From Pelagomonas calceolata (taxonomy: Eukaryota > Sar > Pelagophyceae > Pelagomonadales > Pelagomonadaceae), in NCBI GenBank assembly GCA_918797485.1, contig CAKKNE010000002.1:5546501-5610500 (forward strand): a DNA stretch of 64,000 bases, read 5' to 3'. A model generated the notes under the pieces. The model searched no databases. It was not told the DNA's origin and saw nothing but the letters and a program-made list of their open reading frames with translations. Below, one piece after another: positions 1-64,000 of this stretch (position 1 is its first letter; each line of letters starts with the position of its first letter). Made by a program: the position numbers and the translations under genes.

Positions 1-1893
1 CGACTAGAAGAACGTTGTAGAGCTCTAGAACAGCAGAATTCGCAGCAGGGCCAGTCCTTGGTGAGTTTGCGGGGCGACGTCGCCAAGATCACGGATAGTG
101 AACGGGCGAAGCGCGATGATCTTGAAAAGGAGATCGCGCGCTTGACCGAGGCCGCGTCGAAATTGCAGAAAAAATGTGATGATACTGAAAAAAGACGGGA
201 GGACGTCGCCGCGGAGCTGAGCGAGGCGCTGGCGAGCGGTGGCGGCGGCGGTGGTGGTGGTGGTGGTGGCGAGGACGCTGAACAGTACAAACGCGAGGCC
301 GCTTCCGCAAAAAAGAAGCTAGATGCTGTGGTCGAAAGGTACAATACGATGAAGAAGAAGGCCAAAGCTTCATTAGATGAGGCCAAGGCCGAGATCGCTT
401 CCCTGAAGAAACAGCCTGTTGTCAAAGAGGACTCGGAGGCCTTGGAGCAGGCGCAATCGAAGCTCAAGGCAGTTGTGGAGCGCTACAACGAGCTCAAGAA
501 GAAGTCCTCTGCTGCGATCAAGGACCTGAAGGCGAGCCACGCCGCTCAAATGAAGGAGGCCGCGTCCTCAAACGCGTCGGCCGACGAGTTGGCCAAGGTC
601 ACCGCCGAGCGCGACGCGCTGCTCGAGAAAGGTAGTAGTGATGCATCCGCGGAGCTCGCCTCGACGAAGCGCAAGCTCGATGCCGTCGTCGAGCGCTACA
701 AGCAGCACAAGGCCCAGGGCAAGGCGGCCATCGAGGAGCTCCAAAGGCGCCTCAAGGAGGCGGGCGCCGCGCCGGCCGCCGCGGCGCCGGAGGGCGCGGC
801 GGGCGGGGACAAGGAGAAGGAAAAGGCCCTGCGCAAGCAGGTCATGGAGCTGCGGAGGGAGCTCGCCAAGGCGAAAAGGGACGCGCGCGCCGCGACGCGC
901 GCCGCGGCGTCCGGCTCCCAGGACGGCGAGGCGCCCGCGCCGCCGGCGCCCGACGCTGCGGTCAGCGCGGAGCTCGAAGAGGCCAAAGCAAAAGCCGAGG
1001 CGGAGCTAGAAGAGGCCAAGGCCGCGCTCGAGGCCGAAAAGAACAAAACAAAGGCCGCCGAGCAAAAACTCGCCGGCTTCGAGCAACGCGGGAAAGCCGC
1101 GGCCAAGCGAGCTAAAGACGCCCAGGCTCTACTGGACAAGGCTTCTGAACGCGAAAAGATTTTAGTACAACAGGAGGACGCCGCGCGCGCCGCGGCGGCC
1201 GCGGCGGATGCATTAAGGGCCGACGTTGACCGGCGCGCCGCGGACGGGTCGTTATTAGCTGCATTAAGGGCGGACGCGGCGCAAGCTCGACGCGAGGCTT
1301 CGGAGGAACGAGCAAGGGGCGAGGCCAAGCTCGAGGCTGCGGCCAAGGACGCGGCCGCTACTTTGGATAGGTATCGAGCGCGGTCAGCGGCCGCTTTGAG
1401 GAGGGCGGGCGCCCAGTCCATTGATCGAGGAGCGAAAGCGGCAGATTTAGAAGCGCAGTTGGAAGAGCTTCGGGCGGACGCGGCCCACGCGGCCAAAGAA
1501 AGGGACATGGCGCGCGACGACGCCGCGGCCGCACGGCGCGAGGCCGAGGACGAACGGGAGCGTGCTACATCTTTTCAGGCACGCATGGAAGAGTTCGGCC
1601 GCACGGCGGAGTCGGCCGACGCCGCGGCGCGCGACGCCGGCGCGGAGGCCGAGGGAGCGGTCCAGGCGGCCTTCGCGGCGCGCGACAGCGCGCTGGCCGA
1701 GGCGGCGAACGCGCGCGCGCGCGCGGTCATGCTGGACGAGCAGCTGCGGGATCTGAGACAGCAGGTCGAGCGGGGCGACCCCTTCGTGCTCGTGGACGGC
1801 GACGACGACGACTTCGTGTCGCTCGGGCGCGACGACGGCGTGCGGCTGGACCTCGAGGCGCTGCGGGCCGCGCCGTCGTTCGCGACCGCTTAA
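1..1893 (+). CDS. Coiled-coil protein, 5' end outside window
   Basis: The frame is open from base 1 to the TAA at 1891-1893, so this is the C-terminal part of a longer protein (about 630 residues visible). Composition is almost wholly Ala/Glu/Lys/Arg heptads, predicted to be a long coiled coil. A pure glycine run (about 11 Gly, bases 238-270) interrupts it. A unit of the form K-L-x-A-V-V-E-R-Y-x-x-x-K followed by Lys/Ala-rich helix occurs three times (near 315-375, 457-525 and 667-735), suggesting internal duplication. The tail is acidic (GDDDDDFV) and not coiled. No catalytic motif is seen. It could be a golgin-, myosin-tail- or kinesin-tail-like scaffold; the family cannot be fixed without the N-terminus. 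The next gene is on the same strand, 327 bp downstream. Confidence 0.85.
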   Translation, partial: RLEERCRALEQQNSQQGQSLVSLRGDVAKITDSERAKRDDLEKEIARLTEAASKLQKKCDDTEKRREDVAAELSEALASGGGGGGGGGGGEDAEQYKREAASAKKKLDAVVERYNTMKKKAKASLDEAKAEIASLKKQPVVKEDSEALEQAQSKLKAVVERYNELKKKSSAAIKDLKASHAAQMKEAASSNASADELAKVTAERDALLEKGSSDASAELASTKRKLDAVVERYKQHKAQGKAAIEELQRRLKEAGAAPAAAAPEGAAGGDKEKEKALRKQVMELRRELAKAKRDARAATRAAASGSQDGEAPAPPAPDAAVSAELEEAKAKAEAELEEAKAALEAEKNKTKAAEQKLAGFEQRGKAAAKRAKDAQALLDKASEREKILVQQEDAARAAAAAADALRADVDRRAADGSLLAALRADAAQARREASEERARGEAKLEAAAKDAAATLDRYRARSAAALRRAGAQSIDRGAKAADLEAQLEELRADAAHAAKERDMARDDAAAARREAEDERERATSFQARMEEFGRTAESADAAARDAGAEAEGAVQAAFAARDSALAEAANARARAVMLDEQLRDLRQQVERGDPFVLVDGDDDDFVSLGRDDGVRLDLEALRAAPSFATA

Positions 1894-2220
1894 CTTCCTC
1901 TCTTGTGAGTTCTTTTAGTGCTTCGGGACGCGTTTTTGCTGGCTAGTGTCTTACAGCGCTAGCGTGGCGCGCGGTGCGAGCCCCCGAGAGCTTGGAGCAA
2001 AGGAGCTACAACGCTAGTTGTGCGGTTGTGGCGAGAGGTCAGCATCACACAGCTCGGCCGAAACCGCATCTCTACTCTCGATTCTCGTGCGAGCGCGCAC
2101 GCTTCTTGACATCAATTTCATCGCTCGTGCAGACTGTGCAGCCGCTTGCGAGGCGCCATAACTGCTCTACCGTCGACTGCGCATCGCTCGTGCGGCACCC
2201 GCAGCTATCAACTAGCATAG
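1894..2220. other. Intergenic, promoter of the helicase gene
   Basis: No ORF worth calling. It holds one copy of the promoter palindrome (1942-1963) and otherwise unique sequence. Confidence 0.7.
1942..1963 (+). repeat. Promoter palindrome copy 1
   Basis: GCTAGTGTCTTACA followed directly by GCGCTAGC. Outer arms GCTAG/CTAGC are perfect and the inner TGT-CTT-ACA is also self-complementary. It lies 257 bp upstream of the helicase ATG at 2221. Confidence 0.8.
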
Positions 2221-4278
2221 ATGGACCTCAAGGCCAAGGTCCGCGACCGCCGCCGCGCCAAGGCTAAGGCTAAGGCCAAGGCCAAGCCGAAGCCTGAGAA
2301 GCGCCGCCAGGAGGACGCGGCGGGCAAGCCCAAAAAGGCGGCGAAGCGCCGCCGCGAGGACGCACTGAGCAAGCCAAAAAAGACCGGCGACGACGAAGCG
2401 GAGGCGCCGCGCGCGGGCCGCGTGGTAGCCAGGCCCGCGTGGGACGCGGGCGCCTGGGCGCCGGTGGCCGTGCCGGACGAGTTCTGGACGGGTGTTGATG
2501 ATGCGGCCTGCCTGTCGCTCGAGGAGCTGCCGGGGAGCAGCTACACGGCGCTGCGGAGCGGCCAAAACGTGGAAGAGACCGTGGTCGAAGAAGACGAGGA
2601 ACCGACGCCACGAGCAGCAATGGACGTGACGCCCGACGTCGGCGCGGACCAAATCGAGGCGATCCGCGCGACGTGGTGCGAGGGCCCCCTTTCTCTGAGG
2701 GACGAGCTGCTGGCGTCGCTCTCGCGAATGGCCTTCGCCACCCCAACGCCCTGCCAGGCGGCCTGCATTCCGAAGATCCTGCGGGGCAAAGATGTGGTCT
2801 GCGCGGCCCAGACGGGCTCGGGAAAAACATTAGCGTTCGCCTTGCCGGCGCTCCACGACGCCCTCGCCAATAGTGATGGAGTGCGGTCGTTGGTGCTGGC
2901 GCCGACGCGAGAGCTCGCCCGGCAGATCGCGCAGCATTGTGTGAATGCTTTACCTCGCTCCGTCGACGCGAAGCGCCTCGTGTGTTGCATTGTGGGTGGT
3001 TTAGCCGAGCAGAAGCAGGAGCGGCAACTCGCACTGGCACCTTCTATAGTAGTAGCGACGCCCGGGCGCGCGCGCGAGCTCATCGAGGACGGCAAGGCGT
3101 CGACAGTTGCGAAGGCGTTGGAAGAGAGGACGCTGCGGTTCCTGATCCTCGACGAGGCCGACCGGCTGCTGGCGCCGGGGGCGTTTGCGGACTTCACTCT
3201 ATTAACAAAGAGGTACCTCGTGGACCACGCCGAGCGCCCGCGTAAAAGGTGGCAAACACTTGTGTTCTCCGCAACACTAGCTTGCGGCTCCACTCAGCCA
3301 CGCGACAAGAAGCGGAAGCGCCAGACCGACGCGGATCCTCGAGCACTCCTCAAGGCCGTCGAGCCGCTGCGGAGCCCGACGCGCAAACTGGAAGTTGTTG
3401 ATTTGACGTCATCGAGTAAGAAGGAGGAAGAAGACGACGACGAGGAGGAGAACGTGGCGCTGCCGTCCACATTAACGCTCGAGGCCGTGCGCGTCGTCGA
3501 CGCCGCGAAGCTCGCGACGTGCTACGCGCTGCTGCGGGGCGGTTCATCAAAGGGGAAAACGGTCGTTTTTACTAACGCCATTTCGTCGGTGAAAACTGTG
3601 GCTTCCGCGCTCCAGAAATTGCAGATCCCGCGCGTGCACCCATTGCATGCCGCTTTGCAACAACGCCAGCGGTTGAAAGCTCTCGACGCCTTCGAGAAGA
3701 ATGACGACGCGGTGCTCGTCGCGACGGACGTCGCCGCGCGCGGGCTGGACGTCGCCGGCGTGTCCCTCGTCATTCATTACGATGTGGCCCCAACAATGAA
3801 GCTGTTCGTCCACCGCGCCGGCAGAACGGCGCGCGCGGGCCGGGAGGGGCGGAGCGTGTCGCTGGTGGGGCCGCGCGACGCGGCGCGCCACGAGAGCATC
3901 GAGGCGGCACTCGGCGCGCCGTTCGTTGACAGGAAGATCGACGCGCGCGTCGTCGCGGAGGCCGCGGACCGGGCGCGGCTCGCCAAGAAGCTCGCCGACG
4001 CCGAGCGCCACGCGGCGCGCGACCGTTCAAGTCGCGATTGGGCGCGGCGCGCGGCCGACGCCGCGGACCTCGTGCTCGACGACGACGCGGCTGTTGAAGC
4101 GGGCGGGTCTTCGCAGCGGGACCTCGACGCGATGATAGAAGAGGCCGGCGCCTCGCGGCCGCAGGGGCGCATGGCTGTTGTTAACGCGGACACGCTGCGC
4201 ATGCTCGCCGAGGAGCGAGCGCGCGGCGACAACTGTCCGCGGCCACGCGACAAAAAGAGGCGTAAAAAGCGTAAGTAG
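2221..4278 (+). CDS. DEAD-box ATP-dependent RNA helicase, DDX24/Mak5-like
   Basis: 685 residues. A lysine/alanine-rich basic N-terminus (nucleolar-type signal, residues 1-60) precedes a complete helicase core: Q-motif region with CQAACIP at 178-184, Walker A AQTGSGKT 196-203, PTRELA 228-233, TPGR 280-283, DEAD 311-314 and SAT 350-352; then, in RecA-2, a VATDVAARGLD block and HRAGRTARAG. The DEAD-to-SAT spacing with a charged insert just after SAT, and the basic C-terminus (DKKRRKKRK), fit the Mak5/DDX24 group that acts in large-subunit ribosome assembly. The family role is established knowledge; the subgroup is inferred from the insert. Its stop lies 4 bp from the stop of the convergent methyltransferase gene. 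Confidence 0.9.
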   Translation: MDLKAKVRDRRRAKAKAKAKAKPKPEKRRQEDAAGKPKKAAKRRREDALSKPKKTGDDEAEAPRAGRVVARPAWDAGAWAPVAVPDEFWTGVDDAACLSLEELPGSSYTALRSGQNVEETVVEEDEEPTPRAAMDVTPDVGADQIEAIRATWCEGPLSLRDELLASLSRMAFATPTPCQAACIPKILRGKDVVCAAQTGSGKTLAFALPALHDALANSDGVRSLVLAPTRELARQIAQHCVNALPRSVDAKRLVCCIVGGLAEQKQERQLALAPSIVVATPGRARELIEDGKASTVAKALEERTLRFLILDEADRLLAPGAFADFTLLTKRYLVDHAERPRKRWQTLVFSATLACGSTQPRDKKRKRQTDADPRALLKAVEPLRSPTRKLEVVDLTSSSKKEEEDDDEEENVALPSTLTLEAVRVVDAAKLATCYALLRGGSSKGKTVVFTNAISSVKTVASALQKLQIPRVHPLHAALQQRQRLKALDAFEKNDDAVLVATDVAARGLDVAGVSLVIHYDVAPTMKLFVHRAGRTARAGREGRSVSLVGPRDAARHESIEAALGAPFVDRKIDARVVAEAADRARLAKKLADAERHAARDRSSRDWARRAADAADLVLDDDAAVEAGGSSQRDLDAMIEEAGASRPQGRMAVVNADTLRMLAEERARGDNCPRPRDKKRRKKRK

Positions 4279-4282
4279 TTTA

Positions 4283-5624
4283 CTATGCTGGCATCCGTCC
4301 GCGCCGCGCGAGGCCGTCCCAGAGCGGCGCCGTCGGCACGTCGTGCTCGGCGAAGATGAACGCGTTCTGGAAACCCCCCTCGGTCTGCACCTGTGTGGAA
4401 ATCAAAACTTCACGACGCGACGCATTGGTTGATTTCCACGCAGGTCTCCACCGTGATGTTCTCCAGTCTTCTGACGCCGTCGCCGCGCAGCTTCGCCCCC
4501 CGCTCGAGGTTCCGCGCCCACCTTTCGAACTTCCCGCGGATCAAATGGCGCGGTGGGCCCTTCCAGACGTTACCCTTGAAGCGCCCGTTCGAGCAGACCT
4601 CCTTCGAATCGAAAGAATGGTCGCCGACGACAAACACCTCGTCGCGCTTCGAGTGGACCAGCCCCGGCAGGCAGCAGGGCTTCAGGACTAAGAAAGAGCA
4701 CTTCTCGTGCGAGTTGAACAAATCCAACGCCTTGAGCGACAGCGTCCCGCAGAGGTGCACCGCGAGGACCACGATGTCCCCGGGCGCCTCGTCCAAAATA
4801 CGGCGCTTCATGCCGCGCACGGAGGACTTGCATTTTAGATCCTGCTTCGAGGTCGTTAATGTAATGGGCCAGTCCTCGTAGTAGTCGTAGATATGATCCC
4901 AGTTGATCTGGTGCGGCAGGGGCTCGTCCTGGCCGTTCAGCGGCCAGGCCTTGTCCACGAGCACGATCCTCGACACCTTGTCCTTCGGCAACAGCTCACT
5001 CAGCAGCATCGCGAGGTAGCCCTTGCCCGAGCACAGGTCCACGACCGTGACCGGTGTTGTGTGAGCGTCCACGTAGTCCCTACAGGCCGCCACGACCGGC
5101 GCGCACTCGATCAACTCCTTGACGACCTTGTCCTTCATTAATCTATTCCAGAGCTTCGGGTTGCCCCGGTAGCGCCGCCGCCACCGCACGACGGCCGCGG
5201 CGCTATCCAAGTAGGTTTGGCCGTAGGCGGCCTGGTTCGGCGCCCCGCGTAATGCCTTGTCGAGCCAGTCCGCGAAGGCCGCCTCGCCGTCCAAGTCGGG
5301 CCCGGCGGCGCCGGTCCGCGTCGTCGCCCAGCCGTCGCCCGGGAGCTCTTCTTGGGGTGCCGCAGTGCGCGTGCCGGCGGTCTCCGCCGCGAGCGCTGTT
5401 TGCGGTGCCGCAGCTGTACGCGTGCCGGCGGGCTCCGCCGCGAGCGCCGGCTTTGGTACCTTATTCGTGCGCGGGGACACGAAGGCGCCGACGACGGAGG
5501 TCCAAGCACTGAGCAGCCAGCTCCGGAGTTTCATGAGCATCTGCGGTTGCACTCGCTGCGGCTGCAACTCGGTCGATAAATGCTTGCAAAAATACCTTGT
5601 TACTGCGAAGTGCAAGCGCAGCAC
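4283..5624 (-). CDS. SAM-dependent methyltransferase, METTL25/Methyltransf_32-like, two exons
   Basis: Proposed exons are complement 4452-5624 and 4283-4390, joined across a 61-bp introner intron (4391-4451). SAM-binding motif I is visible as VVDLCSGKGYLA, and a second conserved block reads AVHLCG then LKPCC, as in METTL25-like and Trm13-like enzymes. Unspliced, the frame stops inside the intron after VETCVEINQ. Spliced (ACG to GTG), it continues for 35 residues and ends at a TAG 4 bp from the helicase stop, restoring the usual tight convergent layout. The first ATG is used; Met-29 (MLMKLRSW, ATG at 5540) is an alternative that would give a hydrophobic leader. Substrate (rRNA, tRNA or protein) is not known. 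Confidence 0.8.
4392..4442 (-). mobile_element. Introner (short TIR element) forming an intron
   Basis: A 51-bp element with inverted ends TGTGTGGAAATCAA and, complemented, TGCGTGGAAATCAA. It is flanked by direct repeats GGTCTGCACC (4382-4391) and GGTCTCCACC (4443-4452), 9 of 10 identical, taken as the target-site duplication. On the gene (minus) strand, the donor GT comes from the duplicated target (G^GTGGAG). The acceptor AG is formed by the element's last A plus the first G of the other target copy (CACAG^GTGCAG), so the element and one target copy are removed together. Confidence 0.82.
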
Positions 5625-5664
5625 GCACGATTAGCTCTATGGCAGCTGCAGCAGCCTCAGCTTT

Positions 5665-5688
5665 GCTAGTGTGTTACATGCCGCTAGC
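5665..5688 (+). repeat. Promoter palindrome copy 2
   Basis: GCTAGTGTGTTACA-T followed by GCCGCTAGC. It lies in the divergent promoter between the methyltransferase (start 5624 or 5540) and the small gene at 5786. Confidence 0.78.
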
Positions 5689-5785
5689 TGCGATTATTTT
5701 TCGACACACACGCTGGCTGTATAGCTCTATTACCGCGATCAATCTAGGATACGGTCGCTACCGCAGCGCACCAGCAAGCCTAAAC

Positions 5786-6319
5786 ATGTTTGAGGACTCA
5801 GAGAGCGAGAGCGAGGCCGAGGCGCCACCAAAGGAACCGGAGCCCGTGAAGCCGGCGCCCCGCAAGCGCAGCAGAGCGCCGCCGCCGGACGACGACAGCG
5901 ACAGCGACGAGGACCGCAGGCGGCCCGTGGGCCCCGGCTTTAGAAGGGACGAGTGGCGCGCGGACGCGCTCGCCCGGAGCGGCGCGGGCGACTTCGGGCA
6001 AGCCGGCTCCTTCGTGGACCGCATGGCCGCGTCCTTCCAGGCGCCGCGTCTCGTCGGCCCGGCCGACGAGGACGCCGCGCCGCGCCGCGTGGCGGCGCGC
6101 GCGCCGTCGCACTGGACGCGCGAGAGCGCGAACGCCGCGAAAGTCCGCGCGGAGCTCCTGCGCGCGAACCCGTCGTCGGGCCGCGACGGCCGCGCGGCCT
6201 ACGAGCGGCCGTCGATGCACGGCCGCGAGATGGTCATTTCCGTCGGGCCCTCGTCTTTGCCGTCGACGTGCCGCGTGACGCGGTCGCGGATCCCCTCGGC
6301 GAACGTCAAGTGGTCTTAA
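5786..6319 (+). CDS. Hypothetical acidic/Arg-rich protein
   Basis: 177 residues starting at ATG 5786; the frame is open further upstream to 5597, but that part covers the palindrome and lacks coding character. The N-terminus is acidic with Ser/Glu runs (DSESESEAEA), then Pro-Glu and a basic patch (RKRSR), then a second acid cluster (DDDSDSDED). The C-terminal half has possibly folded stretches (RRDEWRADALARSG, FVDRMAASFQ). The layout resembles a nuclear or RNA-processing accessory protein, but no family was recognised. Its TAA overlaps the stop of the convergent gene by 3 bp within a palindromic TTAA. Confidence 0.7.
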   Translation: MFEDSESESEAEAPPKEPEPVKPAPRKRSRAPPPDDDSDSDEDRRRPVGPGFRRDEWRADALARSGAGDFGQAGSFVDRMAASFQAPRLVGPADEDAAPRRVAARAPSHWTRESANAAKVRAELLRANPSSGRDGRAAYERPSMHGREMVISVGPSSLPSTCRVTRSRIPSANVKWS

Positions 6320-7116
6320 GTACATACAAAGGCGCAGAGCGCGCGGACGACTCCTGCTGGGGGCGCTGCCGCGTCGATCCCTGCGTAGACCTCGACCGTC
6401 GCGTCGCCCCAGGACCGGTCGTCGCCTTTCGCGCAGCAGACCAAGGCGCGCCGTGCCCTGAGACTGACGTCCGCGGGCGGCGCGATCAGCGCCACGCGCT
6501 CGCACTCGACCGCACTCACGACGGCCGCGCCGCGCCCGGCGCCCGCCGCGACGACGTCGGCCACGCCCCGCGCACGCACCTCGCGGATCAAGGCGGAGAC
6601 GTCTTCCGGCGCCGCATCATCCGATGACAAAAACAGCCAGAACGCCTCGCGCACGGCCCGGTTCGCCCATGCCGCATCCACACTGCGCTTCGCCGAGTCT
6701 CTGTCGCCGTCGCCGACGTAGACGACGACGCGCCGCGGCGGGTCGACGCGCAGCCAGGGCAGCGACACGCCGAGCCGCTCCTGGACACCACTCGTTTCGC
6801 CGCGCGATCGGCTTTTCGCCGCGCGCCCGTCGACCTTCGATTTGGCGATGGAGAAGGCGGGCGCGAGCCATTCGCCGCAGCCGCACCGCATGCCGGTCCA
6901 CGACCAATGCCCCAGCTTGGCGCCGCATTCGCAGCACAGGCGGCCACCGTCGCCCTGGAGCTGCTGCGTCATCCATTCGAGTGGCTCCTCGAGCACGAAG
7001 CTGCCGCACTCGTCTCCAGTGAGACCGTGGACGACGTCCGTCGCGTCGAAGAGGTGGCGCCGGCAGGCGCCGCAGCGGTAGGCGAGCACTTGTTGTGGTG
7101 CGACCAGTGCCGCCAT
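6316..7116 (-). CDS. YVH1-type zinc-binding domain protein with unassigned C-terminal domain
   Basis: 266 residues from MAALVAPQ. Residues from about 10 to 95 match the C-terminal zinc module of dual-specificity phosphatase 12/Yvh1: CGACRRHLF, then CCECGAKLGHW, then CGCGEWLAPAF and a final K-S-K-V-D. Yvh1 uses this module in 60S ribosome maturation. There is no phosphatase domain and no C(x5)R loop. The remaining roughly 150 residues form an alpha/beta-looking region (VVVYVGDGDRD, FWLFLSS, VVAAGAGRGAA, VALIAPP) that recalls an alpha/beta hydrolase whose nucleophile elbow reads GAGRG rather than GxSxG; this is tentative. A longer start at 7164 is possible but adds a low-complexity leader. Confidence 0.75.
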   Translation of the reverse strand: MAALVAPQQVLAYRCGACRRHLFDATDVVHGLTGDECGSFVLEEPLEWMTQQLQGDGGRLCCECGAKLGHWSWTGMRCGCGEWLAPAFSIAKSKVDGRAAKSRSRGETSGVQERLGVSLPWLRVDPPRRVVVYVGDGDRDSAKRSVDAAWANRAVREAFWLFLSSDDAAPEDVSALIREVRARGVADVVAAGAGRGAAVVSAVECERVALIAPPADVSLRARRALVCCAKGDDRSWGDATVEVYAGIDAAAPPAGVVRALCAFVCT

Positions 7117-7416
7117 TTTCTCTTTTTTTTGCACTGCTGCTCTTGCGGCTGCTGCACGCTGCACGCTGCAGACAGAGGCAGACCGGTGGTTGTGACCGCG
7201 TGCTTGGCCGAAAAGCTACCGCTTCTGGCGGTGCATCAATGGCACGTCACTTTTTGTCTCTCGTTCTTGTCTTTGGGCCAGTAGGCGCCTAAAGGGCGAT
7301 TATATTGTGGCGGCGGCTAGGCTGCCTTCCTAATGCCTTACAGGCTGCTAGCGCGATCTGGGACTTGGCAGCCGAAGCGGGAGGATTGCGAGCCTCCTGT
7401 GCGTTCCTGGGAAGCC
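7117..7416. other. Divergent intergenic region, zinc protein / OMA1
   Basis: A 300-bp shared promoter. It contains a T-run (7123-7130), a CTGCACGCTGCACGCTGCAGAC microrepeat near 7152 and palindrome copy 3. No additional gene. Confidence 0.6.
7329..7352 (+). repeat. Promoter palindrome copy 3
   Basis: CCTAATGCCTTACA followed by GGCTGCTAGC, a diverged copy 64 bp upstream of the chosen OMA1 ATG (7417). The upstream in-frame ATG at 7333 lies inside this repeat, which argues against its use. Confidence 0.7.
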
Positions 7417-8565
7417 ATGCTGCTGAGTCGTGCACGTTTCGCAGCGGTCCGAGCTTCACACAATCGCCTGGCGCAATCCAGGCTGCAGCCTGCTTCCCGC
7501 CTGGCCTCGAGCCAACGCGGATTCCAGGAGTGGGGCACCCTCCGGGAGCGCGCGACGCGCTGGCTCGAGCGCCGCCGGGCCTACCGGCTCGCGTCGAGCC
7601 TCGCGAGCAAGTGGTGGATCCGCCGGCCGCTCCGGGCGGGGCGCTACGTCGTGTTGGGCGGCGTTTTGTTCGCGAGTGGTCGAGAAATCGGCAGCATCGA
7701 GTACGCGAACGACCCGGTGGCGAAAGAAAGGGAGCTCCTCGAGGCTGTCATAAGGAGCGCGGGCGGCGTCCGGGCCTCGGTCGACGGCCTGCACGCCATC
7801 GCCGCGCTCCCTCCCACAAAACGGACGAAGCGCGTCGACGCCCGCGTCCAGCCCGTCGTCGCGCGCTGCGTCGCGGGCGCGCGCGAGCTGGCGCGAAGGC
7901 GGCTCGAGAAGGCCAAGGCGAGCGGCGTGAAGCGTGACATCGACGAAGCCCAGGCGCTCGTCAACAAGATCAGTAGGCCCTGGAAGGCCGTGGTCGTGGG
8001 CACGCCCGACGGGGGGCTGCCCTTCATTAATGCCTGGGTGACGGCCTTGTGCCCGCGCACTGTCTTCGTGACGGAGGCGCTCGTCGAGGAGCTCGACCCG
8101 ACGCCCGACGAATTGGCTTTATGCATCGGCCACGAGCTCGGGCACCTGGTCTGCGGGCACACGGAGGATAGGATTTACTTGAAGGCCATGCTCGCCTACG
8201 CCGAGCTGATTCTGCTGGCGTTCCTCGACCCGACGGGGCTGCTCACATTATTGGGTGCCATGGGTTTTCAGAACACGGCCGAGCTGTTCCTCGCGAAGTA
8301 CTCGCGGGATAACGAGACGGAGGCCGACGCCACTGGGCTGAAGATCGCTGCTTTAGCGTGCTACGACGTCCGGCGCGGCACGCATTTCATGAGGAAGCTC
8401 AGCGAGGCGACGGGTTCGCGGCCGACGTCGTGGTGGGCGACGCACCCGGCGACTGAGGACCGCTACGCCGACCTGCGGAGCAGTTCGCTGGGCGTGCACG
8501 AGAACGTCTACGGGTCGCACTGCACCGCCGTGGGGAAGGCGCTCCAGCGCCTCGTGACTCGGTGA
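7417..8565 (+). CDS. OMA1: Mitochondrial M48-family zinc metalloprotease, OMA1-like
   Basis: 382 residues from MLLSRARFAAVR, an Arg/Ala/Ser-rich amphipathic presequence expected for mitochondria. The zinc protease signature is HELGH at 239-243, with the third ligand in the later NETEADATG block and the conserved THPATEDRYADL near the C-terminus. A hydrophobic segment around 75-88 (GRYVVLGGVLFASG) would anchor it in the inner membrane, as in OMA1. The ORF also has an ATG at 7333, but it falls in the promoter repeat. In known systems OMA1 cleaves OPA1/dynamin-like and other inner-membrane proteins under stress; the specific substrate here is inferred only. Confidence 0.88.
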   Translation: MLLSRARFAAVRASHNRLAQSRLQPASRLASSQRGFQEWGTLRERATRWLERRRAYRLASSLASKWWIRRPLRAGRYVVLGGVLFASGREIGSIEYANDPVAKERELLEAVIRSAGGVRASVDGLHAIAALPPTKRTKRVDARVQPVVARCVAGARELARRRLEKAKASGVKRDIDEAQALVNKISRPWKAVVVGTPDGGLPFINAWVTALCPRTVFVTEALVEELDPTPDELALCIGHELGHLVCGHTEDRIYLKAMLAYAELILLAFLDPTGLLTLLGAMGFQNTAELFLAKYSRDNETEADATGLKIAALACYDVRRGTHFMRKLSEATGSRPTSWWATHPATEDRYADLRSSSLGVHENVYGSHCTAVGKALQRLVTR

Positions 8566-8681
8566 TTTTCTCTTTCGTTCATATAATTTTGCTCCTTCTT
8601 TCTATCTTTGAAGACTCCCGGACCCGTTAACACTACAGAATTTAACCAACCTCGACGCCGTCGACGCGGCTCCGGGGGCGG

Positions 8682-11600
8682 TCACTTCCGATGCTTCTTG
8701 AGGAGCGCGACGATGGACGAGTTGCCCCATCTTTTTGCGATGGACAGAGGTGTGTCACCCCAGTTCGTCGCCCGATCGACCGCCGTGCCTTTGTCCAGCA
8801 ACAGCTGCGCCGCGTCGACGTGGCCGTTGTAGCAGGCGATGTACAGCGGCGTCGCCCCGTTCTTTTGCGCCCGGTCTACCTCCGCGCCTTTTTCTAGCAA
8901 GAGCTGCGCCGCGTCGACGTGACCGTTCTGGCAGGCGATGTACAGCGGCGTCACACCGTTCTCCTTCGCCCGATCGACCTCCGCGCCTTTGTCCAGCAGC
9001 AGCCGCGCCGCGTCGATGTGGCCGTGTTCGCACGCGACAAATAGGGGTGTCAGGCCGTCCTGTTTAGCTTGGTCGACCTCGGCGCCTCCGTCCAGGAGTT
9101 GCGTCATCGCGTCGACATCGCCGATCTTGGCAGCGGCATGCAACGGGTAGAGGTGGTCATCGATCAACGTGACGACTTCTTCATGATCATTATACTTTGC
9201 TGCGTCCAGCGCAGTCCCCCCGTCCTCGTCCGCCCGGTCGACCTCCGCGCCTTTTTCCAGCAACAGCCGCGCCGCGTCGACGTGGCCCTTCTCGCAGGCG
9301 ATGTACAGCGGCGTCCGACCGTCCTTCTTCGGCGGATCGACCGCCGCGCCTCTCTCCAGCAACAGCCGTGCCGCGTCGACGTGGCCCTCAGTACAGGCGA
9401 TGAACAGCGGCGTCCGACCGTCCTCTGCCGCCCGGTCGACCTCCGCGCCGTTATCCAGCAGCAGCCGCACCGCGTCGACGCGGCCTTTTTCACAAGCGGC
9501 GTACAGCGGCGTCCGGCCTTCCTTGTCCGCCCGATTAGCGTCCGCGCCTTTATCTAACAACAGTTGCGCCGCATCGACGTGGCCCTTCTGGCAGGCGACG
9601 TACAGCGCCGTCAGACCTTCCCGCCATCCGTCTGACCACACTCGTGACCCCGCTCGATCAACCTCCGCGCCTTTATCTAACAAGAGCCGCGCCGCCTCGA
9701 CGTGGCCGTTCTGGCAGGCGACGCACAGCGGCGTCGTGCCGTTCTGATTCGCCCGATTGACCGCCGCGCCGTCGTCCAGCAGCTGCCGCGCCGCTTCGAC
9801 GTGGCCGTTCCGGCACGCGGCGTACAGCGGCGTCCAGCCGTCCTTATCCGCCCGATCGACCTCCGCGCCTTCATCTAACAACAGCCGCACCGCGTCGACG
9901 CGGCCGTTCTCGCAGGCGATGAAAAGCGGCGTACGGCCGTTGTCCTGCGCCCGGTTGACCTCCGCGCCTTTTTCCAGCAACAGCCGCGCCGCGTCGACGC
10001 GGCCGTTCTGGCAGGCGTCGTACAGGACCGTACATCCCTTTTCGTTCGCCCAATTCGGATCAGCGCCGCGCTGGAGACATAACCGCATCACATCGAGGTT
10101 CCGGTTTCGGCAAGCAATAAGAAGCGGAGTTGCGCCATCCAAGCACAATTCGACAGCTGCTCCGTGGTCTAGAAACAGTGTCGCGACGTCGAGGTGTCCG
10201 CAAGCACATGCAATCCCAAACGGCGACCACTCAGTCTCACGCCGCTTATCGACCGCGGCACCAGCATCGAGCAGCAAGCGCGCGACGCCGATGTGCCCTT
10301 TCAAACTCACAACGAACAGTGGCGTATAGCCATCACTATCTTCCTGATCGACGCAAGCGCCCTCCTGAAGAAGAGCGCTTATTGCGGCGACGTCACCCTT
10401 GTAGCACGCAAGCGTCAGTGGCGTCGTGCCGCTCTCGATGCGCAGCTCCCCCCACCGCTTCCCGAAAGCCACAAAGAGCCCGCTCGTATCGCCCCTGACA
10501 GCCAACGCCCTAACATCATCATCAAAAGCAACCACCCGCAGCGCCTCACCGCCCTTGCTTGCGTCCCACACCCGCAAAGTCTTGTCGCGCGACCCGCTCA
10601 CGAGCCGCGTCTCGCCCGTCGCCGGGTCTGCGAAGGCCGTCAGCGCGTTCACAGTGTTCGTGTGTCCCTCGAGCACGAACAGTAGCGCGCCGCCCGCGGC
10701 CAAGTCCCAGATGCGCACCTTGTTGTCTATTGATCCGCTCGCGAGGCGAAGGCCACCCGCCGCCGGGTCTTCGAAAACGGTCAACGCCCACACCGATTCC
10801 GTGTGCCCCTCGAGCACGACCAGTGCCTCTCCGCCCGCAACCGGGTCATATATGCGCACCTTCCCATCACCACGTGCACCACAAGCGAGCCGCGGCGCGC
10901 CCGTCGCCGGGTCTTTGAAGACCGCCAGCGCGCGCACCTCCGAGCCAAGGTCGATCACGACCAGCGCTTCACCACCAGCGACCGGGTCGTATATGCGCAG
11001 ATCACCACTTTTCTTTCGCCAATTGCCCGTCCCGCACACAAGCCGCAGCGCGCCCGTCGTCGGGTCCGCGAAGAACGCCAAAGCAAACTCAATGCCGACG
11101 GCGATCACGACCAGTGCCTCGCCGCCCGCGACCGGGTCGAAGACACGCACCTTCTCATCTCCAGAGCCACAAGCGAGCCGCGGCGCGCCCGTCGCCGGAT
11201 CCACAAAGAACGCCAGCGCATTCACCTCCGAGCCAACGTCAATCACGAGCAGCACACCACCAGTCTCCGCGTCCCACACGCGAACCGTCTTATCCCAGGA
11301 CCCAGTCGCAACCAGCAGCGCGCCCGTCGCCGGATCTACAAAGTTTACCAGGGCCCTCACCTCCTTAGAGTGCCCCTCGGGCTCCGCCTCGATCGCCGCG
11401 CCGCCCGCCGCCGGGTTCCAGACTCGGACGTTATCACCGTCTGCGCTCACGAGCCGCGGCTCGCCCGTCGCCGGGTCCGTGAAAGTTGTCAAAGAGGCCA
11501 CTAACCATTTGTGTCCCTCGAGCACGACCAGCGCCTCACCGCTCGCGACCGGGTCGAAGACGCGCACTTTCTGATCTTTTGACCCGCTCGCGAGTCGCAG

Positions 11601-14600
11601 CGCGCCCGTCGCCAGGTCTTTAAATGCGACCAGTGCACCCACTGGCGAACCCACGTCGAGCACGAGCAGCGTGTCGCCGCCAGAAACAGCGTCGAAGATG
11701 CGCACCTTCCCATCCATAGAGCCGCACACGAGTCTCGGCGCGCTCGTCGCTGGTTCCTTGAAGACCGCCAGTGCAAACACATGAGAACCAACATCTAGCA
11801 CGAGCAGCGCGTCGCCGCCCGCGACCGGGTCGAAGACAAGCACCATGTCTCCCGACGCGCATGCAAGCCGCGGCGCGCCCGTCGCCGGGTCTTTGAAGAC
11901 TTCTAGTTTGCTAGTAGTAGTACCCACGTCGATCACAAGCAAAGCTTCGCCGCCAGCGACCGGGTCGAAGACACGCACCTTTCCGTCCCGTGACCCACTA
12001 ACAAGGTAAGGAGTGCCCGTCGCTGGATTCGCGAAGACCGCCAGCGCATACACCCAAGAGCCCACCTCGAGCAAAAGCATTGCCTCGCCACCGGCGACCG
12101 GGTCGAAGATGCGCACTTCGCCATTATCACAATCTGCAACCCGCGGGTGCATGCTGGTACCACAAGCAACCCGCGGCTCGCCCGTCGCCGGATCTTTGAA
12201 GGCCGCCAGCGCATTCACCTGAGAGTACCGTTCGGCGGCGCCGTTAATCACCACCAGCGCCGCACCACCCGCGACCGGGTCATAGATGCGCACTTTGCCG
12301 TCATGAGAACCACAAGCAACCCGCGGCTCGCCCGTCGCCGGATCCACGAACGTCGCCAAGCAGTCAGCACGAGTCTCGATCCGACACCGCTCCGCCCCAC
12401 CCGCCGCCGTCAGACCCATCGGTCGCGCGGCCGAGAGGGGCAGCTTGCTTGCGACGCGTCTCAAATCCTCGGCCAGGCGTCCCGCGGCCGACTTAGCATC
12501 GGCGCGCGGCACAAGCCGCTGCCACAACTGCTCTACGAGAGGCAACCCCCGTGATAGCAGGTTCCGCGACAACACCAATGCATCGGACAACAAAAATGTG
12601 TCCTGTTCCTTCAGAGCACGCAAGTCGGCCACGAAGGAAGCGATGTCGCCGGCGCTCCGCTTCCGCACGTACGACAGGCTACACGCCACAGCGACGGCCT
12701 CGCCCTCAGCAGAAGACCGCTTCATGTGAAACAAGCACCAACGCAACGCATAAGCATCCGATGCCACACCACCCTCGCCCTCCACAAATGAAGCCAGCAC
12801 TTCATCCGCGGCCGCGTCGCTCGAGTGCGACTCGGTATCAAGTACCCCAGCACGAACCGCCTGAGCACACGCCCGCGCCAGCCGCCGATGCGCCGCGTCC
12901 CGCGCGACGAAGAAATCGTCCTCAGAAGAGCGCTTGTCGAACGGCGCCTCGCCCGTCAGCCAGTCCGTCACTGTCTTATGTAAAACACCAATGACGTCGC
13001 CCTCGCGTAGTGGGAACAGCAGGGACAAGCCATCACAGACCTTCTTGCACCACGCCCGATCCCAGCCCAACGCACTACTCGCCGCGTCGACGGTGAGCGG
13101 CTCGGCCGCGGCACACACAAGTTCCACCAGCGGCAGCGCGTCGCGCCACGCAGCATCATCAACGAATACGCGTCGAAAGTTTTCCTCGTAGATCTCGTCG
13201 AGGCCCGCCGGCAGCGCGCCGACGCTCGCAAAGTCGATCTTGCCAGTCGTTGCCTCGAGCTGGTCCGCGATGAGCCGCGCGTAGAGCATGAGCCCGTCGG
13301 CTTTCCGCTCGAGTGCACTCACTGCGGCGTCGAGCGCCGACGAGTTGAGGCGCTCTGAAATGAATGCCTCGAGCGCCTCCGCCCCGACACTCGTGTCCTT
13401 GCACATGTCAGGTAACGCCGCACGGATCACTTCATACTGATCGTGCGCGATGTGCTTGGCGTCCGCAATGCTCTTCAAATTCAGTTGATTCTCCGCGATG
13501 TGCGTCTGGCTGTCGTCGAGGGGGACGCGGACGTTCAAATTAAAGTCGCGGTAGCCCATGGGCGTGGGGTGGGCGAACTTGTTCTTCACTTGGGCTATCT
13601 CCAGGCCGACGCTTGCGAGCCGATTCAGGACGTCGAGCAGTTCATCGGGAGTCTCACACAAGATAGTAGCTCGAGAGAGATCTTTGAGATAACGAGCGTC
13701 GCCGCCGTAGTCATTGGCGAGCTTTTGCAGCGACCGCGGACGACCCTTTACGCCTGGACTCTGTATATCATCGTGGAGCTTTCTCAAAGAATCAACCAAA
13801 ACCTTCTGAGCCACTGCGGCTTGGGCATAGAGCGTCTCGAAATCGCCCTCGTCCTGCTTGAGTCCTGGGTTTCGTCGCTCCCTGTAGGCCTCTAGCTTGT
13901 CGAGTCCGCTCACGCCTCGCATGGCTTCCGCGTACGTGGCCTTGGCTCGACGGAGCGGATCTTCGAGTGCCGCAAAACCTCCGAGGCGACCGGCGAGCTC
14001 CGGGAACTTCGCCTCGACCTCGTGTCGCAGCGACTCCATCGTCACCTCGAGCTCGATGTGCTCCTTTGCGAGTTCAGTTAGGTACGCCCTCACGTCCTGC
14101 CGATTCCGTCCTTCGTCGACACGGAGCTCCGTCGGCGTGTAGCCCTTCAGTGTAGCCTTAATTTGCGCCTCGTCGCGGCTTGTCGCTACGATTTTGATCC
14201 AGGGCGGTAGCGTCTTGAGCTCGGTCGCGAGCAGCGACAGCACGGGCTTCAGCGCGTCGCGCGGCAGCTCGTCGAGCGCGTCTATGACTAATACGAGGGC
14301 GTCGTCCGGGCCGCGCGGCGCCTTGACGCTTCGCAACGGCTTCGCTACTAAAGCCTCGAAGAGCTCGTCGACCTTGTCGGTCTCGACGCTAGCGCCCTCC
14401 CTCCGCGCGTCTCCGAAGCCCTCCACCGTTGCACACAGCATGCCCGCCAGAGACCGCAGCAGCACCGCTGGCGCGGACCGCGCCGGCTCGGTGTGCTTGC
14501 AAAAGTGCCACGCGGCCGCGTTTTCCTTGTCGAGCAGCCGCGCGAGCAATTCAGCCGCTGCCACGCTCTTGCCCGTGCCGCCGCCGCCGATCAACCAGAA

Positions 14601-15041
14601 GAGCTTTGCGCTATCAACGTCAGTCCGCCAGCGGAGCACCGCCTCGAAGACCCACTCGCGCGTGCCGGGCAGGTGCTGCCCGCGCTTCTCCGCAATTATG
14701 GCCGAAAAGTCCAGCGCTTCCGCCACGTCGGAGCGGTCGACGCCGTGGAGCTTTTCGTAGAGCGCCTCGGAGATCGCGGCCTTGGCCTCGGACTCCTTCC
14801 AGCACCGCACTGCCTCGTCCCTGGAGATCTTGGCTTCCGCGAACTTCTCCTCCCACGCGGGCTGCCACTTGGCGCCCGCCAGCTCCTTCGCCTCGGCAAG
14901 CGAGACCTCCTCCGGGAGAGATGATATACCACCGCCCATCTGTAAGGGCTGCCTCAATTCACCTGGCGGCTGCCTGTCCTTCTTCGCTGGAGTGAAGGCT
15001 CGGGCCGGGACCCGCACTGCGACTCTCGCCGTCGCCGCCAA
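8682..15041 (-). CDS. Giant NACHT STAND ATPase with RelA/SpoT-like insert, WD propellers and ankyrin repeats
   Basis: 2119 residues in one uninterrupted ORF. Order: N-terminal helical region (36-110); NACHT ATPase with P-loop GGGGTGKS (152-159), Walker B LVIDALDELP (251-260) and sensor IVATSRD (284-290); an insertion whose residues 405-540 resemble RelA/SpoT nucleotidyltransferases; the rest of the NACHT helical/winged-helix part (PAGLDEIYEENF near 611-622, then LHKTVTDWL); 14 WD-type blades, each with a (D)PATG...DPVAGG spacer, about two 7-blade propellers; 18 ankyrin repeats to the C-terminus. Start 15041 is the first ATG. The ATG at 14939 gives MGGGISS, a classical N-myristoylation sequence, and may be the real start. 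The architecture is that of a signal-sensing STAND/NLR-type protein; ligand and output are unknown. Confidence 0.85.
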   Translation of the reverse strand: MAATARVAVRVPARAFTPAKKDRQPPGELRQPLQMGGGISSLPEEVSLAEAKELAGAKWQPAWEEKFAEAKISRDEAVRCWKESEAKAAISEALYEKLHGVDRSDVAEALDFSAIIAEKRGQHLPGTREWVFEAVLRWRTDVDSAKLFWLIGGGGTGKSVAAAELLARLLDKENAAAWHFCKHTEPARSAPAVLLRSLAGMLCATVEGFGDARREGASVETDKVDELFEALVAKPLRSVKAPRGPDDALVLVIDALDELPRDALKPVLSLLATELKTLPPWIKIVATSRDEAQIKATLKGYTPTELRVDEGRNRQDVRAYLTELAKEHIELEVTMESLRHEVEAKFPELAGRLGGFAALEDPLRRAKATYAEAMRGVSGLDKLEAYRERRNPGLKQDEGDFETLYAQAAVAQKVLVDSLRKLHDDIQSPGVKGRPRSLQKLANDYGGDARYLKDLSRATILCETPDELLDVLNRLASVGLEIAQVKNKFAHPTPMGYRDFNLNVRVPLDDSQTHIAENQLNLKSIADAKHIAHDQYEVIRAALPDMCKDTSVGAEALEAFISERLNSSALDAAVSALERKADGLMLYARLIADQLEATTGKIDFASVGALPAGLDEIYEENFRRVFVDDAAWRDALPLVELVCAAAEPLTVDAASSALGWDRAWCKKVCDGLSLLFPLREGDVIGVLHKTVTDWLTGEAPFDKRSSEDDFFVARDAAHRRLARACAQAVRAGVLDTESHSSDAAADEVLASFVEGEGGVASDAYALRWCLFHMKRSSAEGEAVAVACSLSYVRKRSAGDIASFVADLRALKEQDTFLLSDALVLSRNLLSRGLPLVEQLWQRLVPRADAKSAAGRLAEDLRRVASKLPLSAARPMGLTAAGGAERCRIETRADCLATFVDPATGEPRVACGSHDGKVRIYDPVAGGAALVVINGAAERYSQVNALAAFKDPATGEPRVACGTSMHPRVADCDNGEVRIFDPVAGGEAMLLLEVGSWVYALAVFANPATGTPYLVSGSRDGKVRVFDPVAGGEALLVIDVGTTTSKLEVFKDPATGAPRLACASGDMVLVFDPVAGGDALLVLDVGSHVFALAVFKEPATSAPRLVCGSMDGKVRIFDAVSGGDTLLVLDVGSPVGALVAFKDLATGALRLASGSKDQKVRVFDPVASGEALVVLEGHKWLVASLTTFTDPATGEPRLVSADGDNVRVWNPAAGGAAIEAEPEGHSKEVRALVNFVDPATGALLVATGSWDKTVRVWDAETGGVLLVIDVGSEVNALAFFVDPATGAPRLACGSGDEKVRVFDPVAGGEALVVIAVGIEFALAFFADPTTGALRLVCGTGNWRKKSGDLRIYDPVAGGEALVVIDLGSEVRALAVFKDPATGAPRLACGARGDGKVRIYDPVAGGEALVVLEGHTESVWALTVFEDPAAGGLRLASGSIDNKVRIWDLAAGGALLFVLEGHTNTVNALTAFADPATGETRLVSGSRDKTLRVWDASKGGEALRVVAFDDDVRALAVRGDTSGLFVAFGKRWGELRIESGTTPLTLACYKGDVAAISALLQEGACVDQEDSDGYTPLFVVSLKGHIGVARLLLDAGAAVDKRRETEWSPFGIACACGHLDVATLFLDHGAAVELCLDGATPLLIACRNRNLDVMRLCLQRGADPNWANEKGCTVLYDACQNGRVDAARLLLEKGAEVNRAQDNGRTPLFIACENGRVDAVRLLLDEGAEVDRADKDGWTPLYAACRNGHVEAARQLLDDGAAVNRANQNGTTPLCVACQNGHVEAARLLLDKGAEVDRAGSRVWSDGWREGLTALYVACQKGHVDAAQLLLDKGADANRADKEGRTPLYAACEKGRVDAVRLLLDNGAEVDRAAEDGRTPLFIACTEGHVDAARLLLERGAAVDPPKKDGRTPLYIACEKGHVDAARLLLEKGAEVDRADEDGGTALDAAKYNDHEEVVTLIDDHLYPLHAAAKIGDVDAMTQLLDGGAEVDQAKQDGLTPLFVACEHGHIDAARLLLDKGAEVDRAKENGVTPLYIACQNGHVDAAQLLLEKGAEVDRAQKNGATPLYIACYNGHVDAAQLLLDKGTAVDRATNWGDTPLSIAKRWGNSSIVALLKKHRK
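8685..10460 (-). repeat. Eighteen tandem 99-bp ankyrin units
   Basis: Coding tandem repeat inside the NACHT gene. Units read TPLYIAC-x-x-GHVDAARLLL-x-KGAEVDRA with little divergence, and many are alike at the DNA level too, pointing to recent unequal exchange or conversion. One unit carries a 12-residue insertion (around 9630-9660) and two (near 9140-9210) are degenerate. Confidence 0.85.
10460..12400 (-). repeat. Fourteen WD-type blades, 44-55 residues each
   Basis: Each unit follows V-x-A-L-x-x-F-x-DPATG-x-x-RL-A-C-G-S-x-D-x-K-V-R-(I/V)-(F/Y/W)-D with DPVAGGEAL between units. Thirteen are clear and the fourteenth is degenerate, which would make two propellers. The fixed D-P-A-T-G loop is unusual for WD40 repeats and identical in most units. 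Confidence 0.8.
13422..13829 (-). other. RelA/SpoT-like segment inserted in the NACHT region
   Basis: Residues 405-540. Landmarks in family order are RPRSLQKLA (substrate-loop position), DLSRATI (aligned with D-L-x-G-x-R-I), VKNKFAHPT-x-x-GYRDFNLNV (aligned with the N-P-K-x-x-G-Y-x-S-x-H strand) and ENQLNLKSI with a following H (aligned with E-x-Q-I-R-T). It interrupts the NACHT module between DVRAYL (316-321) and ISERLN (561-566). Identification is by motif order only, and catalytic competence is unknown. Confidence 0.55.
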
Positions 15042-15263
15042 ATAAGTCCACCCTGGCTCTCGGGCAGCGCCGCTGCGCCGGGCCGGTGCGTGCGGATCGG
15101 AACCCGAACCGCAGACGCGGACCTCCTCACACGCGATGATGCGCGGCCTGGCATCAGTTCAGAGATATATGTGCATTTCTTTATGGAAACAGGGTCGGCG
15201 GGAAACGGCTGTGCGCTGCGTGCAGAACGCGCGGCTTGCCCTCGCGGGGGGGTGGTGATGAAT

Positions 15264-16883
15264 TCAGGCGTCGAGCGCCGCGCGGAGCGTCTCGGCGACG
15301 CGCGCGCACTCGTGCTCCTCGATGACGAAGGGCGGCGCCAGGATGAGGACGTTGCCGAGGCCCGGCACCGTCGACGCGTTGCGGCCGACGACGACGCCGG
15401 CGTCCGCGCAGCGCCGCACGATGGCGCCGCACGCGTCATCATCTAAAGGCGTCTTGGTGTCTCGATCCGCGACGAGCTCGACGCCGACCAAGAGGCCGCG
15501 GCCGCGCACCTCGCCCACGTGTTTGTGCGCGCCGATGGCCTCCTCCAACGTCCGCTTGAGGAACGCGCCCATCTCCGCCGCCCGCTCGACCAGCCCCTCC
15601 CGCTCCACGATCTCGATGTTGCGCAATCCCACAGCACAGGCGACGGGGTGCCCTCCATAGGTATTGATCGACCGCAAGTGCGCTAGCCGCGGCGGCAGCG
15701 TCGACGCGACCTTGCCCTGGTGCACGGCGTCCGGGCAGTCATGAAAGTTCGCGAACACCCTATCGGAAACGACGCAGGCGCCCAAGGGCTGGTACCCAGA
15801 AGTCAGGCCCTTGGCGAGCGTCACGATGTCCGGAGTTACGCCGTAGTGGTGGTGCCCGAACATCGCGCCGGTTCTTCCAAAACCGCTCACGACTTCATCC
15901 AATATGAGTAAGACGCCGTGGTCGTCGCAGACCTTGCGGACCTCCTTCAAATAATTTTCTGGAGGGACTAAGACACCTCCCCCGGACGTGATCGGCTCGC
16001 AGATGAACGCCGCGACGGTCTCGGCGCCCTCCATGCGGATCGTCTCATCTAGTGATGCGGCCAAATCGAGACCGTGCTGCGCTTCCGTCTCTCTAGAGCG
16101 GTAGGGATAAGGCGTCCCCACCTTGATGTAGCCCGGCGGCTGCGGCCCGAACCCGATCTTCCGCTCCGCCTGGCCCGTGGCCGCCATAGCACCCGCGGTG
16201 TTGCCGTGGTAGGCGCGGTGGCGCGAAATGATCTTGTACCGTAGAGGTCCCGACGGGTCCTGCTCGACGTTCGCCGCGTGGAACTGCCTCGCAATTTTGA
16301 AGGCAGCCTCGTTCGCTTCAGAGCCGGACGCCGTGAAGTAGGCGTGCGCCGGCGCGCTCCAATCCAGTAAATCGGAAATTTTCGTGGCGAGCTCGATCTG
16401 GGGGATGGAGCCGTGCGCCGGCGACAGGAAGGGGAGCTGAACCATGGCGTCGTAGGCGACCCTCGCGAGCTCTTCGCGCCCGTACCCGACGTTGACGCAC
16501 CAGAGGCCGCCCATGGCATCCAACTTCGTGGACCCATCTAAGGAGTAGAGCGTCGAGTTGTGCGCGTAGTGGACGGCCGCGGGCGGCTTGGATTCGTCAC
16601 AGGACCAGGAGCGCTGCTGCGTCATCGGGTGCCAGACGTGCTTGGCCTCCTTCCTCTGTAGATCTTCTATCAAGGACGCGAAGTTCGGCTGTTCCTCCAT
16701 TCTATGAGCGGCCGTGCTCAGTTCTCGGTTGAAGGGCGGCGGCGCGGCCGCGCCGGCGGCGGTGCTGAGCTGCGGGGCCGACGTCGGCTGGAGCGGGCCG
16801 TCGGTCGGTCGGGCGACCGTGGACTTGAGTGCGGTGCGTTGCGCAGCGGCCGCGCGGCCCCGGAGGGCGAGGGCGCGCCGCAT
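15264..16883 (-). CDS. Class III PLP-dependent omega-aminotransferase, mitochondrial leader
   Basis: 539 residues. An Arg/Ala-rich presequence (MRRALALRGRAAAAQRT) is followed by a full class III fold: KHVWHPMTQ at the start of the domain, GLWCVNVGYG, TASGSEANEAAFK (PLP phosphate loop), the AYHGNT block, EPI-TSGGGV, LILDEVVSGFGRTG with the PLP-contacting Asp, and the Schiff-base Lys in LAKGLTSGYQPLGA. The sequence around WHPMTQ and WCVNVGYG resembles taurine/beta-alanine:pyruvate aminotransferases rather than ornithine or GABA enzymes; substrate choice is inferred. It is transcribed away from the epimerase gene. Confidence 0.88.
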   Translation of the reverse strand: MRRALALRGRAAAAQRTALKSTVARPTDGPLQPTSAPQLSTAAGAAAPPPFNRELSTAAHRMEEQPNFASLIEDLQRKEAKHVWHPMTQQRSWSCDESKPPAAVHYAHNSTLYSLDGSTKLDAMGGLWCVNVGYGREELARVAYDAMVQLPFLSPAHGSIPQIELATKISDLLDWSAPAHAYFTASGSEANEAAFKIARQFHAANVEQDPSGPLRYKIISRHRAYHGNTAGAMAATGQAERKIGFGPQPPGYIKVGTPYPYRSRETEAQHGLDLAASLDETIRMEGAETVAAFICEPITSGGGVLVPPENYLKEVRKVCDDHGVLLILDEVVSGFGRTGAMFGHHHYGVTPDIVTLAKGLTSGYQPLGACVVSDRVFANFHDCPDAVHQGKVASTLPPRLAHLRSINTYGGHPVACAVGLRNIEIVEREGLVERAAEMGAFLKRTLEEAIGAHKHVGEVRGRGLLVGVELVADRDTKTPLDDDACGAIVRRCADAGVVVGRNASTVPGLGNVLILAPPFVIEEHECARVAETLRAALDA

Positions 16884-17333
16884 TTTGCGTCTAGAGTGCT
16901 CCTGTGTTCGTCGCGCTGACTGCGCACGCTACGCGGCGTTTCGGACTGCGCCTTCTTGCGTGTCCCGTAAGTGCGGCCTCTGCGGCCCCAGGGTATGCCG
17001 TGTTGCTTGTGCTGCGCTTTGTACGCCTCAATCAGACGCACTTTTGTCAAAACGACTGCAAAGCGCTCAAATGATGCCCTTGGTGACCGTTGGAGGGGGA
17101 ATTCAAAAAGAACCTCTCCTAGCACTCGTGCTACGTGGTGCTGAAACCAGAAAAAGGCGTTTTGGCTTCGAGGCTCTGGGCCTCTTCCTAGTGCCTCTAT
17201 AGGCCGCTAGCTCTGCAAAAAATCGCATCGGCGGCCTTTAGGTCGCCAAGGAGACAAGCAGGGCTCACGTTGTGACTCGTGCGACACCTCTGCTGATCTG
17301 CAGCAGCGAAACCGAGCCAAAAAGCAAGCAACC
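16884..17333. other. Divergent intergenic region, aminotransferase / epimerase
   Basis: 450 bp with palindrome copy 4. Nothing else recognised. Confidence 0.6.
17187..17211 (+). repeat. Promoter palindrome copy 4
   Basis: CCTAGTGCCTCTATA followed by GGCCGCTAGC, 122 bp upstream of the epimerase ATG. The outer arms are kept and the inner loop is changed. Confidence 0.7.
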
Positions 17334-18302
17334 ATGGCCTCCAAACTAGACCGCCTCGCAGCCATGGCGCGGGACGGCGCCAAGAGCACGGTCGCCGAGG
17401 CGACGGGCGCGAACGGCCAGCCCAAGGTCATCCTCGAGCACGGCTCCGGCGCGCTCGCCGAGATCTACGCCCACGGCGCGACGGTGACGCGCTACCGCTC
17501 ACCAGGTGGAAGGGAGGTGCTCTGGACGTCGAGCATTGCAGTTTTTGATGGCAAGAAGGCGATTCGAGGCGGCATCCCCGTGGTCTTCCCCTTCTTCGGG
17601 CCGAATCCGGATGAGCGAGTGGGGACCATTGCCGAGTGCCCGCAGCATGGTTTCGCGAGGACCAGTCGCTGGTCTATTGCTGATTTATCCGTAACCAGCG
17701 AAGGCGGGTGCAAGGTCGTGTTCCAACTCCAGGATTCCGAGGCGACGCGCGGCATCTGGCCCTTCGCCTTTAAGCTGACGTACGAAGTCGTCTTGGACGA
17801 GGACTCGCTCGCGACGTCGCTGACCATCACGAACTCCGGAGAACGGGAGATGGCGCCGCAGTGCCTCCTCCACACCTATCTCAACGTCGCCGACTCAAAG
17901 CAGGTCATGATCTTCGGGCTGGAAGAATCGGAATATGCGGACAAGCTTACGGGTAAAACTGAACAGGAGGACATGCCCGCGATTCAGTTCCGGGGCGAGA
18001 CGGACCGTATTTACAGCGGCGCATCACGAAAAGCGTGCCCGCTCGCCGTGCGGCCCGAGGGCGTGAGGGTGGACGCGCACGGCGCGCTGCTGGAAAAGGA
18101 CGGGACCGTGACCGCGGAAATCGCGGCGGACGTCGTGATCTGGAACCCGCACGTCAACAAGGCCAAAGCCATGGGCGACTTCGACGACGACGGCTGGACG
18201 GCGATGGCCTGCGTCGAGCCCGGCATCGTCGCTTCTGATAGAACGGACATCGCGCCGGGCGCGTCGCTCGTCCTCTCCCAGACCATCGCGCCCGAGGACT
18301 AA
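17334..18302 (+). CDS. Glucose-6-phosphate 1-epimerase (hexose-6-phosphate mutarotase, YeaD-like)
   Basis: 322 residues; start ATG in ACCATGG context. Aldose-1-epimerase-type beta-sandwich signatures are: GGIPVVFPFFGPNP (sugar-binding), QHGFAR with the catalytic His, LHTYLNV, the DRIY motif, VIWNPHVNKA with W-N-P, and VEPG with the general-base Glu region. In the family it interconverts alpha and beta anomers of glucose-6-phosphate in the cytosol. No presequence is evident. It converges on the FOP/LisH gene with 7 bp between stops. Confidence 0.9.
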   Translation: MASKLDRLAAMARDGAKSTVAEATGANGQPKVILEHGSGALAEIYAHGATVTRYRSPGGREVLWTSSIAVFDGKKAIRGGIPVVFPFFGPNPDERVGTIAECPQHGFARTSRWSIADLSVTSEGGCKVVFQLQDSEATRGIWPFAFKLTYEVVLDEDSLATSLTITNSGEREMAPQCLLHTYLNVADSKQVMIFGLEESEYADKLTGKTEQEDMPAIQFRGETDRIYSGASRKACPLAVRPEGVRVDAHGALLEKDGTVTAEIAADVVIWNPHVNKAKAMGDFDDDGWTAMACVEPGIVASDRTDIAPGASLVLSQTIAPED

Positions 18303-18309
18303 GAAAGTA

Positions 18310-19737
18310 TTAGAACACGTCGTCGTGCCGCGCCGCCGCCGTCGTCGCCGTCGTGCCCGTCCGCGACGAGGCGCCGGTCCGCGACGACACGTTGTCGTCC
18401 TCGTCCGGCCCCGGCGCGAGCCCGGGGAAGGGGTCGTCGCCGTCGTCCGCCGCGGGCGCGGCGACCATACCCGGGAGCGTCGGGAACGCCGACGACGAGG
18501 CGGCCGGGGGAGGGCGCGGCGGCGCGGCCGGCGGCGGAAACGTGCGCCGGGGCGGCGGCGGCGGCGGCGGGCGCTCCGGCGCGGCGTCGGAGCCGTCCGA
18601 GTCGAAGAGCGCGTCGATGGTCTGCGGGCGCCGCGCGGGCGCCGGGGCCGCGTCCGCGCTGTCGTCGTCCGCGAAGCTGACGTCCCCCGAGCTGTCGCTG
18701 GCCGAGGCGGACTCGCTCTGGTCGTCCGCGCGCGGCCGGGGCGGCGCGGCGGCCGTGCTGTCCGCACCGCCGCGCACCGGCGCCGCGCCGGCCGCGCCAA
18801 ACATGGAGTCCTCGGACGCGTCCACCGCGCCGCGCGCCGGTGCCGCAGCGTCCGCATCACCACCGAACATCGAGTCCTCGGACCCACGGACGCCGGCGCC
18901 GCCGCCGAGGCCCCCACCACCGAACATGGAGTCCTCGGACGCGCTCGCGACCTCGACCTCGTCCACGATCGACGCATCGCTGTCGTCGGGCCGCGGCCGC
19001 AGCGCCGCCGGCTCGGGTGATGGTGAGGGCGACACGCGCGGCGACAGCGTCCGCGGCGACGCGCGCGGCGACTCCGACTCGAAGGACGCGTCGCCGTAGG
19101 ACGCCCGCGGACTTATGGACGCCTCCTCGAAGGAGGCCGACGCGGAATAGGAGTCCTCGGCCTGCTGCACATGTTGTAGAGCGGCGGCGCGCGCGGCCTC
19201 GAGTTTGGCGGCGGTGGACGCGGGCAGCGGCATCGACGACGACAAAGACATAGAAGGGTCGAGCTTCGGCACCGGCTGTGCCCCGTGCTCGAGGAGCTCG
19301 CAGAGCAGCGGAATCTTGGACGGCACTGCCGGTAGGCCGACGTTGTCCCGCAACTTCGACCGCGTCGCCGGCGCCAAAACTTGGTCAGGGTGCACCCTTT
19401 CATCACTCAAACCGATGTCCGGCGCCAAAACACAAAGGACACGCGTCAGGCCGACGGACGCGAGGTAGTCGACGACGAGTCCCAGCGCTTCGTTACCGTG
19501 CGGCAGCTTTCGACACCTCTCTGCGGTCGATGCCTGTTCACCGGGAGAGGGTTCCACCATGGCCGCGAAGATGTCGGCCCGCAACTGAGCTTTAAGGGCG
19601 GCCATGACGCCGCTTTGTTCCAATTTGCACTCGACGGCCTTGTAGAGCTTCTGCTCCATGGCCTCGTACTGCTGCTTGTCGATGTACATGCCTTGGGCCG
19701 CCGCGGCGGCGGCGGCCTGGTCGACGCTCGTGGCCAT
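18310..19737 (-). CDS. FOP/LisH-domain centrosome or basal-body-type protein
   Basis: 475 residues from MATSVDQAAA. The N-terminal region (about 20-115) has the LisH/FGFR1OP-dimerisation pattern: an amphipathic helix (LYKAVECKLEQSGVMAALKA, LRADIFAAM) then a NEALGLVVDYLAS-x-x-L-x-x-V-L-x-V-L-x-P-(D)-x-G-L helix pair, as in FOP, OFD1 and TONNEAU1 proteins that sit at centrioles. The rest is low-complexity acidic/Ser/Pro sequence, with SEDSMFG present three times and proline runs (PPPPPPPRR). The upstream extension to 19995 lacks coding character. The function is a scaffold role inferred from the family. Confidence 0.72.
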   Translation of the reverse strand: MATSVDQAAAAAAAQGMYIDKQQYEAMEQKLYKAVECKLEQSGVMAALKAQLRADIFAAMVEPSPGEQASTAERCRKLPHGNEALGLVVDYLASVGLTRVLCVLAPDIGLSDERVHPDQVLAPATRSKLRDNVGLPAVPSKIPLLCELLEHGAQPVPKLDPSMSLSSSMPLPASTAAKLEAARAAALQHVQQAEDSYSASASFEEASISPRASYGDASFESESPRASPRTLSPRVSPSPSPEPAALRPRPDDSDASIVDEVEVASASEDSMFGGGGLGGGAGVRGSEDSMFGGDADAAAPARGAVDASEDSMFGAAGAAPVRGGADSTAAAPPRPRADDQSESASASDSSGDVSFADDDSADAAPAPARRPQTIDALFDSDGSDAAPERPPPPPPPRRTFPPPAAPPRPPPAASSSAFPTLPGMVAAPAADDGDDPFPGLAPGPDEDDNVSSRTGASSRTGTTATTAAARHDDVF

Positions 19738-20223
19738 GGTTGACTGATCTCTGGAGAGAGGGCAGCACCAATTATGCGTCGCGAGTGGTTGCCCCGCGCG
19801 AGGCAGCGCACGTATTGATTGAGATGAATGGAACGGGCAGCCCGACCACCCGTATGAGGCCGAGCGCTTCGCAATTGGCTGCAGAGCGCTTTCAAACCAG
19901 GCAAAACGAGGCAATTCGTGGGACTGCGGTGAGACGGCTGCGACCCGACGCCTATGGACTCCTCTCGGGCCGCGAGCAATCTCTTTGAGATGCAAAAAAA
20001 AAAAGCTAGTGTGTCTATCTCGCGCCGCATTTCAAAAGTACGAGCTTGTAAGCCGGTTATCTCGGCCTCTGGGCACTTGCGAGACGCAGGGAGCTGTAGA
20101 GCAGTGTTTCGTAGCTTGATTTCGTCGGGTTCTCGAAAACTCCGCCGCGCGCCACCGCTAGCGCCGCTGCGAGCAATTTGAGTCGGGAGGCTGTGCGCGC
20201 TGCGCGTGCGCGCTGTGCAAGCG
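19738..20223. other. Divergent intergenic region, FOP-like / CTF18
   Basis: 486 bp with a 10-base A run (19994-20003) followed by GCTAGTGTGTCTAT, a half copy of the palindrome's left arm. The right arm is not obvious. No gene. Confidence 0.55.
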
Positions 20224-22887
20224 ATGGAGCCGCCGCCCGAAACCGAGGAGGACTACTTTGCCGCGGCCTACGAAGAGGAGCTGGCCATGGAGGAGGAGGC
20301 GCGCGCGGCGGCCGAGGCGCCCGCCGCCGCGCCGATGGACACGGCCGAGCCGTCGGAGGCCGACAAGCCCAAGGGCGTCTTCGACTGGCGCGAGCGCGAC
20401 GACTTCGGCAAGCGCTTAGTGCCCGAAGAGAGCCGGGCGAAGACGGTGCATGATAGAAGGAAGGAACAAAAGCTGCAGGCACCGGGCGCCGCCGTCCCGG
20501 ATGAGAGTGTTGGATTACTGAGACTGCCGCCTCATAACGTACCGTCCATCCCGGTGACGCTGGCGGACGGGTCGAGGAGGCACGCGGCCATTGCACGATC
20601 TGGGACGCTCGAGATGCGCTCTTCTCAACTGCTTTCAAGACCCGTCGATGAGATGCTGCGGGAGATCGACGAAGATGTTGTACAAGATGATGAGGATGTG
20701 GAGATGACGTCCGAGCGGGGCGACGGCGCGCTCTGGGTCGACCGCTACGCGCCCACGAGCTTCCCCCATTTACTGAGCGACGAGAGAACAAATAGGGATG
20801 TGCTCCGAGCCATCAAGGACTGGGACCCCCACGTGTTTCGGAAAGCAGCACCGGCACCTCCGCGAGTGCCCCAGTACCGACCGACGCAGCAGTCGTATTC
20901 ATCACAAAGGTCGTCGAACTTCTCGTCGTCCGGCGGTAGAAGGTACGACGCCCCCAAAAGACTCAATGCGAGGCGAGGCGAACCGCCGCAACGCGAGTAC
21001 AAGAAGTTCTCTCCTAAAAAAGACAAGAAGCCCTTCGTTCCTGAGGCTCCGAAGGCTACCCGAGGTGACGATGGAAGACCCCTGAAGCGCGTCATTTTGT
21101 TAGCCGGCGAGCCAGGGACAGGCAAGACGACATTGGCCCATGTGCTCGCTAGACAAGCTGGTTATAGTGTAAGAGAGGTCAACGCGTCCGACGAGAGATC
21201 TGCCGCAAAACTGGAGGATGCCGTGAGAACCGCCTCGTCGAACCGAACGCTGTCGTCGGACCGACCCACCTTACTAGTGTTGGACGAGTTAGATGGTGCT
21301 GATGGTCAACAAGCGGTGGCGTGCCTCGTGCGCATGGCTCAGGCCGAATTACCCTCGAAAAAGAAGAGTAGTGAGAAACGGGCGTCGTTGTTTGGTCTAA
21401 AGGAAGAGGAAAAGACGACGACAAAGAAGCGCAAGGGGCCGCCTCCTCTCAGAAGGCCCGTGATTTGTGTCTGCAATGATTTATATGCTCCTTCCTTAAG
21501 GCAGTTGCGAGATGTGGCGTTGGTGTTCCAGCTGCGGAAGCCCACGGTGCCTCGTCGTTTAGCTCAAAGGTTACGTTCAGTAGCGGATAGTGAAGGCGTG
21601 GCGTCGTCGCCGGCCGCACTAGCAACTTTAGCAGATGCCGCCGATGGCGACGTGCGAGCAGCTATTGGGAGTCTGCAGTTCGCCGTCACCGCATCAGGTG
21701 ACCGCAAGGACGCCGCGAAAGTCACGAAAGCCATCTTGCAGGCCGCCCAGTCGGCTACCAAAGACAGATCAGCAGACGAGCCCGAGCTCTTTACTCGCTT
21801 ATTTAAGGTAGGCGAGCCGAAGCCCAAGAAGATCAACCATGAGGACGGTGTTAAGTTGATACCACCGAAACCGTTGTTGGTGGAGCTGGCGCAGTCCTCC
21901 GCGCAGCGCATTGTCGATGGTGTGCTAGAGAACTACGGCAAGTGCGAACGGAGGCAGCCCGATTCTCTAGATGCCGCTTCGAAACTACTAGATGACCTGT
22001 CCGTGGCGGACCAGTTCATCGGCACGGCTTTTGGGAAGGACTGCTTTTCTGCGCTGCCCTACGCCGCCGCTGCCGCGGGCCTGTCGGCGCACTCTTTATA
22101 CTCGGTAGATTCTCCACCGTTGATGAAGCGGCCTACCGATAGAATCTTTCGTTCAGAAAGGCAGAAGCATTCGTCGGCCTTATGTTCACTGGACGATTCA
22201 AGGGCGAGGTACGGCGGCCAACTGAAACTAGGCTGCTCGGTTCTAGCGTTGGACGTCTGTGCGTCGTTACGAAGACTAGTTCTGAAGCCCGGTTCCGTAC
22301 GGCCGGTGAACCCCGACCTACTAAGGCAGCCCGAGCGCGAGGCGTTGGACAACGCGGCCGGTCGGTTGGCAGCAAACGGCCTCACGTTCGAGCGCGATCT
22401 ATCCTTCCCGAAGCCCGACGAGCCGCCGAGACCGTTCAAGTTTAGATTGAGGCCCGACGTCGCTTCCGTGTCCTTATTTGCTGATGCGGCCGAGGAGCCT
22501 TTGTCAGATGTCTTGCGCCAGACGCTCGCGCGAAAAGTTTTAGTGGAGAAGGCGCGGCGACGGGAGCGCGCCGAGGCTGATAAGAGGAGGGAGCAGAAGC
22601 CCATCAAAAAAAGACAATCGGTGGCGCCCGTCGACGCCGAGACGCTGTTGAAAAAAGCGGCGGCTAAGGTGCGGACGCCGGCCCAGCCCCAACGGCGGGG
22701 CTTCTCCTTCTCCTCGTGGCAGACGTCGAACAAGCGGGCGCCCCCGCCAAAAGCGACGGCGAAGCGCAAAGCCCAGGAGCAGCTCGAACGGGCGTCGCGG
22801 CCGGCCTACGCGGTGCAGTACAAGTTCAAGAAGGGCCACACGAACGCCGTCCGGCGCGAGGTGACGCTCGAGGACCTGCTGGCCTGA
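20224..22887 (+). CDS. CTF18: Ctf18, large subunit of the alternative clamp loader
   Basis: 887 residues. Hallmarks: LWVDRYAPTSFPHLLSDERTNR near residue 180 (conserved before the ATPase in Ctf18), Walker A GEPGTGKTTLAH, the clamp-loader N-A-S-D-E-R-S block, Walker B LLVLDELDGA, the sensor-1 region PVICVCNDLYAPSLRQLR and the downstream RAAIGSLQF. A Ser/Arg-rich insert (YSSQRSSNFSSSGG) precedes the ATPase, and a basic C-terminal tail ends the protein. In eukaryotes Ctf18-RFC loads PCNA and supports sister-chromatid cohesion. The start at 20224 (GCGATGG) is chosen; an in-frame alternative start at 20206 would add only 6 residues. Confidence 0.92.
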   Translation: MEPPPETEEDYFAAAYEEELAMEEEARAAAEAPAAAPMDTAEPSEADKPKGVFDWRERDDFGKRLVPEESRAKTVHDRRKEQKLQAPGAAVPDESVGLLRLPPHNVPSIPVTLADGSRRHAAIARSGTLEMRSSQLLSRPVDEMLREIDEDVVQDDEDVEMTSERGDGALWVDRYAPTSFPHLLSDERTNRDVLRAIKDWDPHVFRKAAPAPPRVPQYRPTQQSYSSQRSSNFSSSGGRRYDAPKRLNARRGEPPQREYKKFSPKKDKKPFVPEAPKATRGDDGRPLKRVILLAGEPGTGKTTLAHVLARQAGYSVREVNASDERSAAKLEDAVRTASSNRTLSSDRPTLLVLDELDGADGQQAVACLVRMAQAELPSKKKSSEKRASLFGLKEEEKTTTKKRKGPPPLRRPVICVCNDLYAPSLRQLRDVALVFQLRKPTVPRRLAQRLRSVADSEGVASSPAALATLADAADGDVRAAIGSLQFAVTASGDRKDAAKVTKAILQAAQSATKDRSADEPELFTRLFKVGEPKPKKINHEDGVKLIPPKPLLVELAQSSAQRIVDGVLENYGKCERRQPDSLDAASKLLDDLSVADQFIGTAFGKDCFSALPYAAAAAGLSAHSLYSVDSPPLMKRPTDRIFRSERQKHSSALCSLDDSRARYGGQLKLGCSVLALDVCASLRRLVLKPGSVRPVNPDLLRQPEREALDNAAGRLAANGLTFERDLSFPKPDEPPRPFKFRLRPDVASVSLFADAAEEPLSDVLRQTLARKVLVEKARRRERAEADKRREQKPIKKRQSVAPVDAETLLKKAAAKVRTPAQPQRRGFSFSSWQTSNKRAPPPKATAKRKAQEQLERASRPAYAVQYKFKKGHTNAVRREVTLEDLLA

Positions 22888-22912
22888 TGCTCTTCCTAAG
22901 ACTACTAGTTAT

Positions 22913-24337
22913 TTACTTGCTCTTGTAATATTGGTCGCAAGCCATGAGAACGCCGAGGAGTACCACCGCGGCGCAGATAGAAGATGCGTCGGGCGGGCCT
23001 GGTCGCGGCGCGCGCGCGACGTCGGCGCACTCGAGGCGGTAATGTGTGTATACCGCTTTAAATCTTGACGGCCCGACTGCGTAGCTAATCCGGTCGCCGA
23101 CGGCGAGAAACTCCCCGAGCTGCACTAAGGAAGCCTCGTGCAGTAACAAGTTGTCGCCGTCCTCGCCCCGCACGAAGTAGAACCTCCGCCTTGTGTCGCC
23201 TTGTGTCTCGGAGTAGAACCTCCTATGAACGGGATCACTTAATTCAACCTCTCTGACCTCGTATGCCACCACGACACCCGTAAATCGCTCATCGGATAAT
23301 TCTGCTACCGGGGACGGATCGCCGAGTTGCCATCTGGGTCGTTCTTTGTCCTTCTCCATGGCCTCCTTGTCGGCCCACCACTGGTCGGCGAGCCGACCTC
23401 GGGTCGGCCGGAACCATCTGAAGGCCGAGTAGAGGACATTTGGCTCCACCATCGACTCGGCGCCCTGGAACATCGCCTGCATGGTCCTGACCTGCTGGAC
23501 CCACCAGCCACCGAGCGGTTGGTTGAAGGATCTCGCATCCTTAAACATCCACTTCATATCTAGGACCCTGTGGACCCGCCAGTCGCCCAGCGGCTGGTTA
23601 AACGACGCGGCGCCAAAGAACATCGCGCGCATGTTCCAGACGTTGTGGACCCGCCAGCCGCCGATCGGGTGGTTGAACGACGAGGCGCCGCTGAACATGG
23701 ACATCATGTCCTCGACCTTGTCGACCTGCCAGTCACCCAGCGGTTGGTTGAACGCCGAGGCGCCATCAAACATGTGGCGCATATTCGTGACGTTGTGGAC
23801 CCGCCAGGCGCCGAGTGGGCGGTTAAATGCCGATTGACCTTTGAACATCTTATCCATCGTAGTTACGCTCGAGGTATCCCACGCGCTGATGTCGTCGTTG
23901 AACAGTGGTAAGTCTGCCAAAAGCACACAGGATGTGTCCTCTACGTCATCGTTTTCATTTAACGCGGTCCTGCCAAACAACCCCCGCATGTCCGTGACCT
24001 GGGAGGTGTCCCACGTCGAGATGTGCGGCAAACGTGTGTCGCCGCCGCACCAGCGCCTTATCCAGACTCGCAGCGTCTCGTTCGTGAGAGGTTCCACGAT
24101 GGGAGGCCTGGCGTGCTGCGAGTCTGGGTAACCTCCATGATGCGGCTGAACGAGAGGTTGGGCATCGGCAGCAGCCCGCGCCTGATTTTGACGGGAGGCC
24201 TCGGCGCCACAGATGTGGCCCGGGGGCATCTCGATTGTAATGGGCTCGTACGACTCGCCGTGCTCCAAAGTCATCGTCGGACGCCCATACGACGAGTAAA
24301 TCCATTCTCCTGGGGGTCGGTACCATTCTCCTCGCAT
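22913..24337 (-). CDS. DUF285/BspA-like repeat protein with C-terminal membrane anchor
   Basis: 474 residues. Seven units of about 25 residues follow the DUF285 pattern W-x-(V/T)-x-x-V-x-x-M-x-x-M-F-x-G-A-x-x-F-N-x-P-L-G (for example NVTNMRHMFDGASAFNQPLG). A separate C-terminal domain (FTGVVVAYEVREVEL, FYFVRGEDGDN) follows, and a single hydrophobic segment (AAVVLLGVLMA) sits five to ten residues from the end, the layout of a tail-anchored protein. There is no N-terminal signal peptide. DUF285 repeats are surface or adhesion repeats in bacteria and are expanded in some protists; function here is unknown. Confidence 0.8.
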   Translation of the reverse strand: MRGEWYRPPGEWIYSSYGRPTMTLEHGESYEPITIEMPPGHICGAEASRQNQARAAADAQPLVQPHHGGYPDSQHARPPIVEPLTNETLRVWIRRWCGGDTRLPHISTWDTSQVTDMRGLFGRTALNENDDVEDTSCVLLADLPLFNDDISAWDTSSVTTMDKMFKGQSAFNRPLGAWRVHNVTNMRHMFDGASAFNQPLGDWQVDKVEDMMSMFSGASSFNHPIGGWRVHNVWNMRAMFFGAASFNQPLGDWRVHRVLDMKWMFKDARSFNQPLGGWWVQQVRTMQAMFQGAESMVEPNVLYSAFRWFRPTRGRLADQWWADKEAMEKDKERPRWQLGDPSPVAELSDERFTGVVVAYEVREVELSDPVHRRFYSETQGDTRRRFYFVRGEDGDNLLLHEASLVQLGEFLAVGDRISYAVGPSRFKAVYTHYRLECADVARAPRPGPPDASSICAAVVLLGVLMACDQYYKSK

Positions 24338-24402
24338 CGTCGATGGCTGTGCGTGCGCGTGCAGCTGCCCTTAAAGCTGCCCCAGTCGAGCTCAGGAAGC
24401 TT

Positions 24403-24426
24403 CCTAGTGCCTTACAGGACGCTAGC
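24403..24426 (+). repeat. Promoter palindrome copy 5
   Basis: CCTAGTGCCTTACA followed by GGACGCTAGC, in the short divergent promoter between the DUF285 gene (66 bp) and the NYN gene (114 bp). Confidence 0.78.
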
Positions 24427-24540
24427 ACTTCGTGGCCGCGTGGCTTGGCATGTCAGGCTTCGCGTTGGCAGTGCTCAACGAGGTATTTGAACACGCATTG
24501 CTGCGAAATTGCATTGCTCGCATCAGCTCTGCTGGACAGC

Positions 24541-25728
24541 ATGGCATCACTCGTGGTCGACGCAGCGTACGTGCACCACGGAACCGCCGCCGCCTCAGCG
24601 GACAATATCAACGGCTGGAGCGAGGCTGCCTTAAAACGAATAAAGCCGAAAGCGTTCAAGCGGCGCCTCGAATCCGCGCTAGGGCTGTCGATAGAGCGCG
24701 CCTGCTGGTGCGCGGCGCGCGACGGCCGCGTCGACGCCGTGGCGACGAAGCTCGACAAGCGGCTGAGGAAAGCGGGCTTCGTAACATCATACCGTCGCAT
24801 AAAGATGGACGAGGTCGTGTGTCGCAATCGGGACTGCGTCGCGGCCGGTACCTGCCCCCACTTACATCGGAGCAACCCGGTGCGCTGCCGCCGCCAGGCC
24901 GGCGTCGACGTCGACGTCGCGTGCCGCGCGCTCCAGTTTATTACCGAGCAGCTGATGAGTGAAACAACAAGCTGGCAGTCGTCGACGTGGACGCACGCCC
25001 AGCAGTCCGCGCAACCCTGGCTCGTGCTCGTCGCCGGCGACGGGGACTTCCTGTCGCTGGTAGAGACCGCGAAGCGCCTGGGCGCGAAGGTCGCCGTCGC
25101 GGCGTGGCGGCGGTCGGTGCACGACGATCTTGTGGAGACGGCCGACGCGTTCCTGGCGCTGGACGACGACGACGTCGTCTGGAACGAGGGCGACGACGAG
25201 GAGGACGACGACGACGCGAGCAGCGCCACTCCTCAGATCGCGTCGCCGTCGCCGCTCCTCGTGCCGGCGCAGCTGTCAATCAGTGGTTCGCCTTTTGGCG
25301 CGGCGGCGCCGATGCCGCCCGCGCCCGACGACGAGCTGTCGCGCGCGCTCGCCGAGTCGGCGCTGCTGGCGCGGCTCGACGCGGCGACGGCGAACGACGG
25401 CGGAGACGACGAGCTTGCGCGAGCCCTCGCGGAGTCGGCCAGACAGCACGCCCTCGAGGAGCGCCAGCGCACAACCTGGAGGCACCCCGAGCTCGAATCG
25501 AGCGATGAAGAGCAGGATTCCTCCGAGCTGGAGACGTCTGGCGAGCTGGAGACATCCCGCGAACTGGAGACGTCTGGCGAGGCGTCGCTGCGGCATCCGG
25601 AGTTGGAGGAGCCGTCACTCGCGCGGACGCCCCGGAGCTGGGAAGACTGGGCGCGTCCGCGGCACCCCGAGCTCGATTCCGACAGCGAGGACGGCCTCGA
25701 CACCCGGCCGGGAATAGTTGTATTGTAA
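24541..25728 (+). CDS. NYN (PIN-like) nuclease-type domain with two ubiquitin-interacting motifs
   Basis: 395 residues. The NYN fold is seen as LVVDAAYVH at the start (first acidic residue Asp-7), QAGVDVDVACRAL (119-131) and LVAGDGDFLSLV (163-174), the three acidic strands of metal-dependent NYN/LabA RNases. A Cys/His cluster (C94, C99, C105, H107, H109, C115) inserted between them may bind zinc. Two near-identical helices, DDELSRALAESALL (263-276) and DDELARALAESARQ (289-302), match the ubiquitin-interacting motif. The C-terminus is acidic, with HPEL repeated three times and ELETS repeated. It is likely an RNA-cleaving enzyme recruited to ubiquitinated partners; this combination is an inference. 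Confidence 0.8.
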   Translation: MASLVVDAAYVHHGTAAASADNINGWSEAALKRIKPKAFKRRLESALGLSIERACWCAARDGRVDAVATKLDKRLRKAGFVTSYRRIKMDEVVCRNRDCVAAGTCPHLHRSNPVRCRRQAGVDVDVACRALQFITEQLMSETTSWQSSTWTHAQQSAQPWLVLVAGDGDFLSLVETAKRLGAKVAVAAWRRSVHDDLVETADAFLALDDDDVVWNEGDDEEDDDDASSATPQIASPSPLLVPAQLSISGSPFGAAAPMPPAPDDELSRALAESALLARLDAATANDGGDDELARALAESARQHALEERQRTTWRHPELESSDEEQDSSELETSGELETSRELETSGEASLRHPELEEPSLARTPRSWEDWARPRHPELDSDSEDGLDTRPGIVVL

Positions 25729-25733
25729 GTGAA

Positions 25734-27332
25734 TTAGTGGTTGTCCCGCCGCGTCCCCGCGCAGGCCTCCGCGCGCTGCTCCAGCGCCGCGACGGCCCGG
25801 TCGTAGACCCCCAGATCGATCGGATTCGACGCGACGAAGGCATCCTCGAGCGCCGCGTGCTCCCAGTGCGCCGTGCGCGCCTTGTGCCGCTCGCGCGCCG
25901 TTTGGTGGTGGTGGACGTGCTTGAGGTGCTTCATCGCCCGCGACGCGCGGTCTTCCGTCGCGCTCCTCAATACTCTCCTCCGGTCGGGGTAGGCCTTCTT
26001 CAGGCCCAGGAAGTGCGCGGGCAGCCTCCTCTCCAACTCGGCCACGACGAGCGCTAGTTTGTCGGCCGGCGCCACGAACAGAACTGACGACGAGGCCACG
26101 GCCCAGGCCTCGTCCACGGTATTGCATTGGGAAGAACCACAGAGCCACTTCGCGTCCGCATTATCAACATCGTGCCCTTCGGTCATGAAGCACGAGGGAG
26201 AGTGGCCCGGTCCTTTGCCACTGAAGTCCACGCTCCCGAGGCACTGCTGGATGGCCTCCATCGTCACGAGCGCTAAATGCAAAGAAGCCATGCGCTCGCG
26301 CGGGTGTCGGACAAAGGCGACGACAACTGGAGCTTTACTGCTCAGCACTTGCGTGAGGTCCGGGACCTTGTACGCGCCGACGACGACCGCCGCGTACTTA
26401 TTGGACTGCTCGAAGCACGCGGGCAGGTCCCTGGTCTGCGCCTCGTCGGCGCGGCCACAAACCGAAAAGTCGTTGTCGTTCTTGAGCTGCTTGAAGGCGT
26501 CGTACAACCGTTTGACGCTGCTGGAGGCCCCGGGCGGGTGTATAATACCGACGGCGCGGTGCGCTCCGGATAAATGGGGCGGGCACGCGCCGTCGTCGCT
26601 TTTTTTTGTTGATAGTTCAACGTGGTCCTGCAAATCGCTCTCGAAGTCGTGGGCGTGGATGACCGTGCAACCTTTATCTGCATAGGTGCCGTCCTTCAGT
26701 TGCACTGCTCTACAGTGGCGCACGTTGCGACAATTGTAGATCATCGGTAATTTCGCCACCCTTAGACCTTCGTCTTTCGCCTTGCGCACGGCCACTTGAA
26801 AAGAAGGCTGCTCGCGGCGCGTCCGTTGCATGACCGTGCGGTATTTGGCCTCCCAGTGGCGCCAGAGCGCGTTCGAGCGCGCGTTCTTGGAGAACGCCAA
26901 AACACCGGCCGACGCGCCGGAGTGGTTGCCGCGGCCGCCCCAGACGCAGGCCACGTCCGTGTTCCTCAATAAAGGGAAGAGCGTTTTCCCAGGATCCTTG
27001 CAGGCCCTGGTGTCGCTGTCGAGGAAGATCGTGCGCTCGTAGGGCGACGCGAGGCCGCCCCGCAGCTTCTGCAACCTAAACCCCTGCGAGTCGTGCACGT
27101 CGAGGTCCGGGAAGGCCTTTTCTGCTCGTATGACAACATCAAAAACTTGCAGCGACGGCCCGACGTCCCGCAGCGTCGCGGCGTCGGACACGAAGGTGAT
27201 GTTGGCGGCCGGCGCGACGCGGCGTAAACTCCGCGCGCTCGCGACGGCCTCGTCGCCCCGATTGGTGACGAAGAGGTAGCCCTCGTCGGGGGTCGCCGCG
27301 GCCGTCAGGGCTAGGGCGAGGAGGCGCCGCAT
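25734..27332 (-). CDS. Secretory-pathway fusion: GT-A-type glycosyltransferase plus sulfotransferase-like domain
   Basis: 532 residues. A short hydrophobic leader (MRRLLALALTAAA) suggests entry to the ER. The N-terminal half looks like a GT-A glycosyltransferase: FVTNRGDEAVASARSL, then FLDSDTRACKD with D-x-D at 105-107, then YNCRNVRHC. From about residue 260 the sequence changes to a pattern like sulfotransferases: IIHPPGASSSVKRLY at the position of the PAPS 5' loop and VVAFVRHPRERMAS (with R-x-P-x-x-R) at the 3'-phosphate site. The C-terminus is rich in basic helices and His (HHHQ). The pairing suggests one protein that both adds and sulfates a sugar, but each assignment rests on motifs only. 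It converges on the NYN gene with 5 bp between stops. Confidence 0.65.
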   Translation of the reverse strand: MRRLLALALTAAATPDEGYLFVTNRGDEAVASARSLRRVAPAANITFVSDAATLRDVGPSLQVFDVVIRAEKAFPDLDVHDSQGFRLQKLRGGLASPYERTIFLDSDTRACKDPGKTLFPLLRNTDVACVWGGRGNHSGASAGVLAFSKNARSNALWRHWEAKYRTVMQRTRREQPSFQVAVRKAKDEGLRVAKLPMIYNCRNVRHCRAVQLKDGTYADKGCTVIHAHDFESDLQDHVELSTKKSDDGACPPHLSGAHRAVGIIHPPGASSSVKRLYDAFKQLKNDNDFSVCGRADEAQTRDLPACFEQSNKYAAVVVGAYKVPDLTQVLSSKAPVVVAFVRHPRERMASLHLALVTMEAIQQCLGSVDFSGKGPGHSPSCFMTEGHDVDNADAKWLCGSSQCNTVDEAWAVASSSVLFVAPADKLALVVAELERRLPAHFLGLKKAYPDRRRVLRSATEDRASRAMKHLKHVHHHQTARERHKARTAHWEHAALEDAFVASNPIDLGVYDRAVAALEQRAEACAGTRRDNH

Positions 27333-27458
27333 GGGGCTGCCGCGATCGCTGCCCGATGCGTGCTCTGGTGTTTTGTGGGCTTGTGCCGATGCTCAATTAC
27401 TTGGGCTTGTGACTCTTGGGCGCAAAAAAGGGCTTCGGGTTGCTTTTTTGGCGTGCTT

Positions 27459-27482
27459 GCTAATGTCTTTATGCCGCTAAGC
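27459..27482 (+). repeat. Promoter palindrome copy 6
   Basis: GCTAATGTCTTTATG followed by CCGCTAAGC. Both arms carry the matching change (CTAA pairing is lost), so this is a degenerate copy, 98 bp before the small plastid gene. Confidence 0.65.
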
Positions 27483-27580
27483 TTGTCTCGACTGCCTCGA
27501 CTTGATACGGCTGGCTCCCTTGCCGATTTTTGCACCGCAGCTCGCGAATCGACATCGCATCGATCAATAGAGCTGCCACG

Positions 27581-28026
27581 ATGCGCGCCACGACGCTCGT
27601 TTTGCTGGTCGCTGGTGCTGCTGCGCTCCAGCCCACTCTGCGCGTGCACGCGGCGGCGCGGTCCCGTACGAGTGGATGACCAGTGCAGAAAACAACCAAA
27701 GGATTCGACGACCTGACGGCGAAACGACTCTAATGCTTGTAACGCTTGACCGCGACCCGCGCGCCGGACGTCGACGGCGCCGCCGACGGGAGGGATCGTC
27801 CAGCCTCCACGCCATCGAGCGGACGCGTCGGTGTGGCGAAAAGGTCGACGCACACACAGGCATCGTCGCCCGGGCCGAGCCAGAGCGAGAGGACGGCATG
27901 GTCGACATCAGACCCCAGCCGCGGGAACTGGACAGCGACGCGGAGCTCGGTCTGACGGTGCTCGCGCCCGGGATCGCGCTGTTCGCGCTCATCGCGGTCG
28001 TGGCCCAGTTCGCGCACCCGGTATAG
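27581..28026 (+). CDS. Small plastid-targeted single-TM protein, two exons
   Basis: Proposed exons 27581-27671 and 27860-28026 (85 residues). Exon 1 encodes a signal peptide (MRATTLVLLVAGAAA) followed by LQPTLRVHAAAR, the signal-plus-transit layout of stramenopile plastid proteins. Exon 2 encodes REDGMVDIRPQPRELDSDAE and a C-terminal hydrophobic helix (LTVLAPGIALFALIAVVAQF). Reading through instead hits a TGA at 27677. The intron end CACACAG and an internal core shared with other introners support splicing; a donor at 27666 would also keep frame (83 residues). The size and tail recall small thylakoid membrane subunits, but no specific subunit was recognised. Confidence 0.55.
27672..27859 (+). 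mobile_element. Probable older introner forming an intron
   Basis: 188 bp from GTGGAT to CACACACAG. It contains CTCCACGCCATCGAG, matching the core of the introner at 51796 (CCTCACGCCATCGACG), and a left end AGTGCAGAAAACAACC resembling the shared TIR. Target duplication is not clear. The donor could instead be 27666. Confidence 0.5.
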
Positions 28027-28403
28027 GCCTAGTTTATAATTGGATCATACGAACAGCGCTGACACCGGATCATCTCCAGATTTAGAAGGTGCGGGGCCGC
28101 TCGCGTGCGATGCGAGATACGATGCGGTGACGCACTCGGGGTCCGTGCTAGAGTGACTAGTTCAATAAGCGACTCTCTCTCACGAGTCGCAACGTGCGCG
28201 ACGCGCGGTGCGACGTGCGCGCTACTCCTAGTAACATAAGTCTTAGTGAGCCAGACGAAAACAGCGCGGCCGCGCGCCGCCGCCGCGGGAGGACCAGGTC
28301 GGCCCCACACCCAGAGAGATGGTGTGGCGCGTCATAGGCGGTCCCCCGCGCGCGGCGAGCCCCGGGGCGTGCGGTCCCCGGGGCGGCCACCAAGTGCCTT
28401 CGT
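28027..28403. other. Convergent 3' region with hairpin and SECIS
   Basis: 377 bp between a plus-strand and a minus-strand gene end. It holds a hairpin with perfect 7-bp arms, GCGACTC and GAGTCGC (28169-28190), of unknown role, and the selenoprotein's 3' UTR with its SECIS. No ORF. Confidence 0.65.
28283..28350 (-). promoter_or_regulatory. SECIS element in the selenoprotein 3' UTR
   Basis: On the minus strand, 54 nt after the stop. Helix I: CGCGGGGGACC (28350-28340) pairs with GGTCCTCCCGCG (28295-28284), with one bulge and one G-U. An internal loop GCCT/CT follows. Quartet: ATGA (28335-28332) faces CGAC (28301-28298), giving the tandem G-A/A-G core. Helix II: GCGCCACACC with GGTGTGGGGC, one mismatch. 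The apical loop carries CC on its 5' side if the top two pairs open, matching the CC variant of eukaryotic SECIS. This is drawn by eye; an energy-based fold was not run. Confidence 0.8.
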
Positions 28404-29063
28404 CTAGAGCTCGTCCTTCGCCGCCGCGACTTTGGCCAGCTTCGCGAGCAGCTTCCGCTGGGCCTTCATCTTCTTCTGCGTCGCGTCGGACAGCAGATCG
28501 TCCAACCGCGCCGCCTCGGCGTCGCGCGCCGCGGCGTCGCCGCGCCACGCGTCCAAATACTGGGACTCCTCCTCGTCGCAACCCTTCTTGGTTACGGCGT
28601 CGCAGACCTTCCTAGAGGTTGTGACGGCGTTGATCATGCGCTGCGGGATCTTGAACTCGTCGCAGATCTTCTGGGTCGTGATCCGCTCGACGGGCGCGCC
28701 GCCGGGGCCCGTGTCCGCGTTGTAGTACCGCAGCGTCGGCCAGCCGCCCGCGCCGGGGTTCTGCGGCGTCCCGTCCCGACTCTGCGTGACGCGGCCCTCC
28801 CGCAAATTCACGTCCCCGAAGACGACGCCCGCGTCGTCCTTGTAATGCTCCACGGCCGCACGCCATCCCGGAGCCTGCTTGACTCATCAGCCTCAGCCCT
28901 CCGACGCGATGAACCGCACCATCGCCGTCTTGCCGGCGGCCAGCGCTTCTTCGACGAAGTCGTCGAAGTTGGCAGCCGTGAGAGGGGTGGTGCCCTCGGC
29001 TAGCGCGGAGCCAGCCTCGGCTGCGCCTATGCAGGCCAGGGCCAAGAGGATGCGGCGCGCCAT
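28404..29063 (-). CDS. ER thioredoxin/PDI-like selenoprotein with UGUU active site and KDEL tail
   Basis: 219 residues counting three selenocysteines. The ORF runs without other stops from ATG 29063 to TAG 28404-28406, except for in-frame TGA codons at 28893-28895, 28887-28889 and 28884-28886. Read as Sec, they give MVRFIASEG-U57-G-U59-U60-VKQAPGWRAAVEHY. This aligns with PDI APWCGHCK-x-L-AP-x-W, so U57 and U60 take the places of the two active-site cysteines and U59 the place of His. A cleavable signal peptide (MARRILLALACIGAAEA) and a C-terminal KDEL place it in the ER lumen. The region after the thioredoxin fold has four Cys and a Lys-rich coiled tail. A SECIS lies 54 nt downstream. PDI-like selenoproteins are known in algae; this exact motif I do not recall. 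Confidence 0.88.
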
Positions 29064-29503
29064 CTCTGCACGCGTTTCTCTGCACGCGTTTTCCGGCGAA
29101 ACGGCGAGGACACGACTCGCGCCAGCGACGCGATCGGTCCCGGACGTTCGCTGGCTCTCTCCTGCGCCGCAACGAGAGCCAATTCGAGCCAAAATGGCCT
29201 ATGTGCGCTGTGATATACCCGTGCGATAGACCAAAATGCATGGGTCTTTTTGAAGGCGTGCTACGTGGCCTCAGGCCTCAGGAAAGCGGCGCAGGAGAGC
29301 CTTCGCCTGCCGAAACTGCCGCTCCGCGGATCAGAGTCCCAGAGTTTAATTCGCGCGCTCTCCGCCTGCGCGTCGTCTTACGAGCCGATTGACAACCGCG
29401 CGAGCCTGTTGACAGTAGCCAAGTACCGCAGCGGCAACTTGCTGGTCGAAAAGAGGGCTGCAAGCACGTAAAAAAGCAGCACAGTGAAAGGCCAGAGATC
29501 CAC
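29064..29503. other. Divergent intergenic region, selenoprotein / CaaX gene
   Basis: 440 bp, somewhat richer in A/T near 29160-29240. No palindrome copy and no gene seen. Confidence 0.55.
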
Positions 29504-30663
29504 ATGGCAGCGGTCGTCCAAAGCCCGCCCCACGAAATCGCGCGCCAGGAGAAGTTGGCGCATCTCGCCGCCGTCGACGCGCGCGAGGAGCTCCAGCGCC
29601 GCCACAGCCAGGGCCAGGCCGACGCCGGCGCGGAGGCCGAGCGCCAGGCCCGCGTGGCCGCCTTCGGCGAGGCGCCGCAGGCGAGCCCCTTGGTCAAGGC
29701 CATCAGCGCCGGCGAGCTCGAGAAAAAGGCGACGACGCAGCAGGTGAAGGCCCTCGCCGAGGAAGAGCGCGCCCAGCGCATGGCCGCCGAAGCCGAACGC
29801 GAGCGCGTATCCGAGTCCGAGCGCAAGTCCAATGCGGCGGCGGCCGACCGCGCGGCGGAGGGCGAGCGCCAGGAGCGGCTCCAGGCCCAGGCCAAGGCCG
29901 ACGCGCAGGAGGCGCTCGTGCGTGCCGAGGCGCAGCGCCGCTCGCTCGAGCTGCAGGACGCGGAGCGCGCGGAGCGCCTCGCGGCCGGCCCGCAGCGCTC
30001 GCCGCTCAAGGGCTCCAAGGTCCTCGAGACCGTCGGCGACGCGGCCGCCGAGCTCGGTGCGGACTCCGTGTCATGCCTTCGTTTTGGGGTCGCGTCGATG
30101 GCGTCGAGCCTCACAAAGTTTCGTCCACACAGAACGCAAGGGCAACGCCCGCCGCGTCGACGCCGCGGCCGAGGAGGAGCGCGAGCGCCGCGTCAACGAA
30201 GAAGCGGCCCACGAGCGCGCGTCCGAGACCGAGCGCCTGTCCAATGCCCAGGACGCCGACAAGGCCGCGGAGGCCGAGCGCTCACGCCGCGTCGCGGAGG
30301 ACAAGCGCCGCGAGGCCGACGCCGCGCGCGAGCGCCAGACCGCGGCCCGCAAGGCCAACAAGGCGATGGACGCGGAGCGCGGCGCAGTGCACAAATCAAA
30401 TTCGCGGCGCTTCGCACGCCATCGACGCGACGTGACGGTGCGGTTTCTGACTCACCGGTTGATTTGCGCACAGGCGCGCCGACCGCGTCGCGGCGCACGG
30501 CACCGCGCCCCTGGCCTCGCCGTCGTCCAAGGCGATGAAGAGCGTGAGCATCACGCCGCGACCGGCCGACGCGCCGCCGCCGCCGCCGCCGGAGACCCAA
30601 ATCTCGACAGAGTCGCTCGACACCGCGTGCACCAAGGCGACGAAGACCTGCGTCATCGCCTGA
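29504..30663 (+). CDS. Coiled-coil protein with C-terminal CaaX box, three exons
   Basis: Exons 29504-30056, 30133-30376 and 30474-30663 give 328 residues. The two introns are short introners. The protein is an Ala/Glu/Arg coiled coil with a repeated SERKSNA-x-x-AD-x-AAE-x-ER unit. Splicing joins ...AELG to ERKGNARR, recovering a further copy of that unit, and AER to ADRVAAH. The spliced frame ends in a Pro-rich stretch (APPPPPPE) and T-C-V-I-A, a CaaX prenylation motif (X = Ala favours farnesyl). The unspliced frames give arginine-rich nonsense. Likely a prenylated, membrane-tethered filament-like protein; family unknown. A prenyl-binding PDE6D gene lies 30 kb away in the same window. Confidence 0.75.
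30057..30132 (+). mobile_element. Introner intron 1 of the CaaX gene, opposite orientation
   Basis: 76 bp, GTGCGG to CCACACAG, phase 1. Read on the minus strand, its interior (TGTGTGGACG ... GACGCCATCGACGCGAC) aligns with the plus-strand introners at 30377 and 51796, so the element sits inverted. The target duplication is eroded, suggesting greater age. Confidence 0.68.
30377..30473 (+). mobile_element. Introner intron 2 of the CaaX gene, GC-AG
   Basis: 97 bp. Ends are AGTGCACAAATCAA and, complemented, TGTGCGCAAATCAA. Target copies GCGCGGCG and GCGCGCCG differ at one base. Only a GC donor (GA^GCGCGG) with acceptor CACAG^GCGCGCC restores the frame that ends in the CaaX box; the nearby GT (30387) gives the wrong frame. 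Confidence 0.72.
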
Positions 30664-30743
30664 GGCGCCACCGCGGACGAAGCCGCGTTCCCCCCTGTGT
30701 CCCCGCGTGATCCCTGTCCTCCTCCCCTCTTGTAACAACAAAC

Positions 30744-31085
30744 TTATATGGAGTGCTTCACGAGCGCGGCGAACGCGATGCCGAACCAACAGATCTCGAG
30801 GAACATCGGAGCATAGGCTTTCTTGCAATAGCAATTGAACCCGACGCACGCGGACCCGAAGAGGTTCATGCAGTCGACGACGACGGGGTGCTTGCGCAAA
30901 ATCTGGTTCGCAACGAATAGATACGCGACCAGCAACGTCGCGGACCCAACATACCCCAGGACGTCGTTCAGCTCGGGCCCGCGCCGGCGCTTCTTCGGGG
31001 CGCCGGCCTCGCTCGCCGCCGGGCTACTCAGGTAGATCGTTTCGCCCTCCGGGTCGTAGTACGACGGTTTGCCGGCGGTCTGCAT
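30744..31085 (-). CDS. CBU_0592-like three-TM membrane protein
   Basis: 113 residues. A basic cytosolic N-terminus (KKRRRGPE) is followed by three hydrophobic helices: LNDVLGYVGSATLLVAYLF, VVVDCMNLFGSACVGFNCY and MFLEICWFGIAFAALV. The pattern L-G-Y-x-G-S-A-x-L-L-V-A-Y ... N-L-x-G-S is that of the CBU_0592-like small membrane family of unknown function, common in bacteria and present in some protists. The start is the only ATG near the promoter. Confidence 0.7.
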   Translation of the reverse strand: MQTAGKPSYYDPEGETIYLSSPAASEAGAPKKRRRGPELNDVLGYVGSATLLVAYLFVANQILRKHPVVVDCMNLFGSACVGFNCYCKKAYAPMFLEICWFGIAFAALVKHSI

Positions 31086-31548
31086 CGCTCAATTTTATCG
31101 TGCAAGTAACAGCGACAGTCTGATGGCTCTAGCTAAAGTACCAGTTCGGGGGTCAGGGCGCGAGACGCGCGACGAGCTATTATTTGGCAAGTTTGGTTTT
31201 GAGCACAACGCCCACAACGCCAATATCAATGCAGGAGTGATTTTCGCTCAATGCCGCGTCGGCGTACTACCAATGCCGGTACTTCCGTCGGTCGCTTCAA
31301 TCCGTAAGCGCGGTAGGGCGTCAAACGCGTCCCCGCCGCACAAGCTTGTGGCTTTCGTGCGGGTTGCTTAGCCTTCTCAAACCAAAGAACAGTATCCAAC
31401 ACCACCCATCTCTTAATAGACAACCGTGCGACCAGTCCCATAAAACCCGACATCAGTTGTGGCGCACGATCGTACAAAGCGCAGTCGTTGGTGCCGCGTA
31501 CACAAAATGCCCGGCGCGGGCTGCGCCTAAAACCACACAAAGACGACG
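31086..31548. other. Divergent intergenic region, CBU_0592-like / J-WD40
   Basis: 463 bp with moderate A/T content. No palindrome, no gene and no RNA feature recognised. Confidence 0.5.
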
Positions 31549-33813
31549 ATGGGCCGCGGCGACGAGCGCGTCCTGCGCATGGCGCTGCGCAACGTCCTGC
31601 GGGCCACCAGCCACGAGGACGCCCTGGGCGTAACTCGGGGCTGCCCCGCGGCGGACGTGACCGAGGCCTACCGGGACATGGCCATCCTGTGCCACCCCGA
31701 CAAGGTCGCGGCCGGTCTGCGCGGCGATGCGGGTGTGGCGATGTCGCGGCTGAACGCGGCGCGCGACGCGCTCCTGAGCAAGAGCAGGGAGACAGCGCCG
31801 CCGCCGCAGCGCCTCCGCGTCGTCGCCCGGAGCGCGACGTCGCTCGACCTCGCCTGGGACGGCGCCGGGCCCTTCGAGCTGCAGTGGCGCCCGGCCTCCT
31901 CACCAAATTGGCTCGGGACGCGCCTATCGGGCAACGCGTGCCGCAAGAAGAACCTCGCGGGCGGCGCATCTTATACTTTCCGCGTCCGCGCCGCGGCGGG
32001 GTCGGCGTGGTCGCGCGTCGTCGCCGGGACGACGCTGCGGCACGCAAACCGCGCCGAGGGCGACGAGCTGCGGCGCGCGGCGCGGGAGCGGGTCGACGCG
32101 AAGCGGGCGGCTGCCGCGGCGCGCGCTGAGGCCGCGCGCCAGGAGGCCGCGCGCCGCCTCGTCGCGGAACGGGAACGCCTGGCGGCGATGAAGGCGCAGG
32201 CGGCCGCGCGCCGCGTCGCCGCCGCCCGCGCCGGCTTCAGGAGCGCGGCTTCAGGAGCGGGCGAATGCGGTGCCGCTCCGGAGCCGCCGGCTGCGCCTGT
32301 CGAACGCGGCGCCGCCGCGGAGCCACCGGCGCCGCCGGCCGCGCGGGACGCACGGTCCGTCGAGGCGCGCCCCCAAAAGTCAGCGAGCTGGCGTGCGGAG
32401 AAGCGCATAGCCGAAGAACAACGCATCGCCGCCGAAAAAGCCGCCGAAGATATGCGCCGCAAGGAGGAGGCTCGGATCGCGGAAGCGGGCGAGGCCGCGC
32501 CGCGGGCCGCGCCCGTGACGCCGCCCGAGGGGCACCGTGACCAAGCCGCACAAGAAGAAGACGACGACCGCTTCGCGCACGAGCCGCCCTTCGCGACGAG
32601 CCCGCCGCGGAAACGGCCGCCGCGGGCCGAGGCGCCGCCCGTCGTGACGCCCCCGGCGACGCCGCCGGAGCCGGAGGATGACAAGCCGGACGACAGCCGG
32701 CCCTTCTCGCACGCCAAGCCGCTGAGTCCGATGCCGCCGGACGCACACGACAAGCAGCAAAATTATGTGAAGTGGTTCGTGCGGCCCCGCGCGCCGTCGA
32801 AAACGCAACAACCGCCGCCACACCGCGAAGTCCGCGCGCACCGGACGTGTTTAGATCATGCGCGCATGGTCAGCTGCGTCGCTTCACTGACAAAGGATAG
32901 GGTCGTGAGCGGCTCCTTCGACCGCACGCTGAAGATCTGGAACGCTGAGGACGGTGCCTTGCTCAAGACGCTGAGCGGCCATTCCCGATACGTCCAGTGC
33001 GTCGCGGCGCTGGGCGACGACCGCGTCGTTTCTGGAAGTTGCGACGGCACGGCTAGAGTCTGGGACTGCGATTCCGGGGAGTGCGTGCACGTGCTGCGGG
33101 GCCACTCGGCGCTCGTGACATGTATGTCCGTCCTCTCTGATGAAAGAATGCTGGTCACGGGCTCCTTCGACCACACGCTGGAGGTCTGGGATACGTTATC
33201 ATCGAAGAACGTCGGTACGTTATTAGGTCACGCGGACCGCGTCTGGTGCTGCGTCGCTCTGGCGAACGACTGGGTCGTTTCTGGAAGTTTCGACTGCACG
33301 TTGCGGGTCTGGGACGTCGAGCAGGCGCGGTGTCTGTCTACCTTGAAAGGGCACCGGGACCGCGTGTGGTGTGTGGTGGCGTTGAGTAGATGCAGGGTCG
33401 CGTCGGGGTCCCTGGACCGGACGCTGCGGGTCTGGGACTGTATTACTGGAAATTGTCTCGGCGTCCTCGAGGGGCATTCCAGGGAGGTGCGGTGCGTCGT
33501 TTCATTGAAGGACGACGTGCTGGCTTCGAGTGGCGACGACCGCTCCATCAAAGTCTGGGACCTCTCCGATTATAAGTGTAGGCGCACCCTCAACGGCCAC
33601 GGCCACTTCGTTACTGGTCTCGCGGTGCTCGCGGACGGCCGCCTCGCGTCGGCGTCGCACGACCGCACGCTGAAGATCTGGGACGCCTTACAGGGGAGGC
33701 GCCTCGCGACGCTCGCCGGCCACGCGCACGTCGTCGAGCGCGTCGCCGTCCTCCCCGGCGGCCGCCTCGCGTCGGGGTCCCACGACCGCTCGCTCAAGGT
33801 CTGGAAGTTCTAA
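31549..33813 (+). CDS. J-domain, fibronectin-III-like and WD40 fusion protein
   Basis: 754 residues. An N-terminal J domain is seen as DALGVTRGCPAADVTEAYRDM then CHPDKV, with the Hsp70-activating HPD intact. It is followed by a beta-sandwich like FN3 (QRLRVVARSATSLDLAW, FELQWRP, ASYTFRVRAA), then a long Ala/Arg/Glu helix region (about 165-300), a Pro-rich linker and eight WD40 repeats (from about 440), each ending in (V/I)WD or KIW with GH dipeptides between blades. Likely a co-chaperone adaptor: the J domain recruits Hsp70 while the propeller holds a client; this is inference. It converges on the SFT2 gene with 9 bp between stops. Confidence 0.85.
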   Translation: MGRGDERVLRMALRNVLRATSHEDALGVTRGCPAADVTEAYRDMAILCHPDKVAAGLRGDAGVAMSRLNAARDALLSKSRETAPPPQRLRVVARSATSLDLAWDGAGPFELQWRPASSPNWLGTRLSGNACRKKNLAGGASYTFRVRAAAGSAWSRVVAGTTLRHANRAEGDELRRAARERVDAKRAAAAARAEAARQEAARRLVAERERLAAMKAQAAARRVAAARAGFRSAASGAGECGAAPEPPAAPVERGAAAEPPAPPAARDARSVEARPQKSASWRAEKRIAEEQRIAAEKAAEDMRRKEEARIAEAGEAAPRAAPVTPPEGHRDQAAQEEDDDRFAHEPPFATSPPRKRPPRAEAPPVVTPPATPPEPEDDKPDDSRPFSHAKPLSPMPPDAHDKQQNYVKWFVRPRAPSKTQQPPPHREVRAHRTCLDHARMVSCVASLTKDRVVSGSFDRTLKIWNAEDGALLKTLSGHSRYVQCVAALGDDRVVSGSCDGTARVWDCDSGECVHVLRGHSALVTCMSVLSDERMLVTGSFDHTLEVWDTLSSKNVGTLLGHADRVWCCVALANDWVVSGSFDCTLRVWDVEQARCLSTLKGHRDRVWCVVALSRCRVASGSLDRTLRVWDCITGNCLGVLEGHSREVRCVVSLKDDVLASSGDDRSIKVWDLSDYKCRRTLNGHGHFVTGLAVLADGRLASASHDRTLKIWDALQGRRLATLAGHAHVVERVAVLPGGRLASGSHDRSLKVWKF

Positions 33814-33822
33814 CAAAAACTA

Positions 33823-34518
33823 TTAGTAAGCCTGTCGCCCGAAGCAGCACTTCCAACACGCCATACATAATGGCCGGCCGACCGTCCAGACCAACCCACA
33901 GACCTTCCGCAGCACGAGTAACACGCCGCGCCCGCCGCCCGGCATATTCATCAGCGCGGTCCAGGCGAGGCCGCCGATCTGCATGGAGGCGAAGACGACC
34001 GTGAGGATATAGGACCGTCGTATGCAGGCCGCCCAGAGCGTCAATAACAAATTCAAAGCGTAGGCCAGCGCGTAGGGCAGCCTCTTTGAGTTGAGAAAAC
34101 TCCGCAGGAAGGGCTTCACGCCCCGGACCACCGCGAGCGCCATGCAGAAGAAGATGCTGCCCGTCGTGAACGCGAGCGCGAACTTCTGGGGTCGTATTAC
34201 CAAAATAGGTAGCCCCAGCGTGAACGCGAGCGTGAACATGACCAGAGAGGTCACGAGCAGCAGCGCGAACGCCCGGAACCGCCGCGCGGCCGCGCCGGTG
34301 GCCTCGGCCGCGCCCTCGTACTTTTCGTGGGCCCAGGGCGTCCAGGCGGCGAGTTTATCTTCTGCTCTATCTAGTACAGCATCCGCCCGGTCGACGACAT
34401 GATCTAAATTGGTGAGATTTAGCAGGTAGGACGCGAGGTCGTCTTCACTGTTGTCGTAGTAGCCGGCCTCCTCGTCCTGCACGTCGTCGAGCCAGCGGGA
34501 GAACTTGGTGTAGGACAT
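33823..34518 (-). CDS. SFT2/GOT1-type vesicle transport membrane protein
   Basis: 231 residues. A cytosolic N-terminus (about 80) is followed by four membrane helices in the SFT2 pattern: LLLVTSLVMFTLAFTLGLP, PQKFALAFTTGSIFFCMAL, RLPYALAYALNLLLTLWAA and ILTVVFASMQIGGLAWTAL, with the family landmarks P-x-K-F-A-L-x-F-T-x-G and G-x-K-x-x-L. SFT2 proteins act in endosome-to-Golgi vesicle fusion. The N-terminal extension has an acidic stretch (DEEAGYYDNSEDD) not typical of yeast Sft2. Confidence 0.82.
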   Translation of the reverse strand: MSYTKFSRWLDDVQDEEAGYYDNSEDDLASYLLNLTNLDHVVDRADAVLDRAEDKLAAWTPWAHEKYEGAAEATGAAARRFRAFALLLVTSLVMFTLAFTLGLPILVIRPQKFALAFTTGSIFFCMALAVVRGVKPFLRSFLNSKRLPYALAYALNLLLTLWAACIRRSYILTVVFASMQIGGLAWTALMNMPGGGRGVLLVLRKVCGLVWTVGRPLCMACWKCCFGRQAY

Positions 34519-35020
34519 GTTGTTTGGTGTGCAAAGCTGTCCTGCTTACTGAGTTTGTTGAGAGGCTTAGGACTGCGCCCCCTGGCGCACGTATGATAGG
34601 AGTAGAAGATGCCAGTCGCTGCCGGACTCTCAAGGCTGTATCCAGCGGGGTAAAAGCCTGAACAAGCGTGAAAGCGCCGAGCTAGCGGCCGGGAAGACAC
34701 TAGAGAAATCACATCCTGATGGGGGGCGTCCCGAAGAGGGGGGGGCGTGCGAGTCCCTGTGACTCAGCCCTTGCGTCCTAGTCCAGCCGGACGGGTGGGC
34801 CCGGGGGGAGCGGGAGGGGTACGGGGGACCCCGCGACGTAACTAGCCTGAGCCTTAATCACAAACAGCTAGCCTCGGCGACTAGGACGGGTCTAGAACGG
34901 GTTCGGGGAGGGCTCGGGTACGCCAGTGACTCGTAAAACTACGATGGGAATAATTAAAAACGACAGGATACAGTTCGAAATTTTCGACAAGAGACAGTGC
35001 GCAGGTCCTGCGCGCTATCG
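34519..35020. other. Intergenic region between two minus-strand genes
   Basis: 502 bp. It has a G-rich block (34730-34850, several runs of 5-7 G) that might form G-quadruplexes, a weak GCTAGCCTCGGCGACTAG palindrome relative (34869-34886) and palindrome copy 7. No gene. Confidence 0.55.
34681..34703 (-). repeat. Promoter palindrome copy 7
   Basis: On the minus strand CTAGTGTCTTCCC then GGCCGCTAGC, 163 bp upstream of the SFT2 ATG and in the same orientation as that gene. Confidence 0.75.
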
Positions 35021-35890
35021 CTATGGGGGACCGGCCGGCGCCTCGCCCGGGGCGCTCCGACAGACCACCGCGTGGCCCGCGTCGACGAGCGCCGCGTTCA
35101 TGATGCCGCCGATGCCAAAGGCCGGCGCCATGCGGATGCCGAACGCCACGACGGTCGCCGGCGCCACACGCCAGACGTCCCGTATTCTTTCCGCTACAGT
35201 AGCGACGGGCGCGTTGTACATGTTTAGGGCTAATAAGTGCACGGGCGCACACACCCCCTGCATGGCCACGGGCGACACCATCTGCGCACACGCTTGCGCA
35301 CTCACTGGATCCATGGCGCCACTACTTGAAATGCCCTTGGCCAGCATCTTTGGTAGCGTAAACGACGAAAAGATCGTGATGAGGTCTCTTGAGAGAAATA
35401 ACCCATACGACGCGAAGGGCATGGCCTTCTTGCCCGCGCCACTGCCGCCGTACATCTTGGCGAATGCGACATCTTTAGCAATACAAGCGGACGCGTTGAC
35501 GGCCGTCGTGCCGATCAACGTCGCGGCGACGTGCGTCTTTTGCGAATAGCGCTGTCGGGTCGCGACGGTGTCGATGGTGTTCGCCGCTAAATAAGTAGCA
35601 GCATACACCCCAGTCATCATCGCGTACGCGCGCGTCATGAGCGCGGTTCTAGGCTTCAAAATCATCTCCTTGCAGCCGACGCCGATCCTCCTGAACAAGG
35701 TGTCCTGGCCGGCGGCCGCCTCGATGACGGCTCTATCAATGATCAGGATGAACGGGCTCACCGCTAATGATGCGGCGACGGCCGCGCCGCCGTCGACGCA
35801 CGTATGCATCCAGAGCGGCCCGCAGCGCAGCGCCGGCAGCGGCTCGTCTTTTTTGGGCAGCGCTCCCCCTGTGGCGGCCATCCGCACCAC
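35021..35890 (-). CDS. Multi-pass membrane protein, unassigned
   Basis: 289 residues (first ATG; MAATGGAL three codons later is an alternative). About six hydrophobic or weakly hydrophobic segments are seen: AAVAASLAVSPFILIID, MMTGVYAATYLAANTID, VAATLIGTTAVNASACI, SYGLFLSRDLITIFSSF, VSAQACAQMVSPVAMQG and FGIRMAPAFGIGGIMNAAL. The six-helix rhythm with P and R/D near helix ends recalls mitochondrial-carrier-like proteins in fungi and protists, but the canonical carrier signature P-x-(D/E)-x-x-(K/R) is not clear, so no transport function is assigned. Confidence 0.65.
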   Translation of the reverse strand: MVRMAATGGALPKKDEPLPALRCGPLWMHTCVDGGAAVAASLAVSPFILIIDRAVIEAAAGQDTLFRRIGVGCKEMILKPRTALMTRAYAMMTGVYAATYLAANTIDTVATRQRYSQKTHVAATLIGTTAVNASACIAKDVAFAKMYGGSGAGKKAMPFASYGLFLSRDLITIFSSFTLPKMLAKGISSSGAMDPVSAQACAQMVSPVAMQGVCAPVHLLALNMYNAPVATVAERIRDVWRVAPATVVAFGIRMAPAFGIGGIMNAALVDAGHAVVCRSAPGEAPAGPP

Positions 35891-36284
35891 TGCTCAGGCT
35901 GCCCTCGCCTGCTGGTGTTGATGCAATGAATGTGGGGCTGCCTTCGCTACAGGCAACCGCAGCCGTCGCGGCGCAAGACGACCTGGCAGCGCACACTACC
36001 GGCGCAACAATGCGTATCCGTGCGCCTCCGCGCGCTGCGCACGTCGCACAGCGAAGCGTCGCCGGCGAAAGTTGTATTCACGAATGATTTTGTCAAAAGG
36101 TAAAGTGATGCCGTGCGGGGTTCAAGATTCGCCAAATTGACGACTCTTCTTGAATACTAAAGGCCACAAATGCGAAGCTCAGAGGCCTCGGGAAGCACCG
36201 ACGCGAAAGCGGAACCTAGAGACGCGCGGGCGCGGTACACTCCAGGCTTCCAAGGCAGCCACAAGTCTACACACAAAATGAACA
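35891..36284. other. Intergenic region between two minus-strand genes
   Basis: 394 bp. A GGTTCAAGATTC stretch near 36118 looks like a tRNA T-arm but no cloverleaf could be built around it. No other feature. Confidence 0.5.
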
Positions 36285-37313
36285 TTACGTGGCATCTGTA
36301 AGCGCCGGAGCCGGCGCCTCGCAAGCGGCAGGTGCGGGCGCCTCGCACGCCGCCGGCGCGGGAGCTTCACACGCCGCGGGCGCCGGCGCCTCAAACACCG
36401 CTGGGGCCGGCGCCTCCGCGGCAACGGGCGCCTCGGCCTCGACGGACGCCTCCTCGACGGCCGCGACCGTGACCGCCTCGTCGTCCGACGAGTCGCCGAA
36501 CGTCGTCGAAAACCTCATGGCCGCCAAATCCCCAAAAGGCCGCTCCAGCGCGTCGCCCGCCAAGCCACCATCCAATCTCGCCTCGCGCAGTAACGGCAGC
36601 GCTTCCCGAATGCCCGGGTGGAGGTCGTCGCCGATCCGCCGCTTCGCGTAGGACAGGAACGAGTTGCCCACGATCAGCAGCTCATCTAATGCTTGTGCAA
36701 AGCCCTTGAGGACGTCGGCGTAGATCTGGGCCGGGCAGTGGGGCATGAAATACAAACTGCGGACCCCGTGGTAGGGCTTGGCGCTCCGCGGCGGCTGGGC
36801 CTGCTCGATGCCCAAGGCCTCCAGCGCTTCGAGCTCGTCCTTCGAGAGGAAGGGGTCGTGGAGCTGTATTGACTGCGCTTCGTAGGCCTCCGCTAATAAT
36901 ACGAGAAACGCGAGCTGGTGCCGCGCGTTCCAGGACTCGTACGTCGACCCTAACCCGTAGCACACGACCACAGCGCGCTCGCCGGGCGCGTGGCGTTTCA
37001 ACGTTGCCAAAGCTTCCACGCACCACGGGTTATTGCGTAATGATTCTACACGTCGTTCGTGGTCCTCGCGCCAGTTCGCCGGCTGCTCCGCGTTGGATGT
37101 TTGCATGGGGTCGCAGCACGTGTCGTGCTTCGGCGGCGGCGGCGGCGGCGGGTTGCGGCCTCGTCTTTTGCGGCGTACGGTCGACCAGCCGGCGTCGGGG
37201 TCTTCTACTTGCTTTTTTTGTTTGGATTGTTGCATGAAGCGGGAGACGGTGCCGCGTTCTACTCGCGGCTGCGTGGTCGTGCCGTGCTGCGGCGCCGCGC
37301 GATGGGTGCTCAT
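36285..37313 (-). CDS. SRR1-domain protein
   Basis: 342 residues from MSTHRAAPQ. The SRR1 domain is clear: VVVCYGLGSTYESWNARHQLAFLVLL, then IQLHDPFLSKDELEALEALG, YHGVRSLYFMPHCPAQIYADVLK and LLIVGNSFLSY. The N-terminus has a basic patch followed by eight prolines. The C-terminus is a minisatellite-encoded run of APAPA(A/V)CE-type repeats (about 36300-36420). SRR1 proteins act in circadian or light signalling in plants and in haem and transcription control in yeast and mammals; role here inferred from the family. The ORF continues upstream to 37559, but that part has no coding signature. Confidence 0.82.
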   Translation of the reverse strand: MSTHRAAPQHGTTTQPRVERGTVSRFMQQSKQKKQVEDPDAGWSTVRRKRRGRNPPPPPPPKHDTCCDPMQTSNAEQPANWREDHERRVESLRNNPWCVEALATLKRHAPGERAVVVCYGLGSTYESWNARHQLAFLVLLAEAYEAQSIQLHDPFLSKDELEALEALGIEQAQPPRSAKPYHGVRSLYFMPHCPAQIYADVLKGFAQALDELLIVGNSFLSYAKRRIGDDLHPGIREALPLLREARLDGGLAGDALERPFGDLAAMRFSTTFGDSSDDEAVTVAAVEEASVEAEAPVAAEAPAPAVFEAPAPAACEAPAPAACEAPAPAACEAPAPALTDAT

Positions 37314-37762
37314 GCTGCTGCTGTGCTGCAGCTTTTCAGAGGCAGCTAAATATGCAAATCGATTGCGTTTCGCTAACGCACAGTTAGCATCGATCGAAGC
37401 AAGTGCTGCGGCGTGTCTATCGCCCCTTTTTAGCTCGCGGGCGCGCGATTTGCGTTGAGTCCAGTCACCTGCCGCCAGGCAGCATAAAGTCGAGCTCGCA
37501 GTGCCAGACAAGTCGAAATTCCCGAAGAGTCGTGAGGCTCTGTGCCAAGGCAGTATCACGGGCCGCCCACGATGCCGAGCTAGCGGTGTCCGACACTAGC
37601 AAGCTCTCCAAAAGCATCCTGGTGACAGGGACAAAATAGACCTCGTGAGCGCCGGCGTCTCAACCAATAAGCCAGTAACGGCTGCCAAGACGACGCCGCC
37701 GCCCGCGCGCCACACGTGCGACGTCCGACGCGCAGCAAAACCGACGCACGTACGCAGGCACA
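37314..37762. other. Divergent intergenic region, SRR1 / NDK-like
   Basis: 449 bp with palindrome copy 8. No gene. Confidence 0.55.
37579..37600 (-). repeat. Promoter palindrome copy 8, compensated inner stem
   Basis: GCTAGCGGTGTC followed by CGACACTAGC. Here the inner arms read GTGTC/GACAC, a longer perfect stem than the consensus TGT/ACA. The change on both sides suggests that base pairing itself is kept. It is 163 bp upstream of the NDK-like ATG. Confidence 0.75.
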
Positions 37763-38935
37763 ATGGCTCACCGATTCGCCCGCAGCGCGCGCTTGCTAGC
37801 CTTCAGCCCCGGCCGCGCCGCCGCCGCGGCGGCGCTGCCGGCGGCTCTGTGCGCCCAGCAGGCCAAGGCCGAGGCCAACGAGGACATCAACAAGGAGACG
37901 GTCGCGGCCGCCGCCGCCGCCGCCGCCGTGGGCTACGCGGCCGTCGCCGCGACGCAGGCGAACGCCAAGGCCAAGGACGCTCAAGAAAGATTGAAAGCCT
38001 TGGAGGTGCGCGCCGCCAAGGCCACGTCCGCGGCGTTCGTCTTCGTGAAACCGCACGCTGTGACTGATTCGGTGAAGACCAAGGTCAAGAGTGGACTGGA
38101 AAAAGCCGGTATCTCGGTATTAGAGGAAGGCTCCATCGCGGGCCCGAAGATTGATAGTGATATGCTCATAGACACGCACTACGGTGCTATTGCTGCCAAA
38201 GCGGTCAAGCTCAAGCCCTCGGAGCTCAAGCCGTCGGCGAAGGCACAGAAAGACTTCGAAAAGGCGTTCGGCCTGACCTGGTCTGATGCTCTTAAGCAAG
38301 GCCTGGTCTACAACGCCGCGGACGCGTGCAAGCAACTCGGCTGCGACGGCGCGGGTTTGGACGCGAAGTGGTCCACTCTGACACGTGGCCAAAATCTCAT
38401 CAAGTTCGGCGGCGGCTTCTACTGCGGGAAGGTCGAAGGCATTTACGTGATGAACGGCTTCTACATGGCGATGCGCGGGAAGTTCACGGATCCCTCCGCG
38501 ACGATCCACTACTACTTGGTCGAGTGGCCGACCTCGTCGTTGTCGTGGGCGGACTTCCGGGGCAAGGTGTTAGGCGCCACGGACCCCGCCGAGGCTTCAC
38601 AGGGTTCTTTGCGGCGGGCGATCTTGGATGATTGGCGCGCGCTCGGCCTACCCGCGTGCCCGGACACGGGCGACAACGGCGTCCACGCGTCGGCGTCGCC
38701 CTTCGAGGCGCTTTCAGAAAGAGTGAACTGGTGCGGGGCGTCCTTCGAGACGGACGCCTACGGCCGCGGCCTCGTCGCGGCGGGCGTCGACGCCAAGACA
38801 TTGCAAGCGTGGGCCGAGGACCCTCAAGTAAAACTGCCCGGCGGCGGCGCGGGCTCGTTGTTTGATGCCCTCGAGGACCTCGACGCGGACAAGTGCCTCG
38901 AGACGGCGAAAGCGATCAAGAAGGCGAACGAGTAG
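37763..38935 (+). CDS. Nucleoside diphosphate kinase-like protein with organelle leader
   Basis: 390 residues. An Arg/Ala leader (MAHRFARSARLLAF...) and an Ala-rich helix (48-63) precede an NDK-like fold: AFVFVKPHAVTD (95-102), GISVLEEG, and HASASPFE at 308-315, where His-308 takes the place of the phospho-histidine in N-x-x-H-A-S-D-S. Between them is a roughly 130-residue insert with GGGFYCGKVEGIYVMNGFYMAMR, so this is the long NDK-like variant seen in protists, not a canonical 150-residue NDK. Activity is plausible but unproven. Confidence 0.75.
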   Translation: MAHRFARSARLLAFSPGRAAAAAALPAALCAQQAKAEANEDINKETVAAAAAAAAVGYAAVAATQANAKAKDAQERLKALEVRAAKATSAAFVFVKPHAVTDSVKTKVKSGLEKAGISVLEEGSIAGPKIDSDMLIDTHYGAIAAKAVKLKPSELKPSAKAQKDFEKAFGLTWSDALKQGLVYNAADACKQLGCDGAGLDAKWSTLTRGQNLIKFGGGFYCGKVEGIYVMNGFYMAMRGKFTDPSATIHYYLVEWPTSSLSWADFRGKVLGATDPAEASQGSLRRAILDDWRALGLPACPDTGDNGVHASASPFEALSERVNWCGASFETDAYGRGLVAAGVDAKTLQAWAEDPQVKLPGGGAGSLFDALEDLDADKCLETAKAIKKANE

Positions 38936-38955
38936 GCTGCTTAACGTGTTTATAT

Positions 38956-39772
38956 CTAGTTCTTTTCCGTCTCACCGATGTACGCGAGGCACTTCGGCTC
39001 CTGCGGCTTGTCGCAGTACATCATCGTGCAGCCCAGCACCGCGCCCACGTTGCACGTGTTGCATCCATCAAAATAGGACGCGCAGCCGGCGGGCACGCAC
39101 TTGCCGTAGGCGTCGCGCGTGCACGACGACGACGTGGCTTCTTGATCGGCGGCGAGGACGGGCGGCGGCGTAGAAGCGTCGAACGCGTTCGGTTCGTAGA
39201 TGACGTCCGGGCAGTTGTCCTGGTTGTTCTTGCGCGGCTTGAGGAGAAAGCCCTTGTAGCCGCTGTCCTTCAAAAAGTCCTGCACCTCGTCGTCGTACCT
39301 GTGGATACGCGTTGGGCGCCTGAATTTGTGATTTCGACACAGCACCGGACTTCTCGAAATACGCGTCGACGTCGCGAGCCAGGACGTACAGGAACAGTTC
39401 GCCGCCGACGACGGCGTACTCGTAGTACCCCGCGCCGTAGGTCTTCGGCCCGAGCTTGATGATGCTGTAAACCGACGCGCGCGGGACGCCCGTGAACTGG
39501 AGGTTGAGGTCGCCGTCAGTCGAGGCGTCGTCCTTCGACGCCGTGCCGAGGATGTAAGTCGCTGTCCCGCCGTCAATCGTCGACGGGTTGCCCGTGCACC
39601 CGATCGCGTTCGGGCTCGAGCACAGCCCGCTGTTGTTGACGGATATGGCCGGGAATTCCGCCGACGTGATCTTGCCGTAATACGCCGTCGCGCAGTCGGG
39701 CTGGGAGAAGGCGAGTGTCGGATAGTTGTAGTAGACGTTGTACCAGCGGCCCGTGTAGGCGTCGAAGTCCAT
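38956..39772 (-). CDS. Lipocalin/VDE-like protein with Cys-rich tail, two exons
   Basis: Exons complement 39351-39772 and 38956-39298 give 254 residues. Exon 1 starts MDFDAYTGRWYNVYY with the lipocalin G-x-W motif and contains the beta-strands to LYVLARDVDAYFEK. Splicing the 52-bp introner joins FEK to YDDEVQDFLKDSGY, as in other plastid lipocalin-like and violaxanthin de-epoxidase-like proteins. The C-terminus has eight Cys within about 45 residues (CTRDAYGKCVPAGC... CDKPQEPKC). No signal peptide is encoded before MDF, although such proteins usually have one. The 5' end may therefore be missing or displaced, because sequence upstream reads as coding on the opposite strand. Confidence 0.68.
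39299..39350 (-). mobile_element. Introner intron of the lipocalin-like gene
   Basis: 52 bp on the minus strand, GTCCGG to CCACAG. It contains GTGTCGAAATCACAAATTC and CAGGCGCC, matching the 5' part of the introner at 51796. The left flank AAGTCCGG and right flank AGGTACGA share 5 of 8 bases as a decayed target duplication. Only this donor keeps the lipocalin frame. Confidence 0.68.
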
Positions 39773-39780
39773 GGACCACG

Positions 39781-40014
39781 CCCTGCCCGTCGCTCGTCGT
39801 CGGCCCCGCGGCGACGCTTCCTGCCCCCGCTCCGACGACGCCCGAGATCGAAGTCGGCAACGCGACGACGCTTCCCGCTCCGGTGCCTGAGCCGGAGGAG
39901 ACCACGCCGCTCCAGGACTACGCCGTTTACGAGGCGACCAAGGACATCTCCGACCCCAACACGGCCGCGGCGGCGGGCGCCGCCGCTGCCCAGGTCGCGG
40001 GCGCCTTGCAGTGA
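39781..40014 (+). CDS. Orphan C-terminal coding fragment
   Basis: A plus-strand open frame ending at TGA 40012-40014 with coding-like GC-rich third positions and plausible composition: TLPAPAPTTPEIEVGN, then TTLPAPVPEPEE (a duplicated motif), then DYAVYEATKDISDPN and an Ala-rich helix AAAAGAAAAQVAGALQ. It has no start of its own; the only upstream ATG (39715) lies antisense inside the lipocalin gene. It looks like the 3' part of a gene joined tail-outward to the lipocalin gene. It may be a remnant or an unrecognised exon. Confidence 0.4.
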   Translation, partial: PCPSLVVGPAATLPAPAPTTPEIEVGNATTLPAPVPEPEETTPLQDYAVYEATKDISDPNTAAAAGAAAAQVAGALQ

Positions 40015-40270
40015 GTGACCGCCTCCTCCCGTCTCGGACAACGAGTCGGACCAAGACATAATTCCCTAATTCCCCGCTCCTTGAGTAAGTACGACGAGCT
40101 CCGCCCAAAGCCCGCACGCAAAGGTTTTGGACTCGAGTACTCAGCTGAGATGCATTTTGAGCAGGCTGCCCGCATCGATGCCTTAAGCAAGTAACTACCG
40201 CAGCATGGAGTACGTCCATACAGTCCCACGCGGGCGCGCAGCATTTGCTTGAGCAATAGTCTCAGTATAA

Positions 40271-41788
40271 ATGGCACTGCTCCTCCTCCTCGCAGCAACA
40301 ACAGCAAAGGCCGACGACTGCGCCACAACACCAAAACCCCAGAAAGACCAAGTAGAAGCCTACCTCCGCGCGTTGTATCCATCAACACAAAGGATAGAAA
40401 ACGCCGTCGCCGCGTTCGAGGCCCTCGACTACCTCTACGCGGACCGAAATATACTGGAGCCGCCGCGTTTCTTATCAAAACAGGTCCCGCCGCTCCCGTA
40501 CGTACCGGAGGGCGCCTACTACGCCGCGAAACCAGCCCACCGCAAGAAGGCGAAGTGGCTCGCGGGCGCGAACGCCAACCGCTGGCGCGCGCCCGTCCGG
40601 CGGCAGCATGCGGCGCGGACCGCATCAAAACACGCCTCGACCGTCGGCGGGCGCTTCGGCCCGGCGCCCTCGTGGACGAGCCCCCTCGCTTTGGTCAAGT
40701 ACCCGTTTCCCCTCTCTACTACGGCAAAGGAGCCGAGCCGGGCCGAGCTCCTCGCCGCGGCGACGACAGCATCTGTGGATCTCTCGTCAGGCTATGTCGA
40801 AGTGGAGCAGTTCGGCGGGCCGCGGTGGACGCGGAGCGGCTGCCCGCCCGTCTGTGGGACGTGGGCCAATATTTGGAGAGGCACGGGCGTCTTCCTGAAA
40901 TTGGATCGGCCCGTCGTCGCGCCGACGCGGCTCGCGGCCGTCGTCGAGCTCGTCACCCGGATCGCGCGTGTTGAAAACGGCGCCGCGATTCTGGAAGCCT
41001 TCGCCGCGAGGTCCTCGATGCTCGCAAAACGAGTGAAGGAGTTCCGCGCCGGCGGCGCGTCGGTCGGCGAGGCCGTCGCCGCCGCGGCCGCCGCCGCGGG
41101 CACGGGCCGGGGCTGCCGCTGCTTCAAGGAGGCGTCGGCGCTCAACGGGACGGCGCGGCCGCTCCTCCGCCTGGCCGCCGTGGGCGGCAAAACGGCCGCG
41201 TTCCTGGCACGCGTGCGCGAGGCGCGTCCGGTGGACTGGTGCGCGAACGTCTGCGGCAACGGCCAGTACTACGACCGGCAGCGGGCGCCGATGATGGCGC
41301 TCGACGGCATGCTCGCGACGCTCTCGTGCGTGCTCGGGACGAATGCCGTCGTGCTGACGCGCTCGCCCAACGACAACGGCCTCGTGCACCAGGAGCTCGT
41401 CGACTACGATTTGCCGGAGAGCCTCGGCGGCTGGCCGGCGCCGCCTCTTGGAAAACTCAACGCCCTGGCCAGATGCGCGGCGCCCTTCTCGAATTTACCA
41501 AATGACGCCGACGCGTTGTTACTAGAACACTGGCGCTCTACGAACAAGTGGGCGCTCGGCGACGTCGCTCGAAAAAAATTCGGACCGTGCGACCTCGCGA
41601 ACCCCGGCGGCGGCGACGACGCCTGGACTTCAGGGAGAGGCCGGGACCGGTGCCGCGTCGCGCAGGGCGATTCTATTGGAAGCGACCGCGCGTGCTTCGT
41701 GACCTGTCGAAATCATATCTCGGCGGCGCACGCGAACGTGTCGCTGACCCAGGTGCTCCGCCCTGATCTAGAACTGTGTGTTGACTAA
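40271..41788 (+). CDS. Secreted Cys-containing protein, unknown family
   Basis: 505 residues. A signal peptide (MALLLLLAATTAKA, cleavage near A-D) is followed by a soluble body with about 14 cysteines, consistent with disulfides in the secretory path. Blocks that look folded include YVEVEQFGGPRWTRSGCPPVC, WCANVCGNGQYYDRQRAPMM and a C-terminal CRVAQGD. Long Ala-rich helices lie in the middle. No catalytic motif or family was recognised. It converges on the bromodomain gene with 32 bp between stops. Confidence 0.75.
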   Translation: MALLLLLAATTAKADDCATTPKPQKDQVEAYLRALYPSTQRIENAVAAFEALDYLYADRNILEPPRFLSKQVPPLPYVPEGAYYAAKPAHRKKAKWLAGANANRWRAPVRRQHAARTASKHASTVGGRFGPAPSWTSPLALVKYPFPLSTTAKEPSRAELLAAATTASVDLSSGYVEVEQFGGPRWTRSGCPPVCGTWANIWRGTGVFLKLDRPVVAPTRLAAVVELVTRIARVENGAAILEAFAARSSMLAKRVKEFRAGGASVGEAVAAAAAAAGTGRGCRCFKEASALNGTARPLLRLAAVGGKTAAFLARVREARPVDWCANVCGNGQYYDRQRAPMMALDGMLATLSCVLGTNAVVLTRSPNDNGLVHQELVDYDLPESLGGWPAPPLGKLNALARCAAPFSNLPNDADALLLEHWRSTNKWALGDVARKKFGPCDLANPGGGDDAWTSGRGRDRCRVAQGDSIGSDRACFVTCRNHISAAHANVSLTQVLRPDLELCVD

Positions 41789-41820
41789 TCTTAGGACTAG
41801 CCGAAAAAAAAGGGAAGAGC

Positions 41821-42954
41821 CTACAACGCGGCGAGGAGCGCGTCCTCGCGCGCCACTTCTAAATTGCGGTCGCGGATCCGCAATGATGATGCGCAGAGCG
41901 CGTCGTGGGCCAGGCGCATGACCAACCCGCTCGCCGGCTCGACGGTGTCGCAACACCCAAAACAGAAGTCGGACTCGCACGCGCCGCACGTCGCGTAGAC
42001 CTCGAAGCCCCGCAGCCCCGCGCCCATCTCGCGGCCGCAGCCGTCGCACTGGTACTTGTCCGGCGCGACCCACTCCCCGGGCGCCGTCGGTGGGAGGGAG
42101 ATAACTTCCGGCCCCTGGGGCGAGAAGACGACGCGCCGCTTTGAAGAAGATGGTGCCGCCGCCTCCGGCGAGAAGAGCTGGACCTCCTTCGGGGGCGAGA
42201 AGAGCTTCTTCTTCGGCGGCCGCCGCGCCGTCCGCGGCGCCTCGGCTTTTTTGGAGAGGGCGTCCGCAAAGTCCTTTACCAATTGATCGGCGGCCGTCGT
42301 GAAGGGCGACGCCGGGCCGTGGTACTTCAGCGCGTTTTCATGGATGCGGCGCACGTCGCTTTGTAAGGCGGCGTCGTTCTTGTAGTGGCCGTTCGCGAGG
42401 CGCTCGCGGCAGAGCGTCAGATCGACCGCCTCGCCCACTACACTAATATAGTCGGGGATGCCGAGCTGCACGCAAGTCTCATGCGTCAGCCGCGTCCGGA
42501 ACGGGTTGCCGAGGCCGGGCACCTCGCGCGTCCAGGCCGCGTCGAGCGCGCGCCGCGCCCGGTCCGTGACCCGCGCCGACGGCGGGAAGCTCTGGCGTCT
42601 TTTTTTTCTCTGGCGCGCGCCGCTCCGCGTCGTCGACGGCGCTTGCATTTTTGAGTTCGTGTCGACCCAGGGTGCCGGCGTGCTCGCCGCGCGGGGCGTC
42701 GCGCCGTCGTTTTGTGGTTTCGTCGCGGCGTCGGCGACGACGTTTTGGGGTGCCGCCAGCGGTTTTGTAGCGGCGTCGACGACGACGTTGTGCGGCGCCA
42801 GCGGCGGCTTCACGACGGTGCTTGGCGGCTGTGCAGCGGCGGTGGCGGGAAGTGGTGGCGCGCTCGCCGCGTCGGGAGGCGGTGGCGCGCTGGGCGGAGC
42901 GTCCTGCTGCATCGGCGCGTTGACCATTACGTTTTCAGGAGCGATGACTTCCAT
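41821..42954 (-). CDS. Bromodomain plus ZZ-like zinc finger protein
   Basis: 377 residues from MEVIAPENV; the frame opens further to 43122 (433 residues), but that start would put the palindrome only 20 bp upstream. A Pro/Ala-rich N-terminus is followed by a bromodomain: GLGNPFRTRLTHETCVQLGIPDY, VVGEAVDLTLCRERL, YKNDAALQSDVRRIHENALKYHGP, with Asn of ENALKYH at the acetyl-lysine-binding position. Then come basic KKKLFSPPKE repeats and a Cys-rich finger (CDGCGREM, CGACESDFCFGCCDTV) of ZZ/PHD-like spacing. Likely a chromatin reader. Confidence 0.8.
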   Translation of the reverse strand: MEVIAPENVMVNAPMQQDAPPSAPPPPDAASAPPLPATAAAQPPSTVVKPPLAPHNVVVDAATKPLAAPQNVVADAATKPQNDGATPRAASTPAPWVDTNSKMQAPSTTRSGARQRKKRRQSFPPSARVTDRARRALDAAWTREVPGLGNPFRTRLTHETCVQLGIPDYISVVGEAVDLTLCRERLANGHYKNDAALQSDVRRIHENALKYHGPASPFTTAADQLVKDFADALSKKAEAPRTARRPPKKKLFSPPKEVQLFSPEAAAPSSSKRRVVFSPQGPEVISLPPTAPGEWVAPDKYQCDGCGREMGAGLRGFEVYATCGACESDFCFGCCDTVEPASGLVMRLAHDALCASSLRIRDRNLEVAREDALLAAL

Positions 42955-43143
42955 CTTACGTAGCGTGTCGGCGGTGAATGCTGCCGCTTGCAGTTTGGCC
43001 GGTGATCGGAGTCTAGAGGTGCGTTGCGGCGGCCGCGTTCGTCCCCGCCGGGTAGTTGCTGGCTGAAATGTAGTGCGCACGCGGTAGGGTAGCTGCGCAG
43101 GGCTGTGCGAGCTCAAGCACAAGCAAAACCGCCGCGCTGAAGA

Positions 43144-43165
43144 GCTAGCGGCGGTAAGACACTAG
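43144..43165 (-). repeat. Promoter palindrome copy 9
   Basis: On the minus strand CTAGTGTCTTACC then GCCGCTAGC. It lies in the divergent promoter of the bromodomain gene (190 bp) and the JmjC gene (85 bp). Confidence 0.78.
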
Positions 43166-43250
43166 TGAGCAAGCAGGGAGCAACAAAATAATCCCATTTA
43201 CACGCTTCCTCGAGCGGCAGCGATGGTGTAAAGCATATTGACACGCATTG

Positions 43251-44399
43251 ATGGCAGCGCTCGCAACAATGCAACCACTCAAACGCCCAAAAATAGCCGA
43301 GGACTCAACCTGCGTGACCCTCGCCTGCTCTCTCCTCGAGGACCTGAGCAGTGCGGATGCCGTGTCGAGGCGCTGGCGCGCTGCGTTGTCCGACGAGGCG
43401 CTCTGGCGACGGCACGTCATCGCGCGAGCGCAGCGACGATCACGCGACGACGACGACGTCGAGCCGTTGGTCCGCTGGCGCGGCAGCTGGCGCGCGACGG
43501 CGCTCGCGCGTGCGACGGCGCTCGCGTCAAGAGACGACTGCTGTGACGATGCCAGCGAAAGCGAGACCACGGACGATGACGCTGCGGCGATCGTCGGCGA
43601 CGCGTGCCAGCGACGCTGCGCCAAGGCCGCGCGGCCCGCACGCCTCGCCGCCGCCTTCGTGCCGCCACCAGACACGTGGGCCGTCGCCGCGCTGGCCAAA
43701 CGGCGGCCAAATCGGCGGCTCCGCTGCGTCGCGCAGGGCGAGCCCTCCGACGTGACGATGCTCGCTCAGGATTATGCGGCCTACGTGCGTCGGAACGCGG
43801 ATGCGGAGCCGTTGATGGTCATCGACGACCGCGTGCCGCAAGACGGGACGTGCACCGCCTACCCGGCGGTGGCGCCCATCGTCGCGGGAGACCATCTCGC
43901 CGAGCTGGCGCGCCGCGACGACGTCGAGCCCGCCGCCGCGGCCGACCTACAACGCGAGCGCAAGTACGTGCTCTGGGGCGGCGGGGGCGCCGGCAGCCGC
44001 TGGCACGTCGACCCCTACGGCACGGACGCCTGGAACGCGCTCCTGGCCGGCCGGAAGCGCTGGGCGTTCTATCCGCCCGGTGCGACGCCGCCGGGCGTTG
44101 ACATCGTCCCGCGCTTCGTGTCCGCGTCGCGGACGCTCTGGACGACGACGCCCGCGGCGGCGGACTGGTTCGCTCGGGAACATGGCGCCCAGATCGTGAC
44201 TCAGGAGGCGGGCGACGTTGTTTATATTCCTGCCGGCTGGTGGCACGCGACGCTCTGCGAGACTGCTTGCGTCGCGATCACGCAGAACGTGATCTTCGCG
44301 CACAACGCCCGCGCGGCCCACGCGCTGATGGCGCGGTCGAAGCCGTCCCTCGCCCGCGAGCTCGCGGCACTCGTCCGCCGGCGCCGCGCCGACGACTGA
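43251..44399 (+). CDS. F-box-like plus JmjC oxygenase, JMJD6/FIH-type cupin
   Basis: 382 residues from ATG 43251. Residues 22-60 look like an F-box (CSLLEDLSSADAVSRRWRAALSDEALWRRH). A JmjC/cupin-8 domain follows with the iron ligands in SRWHVDPYG (His-252, Asp-254) and GWWHATL (His-332), a 2-oxoglutarate-type Lys/Arg in LLAGRKRWAFYPPG and the downstream AITQNV. This order (F-box then JmjC) is found in JMJD6-like and PTDSR-type 2-oxoglutarate oxygenases that hydroxylate lysines or act on RNA-binding proteins; the substrate is not predictable. Confidence 0.85.
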   Translation: MAALATMQPLKRPKIAEDSTCVTLACSLLEDLSSADAVSRRWRAALSDEALWRRHVIARAQRRSRDDDDVEPLVRWRGSWRATALARATALASRDDCCDDASESETTDDDAAAIVGDACQRRCAKAARPARLAAAFVPPPDTWAVAALAKRRPNRRLRCVAQGEPSDVTMLAQDYAAYVRRNADAEPLMVIDDRVPQDGTCTAYPAVAPIVAGDHLAELARRDDVEPAAAADLQRERKYVLWGGGGAGSRWHVDPYGTDAWNALLAGRKRWAFYPPGATPPGVDIVPRFVSASRTLWTTTPAAADWFAREHGAQIVTQEAGDVVYIPAGWWHATLCETACVAITQNVIFAHNARAAHALMARSKPSLARELAALVRRRRADD

Positions 44400-44594
44400 G
44401 CGCGCCCCCTGTAATTTTTGTGACTTGTCTTCGCCACCGCCTCCACACCCCCCCTTGGTATGGTATCTCCTTGTTTTCCTCTCCTTCCCAAGCTCGGCCG
44501 CGGCGCGCATCGCTGCCGCAGGCTGCCCCGGGCATTCGCGAGGCCGCACGGCTGCCTGCGACGCCCGGCCGCCGCGGCGCAGCATCGCGCAGCA

Positions 44595-46352
44595 ATGGCG
44601 GACGCCACCTACGGCGCCTCCACACCAACAGAGACAGATGAGCGCACGACGCTGATCCAGAAGCGGCCGCGGAGGTTACGAAGGTCCGTCGCGGCCGCCA
44701 CGGCCGCGCTCGTCCTCTGCGGCACGGCTATCAAGGTGCGCCGCGGTGCAATAAGCGAGCTCGACGAGGTCGGCGAGCTGGGCGAGTATCCCACGACGAC
44801 CTGGGAGGCGGTGAATAACGATAGTGTAGAAAAGGTCTACGATCTGGAAGAACACGTCCTCGTGACCACAGAAGTGAACGAAGCCTACGTCTTCTACAAG
44901 GAGCTGCTGTTCGGGAGGCTCGGCAGAGCGACAGGGACCCTGGATCCGTCGCAAGGCGTCCGGGTCAAGTCGCATTCCTACGCGAATAGCGCCTGGAACT
45001 TGTTCCAGGTGCAGCTAGATGCGAAGCTCATCAAGGCCAATTCTATCGTTTGGTTCACGGTCGCCAACACGATGGACGCGCTCGTGGCCGGTGGGAGGAA
45101 GGCGGAATTGAATGCGATGGGCGTTCCCGACGAGGTGATCTACTGGGGCTGTAACTCGGGCGACGTCTGCGACGGCTCCGACGGTCAATTGCTCGTGCAG
45201 CGGTGCGTCTATACCTATGGTGACGATATCTTACTGCACAACACGTTGCTGAGGACTCTGTTGGCCTATGAACTGCCTCTGACCATCGTCTTGGCATCTG
45301 ATTTAGATTGCAAGACGCGACTCCCGGTTACCCACCACAAGATCGTCTACGCGGGCGACTCGTGCCAGGAGCTGGTGGAGGAGTACCGGTCGCGGGGCGG
45401 CGACGCCGCCTGGTTCCCGCAGGGCTACGAGGGCGTCGTCACCGACTCCGCCGTCGACGCGCTCGTGGAGAACGTCGAGGCGTCCCTCGAGGCCGAGAAG
45501 GACACGTTACTGAGCTATGCGGGCTCCGTCCTCTTCCGGAAGCCGAGCCGCGTGCGGTTGGGGGAGTGGGCCATTAGCGGAGGCATCGAGGAGATGGAGC
45601 AATTAGCGGCGAAGGCCTCGCTCAAATTAGACGTCGAGTCCTACGGCATGTACGGCATGGACCGGGTCCATCCGGAGGGGCCAGAAGTCACGTGGACGGC
45701 CGGTATCACTGATGAGGACTCGGATACCCTCCAGGGCCGGTCGTATTATGTCCTATCGCCGGCCGGCGACGTCTGGACGTCGGGCCGCATGATCGAGGCG
45801 CTCACCTTCGGCGCGATCCCCGTGGTTGACGAGACCTACAAGACGGATAATGGAGTCAGCGCCAAGGGCTGCAAGGACCCGGCATTGCGCTGGCGGCAGG
45901 TCGCCGCCGACACGTTTGTCTTTGTCGACGACTGGGCCAAGCTCCCCGAGACGCTGATACAGAACGACGCTCTAGATGTGGAGAAACGCGCCGCTCGGGT
46001 ATCACGGTTGCATGGCGTCCTCCGCCGAGTCGCCGACGACGCGCGCGAGGCGATTATCCGACCACCTTCGCACGAAAAGACGGTCTGTACGACCGTCGAC
46101 CTCTCCGACGACCAGCGCCAGCAGCTCGTCCAGCAGGCCTACGACTACTACACGCAGCCGGCGCTCGAGGGCGCACCGGCTGGCGGGATGCCCTGGTTCG
46201 ATGCGTTCGTGGACAACCCGGCGCTGCCGGGGAACGTGTGCGGGTCGAAGGACCTCGGGGCGTCGGAGGGCGCCTTGTGTTTCGACGAGGCGTGCGCATT
46301 GCCGACCGCCGCCTCCTTTTCGTGCAAGGCCGTCGACGAGCCCACTGTGTAA
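44595..46352 (+). CDS. Type II membrane exostosin-like glycosyltransferase
   Basis: 585 residues from MADATYGAST. A short cytosolic tail with ERTTLI (acidic dileucine-type sorting signal) and RRLRR is followed by a signal anchor (VAAATAALVLCGTAI) and a lumenal domain. The C-terminal part has YYVLSPAGDVWTSGRMIEALTFGAIPVV, the nucleotide-sugar-binding pattern of exostosin/GT47-like enzymes (E-A-L-x-x-G-x-I-P-V). Cys pairs near the C-terminus suggest disulfides. Likely Golgi; donor and acceptor sugars unknown. An upstream in-frame ATG at 44460 adds an Arg-rich leader judged non-coding. Confidence 0.72.
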   Translation: MADATYGASTPTETDERTTLIQKRPRRLRRSVAAATAALVLCGTAIKVRRGAISELDEVGELGEYPTTTWEAVNNDSVEKVYDLEEHVLVTTEVNEAYVFYKELLFGRLGRATGTLDPSQGVRVKSHSYANSAWNLFQVQLDAKLIKANSIVWFTVANTMDALVAGGRKAELNAMGVPDEVIYWGCNSGDVCDGSDGQLLVQRCVYTYGDDILLHNTLLRTLLAYELPLTIVLASDLDCKTRLPVTHHKIVYAGDSCQELVEEYRSRGGDAAWFPQGYEGVVTDSAVDALVENVEASLEAEKDTLLSYAGSVLFRKPSRVRLGEWAISGGIEEMEQLAAKASLKLDVESYGMYGMDRVHPEGPEVTWTAGITDEDSDTLQGRSYYVLSPAGDVWTSGRMIEALTFGAIPVVDETYKTDNGVSAKGCKDPALRWRQVAADTFVFVDDWAKLPETLIQNDALDVEKRAARVSRLHGVLRRVADDAREAIIRPPSHEKTVCTTVDLSDDQRQQLVQQAYDYYTQPALEGAPAGGMPWFDAFVDNPALPGNVCGSKDLGASEGALCFDEACALPTAASFSCKAVDEPTV

Positions 46353-46376
46353 TGTGTTGTCTATAACAAACAGGTA

Positions 46377-47690
46377 TTACGCCGGATAGTAGCCCCTCGA
46401 CAGCCGAGCACGTGACCGCCGCGGCCGCACGAAGGCGAGTCGAATCCGCCGCGCGAAGCCGACGAAGGACCGCACGATCGTGTCCGGCACCGCCGCGAGG
46501 GCAAAGGCCCACGACAGGAGCGTGAACGTCGCGAAGGCCGTCACAGGCGGTTGACTGGCCCGGGGATTCAATATCCAGGGCAGGCCCTCGCCGACGACGA
46601 AGGTCCGCCGCAGCGGGTGCTTGCGCGCGCCGTCGAGCATGCTCTTAAAGTTGACGCGCCACTCGCTCGTTTTCTGTTCCGTGTCCAGGACCACCGCGTT
46701 GCGCCGGGCGATGCGCTGCATCGCCGCGCGCGTCGCGTCCGACGACACGACGCTCACGACGACGGCGCCGTCGTCGTCCGGCGAGACCTTGGCGTCGACG
46801 ACGGCGAACGCCGCGCCCGACCTTGCGCTAGCATCAACAGCCACCGTGGACAGATACAACTTGCCGAGATCCTCGAGGATGGCGGCGGGGACGACCACGC
46901 CGCCCCGACGCATCTGGAAGGTCGGCCGTCCCGACAATTCCACCTCGGGGCTCCGCAGCGTCAGCGCGCCGTCCTCAGCTCTCAATAAAAATGAGGCCGA
47001 GAAGCCGACGTTGCTCTTCGTGGCACCGTCCAACCGCAGGCGGGGCGCCCCCGTCAGCCGGTCCTTGGTTATTGTGGTCTCAAAATCAATACCGGCGTCG
47101 GCCTCCTCGCCGACGACTTCTCTTAGTAACCGTGTCGCGATGCAATCGACGAGGTTGCGGAGCCAGATGCTTCCATCCACATCGGTACCTCGCAGCGTCA
47201 GCGTCGCGCGCACGGAGCCTCGGCGTCCACGAGTCAAAACACGTCTATGTAAGTTCGTCAGTTCCGCTTCCAAATTCCTTAGTCTCAACTTCGCGCCGCG
47301 CTCGTCCCGCTGGTAGCCGAGCCACTGCACGTCGTTCGCCTTGATGTTGATGACTTCCGCGCAGCTCTTCTTCACGCCAACCACATCGTCCTGCTCTTTG
47401 GCAGCTCCCGCGAAGCCGCAGCGTGCGGGCGCCGCCGACTCGATGGTGGGGTTTTCGTAGGCGAGGCGCCCGCGCGCGACCTGCTCGCGCAGCCAGCCGC
47501 GGGCGCAGAACTCCGTCACGCGGCTCCGCAGCGTCCTCCGCGTCGGGCGGCTCACGGGCCGCTCCCAAATGACCGGCAGCGCGGGCGCGTTTCCGAACTG
47601 CATTGCCGGATTGCCGAGGAAAGGTGCTTGGAGGGCGCCCGTGCTCGCGACGAGGGCCGCCAGGGCGCTGACGCGTCGTGGCGGAGCCAT
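46377..47690 (-). CDS. Plastid-targeted protein, possibly LmeA/DUF2993-like
   Basis: 437 residues from MAPPRRVSALAALVAS. The signal peptide plus TGALQAPFLGN junction is the bipartite plastid leader of stramenopiles, with an aromatic close to the cleavage site. The mature part has alternating beta-rich segments (EVINIKANDVQWLGYQ, RATLTLRGTDVDGSIWL, FETTITKD, APRLRLDGATKSNVGFSASFLL) with a helix around NLVDCIATRLL, reminiscent of DUF2993/LmeA lipid-binding proteins of cyanobacterial descent. A membrane helix (FATFTLLSWAFALAAVP) lies near the C-terminus, followed by a basic tail. Assignment is tentative. Confidence 0.65.
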   Translation of the reverse strand: MAPPRRVSALAALVASTGALQAPFLGNPAMQFGNAPALPVIWERPVSRPTRRTLRSRVTEFCARGWLREQVARGRLAYENPTIESAAPARCGFAGAAKEQDDVVGVKKSCAEVINIKANDVQWLGYQRDERGAKLRLRNLEAELTNLHRRVLTRGRRGSVRATLTLRGTDVDGSIWLRNLVDCIATRLLREVVGEEADAGIDFETTITKDRLTGAPRLRLDGATKSNVGFSASFLLRAEDGALTLRSPEVELSGRPTFQMRRGGVVVPAAILEDLGKLYLSTVAVDASARSGAAFAVVDAKVSPDDDGAVVVSVVSSDATRAAMQRIARRNAVVLDTEQKTSEWRVNFKSMLDGARKHPLRRTFVVGEGLPWILNPRASQPPVTAFATFTLLSWAFALAAVPDTIVRSFVGFARRIRLAFVRPRRSRARLSRGYYPA

Positions 47691-48118
47691 AGCAGCCGTG
47701 ATTTTTGAAAGTGCTCTCTTTTGATGCCTCTGCGCTCGCAGACGCTCGGTTTTTTTTGCGACCACGGTTCAGGCGTTCGAGAGGGCTGGATGCCAGTGCT
47801 TGATCCTCGGGACCTTGCGTTGGTCGCGCGTATAGCTACTCAAGTTGGGCAGTCGTAATCCAGTCAGAGGTGGGGGGGGCGCGCGGCGGCGGCTCTATAC
47901 TACGCGTCGTTCCGAAGTAGAGAGCGCTGGTGTCTGGCTGGGACGAGATCCAGCGCGAATTCCCAGCAAGTTTTCTTGCCTCGCGTCCGTGCGTCGCGCC
48001 GCCCCCTTGGAATGTCTCGCACGGCGACCCAGCGGCGGAGGGACTATAGACCCCAAGACGCCATCGACGCGGAACAGAGAGACGTCCCTTTAGGCCGCCC
48101 CCAGGGACCCACCTAGCT
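47691..48118. other. Intergenic region between two minus-strand genes
   Basis: 428 bp with a T-run (47753-47758) and a G-run (47871-47877). No palindrome copy and no gene. Confidence 0.5.
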
Positions 48119-49045
48119 CTAGGACCCGCGCGGCGTCGGCTTCCAGCCCTGGGCGTCGAGGTTCTTCTTCATGCGCGCGCAGCAGCGGTCCACGGCGACG
48201 TGGATCTCCGGGATCTCGAGGTCGGGCAGGGCGTTCACCAACTTCGAACAGTCGAGCTCGTTGTTCGAGCGCTTGGCCGCGAGGATCTTATCCTGCTCTT
48301 CTAAGGTAAAATTCGTCCAGGTGTAGTCCGGGTCGACGTGCTTCTTGTACAGCTCGAGGCACTCGTTGTGCGAGATGGCCCCCGGGTTGCAGAAGTTGTA
48401 GATGCCGCTGAGCTTGCGCTTGGAGAGAGCTAATGAGGCCGGGAGGAGGTCGTGCAAGACGGTCATGCTGTTCGGGATGTTCACGACCTTCTCATATTTG
48501 CTGATCTTCGTGATGAAGTTGCGCGGCGACAGGTCGTCCGAGATGGGCATGCGGACACGTAAGACCGTCAAGTGATCGAGGTAAGCCCGCAGCATCTCCT
48601 CGCAGAAGCCCTTGGTCAATGAGTAGTAGGATCCCGTGAAGTTGGCCCGGTCCTCCTCCGTGAAGGCCGTCGAGACGCCGCCGCCGAGCGGATGGGCGTC
48701 GTCGTATTCGAAGATGCACCCCGTGGCATAGAGCGTGCAGTGGAGCTGGCGCTGCCAGCACAAATCAGCTAAATTGAGACAGCCAATGATGTTCGTGCGG
48801 ATGACCGTCTGCTTGTTGAACTCGCACCAGTCGACGTTGGGCCGGCCGGTGACGCCGGCCGCGTTGAGGACTCTAGTCGGCTTGACGGCGTCGATCTCCG
48901 CGGCTACTGCTTCTCTGTTCTCCAATCTGGCGTCGCCGAGGACAACTTCGTCACCCGCGGCCTTGATGAGCTCAATCAACATGCCGCCGATCCAGCCGTT
49001 CTTGCCGTAGAGCAGGAACTTTTGCTTTTCTCCATTGGCCGCCAT
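48119..49045 (-). CDS. UDP-4-keto-6-deoxyglucose 3,5-epimerase/4-keto-reductase (UDP-rhamnose type)
   Basis: 308 residues from MAANGEKQKF. An extended SDR fold: GKNGWIGGMLIEL (nucleotide binding), NAAGVTGRPNVDWCE, YATGCIFEYDDAHP, YYSLTKG (Tyr/Lys catalytic pair) and RVRMPISDDLSPRNFITKI, NIPNSMTVL, GIYNFCNPGAISHNE. All match the NRS/ER and RHM C-terminal enzymes that finish UDP-L-rhamnose synthesis in the cytosol using NADPH. Length equals stand-alone NRS/ER. The 4,6-dehydratase partner is not in this window. Confidence 0.9.
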   Translation of the reverse strand: MAANGEKQKFLLYGKNGWIGGMLIELIKAAGDEVVLGDARLENREAVAAEIDAVKPTRVLNAAGVTGRPNVDWCEFNKQTVIRTNIIGCLNLADLCWQRQLHCTLYATGCIFEYDDAHPLGGGVSTAFTEEDRANFTGSYYSLTKGFCEEMLRAYLDHLTVLRVRMPISDDLSPRNFITKISKYEKVVNIPNSMTVLHDLLPASLALSKRKLSGIYNFCNPGAISHNECLELYKKHVDPDYTWTNFTLEEQDKILAAKRSNNELDCSKLVNALPDLEIPEIHVAVDRCCARMKKNLDAQGWKPTPRGS

Positions 49046-49389
49046 GGTGTGTTGCCTGCGCGGTGTGTTGTCGGTCTTTTTCAATTCTAAAAGCCGCAGC
49101 GACCGGCGTAACCGCTGGGAGATGTTTTTTGATAATTTTTGAGTTTGGGGCGTCGGACGTCGTCGGTGCAGCAGCGAGCGGCTCGGCAGCTTACACGACG
49201 CGTCTGGACGCTGCTACACACGTTGGTTTGTGCAATGGATGCTCTAGACGCAGCGGTGAGCCCCGATTTGGTGGTCGGCGTCGATGCTGCCGCCGTGGTC
49301 GGGTTTCGCGGAAACTGCGGACCGTGTGCAAGGACTAGAACGAGACACAACTTAGAGCGCGAAAGACGTGCCGAACGAGGTGGGGGGGG
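49046..49389. other. Intergenic region between two minus-strand genes
   Basis: 344 bp. A 9-base G-run (49380-49389, next to the protease stop). No gene or repeat recognised. Confidence 0.5.
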
Positions 49390-50253
49390 TTAGAGGAGGA
49401 GGGCCGCCAACGCGCACGCCGCCGCGGCCCGCGCGAGTCGCCGTCCGAGCGCTCCGTCGGACTCAGCCGCCGGCGCGGCCGTCGCCGAGTCCTCGGGCAG
49501 CCCGAGGGGTTCGTCGGGCGTTACCGGTGATGACTCTTGCGCCGTCGGCGGCGGCGTCGCTTCGTCGTCGTACCAGTACGAAAAGTCGTAAGAATAGCTC
49601 TCGCACGCCTCGGGAAGCTCGCTGATCGAGTCGACTGTAATCACGTAAGGCGTGATGTCGTCGTCGGGCGTTGGAAACATGCACTGGCACTCGTCCATGC
49701 AGTAGCAGTTTCGTCCGTTTCCGTTCTCCCAGAAGTCGACCGCGACGAGCCGTTCGCCGTACGCGGCGTGGCAATTTGCCCAGCAGTCCTGTGGGGTCGT
49801 GGCCCAGATCTCTTTCTGGAGGCGCGCGTAGCACCAGCCGACGCCCGTCCCCCAGTGCCGCGGCGTCGGCGGCCGCGTCGTCGGCTGCGGCGCCGAGTCA
49901 AGTGCTACCGGTCTGGGCGTCGGCGGCGCGGTGGGCCGCGCAGACGGTTGCGGCGCGGCCCGTTCCTGACCTTCGAAGCCGCCCGTGGTGGTGAGCATCC
50001 ACTCTCTCAAAGCCGTGGCGTCTGCATAGAGCCCGGGTACGGCGGCGCAACCATTCCCGCGGCTCACGACGCCGACCTGGGCCCATGCGTCGCCGTCGCG
50101 CACCAGGAGCGGGCCGCCGCTGTCCCCGTAGCACGCGTCCTCCGCCGGCGGGTCGCCCGCGCAGATGTCGAAGCCAGGCAAATACGCCATGGCGCATTCC
50201 TCGGGGTCACGCACGGCGACCTGCTGCAATTTTTCGATTTGCGTAACACGGTG
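49390..50253 (-). CDS. Trypsin-like serine protease, C-terminal part only, with WSC-like domain
   Basis: An open frame of 287 codons bounded upstream by a TAG and lacking a start Met. It begins inside an S1 protease ([15 protein letters not shown]) and has the GDSGGPLLV block with the catalytic Ser and the following [10 protein letters not shown], but nothing encoding the His and Asp parts is found upstream. After a Thr/Pro linker comes a Cys-rich module ([32 protein letters not shown]) resembling WSC or similar carbohydrate-binding folds, and a final hydrophobic segment ([20 protein letters not shown]), perhaps a GPI or membrane anchor. It is either 5'-truncated or has unseen upstream exons. 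Confidence 0.6.
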
Positions 50254-50285
50254 CTACGGTTTCGCTTTTCCGAGGCGCGAGGGTG

Positions 50286-50309
50286 GGAGAACCCTGTAGG
50301 GTGTTCTCC
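50286..50309. repeat. 24-bp palindrome upstream of the truncated protease
   Basis: GGAGAAC-CCTGT facing AGGG-TGTTCTCC: arms GGAGAAC/GTTCTCC with inner CCCT/AGGG and a one-base offset. Role unknown. Confidence 0.6.
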
Positions 50310-50447
50310 GTCGCAATTTTATTGAACGGGCGTTGTGGTGGTGCACTTTTTTCAGTAACTAGACTCGGACTTCCTCGAAATGAAACCCGTTTTGCAACAG
50401 CCATAGAAAAACACAATTACGAGAGAGGGTACGACGCGAGGGCCGAC

Positions 50448-50798
50448 TCACTGCGAGGTGGTCGGCGGTCGCGTCATTTGCTGCCGCTCCTCGACGGGGA
50501 TCGGGCATTTCGCCGTGTCACCGGCCGCGCGCGACTTCTTCGGCCCGAACGATATGGAGTTCTCGAGCCAGACGTCGGACTCCTCCCACGCTCGCGGCCA
50601 CGGTTCGCTGTCCGGGAAGAACTTCCTTCGCCCCTCGATGACGGCCTTTCCCGCGAGCCAGAGCGGCGCGAGCGGCGCCAGGGGGCAGATCATCGTTGGC
50701 GCTGCGCTACCGCTGCGGTGGCGCGGCGCCGTCGGCAACGCGCCTCGGTGCGGGACGAGGGCGTGCGCGGTCGCTATCCACAGCAGGGTGAGCTTCAT
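50448..50798 (-). CDS. Small plastid-targeted protein, unknown
   Basis: 116 residues from MKLTLLWIATAHALVPHRGAL, a signal peptide with A-L-V-P at the predicted cleavage site plus a basic transit region. The mature part contains aromatic-rich blocks (FFPDSEPWPRAWEESDVW, SISFGPKKSR) and ends PPTTSQ. No family was recognised. It is single exon and divergent from the five-TM gene, whose promoter palindrome lies between them. Confidence 0.62.
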   Translation of the reverse strand: MKLTLLWIATAHALVPHRGALPTAPRHRSGSAAPTMICPLAPLAPLWLAGKAVIEGRRKFFPDSEPWPRAWEESDVWLENSISFGPKKSRAAGDTAKCPIPVEERQQMTRPPTTSQ

Positions 50799-51275
50799 GG
50801 CTTTTGTGTGGCGGGTCTTAGCTGTACTGACACGCGTCGTGGACGGCTGCACAGCACACTGATGGTCTGAGAGAGAGCTTAGAATTGTCCGGCAGCGTGT
50901 GATACGGGCTGGAGGATTGCTTTGGCTTTTTTGCACAAGCATGCCTGCTTGGCTAGTGTCTTACAGCCGCTAGCTCGCAAAACCAGAACGCGTCTCGGAC
51001 GTGTCCAAGGCCGTGAGCACGGCCCCGGACCCGTGCTGGAGCTTGGCCCAGTTGGGATCTCACAGCAAATGCTGGGCAGAGGCCGACTCATTCGCATTGG
51101 TGCCAGCAGGGCGAATAGCTGCTTGCGCATCGCTCTGTGACGTGTGCTGTTGCTGGCTGCTGCGCGCAGCACGGATTTTGCACGCACAAATTACATTTTG
51201 ACATTAAAAAGCTGCCACACTTTGTGCAGCACTGTGCTGCGGACGGAGAGGCCATCGCCGGACAGTCAATCCACC
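50799..51275. other. Divergent intergenic region with palindrome copy 10
   Basis: 477 bp. The in-frame extension of the five-TM ORF back to 51144 is not convincing as coding. No other gene. Confidence 0.55.
50952..50974 (+). repeat. Promoter palindrome copy 10
   Basis: GCTAGTGTCTTACA followed by GCCGCTAGC, an exact match to the consensus. It is 154 bp from the small plastid gene and 301 bp from the five-TM gene. Confidence 0.82.
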
Positions 51276-52843
51276 ATGCGTGTCTGGAAGGAACGCTTCG
51301 AGCTCCTCGACTCGACGATCGCCCCGACGCAGACGCCGATCGAATTAGTGGACCAGTACCACGACACGCCGCGCCTGCGCGAGTCGCGCTCGTTTGATGC
51401 TGATGAGCAGTACTGGTATATTTCCTTCGACGTCGTCATTTCCGTGCTCGTGTGCTGTGCAGCACTGCTGATCTTCTACGGGGTATACGTCTACACGCGG
51501 AAGCATTGCTGGCGGTGCCAGCGCGCCGTCGAGGGCTCGGAACAGCGGCAGTGCTGCCATACCGGTAAGGACGCGTCGCGGGCGCAACGCGTCGGATTGG
51601 TGGTGTGGCTCGTCATCGCTGTAGTAGTTTTCGCGGTGCTCACGGTCATAACGCAACAGAAGCTTGACAACACGCTCCACAATCTGCACGGCGGCGTGAA
51701 CGACCTCGGCGACGCCTTCGATGCCATCGACGCGCAGACGGCGTCGCTCGACGACATCGGCGCGCGGACCCTAGAAACGTCCCAGGAGATCTTCTGCGTC
51801 GATCTGTGTAGAAACCAAATCTCAGGCGCCTCACGCCATCGACGTGGCAACCTGACTCACTGGTTGATTTCCACACAGGCGTCGACGACTCCTTCGAAAA
51901 ACTCATCATGGACGCGGCCGAAGACTTCGCCGCCGCCGCGGCCGACGCCGCGGACATCGCCGCCGACGCGGCCGCGGACGCGAACAAGTTGGGCTCCCGA
52001 CTCAAGGGCCACGGCCGCTGGCTCGACCTCGCTTTACTGGTTTTGCTGGCGTTCGTGGTGCTCATCCTGCCGTGCGCTGCCTACGGAGGATTGACGAAGT
52101 CGCCGCGGCTCCTGGAACATTGGGCGGCGCGCTGGGCCTGCTTCGTCGTCGCGTGTTTGGCCGTCCTCTTGGCGTTCGAGTTTGGCGTCCTCGTGAAGGT
52201 GTCGGACTTTTGCGTGGCGCCCGACGCGAACTTCCGCGACCTCGTGGACCGGCGCATAGCCATATCTTCGGCCGACGCGGAGCTCGTCGATTACTACGTG
52301 AGCTGCGGCGGCGCGAATCCGCTGTTGGCGCCGCTGAACAATAGTCTCGCGGAGATCACGTTTCTGGATGACGCCGCGGCGCTGGCGCTCGCCACGGGAG
52401 CGTGTGCACCGGCACAGTCGCTCGAGGAGCTGCGCGTGCTCATGGTCGCGGCCGACGCGCAGCTCGATTCCGTGCAGACGGCCGCGGCCTGCGACGCCGT
52501 CACGCCGATCTATCAGGACTTAGTCCACGATACGCTGTGTCGCAAGTTCGTGCGGAGCCTGAACGCGATGGGCGTTTCCCACGCCGTCGTCGGCGTCGCC
52601 CTGTACGTCTTCCTCTACGCGGCCAACTACGTCTCGGAGACGATCCTGCTCGAAGCCGAACGGCGCGACATCAAGGCCCAGGTGGGGTCGAGGAACCTCG
52701 AGGACGATTTCAGGGCGTCGCGCGACGAAGAGCGAACGCGCGGCGAAGAAACCAAGGAGGACTTCTCCCGGCCGTCGCAGCACTACTTCTCAGGCTGGAG
52801 CGTCGGCGGGAGCGCGTGGACCGGGACCGACTCCGTAACGTAG
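51276..52843 (+). CDS. Tweety/prominin-like five-TM membrane protein, two exons
   Basis: Exons 51276-51795 and 51879-52843 give 494 residues. Start chosen at CCACCATGCG. Five hydrophobic helices are seen: VVISVLVCCAALLIFYGVYV, VGLVVWLVIAVVVFAVLTVI, LDLALLVLLAFVVLILPCAA, CFVVACLAVLLAFEFGVLV and VVGVALYVFLYAANYV. An extracellular loop between TM4 and TM5 has several Cys (DFCVAPDANF, YYVSCGGANPL), the pattern of Tweety homologues and prominins. Splicing turns EIFC-VDL into EIFCVDDSFEKLIMDAAEDF. The amphipathic, Ala/Asp-rich stretch (DAAEDFAAAAADAAD) before TM3 is typical of these proteins. Function (channel, membrane shaping) is inferred. Confidence 0.75.
51796..51878 (+). mobile_element. Introner intron with GC donor
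   Basis: 83 bp. Ends are TGTGTAGAAACCAA and, complemented, TGTGTGGAAATCAACC. Target copies read GCGTCGATC and GCGTCGACG. The only join that keeps frame is TTCT^GCGTCG ... CACAG^GCGTCG, a GC-AG intron that removes the element plus one target copy. Confidence 0.78.
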
Positions 52844-52901
52844 AGGTGGTGACTCTGTTTTTGTACGTGTACATGCGTAAGTGTAAGTCTAGAAATTCGT
52901 A

Positions 52902-53203
52902 GATCCGCCTCGATAGCGTTGATCATAGGCATCCATGGAAACCAACTGTTCACTCAAAACGGCCGAGAAACATACCCTCGCGCCTCGCGGAAGTTCCGCG
53001 GCGCAGCACTATCGCAGGAGGGCAGCACTATCCTTAGCAATAGAAGTAGTAGAACCTAGCGTATCGACATTCTAGCAAATCCAAAGATACGCCTCGATAG
53101 CGTCAAAAGGATGACCCAAATTCAGAACACATCCTAGTCGTTCGCCGAGACCAAATATTTCAGAGTAGCGGCCCGGGAACATACCCTCGCGCCTCCCGGA
53201 AGG
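52902..53203. repeat. Diverged direct repeat, about 180-210 bp unit
   Basis: CGCCTCGATAGCGT occurs at 52907 and 53090, and ACATACCCTCGCGCCTC at 52970 and 53179, in the same order. Intervening sequence has drifted in length and base. It may be the remains of a mobile or satellite unit. Confidence 0.6.
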
Positions 53204-53530
53204 CACCACCCGCGACATTCACGGATAAGGCTTACGGCTTGCCAAAGTACACCAACGATTGACGCCGCCCTCTACCGTCCAAATGTGACATTATATCAAC
53301 TCCAGCCCAGTTTTCATCCACACTCGACGGAACCGGAGCCGACGGCCCGCGCTCGGAGGGCGGGAAAATAATTATACTAGACAACTCTCGCGTTTATGTT
53401 CGTTTCCTTCCGTTTGTTAGTGGTAGAGTCCATCTAGCCCGAATCAGCGGCCACTGAGCTATTTTAGATATTCCATTAGAGCCTCGGGATTCGACGACTT
53501 CGGTACCTCGCGTTTATATATAAAATGGCT

Positions 53531-53910
53531 CGAAGCCTAAAGCTGCGAGTATCAGCGACGACACCACCCAGATGGACCATAACACCGTTGTTCTATTCAC
53601 AATCGACCGACTTGCCCGTTCTCCGCGGACGACGGTGCGTACGCGGGGCACTGAATTGGCCCCAGACCGGTGGTTTATATAATAAATTTGCGTTTCAGGC
53701 GCTTCGGTTACGGGAAGGGCCAGCTAACCGGCCTGACTGCCCACTACATTGCTCCGAGACCCCAAGATGCTCGGCGCGGGTCGTCGGTCTCGGGACCCCA
53801 AGATCTTGCTTTAAACGGGCGAGTTACTTGAACCTGCGACCATCAGCCCGTGTATCATCACCATGGACCATAACGCGATCATTTGTTTCATCATTGACCG
53901 ACTTGCGCGA
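53531..53910. repeat. Diverged direct repeat, about 290 bp apart
   Basis: ATGGACCATAAC with following sequence ending GACCGACTTGC occurs near 53572-53615 and again near 53862-53905. A shorter GACCCCAAGAT pair lies between (53758 and 53795). Confidence 0.55.
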
Positions 53911-54540
53911 GGTCCAGATGCAGATGTTCACGTCCCGAGCGTGGGCAGCCTAAAGTACCCTTCTCGCGGTGTAGATGTCATATACTTGTAATTGACTATC
54001 GGTGGGGTAGTATGGGGTCCGACGATACCGCTACGGCGACTACTGGGGGCCCTCGGGTAATTGGCGTTTTTGACGGGAACGGGCCGCCATCGGGCCCAAA
54101 TTACACACTTTTTTCGGGGGCAGATCGGCTCCCGGAGGCCTCTCGAGGTAGGTCTGGTAGTGGGTAGTCGCCTGTACCGCATACGCCGTCGATGCGGCAG
54201 TCTAATGCTCTCCGAGAGCCGTGAAAGCAAACCATGGCCAAAAGATGGCTAAACCGAGTGGTCTGCTGAGAGAAATCGGCCAAAAATGCTTGAAGTGGCG
54301 GCGTAAGCGGTGTAGCCGCTTGCACGTGTATAGTACCGACCCTAGGCGACCCCAGGGAGACCTGTTTAGCCGGGATCGACAGGATTCAACCGGCGCGGCC
54401 GCCATGCCATGGTGGGGCCGTCGGCCGCGAATTAAAAAAAATAATCTTTTTGCCCCCCAGTACGTGTCCCATTGATCTCTTTGGACCCTTAGCGAACGGA
54501 AAGACCCTCAAACAGCTGCATGTCGCGTTTGCTCTTGCAT

Positions 54541-54564
54541 GCTAGTGTCTTACATGCCGCTAGG
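54541..54564 (+). repeat. Promoter palindrome copy 11
   Basis: GCTAGTGTCTTACAT followed by GCCGCTAGG, 271 bp upstream of the small membrane protein. Confidence 0.75.
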
Positions 54565-54736
54565 CCCTGAAAACTCTCGGACTTGCCCAGCTCTCTGCGG
54601 GGTGTGCGCGTTAGGCGAAACGAGCGTATCGGAGCATCAGTGTACTCGCCTCTCGCGGTGGACTCGGGGCTCGTTGTCAACCGGTACCTGTGGGAGCTGC
54701 AAGACCAGTGTTTCTATAAACCAGCAAATCCAGCAG

Positions 54737-54824
54737 TGATCCGCCGGTGATCCAGCAGAGATCCGGCAGATCCGGTAGTGATCCGGAAGTGATCCAACAA
54801 AGATCCAGCAGCAGCAAAGATCCA
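54737..54824 (+). repeat. GATCC-based short tandem array
   Basis: GATCC recurs eight times at 10-17 bp spacing (variants of GATCCGGYAGT and GATCCAGCAG), ending 10 bp before the ATG at 54835. It probably lies in the 5' UTR. Confidence 0.7.
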
Positions 54825-54834
54825 GAAAGCAGCC

Positions 54835-55200
54835 ATGGCCGCGCGTCTCGTCCAGGCGGGAATGTTGGTCGGCGGCTCAGTGGGCGCAGCGATCACGATC
54901 CGCGGCTGCGTGAAGGCAACACAACCCGCAGAGCGATGCATCTACTGCGGCGGGGCGGCGGTGGGCGCCGCGCTGACGGGCGGGTACGCGTACTTCCACA
55001 GCGATTACTACTACGAGCTCGAAGCAACGCGGCGGCGAGAGCGCGAGGAAGAGGGCGCGAAGCGCGTGGCGGCGGTGCGGCGAATGGAATCGGAGAGGTA
55101 CGCGCGGCAGCAGCGCGAGATCGAGGAGGACTACCGGAAACGCGCGCTCGAGTCCGCGCGGCTGGACACCTACGAGGATCCCCGCAACCGCCACGACTAG
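54835..55200 (+). CDS. Small two-TM membrane protein, unknown
   Basis: 121 residues. Two short hydrophobic segments (LVQAGMLVGGSVGAAITI; YCGGAAVGAALTGGYAYF) with a conserved-looking CIYC between them are followed by a charged helix (ATRRREREEEGAKRVAAVRRMESERYARQQREIEEDYRKRA) on one side of the membrane. The layout resembles small mitochondrial inner-membrane assembly factors, but no family is claimed. The start lies just after the GATCC array in a CCATGG context. Confidence 0.65.
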   Translation: MAARLVQAGMLVGGSVGAAITIRGCVKATQPAERCIYCGGAAVGAALTGGYAYFHSDYYYELEATRRREREEEGAKRVAAVRRMESERYARQQREIEEDYRKRALESARLDTYEDPRNRHD

Positions 55201-55298
55201 GTTTCTAAAAAATTGTGCTTAAATCACACGGCGCGGGATCGATGTTCGTGAGAATATATTGTCGATGTTCGTCGTGCTGCTTGTATAGGCAGTTTAAC

Positions 55299-55316
55299 GC
55301 TAGTATGTCACGCTAG
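55299..55316 (+). repeat. Promoter palindrome, shortened copy
   Basis: GCTAGTATGTCACGCTAG: outer arms kept, inner part shortened and changed. It is 180 bp upstream of the LDH2-type gene. Confidence 0.5.
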
Positions 55317-55495
55317 ACATTATCGGCTCTCACGCATCGCTCGATTACACGTGGGTCTAGATACGCATACGTTCGACGTCGTGTTCACTCAACGTGCGTT
55401 TCGCTGCAGGTCCAACCTATCGAAGCGTTCACTCGACGTGCCGTCGCTGCAGATCCAGCCAAGCACAAGCACACAAGCACAAGCACAAAAGCACA

Positions 55496-56578
55496 ATGTC
55501 CAAACCAGTCGTCCTCGCAGCCGCGGCCGCGGCCGCCGCCTACTACCTGTACAAAAACAAGAAGGAGGACGAGCCCGAGGAGGTCGTGCGCGTGAGCCAT
55601 GCTGAGGCCCTGGAGAAGACGACGGCGGCTCTCAAAGCCGTCGGCTGGGACGACGAGGGCGCGCGCGTGCAGGCGTCGATCATGGTGTCGAGCGAGGCCT
55701 GCGGCAACAACCAGGGCTTGGTCAAGATGTTCAAGCCGGAGTTGATGGCGCCCGCGCCGGGCGCCGGCAAGCCCGTCGTGGAAAGAGAGACGGCGTCGAG
55801 CGCCGTCATTAAAGGTAACCAGTCGCCGGGCATGCTCGCCCTGACCAAGGCCGTGGACCTCGCCTGCGCCAAGGCCAAGGGCGGCGTCGCGTCCGTAGGA
55901 GTATATGACACGTCCACGTCCTCGGGCCAGCTCGCCTTTTATGGAGCGAGAGCCGCGGAGAAGGGCCGTATCGTCATCATCACGGCGAACTCGCCGGAGT
56001 TCGTCGCGGCCAAGGCCGGCGCGAAGGCGTCCTTCGGGACCAATCCTTTATGCTTCGCCTGCCCCGTCGAGGGGCGAAGCCCCTTTGTGTTCGATATGTC
56101 GACGGCGGCCATCGCGCTGTTTGGGGTCTTGACCTGCAAGGCCAAGGGCCAGCCGCTTCCTCCCCAGTCAGCCTACGACGCGAACGGGAACTGGACGAGA
56201 AAAGTAGAGGACATCCACATCGGCGGCGGCGGCGGCGCCATCGCGAACTTCGGGGGCCACAAGGGCACGGGCCTGGCGCTCATGGTTGAATTATTATGCG
56301 CGGCGCTGGCGGGCGGCGCCGTCCTCGGCCAGGACGTCAAGAAGACGGCGAAGAACTGGGGCCACCACGTCATCGCGATCGACCCGGACGCGATGGCCGA
56401 CGGCTTCGCGGGGCGGGCGGCCAGCATCATCAAGACCGTCGCGGCGTCGCACGCCGACGGCGTACGGCTCCCGGGCGACTCGTCGAACGCCATCGCCGCG
56501 AAGAACAAGAGTGCTGGGGCCATCCCCGTGCCCAAGCGCATCTGGGACGTCATCACGGCGACGGCGGCCAAGGCCTGA
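55496..56578 (+). CDS. Malate/L-lactate dehydrogenase family 2 (LDH2/MDG2) oxidoreductase, membrane-anchored
   Basis: 360 residues from MSKPVVLAAAA. Residues 4-18 (PVVLAAAAAAAAYYLY) form a single N-terminal anchor. The body has the LDH2 pattern: SHAEALEKTTAALKAVG, EACGNNQGL, GVYDTSTSSGQLAFYG, SFGTNPLCFACPVEG, FVFDMSTAAIA and GGHKGTGLALMVELLCAAL. The family reduces or oxidises 2-hydroxyacids with NAD(P). In most members a catalytic His lies in S-x-H-G; here the equivalent region reads SSEACGNN, so the residue is changed or displaced and activity is uncertain. An upstream in-frame start (55394) is judged 5' UTR. Confidence 0.8.
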   Translation: MSKPVVLAAAAAAAAYYLYKNKKEDEPEEVVRVSHAEALEKTTAALKAVGWDDEGARVQASIMVSSEACGNNQGLVKMFKPELMAPAPGAGKPVVERETASSAVIKGNQSPGMLALTKAVDLACAKAKGGVASVGVYDTSTSSGQLAFYGARAAEKGRIVIITANSPEFVAAKAGAKASFGTNPLCFACPVEGRSPFVFDMSTAAIALFGVLTCKAKGQPLPPQSAYDANGNWTRKVEDIHIGGGGGAIANFGGHKGTGLALMVELLCAALAGGAVLGQDVKKTAKNWGHHVIAIDPDAMADGFAGRAASIIKTVAASHADGVRLPGDSSNAIAAKNKSAGAIPVPKRIWDVITATAAKA

Positions 56579-56595
56579 GTAGTATAACAAACACT

Positions 56596-57558
56596 TTAGA
56601 GGGAGCCCCGCGACCCGCGCGAGGCCCTCGCCAATTCCCGCGACGCACGACTGGCCCGCTTGTCCACCGCATCACCCGACTGCTCCTGGGATTGGATGGA
56701 CAGCTCCTCGGCGTCCTTGCGAGCCTGCTCGATCTGCTCCAGCAACATGTCGGCGTCGCGCACGCGGACCGTGCGCACCTGGCCGCGCGTGTACTTGTCT
56801 TTAAATGTGGTACAGGACGGCGCTAATTTCCTCCTTTCCCATTCTATATCCACTTCTTCGTGCTTCTCAAAAGAAGCTCTTTTTCGTCGATCTTCTTGGG
56901 ACGCGCGCTGGGCCCTACTCAGTTCGTGGGGATGGAGCTTCGTGCAGACGTAGCAGAAGACGCCGGGCTTGCCCGGCAGCGGGCACGTTTCCACCTTCCA
57001 GGGGAGCGAGTCGTGCGTGAGATGCGGCATTCTGGTGGGAGCGCTCCCGTAGGTCACCAACAGGAAGAAGCGCCCCGGTTCCAGGACTCTACAAACTTCC
57101 TGGTTCAGTCTCAGTACTTCCAGATAGCTATTCCAGGAGCAGAACGTCGCGTCCGTGCAGCCCTTGTCTACTATAAACTGGAAGTGGTCCGTCGGATACC
57201 GATCTAGTTTACGAGCATCAACGATGGAATACTGCAAGCGCGGCTGGTGCTCGTAGCGCTTATCCATAAAGTCCACGACGGTTTTACAAAAGTCGATGGC
57301 CTGGATGAAGTGGAAGCCCCGCTCCAGCATCTGCTCGCCGAGCGCGGAATCGCCCGCACCAATGATCAAGCTCCTATCAGAACTCTTCGCTAATTCATCG
57401 CCGCCGTACATCTCGAGGATCGGCCAGAGATCATCTAAATCGCAATACCATTCGAAGCAGTGGTCCTTCCCATGTTTTGCGCGTTCCGCATTGTAGCGCT
57501 CGTCCCAGTAGAAGGGCTCACCATAAGCTAAGGCCTGGCGCGGGAAGGGGATGGCCAT
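56596..57558 (-). CDS. EEF1A lysine methyltransferase-like (METTL13/EEF1AKMT4 family)
   Basis: 320 residues. A class I SAM methyltransferase: YGEPFYWDERYNAE (family N-terminal signature), FEWYCDLDDLWPIL, SLIIGAGDSALGEQM (motif I), IQAIDFCKTVVDFM, DARKLDRYP and VDKGCTDAT (the D-K-G-x-x-D motif), LRLNQEVCRVLEPGRFFLLVTYG. These match METTL13 N-terminal and EEF1AKMT4-type enzymes that methylate lysines of translation elongation factor 1A. The C-terminus adds a charged coiled segment. Substrate inferred from the family. Confidence 0.85.
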   Translation of the reverse strand: MAIPFPRQALAYGEPFYWDERYNAERAKHGKDHCFEWYCDLDDLWPILEMYGGDELAKSSDRSLIIGAGDSALGEQMLERGFHFIQAIDFCKTVVDFMDKRYEHQPRLQYSIVDARKLDRYPTDHFQFIVDKGCTDATFCSWNSYLEVLRLNQEVCRVLEPGRFFLLVTYGSAPTRMPHLTHDSLPWKVETCPLPGKPGVFCYVCTKLHPHELSRAQRASQEDRRKRASFEKHEEVDIEWERRKLAPSCTTFKDKYTRGQVRTVRVRDADMLLEQIEQARKDAEELSIQSQEQSGDAVDKRASRASRELARASRGSRGSL

Positions 57559-57817
57559 CGGTGCTTGGCGTCGACGTCGCCGGCGGCGTTTAGCTTGCTT
57601 CGGCCGCGCCGGCGGCGTTTAGGGCTGCCCTGGCTGCGGGAGTTGGGGTCGTCTAGGAATCCGCCGGGCTGCCACCGGCCGATCGCAACGGTCTCTCTGG
57701 AGGTGCGTCTGCACGATAAGGCGCTCAGTCCGCCCCGTGGCTGCCAAAAAGGGCTGCCCAAAGCCGGGCCAGCGCTGGGCAGACCCGCACTGTCGCACGC
57801 CAGCTTACGAATAAAAC

Positions 57818-58936
57818 TTATCTGTCAACATCGTCCGCGACCGCGAGCAGATCCAAACGGACCTCGTCCACGTAGTCCGCGTCGAGGCCCGCGCGCTCGG
57901 CCGCCGCGCGCGCGGCGCCGGCGGTGCTCGTGAAGAGGCCGCCCTCGGCGCGGCCGCCGGCGCGGGCCGCGAGGTCTCGAAATGTTTCGGCCGCGCCGGG
58001 CCCCGCGGCGCGGAGCCGCGCGCAGCCGCCCGGCCCCGCCGTCGCGGCGTCGTCGGCGTCTTCATCCACAGAAGTCCAGAAGAGGCCCGGCTCCGCGCTT
58101 TCGCCAGACGTTGCAACCACGCGCAGGCCGTCGCGCCGCGTCGCGTCGCGCGCGTGCTCCTCCCCGTCGAAGAATACCGATGAGAAGGGCCCCTCCGGCT
58201 CCGGACCAAGCGCCGCGTCGACGACGACGCCGGCGCTCCCCGCGCCGGGGCCTCTCACAAAACGCGCCCACGTCTCGAGGTCGACGGGCGCGCCGCAGCG
58301 GCCGCGGAGCGGCCGCGCCGCGAGAGCCACGATACTGGAAATATCCTCCCGCCACGGCGCCACGACGTCGCTCTCCAACCTCAACTCGCGCAGGGCCACA
58401 GCCGCGTCCAGAGTTTTGGAGGCGCGCGCGAGGTCCGTCTCGGCTTCGTCCGAGACGCGCATCATACAAACGCGAGGCCGGCGGCCGCACTCTTCTGATG
58501 CGTACGTTAGTAAAGAGTGCGCGACGCCGGCGTAGCCCCCCGCGTCCGTTGTAACGACGAACCCCTGCGCGCGGTCGCAGCGCTCCAGCGTCCCTCTCAG
58601 ATGATCGAGCGTCGCCTCCCACCAGTCGCCGCCCAGGACACCTTCTCTTGTTCCCGCGCGGAAGTGGCTGAATCCACTCAACGCCTCGGCGCCGGCCCAG
58701 AGCGGCAGCGGCACGTGTGCTGGATCTACAATACCCGCCGCCACGAGCTCGTCCTCATCCTCCACCGCTCGCAGCGGCTGGCGCTTGGCGTCTATTGTCA
58801 TTGTCCGCCGGCGGCCCTTCGGTTCCGTGAAGGGGTCCCTTTGCACGTCCTCGGCCCAGAGTTGTTCGAGTGCCTGGATGCCGCCGGGGCCGATCTCTAA
58901 TGTGACGATCTCGCCGCCGGCCATGTGGGCGGCCAT
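57818..58936 (-). CDS. Misato (DML1) homologue, tubulin-related
   Basis: 372 residues from MAAHMAGGEIVTLEIG; starts at 58924 (MAGGEIV) and 59023 are also in frame. N-terminal EIVTLEIGPGGIQALEQLW, followed by a WADFS-like region (PLWAGAEALSGFSHFRAGT), and ERCDRAQGFVVTTDAGGYAGVAHSLL matching the Misato segment II/tubulin-like motif. Misato acts in mitochondrial distribution and mitotic spindle in animals and fungi. The C-terminal half is Ala/Gly/Arg-rich and weakly conserved. Confidence 0.72.
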   Translation of the reverse strand: MAAHMAGGEIVTLEIGPGGIQALEQLWAEDVQRDPFTEPKGRRRTMTIDAKRQPLRAVEDEDELVAAGIVDPAHVPLPLWAGAEALSGFSHFRAGTREGVLGGDWWEATLDHLRGTLERCDRAQGFVVTTDAGGYAGVAHSLLTYASEECGRRPRVCMMRVSDEAETDLARASKTLDAAVALRELRLESDVVAPWREDISSIVALAARPLRGRCGAPVDLETWARFVRGPGAGSAGVVVDAALGPEPEGPFSSVFFDGEEHARDATRRDGLRVVATSGESAEPGLFWTSVDEDADDAATAGPGGCARLRAAGPGAAETFRDLAARAGGRAEGGLFTSTAGAARAAAERAGLDADYVDEVRLDLLAVADDVDR

Positions 58937-59086
58937 GTTGCGTACAGCCTCGCCCGAATGTGATGCTTGCAAGGGCTGCTGCACCAAAGTCGTCCAGCGG
59001 TCGCAGGACGGCCCGCGCCACAAATGCTATTGCTCGCGCGATGTTTTACGCGAACGCAGCGATTTTTTATGTCGACACGATTGCGA

Positions 59087-59108
59087 GCTAGCGTACACAG
59101 ATACTAGT
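59087..59108 (-). repeat. Promoter palindrome, diverged copy
   Basis: GCTAGCGTACACAG followed by ATACTAGT; on the minus strand ACTAGTATCTGTGT then ACGCTAGC. It is 150 bp upstream of Misato, in the same orientation as the gene. Confidence 0.6.
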
Positions 59109-59130
59109 CCCGCGAGTCGACTCGGCTGTG

Positions 59131-59149
59131 TCCTAGCACCGTAACAATA
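59131..59149. repeat. 19-bp motif shared with 61687-61705, copy 1
   Basis: TCCTAGCACCGTAACAATA, identical to the copy at 61687. It lies in the Misato upstream region near a CTAG pair. Confidence 0.65.
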
Positions 59150-59204
59150 AACGCGCACGCGCACCGGTTGGCGCCAAAACCGGTATATCAATAAAACACA
59201 AACG

Positions 59205-59846
59205 TTAGACCGCGAGGTAGTGGTGGAAGAGGTGCAGGTACGGCCAGCCGCCGACGTGGCGGTCGCACGTATCGTGGGTCCACGGCGCATCCAAGGCGAC
59301 CGCGTCTTCCGAAGGCGCGACCTCTTCAAAATCCAAGAGGTCGTAGGTCATGAGCGCCACCCAGCGCCCGTCGACCCAGTTTTCATTGGTTAAACGCCGG
59401 GGGCGGCCCGTCGCCGCGGAGACCCACACGCGGACGCGGTCCAATTCTGGAACTTCGACGCGGTACTCGTCGTGGGGCTCGTCGTCGATGAGCGCACCGG
59501 AGCTCTGCTTGGCGGCGTCCTCCGGTATTTTCGGAAGTGGCATGCGTTCGCCTAGATAGCTCCGCTGACATGAAGGAAACGTGCCGCCCGTCGTGACGTA
59601 GTCCTGTTTCGTGTCGTAGCGCCGCGTGAAGTTCTTGCCGGCATCCAGGCCCTCCAAGACATCCGCGCGCGCCCGCTTGTTAAGGTAGTCGTAGGCGAGC
59701 TTGATGCGTTTTTTCCACGGCGGGTACGGCTTCGACTTGTCTACTAGATGAGCCGTCGTCTCGACGGTCGCGACAAATTGCAGCGGGAAGGCGGGGACCG
59801 CGGCCGAGGCTGTAGCCAGCGCGCAGGCTACGATGGTGTTTCGCAT
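59205..59846 (-). CDS. Secreted protein, unknown, conserved-looking
   Basis: 213 residues from MRNTIVACALATASAAVPAF (signal peptide). The mature protein is rich in beta-strand-like segments and aromatic residues: LQFVATVETTAHLVD, KKRIKLAYDYLNKRARADV, NFTRRYDTKQDYVT, YRVEVPELDRVRVWVSAATGRPRRLTNENW, LDFEEVAPS. The pattern Y-D-Y-x-N-K-R-A-R-A and R-R-Y-D-T-K-x-D-Y recurs, as I recall, in secreted protist proteins without known function. Only two Cys are obvious. The palindrome at 59980 is upstream. Confidence 0.62.
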   Translation of the reverse strand: MRNTIVACALATASAAVPAFPLQFVATVETTAHLVDKSKPYPPWKKRIKLAYDYLNKRARADVLEGLDAGKNFTRRYDTKQDYVTTGGTFPSCQRSYLGERMPLPKIPEDAAKQSSGALIDDEPHDEYRVEVPELDRVRVWVSAATGRPRRLTNENWVDGRWVALMTYDLLDFEEVAPSEDAVALDAPWTHDTCDRHVGGWPYLHLFHHYLAV

Positions 59847-59979
59847 GCTGGGGCAGCCTCTCCGGCCGCAGCGATGCAATACGGAGCAGCGGGAGTTAGC
59901 GGTGAGTCGTTTGGAGCAGCCGAGCCGTTGGAGGAGCCAAAAAGCAGCCCTGGCGTCCAGTGGCACGAAAACCCTGCTT

Positions 59980-60003
59980 GCTAGTGTCTTACAGGCCGCT
60001 AGC
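59980..60003 (+). repeat. Promoter palindrome copy 12
   Basis: GCTAGTGTCTTACA followed by GGCCGCTAGC, between the secreted-protein gene (134 bp) and the small TM ORF (94 bp). Confidence 0.8.
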
Positions 60004-60096
60004 ACCACTTTGTAAAGTCGCAGCTCTGGCCGCAATCGATCGTACCGTGTGGCGTACTTGGTTAGAGTGGCCGTAGGATACACCTCTACGTTGTCG

Positions 60097-60306
60097 ATGG
60101 GGAGGAGCCGCGACAAAGGCGATAAACCCCACACTTGGAAAAACGGAGAGCCATTTGTAGATCCAGTTGCCAAACACGGCTGGAAGCGCAAGCGTAAAGC
60201 TGTGAGCGAGAAACCGCCATTTGAGGTCACCGGCCAACACGTCATTATCTTTGTGGCGGTAGTCTTCGCCGCCGCGTGGTGTGCGGGGCTCCTTCCCGAT
60301 CCGTGA
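60097..60306 (+). CDS. 69-residue single-TM protein overlapping the Nudix start
   Basis: MGRSRDKGDKPHTWKNGEPF, a basic stretch (WKRKRKAV) and a C-terminal membrane helix (VIIFVAVVFAAAWCAGLL) ending LPDP. Its TGA (60304-60306) overlaps the ATG of the Nudix ORF (60306) by one base, TGATG. The good composition argues for a real product, but as an upstream ORF it could also regulate Nudix translation. A longer start at 60049 is possible. Confidence 0.5.
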   Translation: MGRSRDKGDKPHTWKNGEPFVDPVAKHGWKRKRKAVSEKPPFEVTGQHVIIFVAVVFAAAWCAGLLPDP

Positions 60307-60809
60307 TGGCGCAACGAGGGTTCATCTTTGCCGTCCACCCAACGCACGGAATCCTCCTGCTCAGAGCCTACAAGAAGAAGAAAGGCGTCCACCACCAACT
60401 ACCAGGAGGCCGCGTCGACGCGGACGAGTTAGAGCTCGACGACGCGCACCGCCGCGCCGCCGTGCGCGAGCTCCGCGAGGAGACAGGTATAGATGTGCCA
60501 ATGACGAGGCTCAAGGTCGCGACTGATCGCGAGGGCGAAATAGTGAGACGAAAGAACCGCGAGTACTTTTTCCTGGAGCTACGGGACGCGGACGGCGCGG
60601 GCCCCGATCGCGACCATGACAACGCCGAAAATCCGTTCACGCTCGCCCTGAGCGGCGAGCACACGGGCTTCACGTTCGAACGGGACCTCGCGAATGCCGA
60701 GGATATGATCCGCCTCCACAGCGGCGGCGAGAACGCGGTCGCGCTGAGGACGTTGAGATATGACCACGGCGACGCGCGGGAGCTGCTCGCGACGGCTCAC
60801 GGGCAATGA
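60306..60809 (+). CDS. Nudix hydrolase
   Basis: 167 residues from MAQRGFIFAV. The Nudix box runs from GGRVDADELELDD to AVRELREETGIDV: the REL-REETG core with the metal-binding Glu residues is intact, and the loop before it is a few residues longer than usual (G-G to R-E-L about 21). Preceding strands (HGILLLRAYKKKKGVHHQLPGG) are typical of diphosphoinositol or NUDT3-like members. The substrate may be inositol pyrophosphate or diadenosine polyphosphate; not decided. Cytosolic, no leader. Its own start overlaps the small TM ORF. Confidence 0.8.
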   Translation: MAQRGFIFAVHPTHGILLLRAYKKKKGVHHQLPGGRVDADELELDDAHRRAAVRELREETGIDVPMTRLKVATDREGEIVRRKNREYFFLELRDADGAGPDRDHDNAENPFTLALSGEHTGFTFERDLANAEDMIRLHSGGENAVALRTLRYDHGDARELLATAHGQ

Positions 60810-60822
60810 ATAATAACCAAAA

Positions 60823-61359
60823 TTAGGCGTCGTAGAAGATGCGCACGCGGCACTGCGAGATGAGCTGCTGGCCGTCGAAGAAGGACGTCTCGATGACCAC
60901 GTTCCCATCCAAAACCTCGACGGGCAGCATCTCGTCGGCCGCCTCGATGACCTGCTGCCACGTGTTCGTCGACCCCGGCATCACGAAGCCGAATCTAAAG
61001 TTCCACCGCTCGAAGGGCCTATCATGCAACAGCACGCGCTGCTCCAGCCGAAAGTCCTTCATCTTGAACTCGCTCGTAAAATTCACCTCGCGCGACACGG
61101 CCCGACAGTCCAGCAATCTTCTAGGTACCCGCGCCAGAATCTCGCGGTCGTACATGTCGCCCCAGCCCTTCGACTGCTCCCAGAGAATTTTACCGGTGGC
61201 CGCGTCTCTCATATTCATCCAGTTGATGCGAAAGCCGTTTCCGACCCTCCGCGCCTCGGGCGCGACGCCGATGCCCCCACCGATCGTCGCGGCGGCCATC
61301 TTGTCCTCTAGGTCCTTCGCGCCCCTGGATTGGGCGACGTCACATTCCTTGGCCTCCAT
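60823..61359 (-). CDS. PDE6D: PDE6D-like prenyl-binding protein (delta subunit fold)
   Basis: 178 residues. Strong family match by pattern: FRINWMNMRDAATGKILWEQ, ILARVPRRLLDCRAVSREVNFTSEFKMKDFRLEQRVLL, WNFRFGFVMPGSTNTWQQVIEAADE, NVVIETSFFDGQQLISQCRVRIFYD. PDE6D binds farnesyl or geranylgeranyl groups and shuttles lipidated proteins to cilia or other membranes, released by Arl2/Arl3. Size is close to the usual 150 residues plus a short N-terminal extension with acid residues. A CaaX protein is encoded 30 kb away. Confidence 0.9.
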   Translation of the reverse strand: MEAKECDVAQSRGAKDLEDKMAAATIGGGIGVAPEARRVGNGFRINWMNMRDAATGKILWEQSKGWGDMYDREILARVPRRLLDCRAVSREVNFTSEFKMKDFRLEQRVLLHDRPFERWNFRFGFVMPGSTNTWQQVIEAADEMLPVEVLDGNVVIETSFFDGQQLISQCRVRIFYDA

Positions 61360-61626
61360 GGTATCTGGTGGTTCCCGTCACGGCCTCGCGGCCTTCACGG
61401 TGCCGCGGTCGCCGTTGGGGCTGCGGCCCGCGCTGCGCTGCGCCGCCGCGGTCGCTGCTCCTATGCGCCTTGGGGTGAGATTGCCCTGGCGGCAGCTCGG
61501 GCAAGGCTGCCCGGGGCTGTCGCTTCGAGCGCTGCGGAGGAGACGCCTTCGTGCTCCGTCGGCAGCGCGATCCGGCTGGCTCTCCCTCGAAATCCTTCCT
61601 CAGTTGGCCCACCAAAATAAATCAGT

Positions 61627-61648
61627 GCTAGTGTCCTACACCGCTAGC
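61627..61648 (+). repeat. Promoter palindrome copy 13
   Basis: GCTAGTGTCCTACA followed by CCGCTAGC, 268 bp upstream of PDE6D. Confidence 0.78.
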
Positions 61649-61686
61649 TAATCTGCGAAGGGATCAAGTGGGGCTCCGTCCACTAG

Positions 61687-61705
61687 TCCTAGCACCGTAA
61701 CAATA
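61687..61705. repeat. 19-bp motif, copy 2
   Basis: TCCTAGCACCGTAACAATA, identical to 59131-59149. It is 39 bp beyond palindrome copy 13, upstream of PDE6D. Confidence 0.65.
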
Positions 61706-61890
61706 GAAACAAGAAATCAGTACACGCGTGTTTTTCTCTGCCGTGTCGCCTTTTTCGTATTGCTTTGCTTAGAGCTAGGCCGCCTAGCCGCCACGACCGC
61801 CGTATTACTTGGTGAATAAGGGGCGGTTCTCCCCGCACGACCACGGATTTCTACAATGGCCAGGTAGCAAGGGAAAATCATAATACCGCG

Positions 61891-63729
61891 TTAGACCGCG
61901 AACACCGCGTGGTCGAGCCCCCACTCGAACGCGTCTTCGCGGCGCTTCTCGTACGTGAGGTCGCGCCGCCGCCGCGCCCGCCGCCGCCCCAACGCGTGCT
62001 TCCGCGCGTTCGCCTGGACCGCGTCGACGAACCCTCCGCGCGGGCGCGTCCGGAGGCCGATCAAGTTTTTCTGGAGCGACGACTGCGGCGGTGGCCCGCG
62101 GGCCCGCGCGCGCCGCCGCGGCGGCACGCCGGGCCGCGGCCGCCTCGCAACAGGCGCGACGCCTCCACCTGTCGCCAAGGTGTCGAACGTGACGCACGAC
62201 AGGTCGTCTCCATAACTTCCGTAGGACCCCTCGTCCGCCGCAAAATCGACGGGCACGATGCTTGATTCATCGTTGATCTCGTCGATCATGCCCTGGATCC
62301 GCCGCACCTCGGGGAAGTCGCCCCTTCTCCGCGCTCTAGCTTGCTCCTGTCTTCGCAAATCGACCTGCGACGCCCTTTCCCGCTTCAGCGCGTCGCGGCC
62401 GCGCCGCACCGACAATATCGACGCGTCGTCGCCCAAAGAACAGCCGACCTTCTCGGCTCTATGACGATGATATCGCAGCCTCGAGTCGATCTCGAGACCT
62501 TTAGATAGGAGCGAGGCGTCGTCGTCGTCCACGGAACGCCATCTTAGAGGATTGGGTGTCTGGGCCGTCGGCGGTCTTGTCAAAGCTCTCGGCGGGCCCG
62601 CATTGTCAGGATTATCAATAGCGGCCACGGCAGCGAGCAACTCGTCGGCGGACGGGTGTCCACTGGTATTGACGCGCGGATCTCTTTGGGCCTGCTCGTG
62701 GGCCTTGCGGGCTTTGTCGAGCACGTCGCGGAACGCGCGCTTGTTCAGGGCGACGAGCGTCGAGGGCTCGGTGCATGTGACCGTCTCTCCACATGGGGCT
62801 TCTTTCATAAGACCCTGCTCACCATAAGTGTCGCCCGCCCCTAACCTACCGATGGCCTTCTTCGACCGTCGGACTTTCCTCACGGACTGCCAGACGACGG
62901 GGTGCTTTTTGGACACGCGCGTCGGCCACGAGTTCTTGCCCCTCTCTACGCGGTGCCTTGATATCAGACAAGACCCGTCCAACAGAAAGTAGACGTTGTC
63001 CGTCGCTTCGCCTTGCCTTACGACGCGGTCGCCCCGCCTCAGGTAATGGAACGTCAGCATCTGGCAGATCTTGTGGACCTTGGATTTGGACCACCTCCTA
63101 AATAGAGGTACGTTCTTCAAGGTATCAAAAGCTCGTCTCCTCTCCGTTTCCCTGTGGACTGCTAATACATCTTCCACATCCGTATCTCTCAGGGATAGAA
63201 ACTCGGCCTTCATGCTTCGGATCGTACATATTGTGACAGCTTCACCCCATTTATAGGGAGGATCGACGCGACCATCCAAGAACACGCAGAACTGCTCTTT
63301 TTCAGGCAGGCACTGGCCGTCATAGGCTTCCATCAACCGCGCGGCGCGCGTCACTCTTCGTAACGCGCGACCATCTAACTCTTTAGCTCGCGGCCAGGTC
63401 CTTTGCAAGCACTCAACAATAGCATCTATTCCTCGTTCCTCCCGCGCCGCCGGGTCCCTAGACAAGCCCTCCCTCAACACGGCCTTGTCGCGCTTCGCCT
63501 CCCTGCTCGTCTCATCTAAGCGTAGCAGGGAGTCTTCGTTATAGACCGTACTTCTCAGATAGTGCTGTTTGGGACGGAAGCGTTGGGCCTCGGTAATTAC
63601 GGAGACTCTTGATGAATCGCCGCGGCTGCTCAGGGTCCGCCGGCGCATGGCGACGGAGGCGTAGCCCTCCTCTGCTTCGGGCATTGCGTTCTTCTCTATA
63701 CAACTCGGGGAGGGGACCTCGGGCAGCAT
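61891..63729 (-). CDS. Cyclic-nucleotide-binding domain protein
   Basis: 612 residues. An N-terminal region with Arg/Ser basic patches (AMRRRTLSSRGDSSR) precedes a CNBD (about 205-335): LKNVPLFRRWSKSKVHKICQML, GDRVVRQGEATDNVYFLLDGSC, and, after a roughly 40-residue basic insert, RLGAGDTYGEQGLMKEAPCGETVTC with the phosphate-binding-cassette G-E, then TLVALNKRAFRDVL. The normal PBC R-x-A-S/T is replaced by CGETVT, so cyclic-nucleotide binding is uncertain. The remainder is disordered, charged sequence with Arg-rich runs and a C-terminal basic helix. There is no kinase or channel domain, so perhaps a regulatory-subunit-like or scaffold protein. Confidence 0.78.
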   Translation of the reverse strand: MLPEVPSPSCIEKNAMPEAEEGYASVAMRRRTLSSRGDSSRVSVITEAQRFRPKQHYLRSTVYNEDSLLRLDETSREAKRDKAVLREGLSRDPAAREERGIDAIVECLQRTWPRAKELDGRALRRVTRAARLMEAYDGQCLPEKEQFCVFLDGRVDPPYKWGEAVTICTIRSMKAEFLSLRDTDVEDVLAVHRETERRRAFDTLKNVPLFRRWSKSKVHKICQMLTFHYLRRGDRVVRQGEATDNVYFLLDGSCLISRHRVERGKNSWPTRVSKKHPVVWQSVRKVRRSKKAIGRLGAGDTYGEQGLMKEAPCGETVTCTEPSTLVALNKRAFRDVLDKARKAHEQAQRDPRVNTSGHPSADELLAAVAAIDNPDNAGPPRALTRPPTAQTPNPLRWRSVDDDDASLLSKGLEIDSRLRYHRHRAEKVGCSLGDDASILSVRRGRDALKRERASQVDLRRQEQARARRRGDFPEVRRIQGMIDEINDESSIVPVDFAADEGSYGSYGDDLSCVTFDTLATGGGVAPVARRPRPGVPPRRRARARGPPPQSSLQKNLIGLRTRPRGGFVDAVQANARKHALGRRRARRRRDLTYEKRREDAFEWGLDHAVFAV

Positions 63730-64000
63730 CGTGAAGGCGCTTGCCTTAGCCTAGGTGCTGGGTTACCTTGGGGCAGCTAGGTATGGAGCTTGCCTTTGCG
63801 CTGCCTCGGCTCGGTGCTGCGACCTTGTTGATGGCGCTGCGCCTTAGGCTTGGTGATGGGTACCTTCGGGCAGCTTGGCGATGCGGTGCGCCGGCCAGCC
63901 TTCGTGATAAGAGCTGCCCTTGTTGCTCAGCGCTCTCCGACAGCGTCGGTTTTTCGCAGCGCTAGTGCGGGTTGCCATCGCTCAAAACGACGAGGATGCA
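63730..64000. other. Upstream region with imperfect repeat, right edge
   Basis: A unit reading GCCTTAG-x-CTxGGTGxTGGG followed by TACCTTxGGGCAGCTxGG occurs at 63742-63785 and 63840-63882, about 98 bp apart. No gene is called; the short ORF in it is not convincing. Confidence 0.5.

Follow-up and report, generated by a model that had tools for sequence, protein, structure and literature searches.

PDI carries a KDEL end, and SelL contains two Sec residues, not adjacent to each other, in a UxxU motif. Among algae, a PDI of Emiliania huxleyi is said to have been described by Obata and Shiraiwa in 2005 as a PDI-like selenoprotein. The closest described system is PDI_e, an algal selenoprotein with three neighbouring Sec residues in a GUGUU motif (Jiang et al. 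2020, PMC7539508), and according to that paper no earlier selenoprotein had two Sec residues in a row. In its text, the PDI_e genes number 12 and come from 10 algae, for the most part haptophytes and SAR, and are backed by EST alignments and SECIS predictions; the GUGUU motif has been lost in the Fistulifera solaris homologues, Plantae have non-Sec homologues only, and Aureococcus anophagefferens has 82 selenoprotein genes (PMC7539508). A search of the open-access literature, outside which most subscription journals lie, returned no further paper with the GUGUU motif or the family name, no other selenoprotein of the PDI_e kind for consecutive Sec, and nothing that joined the Pelagomonas calceolata genome with a selenoprotein. 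Since the motif and the family name appear in this literature in PMC7539508 alone, PDI_e seems to have been little studied.

Here we describe a gene in a window of Pelagomonas calceolata DNA (the window being the whole stretch of 64,000 nucleotides that was analysed). Its coding sequence, 219 codons followed by TAG (28405..29063, minus strand), is a single open frame with no introns. The only in-frame stops from ATG to TAG (29063-28405, minus strand) are three TGAs, at codons 57, 59 and 60. By alignment, U57 (28893..28895, minus strand) corresponds to the first (N-terminal) Cys of the C-G-H-C motif of PDI, U59 (28887..28889, minus strand) to its His and U60 (28884..28886, minus strand) to its second Cys; the codons of U59 and U60 adjoin, forming two tandem TGAs. 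The residues across the TGAs read S-E-G-U-G-U-U-V-K-Q-A-P-G-W, of which E-G-U-G-U-U are residues 55-60. The protein has a hydrophobic, signal-like N-terminus (read by eye from the sequence), a thioredoxin domain at approximately residues 27-125, a C-terminal part and a KDEL end. Cys residues are found at position 11, inside the signal-like stretch, and at positions 134, 154 and 162 of the C-terminal part. The sequence-only reading of this DNA had placed three in-frame TGAs at the CGHC site of a PDI with the frame open on either side, and the TGA coordinates and the phmmer alignment both agree with this; its core proposal is supported, namely a PDI-like selenoprotein in which the two catalytic positions and one of those between them hold Sec, with a KDEL end and a SECIS-like element in the 3′UTR. 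In all likelihood the gene is real.

The E-G-U-G-U-U of the window protein is identical to the published PDI_e motif, GUGUU (PMC7539508), and we file the gene under PDI_e for this reason. Like PDI_e as described in that paper, it combines three neighbouring Sec residues in G-U-G-U-U with a PDI/thioredoxin-like protein and a SECIS-like element downstream, and it is thus a probable member of the family, matched on the motif, the thioredoxin-like domain and the description only. The sequence-only reading could name no precedent for three Sec in four residues; PDI_e with its GUGUU has in fact been in print since 2020 (PMC7539508). The algal PDI-like selenoproteins PDI_a to PDI_d have one Sec only, against three in the window protein, and the UxxU forms of SELENOW (amphioxus, Ostreococcus lucimarinus) resemble it in having Sec at either end of a CxxC-type motif, yet belong to another family and have two Sec with no third between them (PMC7539508, as far as its text describes them). 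If the source species lies outside the ten algae with PDI_e, the gene adds one more case to the family, and a compact one to test.

The Pfam Thioredoxin model matched residues 27-93 with an E value of 6.8e-5 and 23.3 bits, 0.2 bits below the cut-off of 23.5. A PDB search with E up to 0.01 returned six sequences, half of them PDI and half sulfhydryl oxidase 1 (QSOX1); the highest-ranking, PDI chain 8eoj, had an E value of 1.3e-7 for the whole chain, which is the sum of two domains, and a best single-domain i-E of 0.0028. The three PDI entries, 8eoj, 4ekz and 6i7s, we take to be human P4HB. In the phmmer alignment the TGA segment faces W-C-G-H-C-K-A-L-A-P of the PDI chain, and G-G-W-P-T-L of the window protein faces its cis-Pro segment, G-Y-P-T. 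The two proteins have in common a thioredoxin a-type domain with active-site and cis-Pro segments, and a signal-like N-terminus. PDI, too, ends in KDEL. Unlike these PDI chains, the window protein has U-G-U-U in place of C-G-H-C, and one thioredoxin domain only, followed by the C-terminal part with three Cys. Single-sequence structure prediction was poor (mean pLDDT 47, pTM 0.34) and was set aside.

Searches with the protein gave 14 pattern matches in viral_contigs and 34 in genome_contigs, none of them confirmed; a Sec homologue could escape one of the six search patterns, because Sec was back-translated in it as Cys codons. A degenerate pattern of the TGA motif matched at least 120 loci in viral_contigs, and tblastn over the 120 loci listed gave a best E value of 0.56. 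Four of the listed loci have the motif with at least 40 codons open before it and at least 90 after it (TGA read through), and neither tblastn match came from these four.

The codon usage of the frame is coding-like on both sides of the TGAs. We trained the score on 15 window ORFs with Pfam support, chosen out of 25 neighbouring ORFs that were scanned against Pfam; seven of the remainder had no Pfam match, and three with matches (24343, 37763 and 57818) were excluded from training. The log-odds of the Sec frame were +14.1 bits for the 45 codons before the TGAs and +12.4 bits for the 45 after them, which ranked this cluster first among the 163 TGA clusters with both flanks open (1219 TGAs, six frames), with the runner-up at 4.6. 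An earlier training on two ORFs gave 69.2 for the frame of the gene and at most 6.0 for the other five. Stop codons in the 15 Pfam-supported ORFs were TAA in eight, TGA in five and TAG in two. Since TGA ends five of the 15, the genetic code appears to be one without TGA reassignment, with the reservation that introns may contain some of these ORF ends.

Downstream of the gene, the 3′UTR contains a SECIS-like hairpin (28274..28360, minus strand), characterized by folding, a geometry scan and shuffles. It consists of a long lower stem, an internal loop, an ATGA (28335-28332) opposite GA, an upper stem (nine pairs, one mismatch) and a 9-nt apical loop. A SECIS-like fold with an ATGA/GA quartet had been proposed 54 nt past the stop codon; the fold and the quartet stand, while the distance has to be corrected, as the ATGA begins at 28335, 69 nt past the stop codon. 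The stretch 28270-28360 has an MFE of -56.7 kcal/mol, whereas its shuffles average -45.9 (z -3.5; none of 200 shuffles was equally stable), and, although this stretch too was chosen around the site, its z-score is independent of our custom SECIS scoring. The custom geometry scan covered 273 ATGA sites on the two strands of the window, let 43 through on geometry and put the hairpin first, a rank that leans towards this site because the scoring was written after the site had been seen. Its score was -58.7, and none of 187,314 ATGA sites in 1614 shuffled windows (one strand each) reached it, the best scoring -57.3. The second-best geometry in the window, at 15439 on the minus strand (-37.6), lies just inside the start of the ORF 14954-15442 and is probably due to chance.

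The apical part of the hairpin departs from the consensus. The apical loop, AUCUCUCUG, contains no unpaired AA, and the sole CC, 9 nt away from the quartet, takes part in pairing in the MFE structure; freeing it costs about 6.3 kcal/mol, changing the upper stem from -16.9 to -10.6. A published SECIS filter, as given in PMC2375036, looks for AA or CC 10-13 nt after the quartet; the hairpin has no AA, and its paired CC, at 9 nt, sits just short of that range. We therefore call the element SECIS-like. The stability thresholds of the same source are -12.6 kcal/mol for the whole element and -3.7 for the upper stem (PMC2375036), and the hairpin is well beyond them, at -56.7 for the whole and at -16.9, or -10.6 with the CC freed, for the upper stem. 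Apical loops of eukaryotic SECIS elements mostly have two or three unpaired adenines (PMC11227280, in its text on these loops), and, since the wording is "mostly", we treat a loop without AA as a departure that does not exclude the element. With a relaxed filter (NTGA, and AA or CC at 9-13 nt) the hairpin was the sole candidate in the 1.2 kb that follow the stop codon and the first of 47 in the window; by itself this is weak and unspecific evidence, because a site at 57930 on the plus strand is nearly level with it (-49.2 against -49.7). An Rfam scan of 28000-29300 returned no SECIS match at E values up to 10; matches to mir-4864 and mir-218 in the same interval were both far below the gathering scores, look like chance and were set aside.

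The departure from the apical consensus speaks for a reading in which the selenoprotein gene is real and its decoding inefficient, with translation often stopping at one of the three UGAs and a large share of the product cut short. This reading agrees, too, with the text of PMC7539508 that we draw on, which holds no protein-chemistry demonstration of tandem UGA decoding. Against this reading, the 159 codons 3′ of the TGAs are coding-like (+57.9 bits with the two-ORF training) and hold the PDI-like cis-Pro segment, which places the full-length product under selection. We consider inefficient decoding unlikely, though with a substantial residual chance.

Two explanations would remove Sec from the product altogether, and both are very improbable. 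In the first, the TGAs belong to a short intron, whose removal leaves an ordinary protein free of Sec. There are 34 GT..AG spans of 30-200 nt covering all three TGAs, and 16 of them leave an open frame (shortest 42 and 45 nt). However, none of these 16 has a GTRAG-like donor; all 16 delete the segment aligned with C-G-H-C (by construction), and 14 of the 15 listed also delete much of the preceding V-R-F-I-A-S. Coding-like codon usage, moreover, reaches right up to the TGAs, and the identical motif comes with EST alignments in several algae (PMC7539508, according to its text); we rejected the intron. In the second, the locus is a pseudogene, or contains sequencing errors, of a Cys-containing PDI homologue in which TGC or TGT became TGA. 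TGA is indeed one base away from the Cys codons, and the window is a single sequence; such changes, however, would have had to place three TGAs precisely within the redox motif while leaving the 219 codons otherwise free of stops, to reproduce the motif of a published family (PMC7539508, as described there), and to coincide with a strong SECIS-like element in the correct place.

That the true gene is instead the ORF 28612-29241 (minus strand), which runs for 209 stop-free codons in a different frame of that strand, has almost no chance of being correct and was rejected on codon usage, with a score of -70.9 (two-ORF training) and a third-position GC of 0.57 against 0.89 for the Sec frame and 0.84 for the WD40 gene. 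This ORF shares its DNA in part with the selenoprotein gene, and a simple gene finder might pick it instead.

We favour, with a probability of roughly 0.9, the view that the gene is nuclear, belongs to a eukaryotic alga and encodes a selenoprotein of the PDI_e type, its UGAs being decoded via the SECIS-like element in the 3′UTR. By the known eukaryotic pathway, SBP2 would bind the ATGA/GA quartet and recruit eEFSec with Sec-tRNA, and the ribosome would read the three UGAs, two of them in tandem, as Sec before stopping at UAG. For models of Sec insertion, the decoding of tandem UGAs is a demanding case, since neighbouring codons each have to accept a Sec-tRNA. The predicted signal peptide would direct the protein to the ER, and KDEL would keep it there.

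Within the thioredoxin fold, U57 and U60 take, as the alignment shows, the place of the catalytic Cys pair of C-G-H-C. They would be expected to form a diselenide, by analogy with SelL, for which one has been reported (Shchedrina et al. 2007, as cited in PMC2397514). SelL is of another thioredoxin-like family than the window protein. The UxxU diselenide may exchange with substrate disulfides or be charged by peroxide. The protein would then function as an ER oxidoreductase with a UxxU diselenide and a third Sec replacing His; it may be a reductase, an isomerase or a peroxidase. For a Grx octapeptide, E0 is -180 mV with the disulfide and -381 mV in the diselenide analogue (as cited in PMC10096412), and by analogy a very strongly reducing centre in the window protein would be plausible chemistry. 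Aquatic organisms may possess systems that reduce diselenides (PMC2397514, in its text on the subject). U59, in the place of His, and Cys 134, 154 and 162 might serve as further partners. That the middle Sec is a working part of a three-selenium centre with alternative diselenides (U57-U60, U59-U60 or U57-U59) seems doubtful to us. In the ER, a redox motif with three Sec would take selenium chemistry to an extreme.

The surroundings of the gene fit a picoalga: the neighbouring ORFs have long open frames, with about 64% G+C, and, by Pfam, eukaryotic domains (WDR3-like WD40, Got1, SRR1, bromodomain and RXYLT1-like). Repeats and tRNAs in the window gave no clue to the species. Three other ORFs of the window, all on the minus strand, drew our attention. 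The ORF at 8682-15041 has 2119 codons, with repeats mostly 99 nt apart at 8669-10147 and about 138 nt apart, or multiples of this, at 10531-12375. The ORF at 57818-59023 (401 codons) has a weak match, below the cut-off, to the Tubulin/FtsZ GTPase domain (E 7.3e-6), and may encode a tubulin-like protein that has diverged, or else one piece of a gene with introns. Finally, 22913-24337 encodes a DUF285 protein (Pfam E 4.1e-61) with a 75-nt repeat, a member, in a eukaryotic setting, of a family named after Mycoplasma.
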